DNA of 40,515 nucleotides from Paraglomus occultum (Eukaryota > Glomeromycota > Glomeromycetes > Paraglomerales > Paraglomeraceae). Position 1 is the stretch's first letter; each line of letters begins with the position of its first letter. The stretch lies in contig CAJVPJ010000142.1 in assembly GCA_910592205.1 (NCBI GenBank), positions 1-40,515 of the forward strand, read 5' to 3'. The notes beneath the pieces were generated by a model. It was not told the origin of the DNA. It did no database searches and saw nothing but the letters and a program-made list of their open reading frames with translations. Position numbers and translations under genes: made by a program. Below, piece after piece: positions 1-40,515 of this stretch.

Positions 1-777
1 TATATTCATCACATTCTGGTATGATAAAGTGAAAATTAAAATTAACAAACCCATAAGTTATGATGGGCACTATTATTATTATTACTTTCAAAATGTTATT
101 GGTCAAATTAGTTAACTTTCAGCCTCATCAGCCTCACATAACAGAATGTTCACTTTGTCTGGTTTTGTTGCAGCATGCCCCAACTGATAACTGAATTGAC
201 AATAGCGAAACATCTGGACTCGTTTGAGTGAATTTTTTAATCGTGTTCTTATGACAAACACACCATGAATAATTGTGAACAAGTGTGCGTATTGATATTA
301 ATGAACGAAAAATGGTTTATTTACCTAATAATGTTACAGTACCATAGTATAGTACAAACGAAACGGCAGATCAACGAAAAAACGGTATCAGGAAAGTTGT
401 CACGTCTAGATTTTAAAACGTGCTTTGGCATGCGCATGTATTGGCAGTAAGTTATACTTATCGTCAAACGGCGATGTAAAGTTTACTTTCCTGGAATACT
501 TTTTTGTGAGTGGCCGCTACTTTTAAAGGGGTTTTAAATGCAGATTCTCATAAACGGACTCAATTCAATCACTACGCCTGATAAAAAACTGGACTGCAAC
601 TATAGTCACAAGAACGTGTAAAATAAATAATAATGATATTGACTAGTCGAAATACCAAATACCTAGGTTGACATCACATGACCCACTATTAGTGTTCACG
701 ATGATCGTGGCACAGATCTCTCTTTTGCCGGTCTCAAATAAAGAACTTAAATCTTTATTATTATAGGTACCAACCAG
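1..777. other. Left flank, mostly non-coding; possible terminal exon of a gene to the left
   Basis: No recognisable gene lies here. A good acceptor (pyrimidine tract then CAG at 171-173) is followed by a short open frame, 174-231, reading ATG-CCC-CAA and ending in TGA at 229-231. It could be the last exon of a plus-strand gene that starts left of the window, but 18 residues are too few to assign. The rest is AT-rich; part of it must be the promoter and 5' UTR of the CFAP20 gene that follows. Confidence 0.3.
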
Positions 778-1817
778 ATGTTTCGAAACATTTTCCAGGT
801 ATATAGAACTCATAATAACTCTGCATCTTATAATTGGCAATGTCTTACGTAACCAGTATACATTTGTAGACGGGATTTCTTTCCATTTTGTACAGCATTG
901 GGTAAGGGCTTTTACCACCTTATCAAGTGTAATCATCAATTCGATAATTAAATTATCGACAACACGAAAAAGCAACGCCGAGATAATGATAAAGCATAAT
1001 AACTAAGCAGTAATGTACATAAATCTATTTATACAAGAAATTTGCCCCATCAACACAGGGACATCTATCGGATTGACGAACAATACTGTTCAGCGCGCGG
1101 TCAAATTGAATGAACGAGCATTATATCAACCGAAATCCTTTTAATTATAACTTCTAATGCACAGTTCTTAAATGCCTTGCTAGGAATAAGCCGCTTCAAA
1201 TTTGGCATACCGAAACTGACTCAAAACATGAAGAGAGTCATGTTAACCGAGTGACTGATGAGGATATCCAGTCAGTGGTCATCGAACTAGCCTCGCCAAA
1301 TGTGGCAAACACGTATATAACTTGTCCTGCACAGCTCAACCGCGCACTTGGGATTAAGCTACCGATCCTCGTTCTTATAGTAAAGAATGTCAAGAAGTAC
1401 TTTACTTTCGAGGTACAAATATTGGATGATAAGGGCATCAAACGACGTTTTCGCGCTTCAAACTTTCAGGTAGAGAACAGTAAAATATTTGAACATCTGC
1501 ACTGAAAACTTACTAAGTTTGAATGATCTCTCCCTTTCTTTTTCTCCTTCTTCTTCACGAGATAGTCTGTTACAAGAGTCAAACCCTATATTTGCACTAT
1601 GCCCATGCGTTTAGATGAAGGGTGGAATCAAATTCAGTTCAACTTGGCCGATTATACCCGTAAAGCGTATAGCACTAACTACGTGGAGACTTTGCGAGTG
1701 CAGATACATGCCAATTGTAGGTTGCGACGAATATACTTTGCAGATAGAATATATGCAGAAGATGAACTACCGCCAGAGATGAAGCTCTGGTTACCAGTAG
1801 ACAGACAAGCATCATAA
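778..1817 (+). CDS. CFAP20: CFAP20 / BUG22 family cilia- and flagella-associated protein (complete, 4 exons)
   Basis: Exons 778-798, 870-901, 1184-1469 and 1566-1817 give 196 codons plus TAA; the family is about 193 residues. The N-terminus MFRNIFQ continues as [11 protein letters not shown], then NKPLQIW. The third exon carries [39 protein letters not shown] and RRFRASNFQ. The last exon carries [19 protein letters not shown] and [18 protein letters not shown]. These are the family's most conserved blocks, in order and at the expected spacing. Exon 1 is only seven codons and exon 2 only 32 nt, so a plain ORF scan misses the N-terminus. All junctions are GT-AG with matching phase. In animals and ciliates the protein binds axonemal and basal-body microtubules; non-flagellate plants also keep it, so a non-ciliary nuclear role is possible. 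Relative to human CFAP20 there are a few extra residues after PLQIW. An AATAAA at 1859-1864 could be the poly(A) signal. Confidence 0.95.
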
Positions 1818-3571
1818 TAATAAAAACATAGTTTAAAATTTGAAAGAAACCCTTGTCAATAAAAGTACATCAACTCCCCTTCCCATAAGCAAATATTTAA
1901 GATTAATTAATTCTACCATTGCAGAACGTAATTTTCTGTACAATAGAATAAATAATGGGATATGGCCATCATTTAATTGAACAGATAGGTACGGGTCTTA
2001 AACCATTTCAACGCGAGTCCCATCATATTATTTCTCCATTTCACATTTCTGGTAAAACTTCTACAGCTAATTTGTTTCTATCACCATTGTAGAGTTACTG
2101 TTCAATTTATTGATATCGCGATCTCGACAATGAGATTAGTAAAGAATTAGTTGATTGTGATGCATACAAGATTTCTTTATGCCCAGTTTTTAATTTTTTT
2201 CGAGATTGTGCGGAAAGTTTGTCTGACACGCCATTTTATTTTCTCGTGCAATGACCCTTTTGTCCGATAAATGAACAAAAGCTGTAGCCAAAAGAAGGAA
2301 TTTCTTTAAACAGAATTACAATTCTTTGTGCTGGTAATAGTGGTTTGACCGTGCAAGCAAACAATTTCACCAACGCGAATTGTCGCTACGATGGTTTGCA
2401 AACAGCACTTACTCAATGGAGTTGTGATGGTATAATCTTCATTTAGAATAGTCGGTCAACATTAGTCCAGCCGTTGCAAGTTGGTTTAAAACTGACGCGT
2501 AACTTGTGTTCGAGTTGACGCAAAACGTCCTTGATCCATTTGATGCCGTGAGTTCATAACTCAAAAATTAACACTTACCTAAAAATTATTGCACCTCCCA
2601 TTATTATACATATGTATAACTATTCGAGGCGTAGTGCATGCGGATGTTACTTCTTAATTAGTTATAATTGCTGTACCGATCTTGACTTAACTTAGAATCT
2701 GTCACCTGAACGGGCTTAAACTCTGTTCTACCAGTGCGCTCGGACCCCTCTTGCTTTTTTCAGCGAAATCAACATAAATATGCTGATTTAGTTTCAATTT
2801 TTGTGTGCTTTGGCGATAGTGGAATTTCTTCAATGTTTAAACAAAGTTACATATCAAGAGCGTAAAAGCATATTTTTTCATTGCTGACAGTATTTATTTT
2901 TTGATTCCAGAAGTGCTTAATATTAATGATGCTCTAACCCAAATCGCACAATGTCTAAATATCACTCCAATAAGCGACATCTAATCAACGTTATTTACGA
3001 AATAAAATTAAAATGTGGCTCATTTCGAATGGGTCCAGACAATGACATCATGGTTTGCATTTGCACAATATGTGGGAAACGGCGCATACAAGAAAATATT
3101 TGATTATGGCATTTATGGTCACAGCAATTAGGAATAAAAGCATACACCCGAAAAAACCCTTAACGAAAAGAAAGTGGCAAAGTTGGATAATGATGTATCA
3201 ATTGTCAGCTACCAAAGTAACACGCTTTAGAAGATTAAATTGCAAATATAGAACCGGATTAAAACTCCCAACACGATGGTTTCCAATGAGGTGTTAAGTG
3301 AGCCGTTATACTCCAGAGTGGTCTCTGGAGATGAGTTTTTCTTACATAACACCGAAACTGCTGGGGCGTTAAAGTAATGGGAAACATCGATCCAAAAAAA
3401 ATAAACCCAAATCTATTTGTATTTCCGCCCGCCTTAGCTCGTCTATTTAAAAATATTAATATGCTATTATTGTATTACTATATTTCACGTGACTTATTTA
3501 CTAATAACGACTATATTTGTGTAACACCATGAGAGTGTTTGCTCTCTCCTCTTCATCTTGGACCACCCGTT
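1818..3571. other. Intergenic, no intact gene; coding-like debris near 3.0-3.4 kb
   Basis: AT-rich spacer between two plus-strand genes. Around 3010-3380 a plus-strand frame reads like protein (for example WFAFAQYVGNGAYKK near 3050-3085, then further pieces downstream) but is cut by several stops and has no sensible start or splice pattern. I read it as a decayed coding fragment of unknown origin. The last few hundred bases must hold the promoter of the palmitoyltransferase that starts at 3572. No tRNA or structured RNA was seen. Confidence 0.4.
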
Positions 3572-5156
3572 ATGCTTAGCCTAAAGCCGAGCGTACTCTT
3601 TTCCCTCGACAAAATAGCCAGCAGAGCCATTGCAATAGCTGGGCCAGTATTCATACTTATAGCTGTCGTCTTGATTTCGTTGGCTGTGATAACGTATTAT
3701 AGCGTTGTATTCCCATATGCATTTGTTTGGGATAAGGACTATATATGGTCGAAAGTCAATTACTATCTTGGGTTGATATGGAGCATTTATTTAACAGTGT
3801 GTATTGCGTTTCATTATTACATGTCAATAACGACAAAACCTGGAGGTATTCTGATTGGAGGCACAGGAGATGTAAGCAGGAACAAAACAAGATTACTGAC
3901 ACTTAACATGTTGCCAATACTGCTATAAATTTACTTATTTTACTTTAATGTTTCCTTTAGCCAAATGATGATCCGGTACTTCATGATATCTTCGTAGAAC
4001 TGGAGGAATATCAAGAATTTCCAAAAACATGTAAAAAATGTCATCTTCCTAAACCGGAGAGAGCTCATCATTGTTCAGTATGCAAACGATGTGTGCTTCG
4101 ATTTGACCATCATTGCCCGTGGATAGCAAACTGTGTTGGACACTACAATCATAGATACTTTCTCCTATTCATGACTTATCTTACGATCGCTTGCGCCTAT
4201 TTTACTATTCTTGGATGGCAGCCGTTTTTACTGAGTTTGGAATTCGATTCCGAGGTAAGTGACGATTCGGTGCAGACATGTGATTAACCGAGTAATGACA
4301 TCATTTAATTCCAAAATGTTATAGTGGGAATGGTGGATGCCCAGACCGTATGTGGCGTTAACGTTCCTACTAGCAGTTTCTATAGGGGTGGCTTTAGGTA
4401 AGTAAGCATGGGGCAACTATAATGTATAGAAGACGGATAATAATCTGACCCGTTGGGGTGGTAATGTAAACTTTGTATTAATTTTCAATTTACATGTTTT
4501 CGCAGGAGGAATGTGCCTGTGGCATTATTATCTCGTAAGTGAATCTGAGCGTTTGTTCTCTTTTCAAGGTTTATTGTCCAACTCAAAGCGATTGTGTGTA
4601 ACAGGTGGTCAGTGCGCAAACGACAGTAGAATTCTATAATAACCGATATGCGAAGAGTGAGGCAAAACGGAGGGGAGAGGTAATATAATAAAATTAATTG
4701 AGAAAGTATGATACAATGCATAACTGACTCCATTTATCAAACGATCGAACGCAGGCATTTGTCAATCCGTATAGCTTTGGCATTGTTAATAATTTTAAGC
4801 AATTCTTTAATGTCGGCTCAAACTAGTAAGTGTCTTCGACAATACGATCAAAAGAATATTGTTGAACGTTTTATTGTTTGGGATATTCCTAACCGAATTT
4901 CTTTTTACATTTTGATTAATAGTGATTAGTAAGTATATTTAACAGAACTATGCTGAAAGATCACATACAATAACGTGCTTTTATTCAGCTGCAGTTTACC
5001 ATCTTTCTAACAAGTCTGATATTTTCTAGCCCCATATACACGATATTTCTTCCAATACCAATACCACCATCGGGTAACGGAAAAGTGTGGCAGAAGAATG
5101 CAACTCAGCGTTATTCAACAGTACAAGTTGACGAGTACTCAGAAGATGACGAATAA
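3572..5156 (+). CDS. DHHC palmitoyltransferase, ZDHHC16-like (complete, 7 exons)
   Basis: Exons 3572-3871, 3961-4254, 4325-4397, 4506-4534, 4605-4679, 4755-4825 and 5030-5156 join in phase to 322 residues. It is predicted to transfer palmitate from palmitoyl-CoA to protein cysteines at an ER/Golgi membrane. Two N-terminal membrane spans (about residues 18-45 and 70-92) come before the zinc-binding cysteine-rich domain, with [20 protein letters not shown], then the catalytic D149-H150-H151-C152 in [20 protein letters not shown]. Spans 3 and 4 follow ([15 protein letters not shown]; then exons 3-4). The TTVEF element and a late [11 protein letters not shown] element match the TTxE and PaCCT motifs of the family. 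Closest in form to human ZDHHC16, including GHYNHRYF. The start is the first in-frame ATG; the frame is open further upstream only without ATG. Confidence 0.93.
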
Positions 5157-5469
5157 ATAGATTAATTACACTCAAGACTGTACATATATAAACCCTATAG
5201 ATTGATAGGTAATAATACCAACATAAATCAATAATTGCCATCATCGAACCGCAAAAATAAATCGAATCACTTATGATTCATTATTGACATTTATTAAGGA
5301 GTTATGCAGCGAAAAACTTCATTATTTAATAGTTATGTGATTAAGGTATTATCGAGTTTAGAAAGCCTATGATAAAAATATATTCTGATTACAGCGTATT
5401 TAATCTGTCCAACTGTTTGACTCGGCACAACAGAACTCTATCTGCTTATTTATCGGCGTTAATATAGCC
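5157..5469. other. Convergent 3' intergenic spacer
   Basis: 313 bp between the ends of the plus-strand palmitoyltransferase and the minus-strand short mitochondrial-type gene. It is AT-rich and has an AATAAA near 5256-5261 that may serve the plus-strand gene. Nothing else was seen. Confidence 0.5.
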
Positions 5470-5984
5470 TTACCCTATCGTTTTTCTTTTATTCTTTTCA
5501 ACAGTCTCAACTATTGTCCACCTGTTCTCCTCCCTCTCAACAACCTGCCGTTCTTCTTCTCTCGTCGAGGTCAAGACCAACCCCGTCTCCACGCCTCCAA
5601 GCTGAATAACTTCTGGCACTTCTAATTCCACATTCTGTTTTTTGCTTCTATATGTTGCCCGTACAAAAGCACCGTATGATTCTGGTGAGAGGTCGTGCGA
5701 TAGAATATGAAGAGCCTGTTCCGGTAAGAGAGAGTCTATTTCACTCCTCGTGTAGTTTAGGTCGTATAGTCTTTGTCTTTGTGTCGACGTTATCTGAAGT
5801 GAATAGAGAAGCGTGAGGCACATGTCGGAAAAACGAACACGGTTATGATAATAGTGAAAAGACTGACCATGAACGGAACAGAGGCCGACGAGGACGAAGT
5901 TCTTAGAAAACTAAGTGAGCCTTTGGTAAATCTCGGGTTTATAAGATTGGTATTGCATATTCTGTTAAGAAGGAATGAAGTCAT
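5470..5984 (-). CDS. Hypothetical short protein with likely mitochondrial targeting sequence (2 exons)
   Basis: Exons 5984-5868 and 5793-5470 (intron 74 nt, GT-AG, phase 0) encode 146 residues. I chose the ATG at 5984; the open frame reaches a few codons further up only through a TTG. The first 38 residues are rich in R/N/S/T/F and lack acidic residues (MTSFLLNRICN, then SLSFLRTSSSS), typical of a mitochondrial presequence. The body begins TSTQRQRLYDLNYTRSEIDS and PEQALHILSHDL, then turns strongly charged, with ERQVVEREENRWTIVE near the end. I do not recognise the family. It is divergent from the Rai1 gene with only 138 bp between starts. The exon join is supported by phase and by the change from presequence to charged helix; function is unknown. 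Confidence 0.65.
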
Positions 5985-6122
5985 GTTTCTCAACTAAATC
6001 GATCAAGTAAAGAGTTGCAAAAGTCGCACGCATAGACAGTCCCACAAAGTTATTGTCTCACAATTCCATTAGGTGACAATAAACCCCCCAATCACATTCT
6101 TTACTGAAACTACCCATACACC
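5985..6122. promoter_or_regulatory. Short bidirectional promoter region
   Basis: Only 138 bp separate the start codons of the minus-strand mitochondrial-type gene and the plus-strand Rai1/DXO gene, so both promoters and 5' UTRs must share this stretch or overlap the genes. No clear TATA box was identified. Confidence 0.5.
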
Positions 6123-7661
6123 ATGTCCTCTTCCGAACCTACTTCGCGTACTCGTCAAGCATCACAAATCCACCGCTTCCCGATCCTTTCACCATCACGT
6201 TACCATGGCCCGCCTACACCTTATGCTCAACCTGTCGAATTGACTTGTTTCTCGTTCGACGGTACTCGTACACTTCATCTTGACGATCGCGAACTCAAGT
6301 ACTACTATCCACCTGACCTCACATCTTGTGACCTCTCTGAAGGATATGACACTTTTATCCAACGAGACGACTCTACGCCAGATCCGATTGATGCTTTACT
6401 TGATGCATTAGTTGATTATGAAAAGGTGGTTGGAGACAAAGTTGCAAGAAAGGCGAATTTTGTGACCTGGAGGGGAATAATCACAAAAATTCTCTGCACG
6501 CCTTATAATAGGAATGAGCCATGGGTACTAGGCGCAACTTTGTGGAATGTAAGTGAAGAGAAAAGAGAAAAGGGTTTGAATTGACGCAATGTCTACAATT
6601 ACCAAACGGGATTCAATTATAGAAAATTGAGGTTCGTTTAGTCTAATTTATAAACTTTTCTTTCTTTTGGTGTGGGGGGTTTTTTGGGGGGTGGTTGACG
6701 TTGAGCAGAACACAATGTGAGTAAATATAAATTAATATATCGAATACTCATCTTTAATGATAATAACCTAACGTATTCAATTAATTCCGTAACCTTAGAT
6801 ACATGAACGAACATCTTACTTCGCGAAGAAAAGCAGAAATAGATAATGCAACACCCCGTCATAAACTCATGACATATTGGGGTTACAAATTCGAGAATCT
6901 CTGCACAGTTTCCGTGCAGCCATCAGAAATTACGTCATCTGATCACCCTGAACTTCTCTCACGAAAGTCAAGCGTAGTAAATAACAATGTCCAGTATTGC
7001 TCTGTGGCAAAAGCTGCTTTGGGAAAAAATAAAATAATTATAGGCGCAGAAGTTGATTGTTTAAGTGATGTGAAGCCTGAAAAGGGTGGGAATCCGATTG
7101 ACAAATATATTGAATTGAAGACTTCGAAAGTTATGACAAGGGATAAAGACAAGATTAACTTTGAAAAGTAAGGCAACTGATATTCTTAATAACCCATTAA
7201 ATATTTTATGGCTATTATATATTAAATTCTGTCTTCCAATTTGTAGATATAAGCTCATTAAATACTGGACCCAATCGTTTCTGATCGGTATTCCACGAAT
7301 AATAGTTGGATTCCGAGACGACAATGGATTCGTAAAGCATTTGAAAGAATATAAAACGTTAGAGATCCCGCGTATGGTCAGAGGAAAGCGGAACATGTGG
7401 GTGAGTACTGTTGCAAGACGTCTTACGATGCGATTTAAATTATTGAAAGACGCTGATTTTATACATTTATTTAAGGATGCAAACGTTTGTTTGAATTTTG
7501 CAAACAACTTTTTATCATGGCTGAGGACTGTTATAGTAGAAGATGATCCGAGAGCTAGCTATTTGATACGGTTTAAGGAGCCATTTAGGGAAATAGAAGT
7601 AATTTTTATGGGTTGTAATGGAACAGCAGCGGTAAATGAGAGGTTTTTAGGAGTGCTATGA
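6123..7661 (+). CDS. RAI1: Rai1/DXO-family decapping and pyrophosphohydrolase enzyme (complete, 5 exons incl. 8-nt micro-exon)
   Basis: Exons 6123-6548, 6709-6716, 6799-7167, 7247-7400 and 7476-7661 give 380 residues, matching the family (yeast Rai1 387, human DXO 396). These nuclear/cytoplasmic enzymes remove incomplete or non-canonical 5' caps so that 5'-3' exonucleases can degrade the RNA; Rai1 also partners Rat1. Visible active-site elements: GYKFE (E177), GAEVDC (E229, D231), YIELKTSK (E250, K252), IKYWTQSFLIGIPRIIVGFR and the late VIVEDDPRASYLIRF. The second exon is just AACACAAT, flanked by a CAG acceptor and a GTGAGT donor. Without it, exon 1 (phase 0) and exon 3 (phase 2) cannot join in frame. 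With it the protein reads WN-NTI-YMNEHL, which fits the family's WNGTIYM. The first 40 residues are Ser/Pro-rich. Confidence 0.95.
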
Positions 7662-9084
7662 GATGCTTGAACCTAAGATTGGTATGGAATATAAACAACA
7701 GTACCGTCTCGTCTATATACCGTACAGGCGTTTGGTGTTATAATTTATGAGTATTAGTTTGGCTCCATCAGCTAGGCAGCAGAACTTGTGAATATTTATA
7801 GATGCGTCTTCTTCAAATAATAACTTCTACGATCATGATTTTAATAGCATGCCATTCTTGAACGTGGGATGCTTTTTTCTTGTAGCAGAATTTGGTCTTG
7901 AGGTTTATCACTGATACATATACTTCATTCGCGTACGTGTAATTAAACGTTTAGACAATGTTTAATTTCGTTTTCTGACAAAGAGGACTATGGCGATTTT
8001 AGTAATAAATCGTTCTCTTATCAGCTGACCAGTTGTACCTTGCCGTTAAGAATCCGGAAATTTCAACGAACAAGGTTTTCGATAATTAAGATGATTTCAT
8101 TGCGTATTAAAATAAGTCTAGTTCGGATTTGAGCGCTTCACGTAACCTGGTAATAATGATTGAAATTAAAACTTGGGATATTTGATGATCATAATCTAGT
8201 CAAAGTTTGTATTGGTAGGATATTTTTTAACCTTGGACCAATTTCTTCTGACAGACAATAGTAAGCTTATATAGAACACTGACATTTTGGCAAGATGATT
8301 TTTAATATATAAGCTCTTTATACGGTCAGACTCTAAAGATTTAATGATAGTGCAACTGATTTATAAAAGTTCCACATTATTAACAATTGACACCCCCTTT
8401 GTTTTAGAACAAAAAATGTCTTTCCAACATATCATTAACTTTTTACCAGTACACTTGCCATTAAGCTGTATGGTTTAGTGCACAGATCGGCGGGTCGCTA
8501 AAGCTGTTCGTGTTAAGCATTATTATTATGAACAACACAATAATAATTTTTTTACTTAACTACTACTACAGGTTTTGGGGACAAAACTCTGCAAATGCGC
8601 AATTATTTACGAGAATCTTTTACAAACAATATCACTGAGCTTAGCAATACTAATGCTATGACCATAATAACATTACAGTATTACTCGGAAAAATGGTTTG
8701 CTACTCTCACGACACATTTTAAATTCACATAGGTTGAAGATAAGAATTTGGAATGATGCAAAAATGTTATATGCACCTGAACTTGGAATTGCTATTTGTT
8801 TCCCTCTTGTAAAGCGATGAGGGCAATTCTGGAATTTGGTACGTAGAAATAAGAATTTAATTAATTATAATTGTTGGTAATAAAATCTATTACATGAAAT
8901 TCGATCATGGGAACTAATATGATTAAGTTTTTTGGATTTAGACCATTGCCAAAAATACAGTGCCGGTATGGATAATACATTATAAAAAAATTGTTGTTAA
9001 AAAAGGACAACGTTCTATACCGAAAAGAAGACAAATTCAAATAACAATAAAAAATACAAAACATTTCCCCAAAGGTAAATTTTG
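7662..9084. other. Convergent intergenic spacer, no gene seen
   Basis: About 1.4 kb between the 3' ends of the Rai1 gene and the decarboxylase gene. It is AT-rich with stops in all frames; no protein-like frame, RNA gene or clear repeat was found. The short open frames near 8860-9170 overlap the 3' end of the decarboxylase and look like chance. Confidence 0.5.
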
Positions 9085-11129
9085 TCATTGGTGTACATTT
9101 AAAAATAATTCATCAAACTTGGCCCCGACAGATTCGATCTCATTCACGAGATTGTCCAAATGGCATTTCTGAACCGACGGTGAATTAATTACCACTCTGA
9201 AAATTGCTGGCAATTCTTTTCCGGCTAATTTCAATGGCGCATAGTCAAACAAAAACATTCCTTTCTTGCAAATCTCGTTATGTACTGCCTTTGTGACGTT
9301 ATCCAAAACATTTCTATACACATCGTAATTATTTTCACAAAGTTCAATGGGCGAGTACCAGAAACACACTTGTAAACAAGCTGGCTCCATTAACAGTTTG
9401 AATTTACTCTTTGCTTTAATTAAAGCAGAAAGATACTTTGCCATATTAAAGGCATGTTCAATTCGTCGTTCGTATCCAGTAATCCCATAGTACTTCCATC
9501 CCAAGAATAATTTTACTGCATCCGGTCGTCTACCACATCCAACAGTACCGTCGCCCAAGTCGTAATCGTGGCCGTGGAACAAGTATCCTGCTCGGAGACT
9601 GTTGGATCTGGCAAGCGTACGGTAATCCCGCATGAGCAAAAATGAGCATTGGAGAGGCGTGCCGAGCATTTTATGTGGATTCAAAGTGAATGAATCCGCC
9701 TGAATTAATGGTACATTGATGTTAAAACAATTGTTTTCTTGACTATAACAATTAGCGTGAGCATTATACATTTAGTTGATAATTTTCTTCTAATAGTACT
9801 GTTATCATTTTTTTCACTCTCACGAATTATTTCATAGTTTACTGTAATTACCATTTCAGACCCGTCCAACAATGGTAATCTCTTCTCAGAGAATATAACG
9901 CTTCCTCCCCAAGACCCGTCGATGTGATACCACATGTTATATTTCTTTGCTATTCTGCCAATGGCTTGTAGAGGATCGAATGCTCCCTAAGTATTGAAAC
10001 ATATTGTCTCTATGAGTATCTGAACACACAGATAATATGCTTACAAGTGTATTTATGCTCAACACACAAGAACTGTAGTGCCTGCCGTAGCATTGACAAA
10101 GAAAGGAGTGTTGCCAGAATTTATTGATTGATTAATCATTCGTTCTAACCAAGAAATAAATACGACTTTTGAGATATATTTCATACATTCTTATCTCCCA
10201 AGGCAGTCATAATTAATTGACATACCTAAATCGCCTGGCGACATTCTTCCATTGTTGTCACAAGGTACTTTAATTATGTTATCGGTACCTATACCGAGAG
10301 TCATGGCTGTCTTGTCAACTGAATAGTGACCATTTTCTGAGGTGAATACAACCAAATTATTTTTAAAAGAGCTGTATCCTTGTGTTTTGATTTCTGGAAA
10401 CATAGTGTTTCGTGCCGTAATCATTGCCAGTTGATTAGAAAATGCTCCTCCCGGACATGTAACGCCACCACTTGTCTATAGGAAATGACAATTATTGCCA
10501 AGTTAATTAATAAAACTTGTTTAATAGTTGAATACAAGTTTATCATTTCTACCTCTCCCATTTTTAACATTCTACCAATACGCGCAGCAATAATGCGTTC
10601 AATTAGAGTAAATGCGGGAGACACGCGATACACGTGTGCATTCGCGTTGAGTATAGTAATCAGCATTTCCGATATAATTCCCACGGGATTGGTTCCCGCG
10701 TAGAGTTTGTCCATGAAGCAGGGATTCCAAGTATTAACGCTATATTGCATAATAGATTTTACCAACAAAATAATACCTGAAAAAATGGGACAAACCGTCA
10801 TAATCAGGTAGAAAATGGCGGTCAATGATCAGAAATAATATTAAGTATTACCATCATTGCCAATCCCTACTTCTTTCAGATCAAAATCTATTATATTCTC
10901 CAACTCGTCTGGTGTTTTAAAGTCCACCACTCGAGCATTTTCTCGTTGGCTGTCGTTAACGTCTAATATTGATATTAGCGTGTAGTAATTAAGTTGATTA
11001 GGTTAACGCGACATTATAATAGTGATGGGCGCGCGTCTTACATTCGACAATAATCTGCTTCATCTGGGAGATTAGTTCGTCAAGATCACGTGCATCAGCG
11101 GATAGATCGGAATGTGTTTGGCGGTCCAT
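9085..11129 (-). CDS. Group II PLP-dependent decarboxylase, glutamate/aspartate/cysteine-sulfinate type (complete, 7 exons)
   Basis: Exons, high to low: 11129-11042, 10962-10852, 10776-10553, 10475-10226, 10144-10068, 9986-9852, 9699-9085. They join in phase to 499 residues. The enzyme removes the alpha-carboxyl of an acidic amino acid (glutamate to GABA, aspartate to beta-alanine, or cysteine sulfinate to hypotaurine) using pyridoxal phosphate. The PLP lysine is K305 in ADSFTLNPHKMLGTPLQCS. Other family blocks are VTCPGGAFSNQ, AFTL-type TSENGHYSV, NATAGTTVLGAFDP, the aspartate of WYHIDGSWGGSV, and YDLGDGTVGCGRRPDAVKLF. The TNPVGIISEMLITILNANAH segment resembles fungal and bacterial members rather than animal GAD65/67, so the substrate cannot be fixed. 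It lies tail-to-tail with Rai1 and in tandem behind the Kar5-type gene; no shared pathway is implied. Confidence 0.93.
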
Positions 11130-11559
11130 TATATGATATCAACAGGACGTGGACGGTTTATTTTATTTCTGTATCCAATTTCAACAATTTTTTTTTAAAA
11201 AAAAAGACTAACTAAATGCGCAGACGCGAAATCAATCGCGAGCTGCACTCATATTTATAATACAATTGACTGTTTGTACAACGAAGCGACAATCGACTGC
11301 GCAAGGATTATCAAGGTGCCGAAATTTATCCGATTCGCCGTAAACCCATTTTTGGTAAGCAATACAATCAAAGCTACTGCTGATTAGATTGAAGGGCAAT
11401 TGATTTTCCATATGATAATAAAATGTTAGATGAAATAGGTTCGACCACCTCTTCGAGTCCTAACATCATTTCCGTTATTTGAATAGTATGTCCTTATTAA
11501 AGCAACACGACCGTGCCTTCGATGCAAATATGGAAATGCACTAATTGATTATATCATAA
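11130..11559. promoter_or_regulatory. Upstream region of the decarboxylase gene
   Basis: 430 bp between the decarboxylase start (11129) and the stop of the upstream Kar5-type gene (11560), both on the minus strand. It must hold the decarboxylase promoter and the Kar5 3' UTR. The only marked feature is a T-run followed directly by an A-run at about 11189-11205, a perfect AT hairpin or nucleosome-excluding tract. Confidence 0.4.
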
Positions 11560-14367
11560 TTAACACTGGGCAGAGTTTCCTCGATTGAGGGGTTGAGAGT
11601 AATAGCGCATTGGCAAACCTTGTTTCCATATCCAGATCATCACTCGTATCACTTCCTCGAGAGCATATAATACGCAGAAATAAAACGAAACTAGTCTTTT
11701 AAAATAATAACATGAATACTTGTGCCGAAATATTAGAAGAACAAGAGCCCATTTAATAGACACTTACCAAGATAAAACATCTCAATGCGATATGCCAACC
11801 CCAGTATTGTGCATGTGCAAGGCAAAGTGTAAAGTTGAAAAAAATCGCTTGATAAATTGGGATGATCAGTATCCGTTGTAAATTATATGATTATGAAATC
11901 GATACTTTTTGGGCATACTTGCGGTCGTCATCCAGGTATTGCACTTTAATAGTTTCGCAAGCATCCTGGCAGCCACAGAAACTGCTACAAGCATTCCATA
12001 GATTACTCCATAACTAGAAGTGTTTTCTGCAAAAATAAATAATTGATTAGTATTCGCATTCTAATTCGGACGTTGCTATTTTTCAGTTTTTGCTACACTT
12101 ACCATACCAATTAGCAACGCTCCATAAAGGCTTGATGAACTTCATCAAATCGACATAACTGTGCTTTGCTTCTCGTACTGCTTCGGTAAGGTCGTGAATC
12201 TCAGTATGAGACGCACGTATCAAAGAAGTATATTCACTTTGGATTGAACTTAATGTCTTTCTATATTCTAACACAAAGTTGTCATAATACGCCTGTCCGA
12301 AGAGGAAGATAAGCGGTGGTATTTAAATGTCAAGAGACGGTTCAGTAAAAAATGAAATGCTGACCAGAAACTTGTCAATGTTAGAGTTTAATTGCAATTG
12401 ACGTTCAAGCGAGAATTTTGTTGCTTTTGACATGTCGGCGAGAATCTAGAAAACAAAATTAGAGTCTGTCAATGTTGCGGGATAAAATGATAATACTGTA
12501 GATGCAAAACAGTTACCGAGTATGTTTCTTCGACGCCTTTATGATGAATTTCGAACTGGGATGCCATAAATGCCTATTTTTTTGAAAAAACGTCTATTAA
12601 TGTACCGTAAATTGCTTGTATAAAGTATTAGTATTGGACATACCATATATTCTCTCATCTTTGATTCATAGTTGTCTGTTAATTGGTTGATATGTTCGTA
12701 TGCATTTTGTACATGAGATTGAAAATACGCGATACCCTATGAAATATGATCATGTGTTAACTATTTATACATTTAGTCTTGCGCATGAAAGAAAAAACAG
12801 ACCGAGGAAAGCCTAGTTATCTGACTTTTAATGTCTCCAAAATACTGTTCACTTTTCTGGATACCAAGTTCTTGTACTTTCGAAAACTCTTCATCAACTT
12901 TCCGCATGCTGCCCATTAGGGTATCCACGACCTGAACCAAGTATTGAGTTGTCTTGAATGCAATAACCAGAATATTTAATGATTGATGGAAATACCTTTG
13001 TCAATAATGTCAATTTTCCTTGCATGTTGAGTATACTTTGGTTCGTATTGTCCTCGATATTATGAAAATTTTCTGCTATTTCCGTTTGACTTTTTAATGT
13101 ATCAGACGCTAACGCCACCGAAGCGGCTAATTTCGAATAAAGTCCCATCACAGTCTCCGACATACTAATTGTTGTATTCTTCAAAAAACGCGAAAACATC
13201 AGTAGCGCGCGCACAATTATACAAGCTAGAAATTAGGTTCAGTTTTTTACCTCGATCTTTGAGAATTTAGCAGATATCTGGTCTTGGAAAGCTTCCATAT
13301 TTTCGAGTTTATGCATCTCCTCTTTGCGCCAATTAATAAATTCCTGTAGTTGTGAACGTATCATATTGTACGTTTTTAACTGTGATATGGTAATATTTTT
13401 ATGAAGTTGCAGGAGAAGCTCTTGATGAGAAATAAAATTCAGAGGCAATGAGTTACAAAAATTATAATTTATTTGCCACTCGAACAGAGAACTTGATGCT
13501 AACCTCGCTCCATGGGAAATCGAACAGCGAAACACATCATAACTCAAAACACGAACGTTGTAAAGGTTAATACTTTTTATTTGTCTAAAAGAGGTTAACT
13601 AGCCAACAACACTCACAAACTTGTCGAAAGTATCCCGAATAGGAAGTCCACAGTTGCGCATTGTCCTGGAGAGCACTAAAAGGATATCAGCTGGCCGCTT
13701 TAGAATGAAAGCCTAAAAATCATATCCCTTACCTAATACAATCAGTAACCGTATTGTCGTCTTCACACTCTATTGGATGTTTACGCTTGGAAATCGAAAT
13801 ATCACACATAGTTAGCCTTATTGCAACTACAATAACATGTATGTTAGTAAATTTATTTGGGAAAGCGAAAAATGAAATTTTCGGTATTAGTTGTAACTAC
13901 ATCGCATTTGATCTTCAACGGGAATGTTTGGTTCTTTACATCCGTGTCGTAGAGAGTCGGCGGCGGATTTAAAGCATGCCTCGGGACTTTGTTCATATTG
14001 TTTTAGTGAACCTAAACACAAATTTGACAGTCAAGCCCGTTTATTTTATCAATGTTAAATATTTCAGTTTTGTGTTAACTAATAAACATACTAAGTCCGA
14101 GTTCAACAACACTTCGTTCTTCGGCCGATAATTCTGACAGGCCTTCCACCCAAGCTTTTCGTAAAACTTGGTTGTTAACTTAAAATAAAAAGTTAAAAAT
14201 TTTTTATTGTATATTTTCAAACACTAACATAAATCTGATTCTTCTTCGAGTTGGCCGAGATTGTTATTTGCAAATATAGAGCCCAGCATAGCCCAATGGC
14301 ATAATGATGGACCGATAAGAAAAAGTAAGACGATTAATGAAAGCGTTAGCTTGTTTGAATAAAACAT
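11560..14367 (-). CDS. KAR5: Kar5/GEX1/Brambleberry-family nuclear-fusion (karyogamy) protein (complete, 16 exons)
   Basis: Exons, high to low: 14367-14229, 14178-14092, 14011-13901, 13826-13733, 13675-13617, 13542-13504, 13420-13251, 13178-12996, 12931-12803, 12736-12644, 12573-12517, 12445-12365, 12292-12103, 12026-11919, 11847-11768, 11718-11560. All joins keep phase, giving 592 residues (Arabidopsis GEX1 593, zebrafish Brambleberry 625, yeast Kar5 504). Order: signal peptide (LTLSLIVLLFLIGPSLC); a cysteine-rich lumenal domain with C88, C100, C120, C133, C142, C167, including FAIRLTMCD, TDCISALQDNAQLWTSYSGY and MCFAVRFPMERE; a long coiled-coil region (about 175-470); then three hydrophobic spans (about 482-502, 515-540, 548-570). 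Family members sit in the nuclear envelope/ER and drive nuclear membrane fusion after gamete or cell fusion. The last two joins (71- and 49-nt introns) are the least certain; the N-terminal domain is clear. Confidence 0.9.
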
Positions 14368-15515
14368 TGTAAGTGAGCGTTAGTAAAAATAAAAAGAGAA
14401 CGACGTCGTGGCTATTTAATGATGGCAATTATATTAATATATCGCAAATTGCGGTTATGCGGGATAAGTTTATTATTTATTCCGCTTGCAATTATGCAGC
14501 AAGTTTGATGTGTATTAATATACGTAAGTCAATTGGAAAATCTATGAAAATATTTATATTAAACTCTTTTTTATTTCTACTACTACGCTATTATGAACAT
14601 CTCTAAAGTCTCAACGCGTAGATATCTCTCTTATGCAAAAAACATTTGTAAAAGCATTACTTTAAATGTCAATGTAAATATGTTAAAGTTTGATTCAAAC
14701 CATAATAGCATAGCTGTCGTCGAGTATTTTTATCAAGTAATTATACAAACATGGCAAGATCATCTGGGTTCGAGTCTGATGGTCGGTACTATTCCCTATT
14801 TTTGTACCTGTGAATGATAATTGGAAAATTGTTTTACGGGTCTTATTCAGTCGCAAATAAAGACGCAAAATTTGTTGCAAATTAAAAAGGGTTTAACGTT
14901 ATCACGGTTTATTTAATCTTATAAAACGAGTTTATTAATACATGTTTTATTTTACACTATTACGAGTCAACGTGTGTACAATTTCGTAACCAACCCAGTT
15001 AGTTACAATATGTTTACTTTATTTAAAAACTTGGTTTTTGTGGTTTTTTGAATTAGTTATGTTTATTTGTTTGTTTAAGATGAAAAATTTTTTCTTATGA
15101 GAACTTGGTCGACTTAACCTTTGGGAACGCGACGGGAATCTGCATGGGCATAATCTGCAGAGTGAAGTAATGTCCGCTATATATAGTTATCTTCGTAAAC
15201 TTAAAGTTAAGCCCACTTTGACTGATTTGTCAACTGTTATCATCATCCAATCAAAACTCTTGTGATATATGATTATCGTGATAGATTAGTAATTATCATA
15301 TTAATAATTATTATCACCGCCAAAAAGTCCTTAGTCATCATCACAATGCTAACCTCAGATGATGTCATTAGAATGGTGCTATAAATATTACATGACCTGC
15401 CGATGGATAGCACATGTACGGGCCAGTTGCATCAAAAATATTTAACAGTTCATTTACGGCATTCACAAGAAATCAAAGATCACTACTCTTGAGTAAATAT
15501 TGGATAAGACGAACC
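14368..15515. promoter_or_regulatory. Divergent intergenic region between KAR5-type and GTO-type genes; possible AP-1/CRE-like sites
   Basis: About 1.15 kb, AT-rich, between divergent starts at 14367 (-) and 15516 (+). No gene found; the open frames near 14373-14880 have low-complexity composition and no family match. Two bZIP-like motifs precede the glutathione transferase: TTAGTCA at 15331-15337 (the Yap1-type half-site form known from yeast GSH1) and TGATGTCAT at 15360-15368 (CRE-like). Short motifs occur by chance, so a stress-response role is only a suggestion. Confidence 0.3.
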
Positions 15516-17107
15516 ATGTCAAGGTATGGATTCGAATTCTGTTGTCTGATTTATACATATATCCCATCAACCCAATTATGTTTCTTATAGTACCAACCAA
15601 GAATCTCTCCCGACAATTTACAAATGGGCATCAACGGATGGCGAATTCAGGAGAGCACCAACTAGCTTCCGTAACGTTATTGAAAGAAATGCCGATTCAG
15701 GAGCTCAATTTGTAGCAGAGAAGTAAATACGACACAATGTTTTACATCAAAAAGATAGGAATCGAGTATGAAATTCATATTTAATTGCTTCATTAGGGAT
15801 AGATATCATCTGTATATCAGCTGGGCTTGTCCATGGGTATGTCATTGTAATTGGTCAATCATCCCGTTAAACACGCATATACATTAAACATTAATACGTG
15901 AATTTCATCTATTTTTCCTTCATGTCATTATTACCAAAACCTTCAAATTCTCACAGGCTCATAGAACAGTAATTGTCCGCGCCCTCAAGGGCTTGGAGGA
16001 TGTAATTGGTCTCAGTGTAGTAGATCATCACTTGGGACCAAAAGGGTGGAAGTTTTCCACTCCCGAGGAATGTCCGGGTGCTATCCCGGATACAGTTAAC
16101 AACAAGGCGTATATTTCAGAGCTTTATTACATGGCTAGTCCCGAATATAAAGGACGGTTCACGGTACCTGTACTATGGGACAAGAAACTTGGAACTATTG
16201 GTAAGTTGTAGATACAGACAAGGTTAAACTGTCACGTTTATTGACTTGTACTAAGAACAGTCGACGGTTTGGATCATCAGTGAATAATGAATCATCCGAG
16301 ATCATTCGCATGTTCAACGCGACTTTCGACGACTTTGTACCCGAACACGCGAAAAACTTGACTTTTTATCCAAAACACCTAAAATCTGAAATTGATAATA
16401 TCAATGAGTGGGTTTACGATACGGTGAATAACGGCGTATACAAATCTGGATTTGCTACTACTCAAGAAGCGTGTAAGTTTACGTAATATCTAATCGCATG
16501 ACCTTTCACCCAGACGCTGACTTTGACACTTATTATCAGACGAGAAGAACGTAGTACCGTTGTTCGAATCTTTAGATAGATTGGAAAAGATACTTTCGGA
16601 GCATGATTTCTTAGTTGGGGATACTTTCACCGAAGCAGACATTAGACTCTGGACTACTATCGTCAGGTGATTGTTAAGGATCATTGTGTATTCAAGAATT
16701 TACGCACAAATTGACATTTGAATTGCGTTCTCTCGACAGATTCGACCCTGTATATCATGGGCACTTCAAGTGTAACGCGAAATCGATTGAAAAAGACTAT
16801 CCTAATATTCTCAGATGGGCCAGGCGTATCTATCAAATGCCAAAGGGTATGTTTCTTCTTGCTAACGTATACTGATCAGAGAGTAGCTCTAAAATGTCTC
16901 GTTTTACAAATAGTTGCACAGACTGTGAACATGCACCATATTAAGTACCATTACTACGGAAGCCATAAAAACATTAACCCCACGGGTATCGTTCCTATCG
17001 GTAACGGGCCAGGTAAAAACCTCGACATTGGGTGTTGCCAATCGTAGTTTCGCTCAATACGACTGACTTTTTTTTTTTGTTTCAATTCAGATCTCTCCAT
17101 ACTTTAA
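15516..17107 (+). CDS. Xi-class glutathione transferase / glutathionyl-hydroquinone reductase (Ecm4/Gto type; complete, 9 exons)
   Basis: Exons 15516-15523, 15591-15722, 15797-15836, 15957-16200, 16281-16472, 16540-16666, 16740-16846, 16914-17012 and 17091-17107 give 321 residues. The enzyme reduces glutathionyl-hydroquinones and mixed disulfides with glutathione in the cytosol, via cysteine. The catalytic C58 lies in YISWACPWAHRTVIVRALKG. Other hallmarks are VPVLWDKKLGTIVNNESSEI, KSGFATTQEAYEKNVVPLFE, GDTFTEADIRLWTTIVRFDP and KYHYYGSHKNINPTGIVPIG. The first coding exon is only 8 nt (ATG TCA AG). For the 3' end I prefer splicing at 17012/17091 (ending DLSIL), which fits the family's short tail and a strong pyrimidine tract. 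The unspliced alternative ends at TAG 17045-17047 with about eight more residues. It converges on adenosine kinase with 189 bp between stops. Confidence 0.93.
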
Positions 17108-17296
17108 TCATGTCGTGACACATTGCGGAACTTGCAAAAAAAAAAAGAAAAGATGCGATTGCGGCTGTTGCCACTCCAGTCATGTTTTTAATCATTAATT
17201 AAATAAACGTTTTTCCGCTTCATTGTCTTTGAAATTCTCTCTTGCAACTATCGCAAAATTAATCTCGTCACTTGAACCAATCGTCCTAACTCGCTC

Positions 17297-18867
<1,571 letters not shown>

Positions 18868-19170
18868 GTTGAATATATTTTTTGAAAAAAAGAAAGAAAA
18901 TCTCAAAACCTGAAAATTTATTTCGCATTTGATTCATTACAAATCGAGCAATTTCGCCCGAAACACAGGTTACAATAGGAAGTTACACACCTGCGCAAAA
19001 ATCCTGCGGGCGACCAACTGGTGACATTTGCAAATCCTTATTTAAAAGGGGCATTACAGACCAAACCCCCTCTACAAAAGATCCCGCCCACTCAATAACA
19101 ACTCTTGTAGAATATTTTCATCCAAAGACATTATTTAGCTTATTTTCTTTGTACAATACATATATATACA
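18868..19170. promoter_or_regulatory. Shared promoter region, adenosine kinase (-) / E2 enzyme (+)
   Basis: 303 bp between divergent start codons. A TATATATA tract lies immediately before the E2 ATG (about 19160-19168), which is too close to the ATG to be an ordinary TATA box unless the 5' UTR is very short. No other site was identified. Confidence 0.45.
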
Positions 19171-20116
<946 letters not shown>

Positions 20117-20501
20117 CATTATACGATGGTCTGATCCAAAAATCTAAAGGGAACTTCTCAGTAATACTTACAAATAGATGCATGTTGTGTAATTGACATT
20201 GGGATGGGGAAAAGGACACTGTTACTTGTATAGATGCAAGTGGTTTCACTAATAAATTTACTTATATATTACGAACTATATTCAGCAATCATGGACCCTT
20301 CACTTTTTCAACATTTCTCCCCGACCCCCTTTATTTTTAATAACATACCAAAATTTCATGAAGTTTAATACAGATCACTCCCTGCCCATTATTTTTGCTT
20401 TCGAAAGCAGCCGACTTCAATGATTGAAATCAAAAAATCGTGTTTAATTTAATATGCCATTAATATTGTTTTGAATGCATTACAATAAATATCATCAATA
20501 T
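20117..20501. other. Convergent 3' spacer between E2 and Swf1-like genes
   Basis: 385 bp, AT-rich, with AATAAA-like signals (about 20251-20256) for the plus-strand E2 gene. Nothing else seen. Confidence 0.5.
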
Positions 20502-22445
20502 CTATATAGAAGGTGGAAAGAAGATTTCTTTCAAATTTCCCCAGAATCCCTTGTCATATATGTTCTGGACTTCTTTAAGACTTTGAACTTGCGTTCCATC
20601 ATAATCATTCTTCCCCCTTGGGCCACCCAACCTTCGCTTCCGTTCTTCTGCTGTTTCATTCCAATAAAGCTTTATTGTCTTTGGTATATTAGGGTTTTTG
20701 CTTAGTTTGGCATCATCTACATCGAACGCCTTCTCGTGCACGTAAAGCTCTCCCATTTGGATTATTTCATCAAGGTCCTCCCACTTGAATGCTTCATTTG
20801 CTGTCATGCCACTTTTGATCAAACTCAATTGATAACCTAGGAAAGCAAGAATCACGAAACCAACCAAGAATGCGAAAATGCCTAACGCACCCAAGAGTCT
20901 GTATTGGTGGATTAAATACTGTAACATTGGAGTCATAAATGTTATTAAGCATTATCGTAAGCGAGTGGGTTTGAATATTAACGGTTGATTTGCTTACCAA
21001 CACGGCTTGATAAGTTGTTATTGGCACTTTTTTGCCTGTTTGAATGTTAGACACATAAGCGGACATCAAGTTCATCTGCTTTGCAATACCCATAAATGCG
21101 TAGAAAATCAGGTATGTTCCATAGAAACATATTTGAATTGTCGCGTAAAGAAATAGTAGAAAGTACCGATAATTCTTTAAACCAACACAATTATTAATCC
21201 ATGCGCCTATATAAGGGTTACGCGAGTTAACATATAGTAACGATATTATTCGGAAAGGACTTGAAATTACTAAATATTGACATACAATGGTGATCGCATT
21301 TTGCAACGCAAACGTTGCAGAGCGAACAATGCTTGGAGCGAGCAGGTCTACAAAAAATAATAAAGGCGTTAGAACAATGCCAACAACGATGTCTATGATG
21401 CTGATGCTTATTCATACTTTTGTATTAGACAAGTTCTACATTTTTTGGGTTCGAACAGCACAAAATCATACGGAAATGCCTTGCAAGCCTTTACCGCGTT
21501 CTCTTGCGTGACTCTTCCTGGGTCGCTCCGAGTTGCAATGAACATCGTCGCATATGTAAATACGATTACAAGGTTCGAAGTGTACCTAAACAATAAAATT
21601 GTCAACTGTCAGTAAATTATGCATTACCAAACAATGTATGCTATGGTTAATTGCAAATGACGTTGCAATTGAATAGTTTGATTAATTAATTAACTAGCGA
21701 TTTCATAGCATTCACTCTCGGACGTGTACTTACAAGTGAATCCTAGAAAGATATGGTCCGGGTATATGCGGCCATACAGACACATAAAATGCATAGACAG
21801 CACCAGTTATTAGAAAAAGATACACCATCTTATTAAAAGATACGGTAAGTATTGCATAACGTGAATTCAGTAATGATAGTCAGACTGTTTGTTCCCAAAG
21901 ACATGCAGCAATGTCGGGTCTCTATAATAAGCTTAGCGTAAATTGACATTTCCGAAATCACACCTTCACACACCTGTAATACGGGGTTTTTCTCTTCCAT
22001 AAAGTATCGATATACACCATCAAATTTACCAGACAAACGAGTGCCACATATACGCCTATTTACACTCCTATAATCCCAGAATACAGACATATTAGTAAAG
22101 AAATTACACACTCTTTAGTATCGAGAAAACCAAGAGTTCACATACGCTATTCCGTTTATTAAAGTGACTGTCAGGAAGCGATGTATCATGCCAATCGGCC
22201 CATTTCTGTGAACAAAGAACACATCAGTGACGACAGGATCAATGTGACGGCGAATGAATACACAAGTCCAAACCTGAATTTCTGCGAAGGACCCATCAAA
22301 AGTACAAACACAATAAAACTAAATAGGACAAAATATGCCGCCATAGCAATAAAGGGATCCTGCAAACGTATGTAGTCATTACGCACAATATTAGACACTT
22401 TTCGTAATTCGGAGACTTTCCATCGTTTTACTTGAGACTTACCAT
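20502..22445 (-). CDS. SWF1: DHHC palmitoyltransferase, Swf1-like (complete, 9 exons)
   Basis: Exons, high to low: 22445-22443, 22359-22274, 22205-22146, 22067-21974, 21828-21734, 21585-21418, 21347-21286, 21206-20998, 20918-20502; 397 residues. Swf1 palmitoylates SNAREs and related single-span proteins near their membrane anchor. Visible: N-terminal spans (FVLFSFIVFVLLM; MVYLFLITGAVYAFYVSVW), the cysteine-rich block CRTCLIQKPARSKHCSLCNV, catalytic D187-H188-H189-C190 in [20 protein letters not shown], and later spans (FLLFLYATIQICFYGTYLIF; LGALGIFAFLVGFVILAFLG). SGMTANEAFKW matches the family's TTxNE-type motif. The C-terminus VQNIYDKGFWGNLKEIFFP mirrors the NIYDKG...NL ending of yeast Swf1, which decides the subfamily. 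The coding part of exon 1 is just the ATG, followed directly by GTAAGT; this start fits the alignment but needs transcript support. Confidence 0.92.
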
Positions 22446-24676
22446 CTTGAAGTTAGCGAGATTTGTCGATAGCCTCACTAAATTTTAGTTTAGTCTGAAA
22501 ATCTTCCGTGCCAAGGGGTAAGCCGTTTCAGTCAAAGTTAAGGATAAAGAGCTTTTTTTCTTCGTCCACGTTGTAGGTAAATATTAAGCAGGATTGCTTT
22601 AGGTTTATAGGTTGTGGGAAAACTCAACACTAAGATACAAATCAACTCTACTACTATTTTGGTGAAGCAAATGCGCGATTGGTCATTTTTTAATATAAAA
22701 TAAAAACAGTTACACTAACTCGAACGGTCAAAAAAATAACCTTTTCTCATGGAATGCTGCAAGACTTGCAATTTCAGTTGTTGTTTATGAGAGGACAAAT
22801 ACCGTGGTAATAGAAAACACGTCTTGTGCGAATCTTATAATATATTAATGCTCAATTTCTATTTTCGTTAAAGCCCATTTCAACAAATAAAAAAGATGTT
22901 ACAGGAAGCTTGTAATGAGAAACGAGTATCGTTCGCAACGTAACATTCTCCTTTTCAGCGAGGGATAACACGTTGACGATACTTTGTCGCAACAGGTTGA
23001 GAACAAGACTATTCACAAGAAAAGGCGTCTTAACAAGAAAATAAAAGACGTAGCATAAGTCTAGTAAACTAGTGTATTTTTCAAGTCTCGTTCACGGAAA
23101 ACTTTTTTACTCAAGACCCCATTGATCTTTATAATAGTTTATCATCACAAAATGTGTTTGCCGGTATAAAATCAACGGTTCAACATGGTTTTGACAATTA
23201 CGACTGCTCACCGATTTTATCACTTTCGATTGTAATAGCCAATCTGTCACCACTTTCGAAAGAGATTATTTACCAAATTTGTCAATTTATACTCGATGAG
23301 AATGCCGGTTGTGATTGTGAATCAGGTCTTCAAAACGCGCTTAATTACTTTAAATGATGTGTTGTTCAATTATTGCGCTGTGGTTGACTTAGGGCTGTTT
23401 TTATCCGTTTGTTTATCAAATGCTGCTCATCATACAGTATACAGGAAAAAGGCCTAAAAGTTTCCAATAATACATCATTGATTAAGCGGGTGTTGGAGAT
23501 TTATGACAAACCGTCAATGAAGAGAATGGTAGAGGTAACAACAAAGACGTTGTGACTTGGGTGTTGGGGATGATATTACTATTACTGGGGGAGTTAACCA
23601 AAGGTGTTAATATTGTCGTGGATAACGTCTACGTATTCCTCCGAGATTTCCGCTCAGTTACACGAATCTCCTATTCTGCGGCCAACGATCGACAAGTCCT
23701 GCGGCATAGATCTCCAATGTAACACTAGTCCAATCACATACGAGAGCAAAATATTCGACCCATATCGGGCCATCTTGTACGTAGCAAAAAATACGGACTA
23801 CAGACGTTGGTAAAATTAGAACATTTGTAATTAGTGGTACTTTCCCAATATGTAGCGAAAATGTTGGCATTTAGGTTAGACAAGAACAGTTATTTAAGCG
23901 CGCCGTTTTCCTTCATCATTCATCATCTTCAGCTAAGATTGTCCACGGATACTTTTATTTCTTTTATTCCTTTGTCATTCAAATATACAAACGGTCCTTA
24001 GAATAGTTCTTTATATTCTAATAAAACTCTGACTGGTGATTTTAAATCATTCGTGTGGTCAGTTAAAATCCTGTGGTTCTATTGAATTCATCGATCCTGA
24101 GAGTAGTGAAAACCGCTATCCGGACTCTCAGTTGCGACTTAGTCTTGCTCCTAGGTTCGCATAACTATCGGTTTTGCAGGATATTTATTTAATTGTCTAT
24201 AAACGCGTTAGTTAGAAACCTTTCCCAAACGATAGATTTCCGACTTAATCCCATCGGATCATAATCGTCGATAATTTACTCGAGGTTAAATAGATACGTG
24301 TCAACGGATTAGCGTATACGATACGATTCCTTCGTAAGTATTCAAAGCCTGTCAAAAGGTCATTAACTGTTTAGAAGAATTAGCATTAGTAGGCGTTGCC
24401 GATAACAGCCGTTGGAAGACGCTAAATTTCAAGGAGGTTACACGATCGCTCTCCCACGTGTAACATCACGACAACATGTAACATTTCTGCCTAATTTTGA
24501 AAACGTGCCCGGTTGTTTGGAATTAAAAAATACAGGCATATTCGAAATTAGGCGAAAATGTGTCGTTTAAGATTAAAAAACATTAACGTAATCTCAACAT
24601 ATGTAAAATTTTAACCAGGAACGGTTTCAAATTAAACAAAATGTGTCGTTTTGAATTACAAAATACTAATAAAATT
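22446..24676. other. Gene-poor AT-rich region with isolated open frames
   Basis: No recognisable gene. A plus-strand frame open for 95 codons at 23073-23357 has protein-like composition (ANLSPLSKEIIYQICQFIL; AGCDCESGLQNALNYFK) but no ATG near its start; it could be a last exon or a relic. A second plus-strand frame at 23604-23813 (HESPILRPTIDKSCGI; FDPYRAILYVAKNTDYRRW) is similar. Neither matches a family I know. The remainder holds nothing I can name. Confidence 0.35.
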
Positions 24677-25021
24677 TATGAAACGCTACATATACAGTAT
24701 GGTTAAAAATGTGTTATTTGGCCAACGCCATATTTAAGATAAAATGTATGAACATTACAGTATGGTTGAAATGTGTTGTTTGAATTAAGCCATTTTTAAA
24801 ATGAAATCTATGAAACACTACAGTATGGTTGAAATGTGTTATTTGAACTATGCCATTTTAAAGATGAAATCTATGAAACACTACAGTATGGTTGAACTGT
24901 GCTATTTGAACTGTGCCATTTCTAAGATTAATAAAATCCATGAAAACATTGCAGTATGGTTGAAATGTGTTATTTGAACTATGCTATTTTTAAGATAAAA
25001 TATATGAAACACTACATATGG
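24677..25021. repeat. Tandem repeat, about 5.3 copies of a 62-70 bp unit
   Basis: Units begin at 24677, 24747, 24809, 24872, 24939 and 25003. Each contains ACTACAGTATGGTTGAAATG followed by TGTTATTTGAACTATGCCAT and a TTTTAAGATGAAATC-type end. Copies differ by point changes and small indels. More degenerate relatives of the TGTGTCGTTTTGAATTA part can be seen upstream from about 24540. Confidence 0.85.
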
Positions 25022-25031
25022 TATCGATGAA

Positions 25032-25490
25032 TTGAAGCCTTCGAGATATCCATGGGCGCGTCAAATCTGATGTATGGAAACGAATTCGCAATCATCAAGT
25101 TTTTGCGGAAGTCATATGTGATGACAAGAGTAATGCAATATTTGCAGTGAATATTGAACAAATGGCAAATGGACCACCAAAGACATTTGTCTCCAAAGTT
25201 TGGAGACATAGTAATCACAGCAGTATTTGGGAAGAGCTGCAATACGTTGAAAATAGCCTACATTATCACAGGATATCCATAATCATTCTCCCAAACAGTA
25301 GATAAATTTGTTGAGGTTGATGTTGTTGAAGGAGAATAGAGAGATAATAAGTTTGTTGCTTTATTACCAAAGACTCCAAATATCCGACAACGAGTTGTCT
25401 TAGTTACTTGTTATGTAACAAAGCAAACTATATTTGCAGTGCATCTTCACAAGGATGATACTGATATTACTGAAGTATGTGTGTCCAGTA
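25032..25490 (+). pseudogene. Decayed protein-coding fragment, family unknown
   Basis: A plus-strand frame reads RVKSDVWKRIRNHQVFAEVI, then KSNAIFAVNIEQMANGPPKT, and stays open to about 25304. After a frame change come KFVEVDVVEGE, a stop, and then RQRVVLVTCYVTKQTIFAVH. The two halves share an IFAV element, hinting at an internal repeat. No ATG start and an internal stop suggest a broken gene or mobile-element protein. It lies directly next to the tandem repeat. No family assigned. Confidence 0.35.
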
Positions 25491-26193
25491 AGTATTTATA
25501 TTTTGGATTATTATTATAATATTTCTATCCATTATTATATATTTAATTAATCTAAATATTAAGATTAACTTTGGACTTGTTGTAATGGTTGTATGCAAAC
25601 AAACAATTAAAATTGCTTACTGGTATGCATTACATCGCTGTTGAGACTTTGTACTTTGGTTTTTCCAATGCTATTGGTTACTGACATGTTAAAATTAATA
25701 GTATTATTACAGATCAAGGACAAAATGGTGAAACTGAGTTTAGAGAATTCTGTTTTCAAATCAAAATTGTAATAGTAATAGTGTATTTACAAGTGTAGTG
25801 TTTCCTTCAAAACAATGTGTTTCTGTATTCAAGTTAACTACCAGTAAGCATATATTATGTTGTTCTGAACAAAATTGTAGCGATATCTTAGGAAGTTGTA
25901 TAAAATTGATGGTGATTGCGTTAGTATTAGCTCAACCGTTTAAATTATTTATTTATTGTTCATTAGATTACTTAACGTAAATGGTATTTTTACCTTGTCG
26001 GTGACCTCTGCATCACTGTTTTGACCTCTTACTCTCTGTAGTAACTATATCAAGATACAGATAAATCCTCTATATCTAAGTGTACGCTGGGACATTTAGA
26101 GAAAATAGTAATTCGAGTAACATCATTACTATATAACAGGAACGATATTAATATTAATATATTTATCAAAATATTGATTTAGGATTGTTCGTC
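25491..26193. other. AT-rich non-coding stretch
   Basis: About 700 bp of AT-rich sequence with no supported gene, RNA or repeat. A 60-codon open frame at 25798-25980 starts only at GTG and looks like chance. Confidence 0.45.
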
Positions 26194-26437
26194 TCATTTG
26201 ACTCTATTAACAAATCTTTCAAGACTGTTTAATAATTTTATCCGCTCACTTGTGTCTTGTAACAAAAACAACCCTACATTTTCTAAGATCTTTAATGCAC
26301 TCCTGACACTTACAGTTACGGTGGGAATTTCAATGCTGTTATCCATTTCTTCAGCATTCACCTCATCAACATCTCCAATAAGTTGGCTATCATCTGCTGA
26401 AGAAATAATACCTTGATTAATTAAAATTTTGTGGCGG
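26194..26437 (-). pseudogene. C-terminal fragment of a DDE (Tigger/jerky, CENP-B-like) transposase
   Basis: The minus strand is open from about 26437 to TGA at 26194-26196. It reads HKILINQGIISSADDSQLIG, then an acidic stretch (DVDEVNAEEMDNSIE), then VRSALKILENVGLFLLQDTS and LLNSLERFVNRVK before the stop. A weakly conserved linker, an acidic patch, then a helix with ALK-L and a closing LE-F--- helix is the usual tail of pogo/Tigger-type transposases. No DDE core is present, so this is a relic. The family call rests on pattern only. Confidence 0.5.
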
Positions 26438-26442
26438 GGCGT

Positions 26443-26464
26443 AACTCCACTTTGGAGTGGAGTT
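26443..26464. repeat. Short perfect hairpin
   Basis: Eight-base arms AACTCCAC and GTGGAGTT enclose TTTGGA. It lies just outside the transposase tail and could be part of an element end, but only one copy was seen. Confidence 0.4.
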
Positions 26465-26951
26465 ATCGAAGCAGCAACTCATTTTAGAAAAATCTACGGC
26501 TTTAAAAAACAAAAAGCAGAATTAATCCAAATGCTTCGAGCCCAAAATTATCTGTCTTCGCAAATTGGCGACAATACTTTTTCGAACATGTGACGTAACT
26601 TGGACAGAACAAACATTTGAATCAAAGAGCTAACGAAATTCTACAGTGTTGGTTACACAGTACTAACAGAATAATTTCTGTTTAATAACTGCAATTGATT
26701 AAATTTTCCATTCTCTTAACATTAACTGCCTTTTCAGACAAATTACTATTCGCATATCCTGTTCACGCAAATTTTGGTAGATTCCGCATCGCGTCCGAGA
26801 ATGTAACCGCGATATAATCACTGTCAGGCATACAATTACTGTTGATTGAAACTTCCTCTTGATTTTTATTATCAGTTCTCGGACGCATATAATCGACATA
26901 AGCTTTTTACTGGTCGAGAAACGGTATGGTCACGTGATTTTGGGACGATGT
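26465..26951. other. Non-coding stretch with short coding-like debris
   Basis: A plus-strand frame from about 26465 reads IEAATHFRKIYGFKKQKAEL and stops at 26590; no family recognised. The rest appears non-coding. Confidence 0.3.
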
Positions 26952-27041
26952 GTGGTAAAACCGGTCGAAATTAATATTAATATTAATAATACTGATGCCG
27001 AAGGTCGCTTAGTCTTGGCCGACGGAATTGATAGCGATTAA
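26952..27041 (+). pseudogene. Relic of an M17 leucine aminopeptidase (active-site exon fragment)
   Basis: The frame ends KPVEININI-NNTDAEGRLVLADGI-DSD-stop. NTDAEGRLVLAD is the signature of M17 cytosolic leucine aminopeptidases; the Asp and Glu within it bind the active-site metals. In the intact family VEV/VEI is followed directly by NTDAEGR; here an ATT/AAT run has added about four Ile/Asn residues, and a stop follows soon after. No flanking parts of the enzyme were found, so this is a short relic. Confidence 0.6.
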
Positions 27042-27419
27042 GTGGATGATCTAATAATAATCAAATAATTATTTTTCCATAAAGTCTTACAACCGCCGGT
27101 AAACGGATTTCAATGCTCCTCTTACATACAATACAAAATAGCTCTCGCGACTATCGCGCATGTCCTTGTTCTTCTTATCCTACATGAGTTGCAATCACTT
27201 GAATTAAAAATGCTCGCTAAATGACACAATCTTAATACTCCATATAAACATCGAGTCATACTTAAGTCGAGAACAGGCCATCATGTGTTGCAATCTCTGT
27301 TACGCCTTCGTTGTTTCCGCTGGGATTTTCATTTTGACAACATCATTCAACCAGACTTATAACTCTGTCCATCCTCCAACTTGGCTCCATAATCAGCGAC
27401 ATCATTCATACAGCGTAGA
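27042..27419. other. Non-coding stretch
   Basis: About 380 bp with no supported feature. The plus-strand open frame 27283-27618 overlaps it, but runs antisense to the kinase-type relic and is not thought real. Confidence 0.4.
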
Positions 27420-28770
27420 GGTTATCTTGTCGTCAGGATTCACTAAACAACCTAAACACGGTCTTCAACATTTGTATCGTCACCCGTTTCAGCAAATGCT
27501 TTCCGCGATTCTGTGGCGGATGCCAACATCTCTTGAGCACAGCATCCGTGTATCCCAAATCTCCAATAACTCATTCCTACATTGGAATCCTTCACGCTTC
27601 ATCCAGTTCCGTGACTGACCTGTATTCTAGAATCAATAAGACATCGGCCGACATAATAGTTTGCTTCATCCATTGCTCGTTGATTGTGTAACTTGCGTGC
27701 TGTTTGAATAATCGCTTTTGGATGTGTAGAAGTGTGTAGATCCTATTCAGCGAGGTTACTAAATCCAGTCGAGGTAATCAGAAGCATGCTCGCGTGAATT
27801 ATAGTACGTCGTTTCTAGTTTTTTCAACTCTTCTGCGACGTAATGCATAGTCGGACGACTCCCAGGAACTTGCCTCCAACATTTCTGTATTATACTTACA
27901 TGCTTTCCTGTGTACCGAAAATTATTGGCGGGGGCAGAGTGTCTGAATCCTTTAACATGGTATATACTTCGTCAATGGTTTTGTCTGGGAAAGGAATCTC
28001 ATGAGAAGTTATTTCCCAGATAAGCATGCCAAAGCTACATATTTAAACAAAAAATTAGTTACTTATACTAATGTCAATCGTTTAACTTTTTGCTGTGAAC
28101 AGTGATATTACAAACTTGCCTGTATACATTGGCTGACATAGAATAAGAAGCGTGTATCCTTTGTTTTTTCAGGACATAACCATCTGACATCATCAATCTC
28201 TTCAGTAACTGAAAACCGGAGCGTCTTGTATTACTGATTTGTTCATATCCACGATCACGTTATGACCAAGTTGCGAAAGAAAAAAAAAGCGAGTTTGCTG
28301 AACACTAGAAAAAATACTAGTTCGATATTGCAATACTTTTTTCCTACCTGCGAACAGAATAAGCTTACCGTGACAAGCAGCAAGCGCTCTTGCTAATCGA
28401 ATTATCCATATTGTCTTTTGTGCCCAGAATATTTCTCGTGCTTCCTAAGATATTCGTAGTGCGTTCCCCTATTCTGGCCATTCTGTAATCATGTAACAAC
28501 TCTTCCATCGTCCAGTAGAATGTCGTGGCTATAATAAACAATAATATGCGTCAGTAAATAATAATATAAGCGGGTAATTACGTACTTTTTCATGAAGAAA
28601 TCTGCACCCAATCCAGAGCTCTAATGTAGGCCTTACCAATGTCGTCATTCACGCTTCCAATTTTAACTTTTGCAGCATAAAGACAACAACAATATATAAC
28701 CTTTGTAGGACCATTCCATTAGGTGAGCGATTAATTCTGGGCTAATCGCTAATTTGTCTCTTATTTCCAT
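27420..28770 (-). pseudogene. Broken tyrosine-kinase-like (TKL) protein kinase with downstream Sel1-type tail
   Basis: Kinase subdomains occur in the right order on the minus strand. LYAAKVKIGSV (invariant-lysine strand) is near 28659-28680. TEWPE, then AQKTIWIIRLARALAACH, is near 28372-28490. VRWLCPEKTKDTR (APE region) is near 28150-28190. SFGMLIWEITSHEIPFPDKT is near 27975-28037, and QKCWRQVPGSRPTMHYVAEE near 27825-27893. Then come YNSREHASDYLDW and AIIQTARKLHNQRAMDEANY, and lower down a Sel1-like piece (MSYWRFGIHGCC). The frame is broken by several stops, and HRDLK and DFG were not found. Expanded kinase-Sel1 families are typical of arbuscular-mycorrhizal fungi (background knowledge). Confidence 0.65.
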
Positions 28771-30331
28771 TGTTAACGGAATGTCATGGCAAATTGCAGT
28801 AACTGAGAAAATGTCATTGACTTTCGCTATCACAGCGTTTCACAGCTCTGACATCAGTTTGCATAGCGTTCATCTTATTATCCGAGTCTACCATGTTTTG
28901 ATCCATCCTCTTCGCCATTCCCAAAGACGCTTATTGTTTTCCAAGGTTACCCTTAAATTAGCAACAATGAAAACATTGTCCGGGTCAGTAAATAAGTCAC
29001 GCATCTTTCGCTCTAACTGTAAAAATTCAATTTGCGATTTCAATAAAAGAAAATCATATCATAAAATATCGTTATTGTTTACCTTGCGCACGCAATAGTT
29101 CTTTCATTTTAGGCGTGGTATGTTGGACCAGAAAATCTTTACCAGTTTCTCAGCGCGTTCATCAAACTTGGGATATATTCGTCGTCCATTGCTTCGCTAT
29201 TATCACGGATTGTTCGCTTCACTTCTAACATATATTCCTTCATTTAAAAGCAATGCTTTTCTATTATATCTTGTAATGACAATGAGCACAACGATTCGCT
29301 TAACGACAGTGAATAGTTCGGCGACATTGGCGCAAAACACCGCTCCCACTCCAAATTGCTAGGGTAAAACCCAGATTGTGTCGTACACCGTATTTCTTCG
29401 ATCAGCTGCTATTTGATCCAGTTCATAGCTTTTTGTTCAGCAGTTTCCGCTCCAATTCCATGTTGATAGCCAGAGTAATCAGTCCTTATTAGCGATTCTC
29501 CGGTCATAAGTGCTTCTGTTTCGTCACTGAATTACATTTCGATCTTGTTAATTAGAAATTCACCTAACAATTTATAATTTAAAACAAAAGTCAGCTCTTC
29601 CGTATTAAATTTGCTAGGAAAAGAAAGTCGAAATCTCGATAATAGTCTTACTCGATTTTTATTAAGGAATCATCTGCGGAAAATAAGCAATCGTTCTCAA
29701 GCGGATGCAGTCTTTTTGACCATTCATTAAGAATTTCGTCTAATCGTTAGAAAAATAAAGACTTAAAATCAACACTTTGTAATGCTGTTGGTTAGCAGCT
29801 CAACCAAATACTTACCATGTCCTTACTACCCATCCACCTGTTTGAAATAATACAACATCCTTGCAATCGTTTTCGTTCCAGAGTGCGGAGATTGAATAAA
29901 GCGTTGTAACCTACTGCCCACTTTAATTCTGCAATTCATCCAACATCATACTCAGAGAGTACATTATCCAATGCTCTTTGCGGTTGTTCATGCTCAATCG
30001 CTTTCAATTGCTTTAACAAATATCCTCATGCATAAGATTGATATTCCATAAATTCTTTGTTCATTCGGAAAATAACCGCCTCATCAGGTGTCTCGTAATA
30101 CAAAGACGTGTTTTCTTTAAATGAGAAAATGGTTTCGGGAGAGTCCTCTTTATCAACTGCATATATAAACGTGGTATTTTGTGAGTATTTATAAGTTGTA
30201 CAGAGGATCTTGTCTTGGAGAATCTTGATGGACGAATTCGATTGAATGGCACACTTATGCGCAAGACGCACACCATTTGATCAAAAGTAAACCGTGAAAT
30301 CTCTAGTGCTGTCATTTCGTTGATCATCACG
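28771..30331 (-). pseudogene. Decayed coding debris upstream of the kinase relic
   Basis: Several minus-strand pieces read like protein but cannot be joined. They include NEWSKRLHPLENDCLFSADD near 29640-29740, ELKWAVGYNALFNLRTLERK near 29860-29935, GYQHGIGAETAEQKAMNW near 29405-29470, and an 81-codon open frame 30271-30026 (LAHKCAIQSNSSIKILQDKI; DKEDSPETIFSFKENTS). They may be the N-terminal half of the same kinase-type gene or a second broken gene. No family is assigned to them. Confidence 0.4.
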
Positions 30332-31861
30332 TAGTCGTTATGCTGATTTGGGCCTTTGGCCGGAGTACAAATTGACCAATGAAATTGCGAGTGATCTGAG
30401 CTGTGCGCGTCAACAATTAATAGTATGTTAGAAGTCAGTCTAAACTATATCAAACGAACATATCTTTTCTTAAAAATATTCTGTAACATATATTTTGATT
30501 TAACAATATACGTAAGAGATAATTATGTTACTAAATGATGAGAAAGGATTAGTATTAGACCGGGAGACCATACTAAGGAGGTATTTATATTGCGCTTCTC
30601 CGAAACGACAAAGGTAGGTACTTAATTGTTTTATCTAGCAGAAGTCGAAGCTTGCTATGACACATAATGCCGTAAACAGCGGCTAACTTCAAACATAGGT
30701 ATTAGGGCTCATATTCGTCACGCAGAAATTGTCTGTCGTTTACAATAAGTTTACTCGCTATAATCACTTACGTTATGACCACTTTTTACGACAATTGGTT
30801 CCAACAAAAATAAACACAATGGAATTTAATGACAACCAAGTAACGTTCAACCCATTGTTGTTGTACAAAAAAAAAATAGAATAGAATAAAAAACGTATTT
30901 GGGAAAATTTTTTTGCTACGTAAACAAACTGTTAAAAAAAAGTACTGTGGCAAGAAAATAAACACGTTTAAGAATTTTATTAAACTACAACTGTTGGAGA
31001 AACAAAGTGGTAAGATAAGAAAATTAAGCATTATTGTTGAACTTCCCGGTATTTAAGACTTAGACCATCTGGGTTTAAGCTTAAGATGGTGTGCGACACA
31101 CATTTACCAGCCAAACTTGTCAACCAAATTTGGGTTAAAAAATACGGACGGATCGTGTGAAATTAACAGATCTGCAATTCGATTACATTTGATTAAGCAA
31201 TAAACAGAATGATAGGACGGCAGTGTATGCCACTTCTTATGTACTGTTTATTGCTTGATGGGTTATCTAACAAGTTTGCGCGCTAATCATACAATTCTAT
31301 ATCGGCTTACGAATCAACATTTAAAATTAGTCAAACACTATACGGCGTACGCTATGCCGAACTTTCAATTACATTCACCAAATGAATCGTTCTGTAAATT
31401 CACTCTATTCTTCCTAATCTTCGACAATGGCGTAATGTTGTGCAGGTTTTTTGTGAGAATAAACGTTATTTCGATCAAATGTATTATACGATTCATATTT
31501 AGCGATACATGCAATGTCTCCGAAATAAACGTTCTGAACTTTCAATGTATGTGAATGCGGTTTTGGGGATCAGACGGAGCTTACATTGTTACGCATGACA
31601 GCCAAAGCATATCAACATAATCGACAAGCAGTAGTTTGTTACGTGTATATTATTTATCGTGGGGTAAAACTTATGTGTATACAGACAGTATAATGGAAAG
31701 ACGTAATAGTAATATCACAAGTTACTTGCGCTTATATAGATTATTATTTTTGATGCCAAAAGAGCATAATTTACAACAATCCAGTTGTTTATGCGCATGT
31801 ACAGTTGATATCGTAATGTCAATAAAATACTTTATAAAGTTTTTACCCGATAGTCTTTAAT
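30332..31861. other. Gene-free AT-rich stretch with one inverted repeat
   Basis: No supported gene over about 1.5 kb. A 13-bp perfect inverted repeat (AAGCAATAAACAG at 31195-31207, its complement at 31244-31256) encloses 36 bp and could be a fo ldback relic. Open frames at 31255-31860 are low-complexity and have no family match. Confidence 0.4.
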
Positions 31862-31992
31862 ATTCCGATCTGACATATGTCAGTTCGGAATGGACATAGA
31901 TTCTGATCTGACATATGTCAGTTCGGAATAGACATAAATTCTGATCTGACATATGTCAGTTCGGAATGGACATAGATTCCGATCTGACATAA
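31862..31992. repeat. Palindromic satellite: three 38-bp units plus a partial unit
   Basis: Full units start at 31862, 31900 and 31938, with a partial one from 31976. Each begins ATTCCGATCTGACAT and continues ATGTCAGTTCGGAAT, so a 30-bp near-perfect palindrome (one mismatch pair) makes up most of the unit. It is followed by GGACATAG or AGACATAA. Confidence 0.9.
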
Positions 31993-32430
31993 ATTCCGAT
32001 CTGACATACAACACCATCAAACGATACTAATTTGTTTATGCAAAACCTTAGCGATGAATAATTACAGATTCTGTCCATATTGTTCAAAGCCGGTATAGTT
32101 CAACAAAGACGCATTATGAACCGGCTCGTTTCCAATAATGTAAGTGTTTAAATTCTTCTAAGTACGACTTGCTAAACGTATTTTATACTCTCAGGAAGGA
32201 AAACAGTATTCTCGTATAAAAATCTATTATCGTATGCAGGCAAAGAGATATACAAGATAACAGAGATTGCATTCGGACCCAAAGCTTCTTCGAAATTTTC
32301 GCTGATCGAGTTTCTAATACAGTATATGCTCTGGCTCCGTTGCGATACCTGTTGGCTCGTTATGAATATTGCAAATATAATTGTCGTTAGTAAATTGCAA
32401 ATGTTGTATGTCAGATCGGAATTTATGTCA
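31985..32430. mobile_element. Non-autonomous inverted-repeat element (MITE-like), about 446 bp
   Basis: A 28-bp perfect inverted repeat bounds the stretch: left arm 31985-32012 (contains ATTCCGATCTGACATACAAC), right arm 32403-32430 (contains GTTGTATGTCAGATCGGAAT). The ends are made of the same palindromic satellite unit. The interior codes for nothing intact; a short frame near 32056-32097 reads MNNYRFCPYCSKPV then stops, a C-x2-C piece. No clear target-site duplication could be set because the flanks are themselves repeats. Confidence 0.55.
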
Positions 32431-32635
32431 ATTCCGAAGTAACATATGTCAGATCAGAATTATTCAATAAACCATTGTCATTTTTATTATTATTGCTAAT
32501 TTTCTATTATTCTTATCTGACACATGTCAGTTTGGAAGCGACATAAAATTCTGATCTGACATATATCACTTGGAATTCCGATCTGACATATGTTACTTCG
32601 GAATTGACATAAATTCTGATCTGACATACAACACA
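32431..32635. repeat. Second cluster of the palindromic satellite
   Basis: Diverged copies follow the inverted-repeat element: ATGTCAGATCAGAATTATTC near 32447, then several units at about 32515-32635 (CTGACACATGTCAG, CTGACATATATCA, CTGACATATGTTACTTCGGA). They end in another left-arm copy, GATCTGACATACAACAC. The layout suggests nested or serial insertion of one element. Confidence 0.75.
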
Positions 32636-32990
32636 AACAAATATTTAAGATAATTGTCAGAGCATTAGCTAACGTAACTTTATGTGCCGTCATTACGAGA
32701 ATTTGACAATCGACATTAGGTTACTCGAACTTAGAATAATTGTAGTACAAATTAGTTCATATTACTATAATTAGTTTGTCAATTAGTAGACCGATCTTTC
32801 CATTTCTTTACTTAATTTCTATATCGCAATCATTATAAGCCTGTGTTTACTCTAGAATAAACTTTCCAACCATATCATTTATTGGTTGTGCATATTAAAC
32901 AATGTGCCTATTGCCAATCGGGCAGAATTTTAAAGCACATGCTTTAAATAATGGCTGGTGTATTGGCTATCAACCATTTGGTTGACCTTC
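32636..32990. other. AT-rich non-coding stretch
   Basis: About 350 bp between the satellite cluster and the Trm2-type relic. Nothing recognisable. Confidence 0.45.
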
Positions 32991-33790
32991 AATAAAAGCG
33001 CATTATAGGCACATCACAACTTCGAATAGCTTTGATCACGCTTGGATGGACTCCACGGCACTAATCGAACAAGAAATCGATTACCAAAAATTCATTCGCA
33101 TTTTACATATTCTCAAACATGATCATATGATACATTATTACCGTGGAGGATCCAATATTGCGACTACAGACTCATTCTCGCGTCTGAACACATCAATATT
33201 GTTTCATGTTCCCCACGATAAATTTAAATTCACACCAAAAACAGTAGTCAATCCCTCCGTTTCCTTCTTTTCCTCCTAAAACTTGTAACCGATGATGATA
33301 TGCTTACCATTCAGCTTGACATTAAATTTCGCATCCTCCACAGCCTCAGGTACCATTTCGACTCCAACAACCTTTTCAACGTGCTTCGTCATGGTGACTC
33401 CGATGGTTCCGTTCCACAACAAAAGTCTAGTAATAAGTTCACAACACTTTACGTACAAAGTTCCGTGCAACTTGGACACATGTTGATGAAAAGGTCGTCA
33501 GGCTCAGAGACACATAAAGAGTGAACAATAAGATGGAGAGTGACGATAGGTCAATGGTACGATGCTCTAATAATTGTGGTCAAATCCAAGTAACAAATCG
33601 AGAAACGCTTTGGGTGACAACCCGTCAGCCACTTCTGGAGGTTATTGAGATCCATATGAACTTGCTTAGAGAAGTATGTGTCAAATTTAAGCCGGTCAAT
33701 TTCTTAGATTACCGATGGAACTGTAGTATTACTATAACTGAAAGAGAATGCGTCCTAGTAATTATCGTTGGTAACCTTAACCACTAGTCT
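32991..33790 (-). pseudogene. Broken tRNA (uracil-5-)-methyltransferase, Trm2/TRMT2A family
   Basis: Minus-strand pieces follow the family's order. First, high to low, is a stretch near 33715-33785 reading TRTHSLSVIVILQFHR, similar to the WRxLxVRT...VxVQ region. Then comes a degraded middle. At about 33300-33440 is NGTIGVTMTKHVEKVVGVEM and VPEAVEDAKFNVKLNG, the SAM-binding motif with D/G-CGTGTIG reduced to LLLWNGTIG. At 33141-33164 is VAILDPPR, and at about 32995-33040 HPSVIKAIRSCDVPIMRF, with a small indel between them that breaks the PPR-AG-HP junction. Stops at several points and loss of the CCGTGT motif show it is not functional. Confidence 0.75.
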
Positions 33791-34198
33791 TACGAAAGAG
33801 AGTGATCAGCATATATTTAATTCAACGCGAGTCTTTTCCGTCTTTACCTTGTTTCGTTGCTTTATTGTACACATTGTTCTGATATAATCCTGTTCAATGA
33901 ATTAGTCCTCAGGATTATTCGTAGTTTCTCTTCCTTTTATACCTGCGTAGCCCTGCGATATTTTTTTCTGTTTCCAATACATGCAGGCAATGTGTTGGCT
34001 ACTAGGAATGCAAAAAAAAAAAAGCCACCTTTTTTTTAAACGCATGGCAATTTATCTTGTCTTTCCAGAGAAAAGAAATGTGCGGAATATTAGAGTATTA
34101 CGTACCATTACACTGTATTAATTCAATGACGTATTATTGGCTCATAACGCAGAATGTTAGTCGCGTAACGGAAGTAAATAAAAAGGTCGCAATCTCTA
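33791..34198. other. Non-coding stretch
   Basis: About 400 bp with A- and T-runs near 34009-34038; no supported feature. Confidence 0.4.
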
Positions 34199-34432
34199 TT
34201 AAAAAGCCAATCTAATGTCGACTGCTTGAGATTCGGACATATCCGTTGTCGTATGTCTCCAAGAAACGAAAAGCTGCCAAAGCTGAAAGCACTTCTGCGC
34301 CAAAACGTCGGTTACGGCAGCGCAAAGAGGAAATAGACCGGTGGTCGAGCAAAGCTTCTTTAAGTTCTCTGGGTCTTGGCGAGGAAAGGGGCATTCGCAT
34401 TCATTTATTACTTGTCTCATGCTAAAATTTGA
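34199..34432. other. Locally GC-richer open segment, coding status unclear
   Basis: This 230-bp patch is visibly less AT-rich than its flanks. Both strands are open: minus has ATG at 34420 with 73 codons to a stop at 34199 (NECECPFPRQDPENLKKLCS). Plus has a frame with a basic stretch (SKKRKAAKAESTSAPKRRLR) that ends at TAA near 34423. The basic plus-strand text looks like a nuclear-protein exon, but no family, start or splice partners could be found. Confidence 0.3.
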
Positions 34433-37114
34433 TTTATATTGCTAGATTACCTCTAGTTAACCAGTAATAACTCTTTTTTACTGGTTAGATAATATACAGA
34501 TTTTCCAATTCTCCGCATACATCAACCGTGATATCATACCCCATTGATATCCCATTACATGCATCGGGTTTTTGTTCATAATTTAGTATTTAATTGTTTT
34601 TCTACGTCGTTCAATCATTACTGGTTAATAAGTCCGATAATTTAATCCCTCTATGACGTAATTACACACGTACATGGTTTTTATTATCTTGAACAAATAA
34701 TTACAGTAAGGCATGGCATGAAAAAAGTGTGCCAACGAAAGAAAGATATTATAATCTGTCCCTAACTACTAAATACTTAGCAGAAGAATATGAGGGTGCG
34801 CCAGTTTGGTTTACTTTATCTTGGTTGAAGTTTTTATCATAATTAAGGTGGACGACCTAAATATCATTACTATTACTTTAACACCTGACACCCTCTATCA
34901 TAACCCGCATATATCAGCAAAACTGGCCGGTTCCATGAGGTTGATTGCTTTCACCATACTATTGCAGAAATACTGGTAGACTCTACTCTTATCGTTATCA
35001 TGAGATGGATAGAATGAAGATCAGCGATATTAACCAGCAAAGCTAATTATTTTACGAGGGTATGCGGTTGTTTCGGTTTCTTCATCTATGAAGCAACCCA
35101 TAGAATCGAACTAGAATTTTCGTTCGCTATTCTATTGCTATTGACAACTACTTAATATGCCTTGTGCGAGTACTCCCCACACGCCATGTTCAGTTCTCTA
35201 GTCTCAAGGTCAGATACACATCCTGCCAACTCCATAAGCACTGCATCCACTTTGGTATTCATATGGGAATACATTAATGAGATAAAGAGTCCCAAACTGC
35301 TGTATAATTACCTCCGCAAACCCAGGAACAAGACAATATCCAAGAAACTTTTCACTCTAGTTGTAATTATAAATATTGTTGTTATAATTTCAAGATAGCT
35401 TATCCCTACTGATATGAAGCTTTTCATAACAAACTAAAAACCCCATAGACAATGTGTCATGCTGATGACAATTTTAAACTTCAATCGAATAGCACTGATT
35501 ATCTGGGGAGATGAGATTAAAGTGTTTCAACAATAGATAACAATACACTTGATATGGCACAGTGTAGACACATTAATGTTATCACTTTTCATATTAAAAA
35601 TATTTTCATTGACTGAAGAAATATCGCCAATTTTTGTTCTCTTTTACTTGGGGTGTCGTTAACTATATTAACGAAAGCGGTACGTTTTTAGATTGCTCCT
35701 GGCGTATTTACAGAATCCTTTGTTCTATGGTCGAGTTGCCATTTGTCTTGTTTTCCAAGAAACTGTGATTGCGACATCGGTATCCATGCGTGCCGAAATA
35801 AATTGATATTCCAATAAAACTTTTTTCTAGGAAGAACAAAATTCAAATCGCATGTATCAATGATTTTTTCTTCGATTTTGTGATGGCATATCTCAAGCGG
35901 TCATTAGTCGAGTAGGAGGTTAACATTATTATGTGCGGTTGAAACAGGTCTTTCGATAAGGTTTGGCTTGCATGGATAAGGTATAACCCGTCTTGACAAT
36001 AGTAGCATGGTTTGTACCCGTTATGCTAGTTGTAATTATGACATTAAAGGAATCAATTATCTTTAGGCGAGGTGGTTGGTATCCCGTCTTGTAGTACGAA
36101 TTATTGTCCAAATCAATTAAGTCATCTGTGTAGTAAACTCGTATATTTGGTATCCGTCTTCGGTGTCGATTCTCGAGATAGCGATCCTTTTTAGACATTT
36201 TTTTTTGTTATAATTTTCATCTGAGACAGAGACAATGTATACAATAGCAATCATATTGGTTAATATAATCAATAGTAATGATCGCCTGTGACGGTGTTAA
36301 TCTCCGTATCTATAACAAGAACAATAGTTATAGTAACAAGTTACCCAACCATTAATTACAGTTCAAATCATCTACCTTCATCCGAGCACTTTCCGTACAA
36401 ACATTAATACCCTTTTCTAATATTTAGCCATGATTAATATGGTTAAACATTATACATCAAAATGTTACTATTAATATATTAATAACAAAATATGACGAGT
36501 AAAATTATACTACTATATTAGTACATAATGTATAACCACACTTAATTAACGTTTGATTGTGTTTAACTGTGTTCGACCAAGTATTCGTAAGTTTTGTAGC
36601 ATTAATTTGATTTCCTTATATCGTATTATTCTTTTTATTTATAATCGTAATTCTAATTCATTTGCTATATTTTTAAAGTCGATAATCCGTATAACGGAAA
36701 GGTACATGTCTAACGGCCAACTAAGTGACAATTACGAGTGTTAATTATTTCTTAATAACGCGTTAGTTTTAGTCAGACCCCAACCGATAGACTACGCAAC
36801 GGTAAAGAATGTGTATTTGACCTGAGAATAATTAACATCGAGATATCATCCGCTCTCCCTGACTTTTGACTCGACATGCAAAATTGAATTAATAATCTAT
36901 AAGCCGCGCGTCAAGAGTTTGCCATTTGGTGAGTAGCGACAGGGAGTCGTTTGCTGTTTGATGGATGCCATGTTTATATCATATATGCGTAATATGGTGT
37001 GAACTAATGTTGCAATTTTCACTTTGATAATGAAAAAGGTTGTGCAATGCAACAATCTTCGATATAAAAGAAAAGAAAAATTGAATAAGTATTGTGTCAT
37101 AATAGTCAATATCA
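34433..37114. other. Gene-poor AT-rich region; one orphan 89-codon open frame
   Basis: No recognisable gene. The longest credible frame is on the minus strand, 36198-35929, with an ATG and 89 codons. It begins MSKKDRYLENRHRRRIPNIR and continues DLIDLDNNSYYKTGYQPPR. It matches no family I know and has no visible splice partners. Other short frames look like chance. Confidence 0.3.
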
Positions 37115-37560
37115 AAACAAACGTTTCGACAATATATCCTACTTCAACCATCCCGCCATCTCGACGACGGATTTTTAGTAACGAAGAAGGCTTGTCTTCG
37201 AATTAATTACACTCGATGGTAGCGTACTTTCAGATTATAATGACTTAGAAACTAAGGTTCAACCATCAATATATCCTATTTCAACCACACCGAAGAATAT
37301 CTCGACGGTTTTTTCAGTAACAAAGAAAGAACAGCTTGAGCACTGTGTAGGAACTCTAAAGTGCTTTCTGTGTATTTTATTCGTCTCAACAACTTTTCAG
37401 TTAATGAGAGTTGGTACGCAGCGTACCTTCAGATGTACACACTATAAAGCCACCCTTAAACACATACTTTTAAGCAATCTACAAGCTACCACATTCTCCG
37501 AATTACACTGTAGTGGCAGCGTACTCTTCGGATATAATAACAACTCGACAATTACTTAGT
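37115..37560. repeat. Diverged direct repeats
   Basis: CAATATATCCTACTTCAACC at about 37130 recurs as CAATATATCCTATTTCAACC at about 37267, each followed by a TCTCGACG--T block and GTAACAAAGAA-like text. A second motif occurs three times: GGTAGCGTACTTTCAGATTA (about 37216), GCAGCGTACCTTCAGATG (about 37418) and GGCAGCGTACTCTTCGGATA (about 37515). This looks like an old tandem duplication of roughly 140 bp plus decay. Confidence 0.6.
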
Positions 37561-38598
37561 GAGAGATACTCACCTCTGCTTTGTATTGATAGGTTTATTC
37601 AAAGGTTCTCCTGCACCGCATATTTTTCAAAGTCAAACCCAGGCAACGTAATAGACTTGCTGTTGGCGAAACTCTTCGTCAGTTAGTGGTCGATAGATCG
37701 TCCGTCAGCCCTTTTTTTTAGAGTTTTTCGTGCAAAAAACTGTCGTTTGGGGGGGGGGGGAGATATTGTGATGAGTTTATATACAGTCGACCCCCATATT
37801 TCCCAGCAAAAATTTACGGTCACGTGATTATTTTTCTTCTTCACAAAAGTCATATTTTCATAAACCTTGTCTAGTTACGTTCTCAATGCTTCAACTTCAA
37901 TTCTCTGATTTTCCAGTTGCGCAGTTTGATTGTTCAGACATGTTCTTATTCACGATTTTTGTTGACTTTCTAGCCACAAGTCTTCTAGTTTTGTTCGAGT
38001 TCTATTGTACAGTCAGATGTCTAACACGGCTTTCATCGCATTTGTCTGAATCAAGTCGAGACCGTTTATTTTCTTGATTAGAACCTGTAAGATGCTGTCA
38101 AGACTTATTAGTAGCAATAGCGTGGCGTGGTCATAGGAGTATGGAGATCAACAATTTCAGAGATAGTGCAAGTCGCAGTTGTTTCCTGAGTGCGTGACAT
38201 GCCACCAAATTGTCTTAACCCTATTTCACTGTGCTTGTCTGTCAAATTGTTGAGATCTCTTTGGATAGACTGGACCGTTGAGATACTCAGTTAACGCGCT
38301 GTTTCGTCTTAGTACAACAGAGATTTGTAGTTTTCGCTTCTCGAAACGAGCTGATTATTTTTTGATTACTGTAAATATGAAAAGTTGACATCTTTTTCCT
38401 ATGTGTTTGCAGAATACGCGTATGTCTGTATAAACCAATAAAGTTTACACCGAATTCGCTTCTTCTTTGGTAAACCTCCTGACTGTAATGGGCGTACTAA
38501 CAAGTATATATATTATTTTTTTATTGCATGATGTATAAAACGAGTAAATATCAAGCTTACGAACATAATATAATCACAAGCACGCTATACATAGATCG
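37561..38598. other. Non-coding stretch with a 12-base G run
   Basis: Twelve consecutive G bases lie at 37749-37760. A plus-strand ATG frame of 63 codons (37886-38077) is hydrophobic and has no family match; I do not call it. Nothing else was seen before the TPR gene's stop. Confidence 0.4.
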
Positions 38599-40215
38599 TC
38601 ATCTTAGTAAATGTTCATTTTGATATGCAAACTGATCATAGCTAATTATTTTTACACCGGTTGAAGTTTTTTCAATTTTCAAGTCACGTTTCATAGTATT
38701 TAACTTTTCTTCTGAATATAAACAAACCCAATACCAATAAAGAGTTGTGTCCCTCGCCTACAACAGAGTTAAAATTAGAACAATTGAATGCGTCATATAA
38801 GTCGATAAATAAATAATCATGCTTACATAAGCATCACGACTGATATCAAAGTCTATAATTATGTCATCTTCGGACGAAACGTTAACCACGCATGGTAAAA
38901 TGTATTCAGCATAGTCAATGTTAAGTTTAATGTCCGTCTCATATCGTATTTCTTCAGTTGATGTTTTTATTGTTGTCTACAAATCGATATGTTTATACTT
39001 ATTTATTATTATACAATCAAGACTACAATAAACAACATTTATTTTGAATACTTACCTCCATCGTAATTGTCATTGACTTATCCCCTCCATTCCCCAACAA
39101 AATGCCGAGTTTGTATTTATTTGGAGGTACTTTGAATATTGGTATTGTTACCTAATATATAATAGTTTATTAGTAATATTCACAACGTATACAAACGTTG
39201 ATAAATAATAATGATTATACACTTACTTTATTAGGTCCATAAAACCACAAATATCCATATTCATGGTAACTATTAAATGATAGATGTTAGTAGTGACACA
39301 AAATAACAAAATAGTTATTGTAAATTACTTACTAGCCACATCCACTGATATCATCAACATGACTTTCATATGCGAAATGTGCTTTCAAATGACCTAATAA
39401 TAATAGTAATTAGTATGCATAATAATATATAATTATGTAATCATTGCATTGCCAACCCCTTACTTTTGTGCATGTAATAAACTTTTTCAAAAAACGCGTT
39501 TGTACGCGTATAATTATAGTAAGTATTGTTATGCATATTATGCCAAAATGCAGCAATGTTGTACCATCTGGTGTAATCATCTGTTCCATACTGATGATTA
39601 CACAGTGATTGCCATTGATTGATGTCATTTAATTTATCCATTGCTTCATAAGGACAACTATCCACAAGAATCTTAAACCATTCTACATCAAAGTACTCAA
39701 GTTTGTTTACATATGCATTAATAACATTGAATGCTTTTTTTTGCTTGCCTTGATGCCTAATATGTCTAAGATCTTGTCTAGCTCCCCCTTTATTTCCTAA
39801 CCCTAAATGTACCAATAAACTTAAATACCAAGCATCATAATAAACTTTGTTTACTTCAATTGCTGTCTCAATATCAAGCAGTGCTTTTCCAAAATTTTTC
39901 ATATCTAATTTGATCTTTGCTCTATTACACAATGCTTGATAATCTGTGAGATCTGCTTCTAATATTTGTGTATAGATGTTTAAAGCCTTTTCCAACTCAT
40001 TACTATTATATGCATTTTTAGCCTTTTTAAGCAACTTGTCAATATTTGGTGCTGTTAATGATTTCCAAATTGACCTCCAGGTAGATTCAGAACCATATTT
40101 CTTGTTCTGCTTTTCCCTTTTTGCTTCTTAAGCTCATTACAGTCATCAACTATATTTGAATTTGCATTAGTGCTGCTGCCAGTATTAACAGTGTCAATAT
40201 CTTGATAATCAGTGT
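38599..40215 (-). CDS. TPR-repeat protein with unassigned C-terminal domain (3' part, 7 exons visible; 5' end not found)
   Basis: Exons, high to low: 40215-40151, 40106-39464, 39393-39333, 39269-39227, 39151-39056, 38976-38827, 38757-38599. All keep phase and give 404 residues to the TGA. The 643-nt exon holds TPR-type helices (AKNAYNSNELEKALNIYTQI; YQALCNRAKIKLDMKNFGKA; KVYYDAWYLSLLVHLGLGNK), implying protein binding. The later exons form a beta-rich tail (YHEYGYLWFYGPNKVTIPIF; YKLGILLGNGGDKSMTITME) of no family known to me. The first two exons shown are the least sure: their 47-nt intron is very short, and without it the frame breaks. The start codon and upstream exons would lie right of 40215, where a mariner-type element now sits, so that element may lie in an intron or have cut the gene. 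Confidence 0.7.
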
Positions 40216-40269
40216 CTGCAATATAATGTTGAACATTATTGAATATCTTCTGCTGTGGTAAATAATATA

Positions 40270-40515
40270 CGTGGGCGGTTCAAAAAGTTTTGACACAAGA
40301 GGCTATCAAAATTTTATTTACATAATAAACATCAATCTAACTATTCTAATCTTTCAAAATACTCTCTTTTAACTTCCATACAACGTCTCAGCCTTTTACG
40401 CTGACTCTGAAAATACTCAGCATACTCTTCTTGTGGTGTGCTGTTGGTCTTTAAATTTATAACATAGCTGAACATTTGAATCCTCTCAAACCTTTTTTCA
40501 CCAAGTTTTTTTTTT
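40270..40515 (-). mobile_element. mariner-type transposon, 3' end with transposase C-terminus (runs off the window)
   Basis: The minus strand from the right edge reads LGEKRFERIQMFSYVINLKT, then TPQEEYAEYFQSQRKRLRRC and MEVKREYFERLE before a TAG near 40338. The ending W/F--R---C----G/REYFE is the usual tail of mariner transposases. About 65 bp further down, GGGCGGTTCAAAAAGTTTTG (from about 40274) resembles a terminal inverted repeat, next to a TA. The rest of the element lies outside the window, so intactness is unknown. Confidence 0.65.

What the first reader, a model, noticed from the sequence alone, without database searches (positions are those of the whole stretch)
11560..14367. Complete Kar5/GEX1/Brambleberry karyogamy gene
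Sixteen exons join without a phase error into a 592-residue protein with signal peptide, six-cysteine lumenal domain (TSYSGY, MCFAVRFPMERE), coiled coil and C-terminal membrane spans. The family is known for nuclear-envelope fusion after mating. If the organism is an arbuscular-mycorrhizal fungus or another lineage without observed sex, an intact karyogamy gene is evidence for cryptic sex or for nuclear fusion in a multinucleate mycelium. No ORF longer than about 110 codons exists here, so automated calls are likely to miss or fragment it.
Basis: partly seen in the sequence, partly recalled or inferred. Interest (0 to 1): 0.78.

Follow-up and report, generated by a model that had tools for sequence, protein, structure and literature searches.

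The report
Intact nuclear-fusion gene in mycorrhizal fungus
A root-symbiotic fungus, from a group whose sex life is disputed, carries a complete copy of the gene that yeast, plants and animals use to fuse two nuclei; relatives have the gene too, and the public version of this copy lacks its key part.

Summary
Confirmed, with corrections. The window is a 40,515-bp contig of Paraglomus occultum, an arbuscular mycorrhizal fungus. On the minus strand, 16 exons (14367..11549) join in phase into a 580-residue Kar5/GEX1/Brambleberry protein with a hydrophobic N-terminus, six cysteines, TSYSGYFR, a helical coil and C-terminal hydrophobic spans. Pfam Tht1 scores 48.7 bits against a cut-off of 21. The public model (454 aa) lacks the signal peptide, the SYSGY/Cys6 core and the last two exons, and has no Tht1 hit.

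Relatives occur in 16 other Glomeromycotina species, some already named KAR5 in databases. So this is an ordinary member of a known family, useful as a karyogamy-specific marker where sex is disputed; meiosis genes were already reported for this species (PMC9453076, passage). Two leads: a 39-nt exon carrying the sixth cysteine is missing from three other public models, and both Funneliformis models have lost SYSGY. Transcription, dN/dS and function could not be tested.

The parts
14229..14367 (-). Exon 1: start codon and N-terminal hydrophobic, signal-peptide-like segment (aa 1-46)
   Evidence: in-frame stop five codons upstream of ATG 14367; hydropathy peak aa 5-32; not covered by P. brasilianum P0001
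14092..14154 (-). Exon 2 (aa 47-67)
   Evidence: acceptor as in P0002 and in line with P0004
13901..14011 (-). Exon 3: Cys 80 and 92 of the cysteine-rich domain
13733..13826 (-). Exon 4: Cys 112, 125, 134
13617..13675 (-). Exon 5: QLWTSYSGYFRQV core motif
13504..13542 (-). Exon 6: 39-nt in-frame micro-exon (MMCFAVRFPMERE) with Cys 159, the sixth conserved cysteine; joining the exons without it gives a stop after aa 155
   Evidence: matched by P0001 and three other relatives
13251..13420 (-). Exon 7: end of conserved domain, start of coil
12996..13178 (-). Exon 8: helical coil
12803..12931 (-). Exon 9: helical coil
12644..12736 (-). Exon 10: helical coil
12517..12573 (-). Exon 11: helical coil
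12365..12445 (-). Exon 12: helical coil
12103..12292 (-). Exon 13: end of the helical coil
11919..12026 (-). Exon 14: hydrophobic segment aa 475-496
11768..11847 (-). Exon 15: hydrophobic, start of segment aa 523-545
11549..11695 (-).
   Evidence: matches the C-terminus of P. brasilianum P0001

Best explanation
This is the Kar5/GEX1/Brambleberry (Pfam Tht1) gene of Paraglomus occultum. The protein is inserted into the ER and nuclear envelope. Its cysteine-rich domain and long coil lie in the lumen between outer and inner nuclear membranes, anchored by C-terminal membrane spans. Most likely it couples the two membranes and promotes fusion of outer, then inner, membranes when two haploid nuclei meet, that is, karyogamy in a rare sexual or parasexual phase. 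Shown here: gene structure, family membership, conserved cysteines and motif, relatives across the subphylum. Inferred: topology, envelope location, fusion role, and that the fungus performs karyogamy.
For: Tht1 hit 48.7 bits, cut-off 21. Six cysteines and TSYSGYFR aligned with relatives; in yeast all Kar5 domains and the conserved cysteines were essential for nuclear fusion (PMC4291462, passages). Relatives in 16 other Glomeromycotina species. The cysteine-rich domain is 50-52% identical to Ambispora, Cetraspora and Diversispora epigaea while the coil is 18-21%. SUN-domain segments on five contigs of the assembly; the SUN protein Mps3 is needed to place Kar5 in yeast (PMC10609895, passages). 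A HOP2-family (TBPIP) segment over cut-off and HORMA segments on two contigs are also there.
Against: No RNA evidence for transcription or splicing. No DNA of P. brasilianum was reachable, so no dN/dS; between the two Paraglomus the cysteine-rich domain (121 of 136) is no better kept than the coil (228 of 255), so recent domain-specific constraint is not shown. In Glomerales the domain is only 37-39% identical to this one, no more than in Sorochytrium and Mortierella (39-40%). P. occultum is reported as homokaryotic (PMC9453076, passage). In R. irregularis co-inoculation karyogamy genes were not upregulated (PMC7490403, passage). HAP2, SPO11 (two families) and MND1 gave no match here, but the same kind of search with Tht1 also missed this gene, so those misses say little. 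The structure model is weak overall (mean pLDDT 65.2, pTM 0.35; blocks of 77-87 over residues 21-170) and had no PDB match at E<=0.001.
Confidence: 0.8

Rival explanations
1. The gene is kept for a non-sexual job, such as fusing or reshaping nuclear or ER membranes in a multinucleate mycelium, and says nothing about mating.
For: Zebrafish Brambleberry also fuses karyomeres in early embryos, and roles of Arabidopsis GEX1 in gametophyte and early embryo development have been suggested (PMC10609895 and PMC7586128, passages). AM fungi hold hundreds of nuclei in one cytoplasm (PMC6281316, start of abstract). Karyogamy genes were not upregulated in one R. irregularis study (PMC7490403, passage).
Against: The yeast, alga, malaria parasite and plant members named in the passages seen act or are expressed in the sexual phase.
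Confidence: 0.2
2. The gene is a recently silenced relic, intact by chance since sex was lost.
For: No RNA data; dN/dS not measured; in both Funneliformis models the conserved motif is already changed, so loss may happen within AM fungi.
Against: A 16-exon frame without stop here and a matching protein predicted in P. brasilianum; core motif kept in 15 of 18 Glomeromycotina rows.
Confidence: 0.06
3. The exons are a false join, or the gene is an ATG17-like protein, as the precomputed Pfam label of the public model suggests.
For: PF04108 is the domain listed for the public model P0002 and scores weakly on the full model (23.3 bits, below its cut-off of 43).
Against: Tht1 is over its cut-off; 60 shuffles gave no match; the P. 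brasilianum protein, predicted on another genome, joins the same sequence.
Confidence: 0.01

Closest known systems
Kar5/Tht1 family of fungi (Pfam PF04163; S. cerevisiae Kar5, S. pombe Tht1)
   Same: N-terminal signal-like segment, six-cysteine domain, coil, C-terminal hydrophobic spans; over the family's cut-off
   Different: 16 exons; no direct alignment with the yeast proteins was made; number and place of spans only roughly predicted
Paraglomus brasilianum P0001 (540 aa, partial) and other Glomeromycotina proteins (e.g. Ambispora P0003, Cetraspora P0004, Rhizophagus clarus P0022 'nuclear fusion protein')
   Same: Same family; from 121 of 136 (P. brasilianum) to 52 of 132 (R. clarus) identical residues in the conserved domain
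   Different: Coil 16-21% and C-terminal region 7-25% identical in the five other AMF species compared
GEX1 of plants and protists; Brambleberry of zebrafish
   Same: Cysteine-rich domain (six cysteines in land plants) and overall layout, as described in PMC7586128 and PMC10609895 (passages)
   Different: Plant GEX1 has three spans, Kar5 and Bmb two; no sequence comparison with them was made here

Membership tests
Kar5/GEX1/Brambleberry (Tht1, PF04163) | Score over the Pfam Tht1 cut-off | tested here: met
   48.7 bits, cut-off 21, residues 78-426
Kar5/GEX1/Brambleberry (Tht1, PF04163) | Six conserved cysteines in the N-terminal lumenal domain | tested here: met
   C80, 92, 112, 125, 134, 159 align with the relatives; said to be conserved in every ortholog in PMC4291462 (passage)
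Kar5/GEX1/Brambleberry (Tht1, PF04163) | N-terminal signal peptide | tested here: inconclusive
   Hydrophobic peak aa 5-32 after the first ATG following an in-frame stop; no signal-peptide program was available, cleavage not predicted
Kar5/GEX1/Brambleberry (Tht1, PF04163) | One or two coiled coils | tested here: inconclusive
   Heptad-like stretches at 217-244, 280-307, 324-351 by a home-made score without a null; P. brasilianum model has helices at 104-267 and 272-433 at low confidence
Kar5/GEX1/Brambleberry (Tht1, PF04163) | Two or three C-terminal membrane spans | tested here: met
   Hydropathy peaks over 1.6 at aa 475-496 and 523-545
Kar5/GEX1/Brambleberry (Tht1, PF04163) | Nuclear-envelope location and requirement for karyogamy | not testable with these tools
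   Needs cell biology
ATG17-like (PF04108) | Score over the Pfam cut-off | tested here: not met
   23.3 bits, cut-off 43

The most novel reading that the evidence does not exclude
AM fungi, including the homokaryotic Paraglomus, regularly fuse nuclei with Kar5, and fusion competence is gated by splicing: a 39-nt in-frame exon, old enough to be shared by Paraglomus, Geosiphon and Gigaspora, carries the sixth conserved cysteine, and leaving it out gives a fusion-dead protein (Gigaspora, Geosiphon) or a premature stop (P. occultum).
Probability: 0.08. Interest if true: 0.72.

Novelty: new member of a known kind. Interest (0 to 1): 0.42.

Why it matters
Whether AM fungi have sex is a long-running question. 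Evidence so far includes meiosis genes, MAT-like loci and claimed recombination between nuclei (PMC6281316, passages; that this last claim was disputed is recalled). Kar5 is closer to nuclear fusion itself than meiosis genes are. If transcripts and dN/dS show that it is used, karyogamy becomes directly testable by stage-specific expression and tagging. Broken public models also mean that domain counts undercount it: of the 18 AMF rows found, 11 carry the Tht1 label and 7 do not (precomputed labels; the 7 misses and 2 of the 11 hits were rescanned with the same result).

Tried and rejected
First splice model (571 aa): dropped after comparison with P. brasilianum; exon 2 acceptor and exon 16 changed. 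The first Pfam and homologue searches used that first version.

Homologue searches: one search gave 16 rows and (profile) 3 rows, in each of which only about 7990 candidates sharing most words were scored, with residues 60-240 of Cetraspora P0004, gave 29 rows of 408 candidates. R. irregularis did not appear in any of the three; I do not read that as absence (length limits, 90% clustering, broken models).

Solved structures: 54 matches at E<=0.1, all in the coil part of the profile and none named as a Kar5 relative. Foldseek: 0 matches at E<=0.001, 91 at E<=10. No fold-based relative.

Family searches of the assembly: Tht1 missed the gene that is here, so no match for HAP2, SPO11 (two families) and MND1 is uninformative; SPO22 gave two sub-cut-off matches. 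Found: TBPIP/HOP2, SUN on five contigs, HORMA on two contigs, one match with stops inside (HOP1, MAD2 and REV7 not told apart).

Shared neighbour: the RPS19-like piece fused to the Entrophospora models has no match in the window at E<=1.

Literature: ten searches of the open PMC set. 'Kar5' with 'arbuscular mycorrhizal' gave 2 papers, by title on karrikins and on reactive oxygen; 'KAR5' with 'Rhizophagus' gave 0; 'nuclear fusion protein' with 'Glomeromycotina' gave 0. Of papers I saw passages of six (PMC9453076, PMC4291462, PMC10609895, PMC6281316, PMC7490403, PMC7586128) and only listings of the rest. Subscription papers and supplements (e.g. Table S2 of PMC9453076) were not seen, so a Kar5 mention there is possible.

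Full report
What was checked. The window is contig C142 of a 32.3-Mb, 1408-contig assembly. A protein search returned a public protein, '3386_t:CDS [Paraglomus occultum]' (P0002), whose contig is 40,515 bp long, exactly the window's length. It is 86% identical to my first version over 86% of it, and outside its mis-predicted stretches it reads the same as the window in the alignment.

Gene model. Reading the minus strand in three frames and joining exons at GT-AG sites gave 16 exons. P. brasilianum P0001 ends with DMETRFVNAL...SSPVLIMI, and the window encodes DMETRFANALLLSTPQSRKLCPVLIMI in another frame of the same stretch, so the last exon is 11695-11549. P0002 and Cetraspora also favour a later acceptor for exon 2, though P0001 reads differently just there. 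The final model has 580 residues, exons from 14367 to 11549, and 15 introns of 57-83 nt. P0001 matches this gene in 14 places, the only ones found in the assembly; exons 1 and 6 are not among them, but exon 6 is matched by P0001 and three other relatives in a finer search. With six relatives as queries the 3.1-kb region gave 26 matches; 60 shuffles gave none. No RNA was available.

What it is. Pfam Tht1 matches residues 78-426 with 48.7 bits against a cut-off of 21. Six cysteines and TSYSGYFR align with the relatives. In yeast Kar5 all domains and the conserved cysteines were essential for nuclear fusion, and the layout is shared by members from plants, protists and animals (PMC4291462 and PMC10609895, passages). 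Hydropathy shows an N-terminal peak (aa 5-32) and C-terminal peaks (475-496, 523-545). A model of P. brasilianum built on 31 sequences shows helices only, with fair confidence over residues 21-170 (blocks of 77-87) and poor confidence elsewhere (mean pLDDT 65.2); it had no PDB match at E<=0.001.

Spread. Three protein searches gave 33 rows, 18 of them from 17 Glomeromycotina species: P. occultum, P. brasilianum, Ambispora leptoticha, Geosiphon pyriformis, Cetraspora pellucida, Dentiscutata erythropus, Gigaspora rosea (2 rows) and G. margarita, Diversispora eburnea and D. epigaea, Acaulospora morrowiae, Entrophospora candida and E. sp. SA101, Rhizophagus clarus, Glomus cerebriforme, Funneliformis geosporum and F. 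caledonium. The other 15 rows come from Mortierella and its relatives, Spinellus, Sorochytrium and Coelomomyces (grouping recalled). Names such as 'Karyogamy protein 5', 'Nuclear fusion protein KAR5' or 'nuclear fusion protein' already stand on some AMF rows. In 18 Glomeromycotina rows (my model plus 17 public ones, the broken P0002 left out) all six cysteines are present in 13 and T(S/T)YSGY(F/Y)R in 15. Exceptions: P0007, P0008, P0017 and P0021 lack stretches of the domain; the Acaulospora model lacks the motif and two cysteines; both Funneliformis rows keep the cysteines but read (T/V)TYDRYHN. A tree of 24 of the 34 rows, 10 redundant or fragmentary ones dropped, joins the two Paraglomus at 100/100. 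All Glomeromycotina rows lie on one side with Spinellus, support 87/87; the root is a midpoint for drawing, and the program warns of long branches, Spinellus beside Paraglomus among them. I read this as consistent with vertical inheritance, not as proof of it.

Constraint. The cysteine-rich domain is 50-52% identical to Ambispora, Cetraspora and D. epigaea and the coil 18-21%. Against this: R. clarus and F. geosporum have only 37-39% in the domain, no more than Sorochytrium and Mortierella (39-40%). Between the two Paraglomus both parts are 89%, so the recent comparison does not single out the domain; the SYSGY-to-Cys6 segment is 27 of 28. Without P. brasilianum DNA, dN/dS could not be computed.

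The public annotation. P0002 (454 aa) begins at Met 27 of my model, goes out of frame after Cys 134, rejoins in exon 7 and reads past the end of exon 14 into what I take to be intron 14. It loses the SYSGY and Cys6 core and the Tht1 hit; its precomputed label is ATG17-like. Exon 6 is 39 nt, a multiple of three, with phase-1 junctions on both sides. In public models of G. margarita (P0008), G. rosea (P0021) and Geosiphon (P0017) the stretch from SGYFR to NIT is 18 residues, against 31 in G. rosea P0007 and Cetraspora, a difference of exactly 13. This is either the same prediction error three times or real skipping; in P. occultum skipping gives a stop after residue 155. That the exon borders are the same in those species is inferred from proteins; I saw no DNA of them.

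How it most likely works. By analogy with Kar5: lumenal domain and coil between the two nuclear membranes, anchored near the C-terminus, brought to the contact site by a SUN protein, promoting outer then inner membrane fusion. SUN-domain segments are on five contigs of this assembly. Location and function are inferred.

Meaning. P. [quoted passage not shown] Karyogamy and recombination between nuclei have been claimed in some Rhizophagus dikaryons (PMC6281316, passages), while karyogamy genes were not upregulated in one co-inoculation study (PMC7490403, passage). An intact Kar5 adds a karyogamy-specific piece that is consistent with sex or parasex, but presence alone does not show the act. In ten searches of the open PMC set, listed under tried and rejected, no paper turned up that names Kar5 in these fungi.

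Verdict. Real and correctly identified, with minor errors in the gene model; a new member of a known family, of moderate interest for the question of sex in AM fungi.

Noticed in passing
window 13504-13542 (-); P0008, P0017, P0021: Exon 6 (39 nt, sixth conserved cysteine) corresponds to 13 residues missing from public models of Gigaspora margarita, G. rosea and Geosiphon: shared prediction error or real exon skipping.
   Followed up: partly
P0025, P0027: Both Funneliformis Kar5 models keep all six cysteines but have lost the SYSGYFR motif (TYDRYHN) and have no Tht1 hit; possible relaxed or changed function in that genus.
   Followed up: partly
P0019, P0020: Entrophospora Kar5 models are fused to a ribosomal protein S19 domain (PF00203), probably a gene-model fusion; no match to that piece in this window.
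   Followed up: partly
window 1158-1787 (+): CFA20-domain (CFAP20/Bug22-like) gene, the only match found in the assembly; the family is best known from cilia (recalled), here in a fungus without flagella (recalled).
   Followed up: partly
window 9085-10828 (-), 6108-7661 (+), 3961-4287 (+), 20794-21411 (-), 17297-17668 (-), 39441-40127 (-): Neighbours by Pfam: pyridoxal-dependent decarboxylase, RAI1-like nuclease, two DHHC palmitoyltransferase segments, a pfkB-family kinase (adenosine kinase by eye), TPR-like repeats (below Pfam cut-offs); ordinary genes.
   Followed up: no
window 15888-16211 (+): Weak glutathione S-transferase N-terminal match, below cut-off.
   Followed up: no
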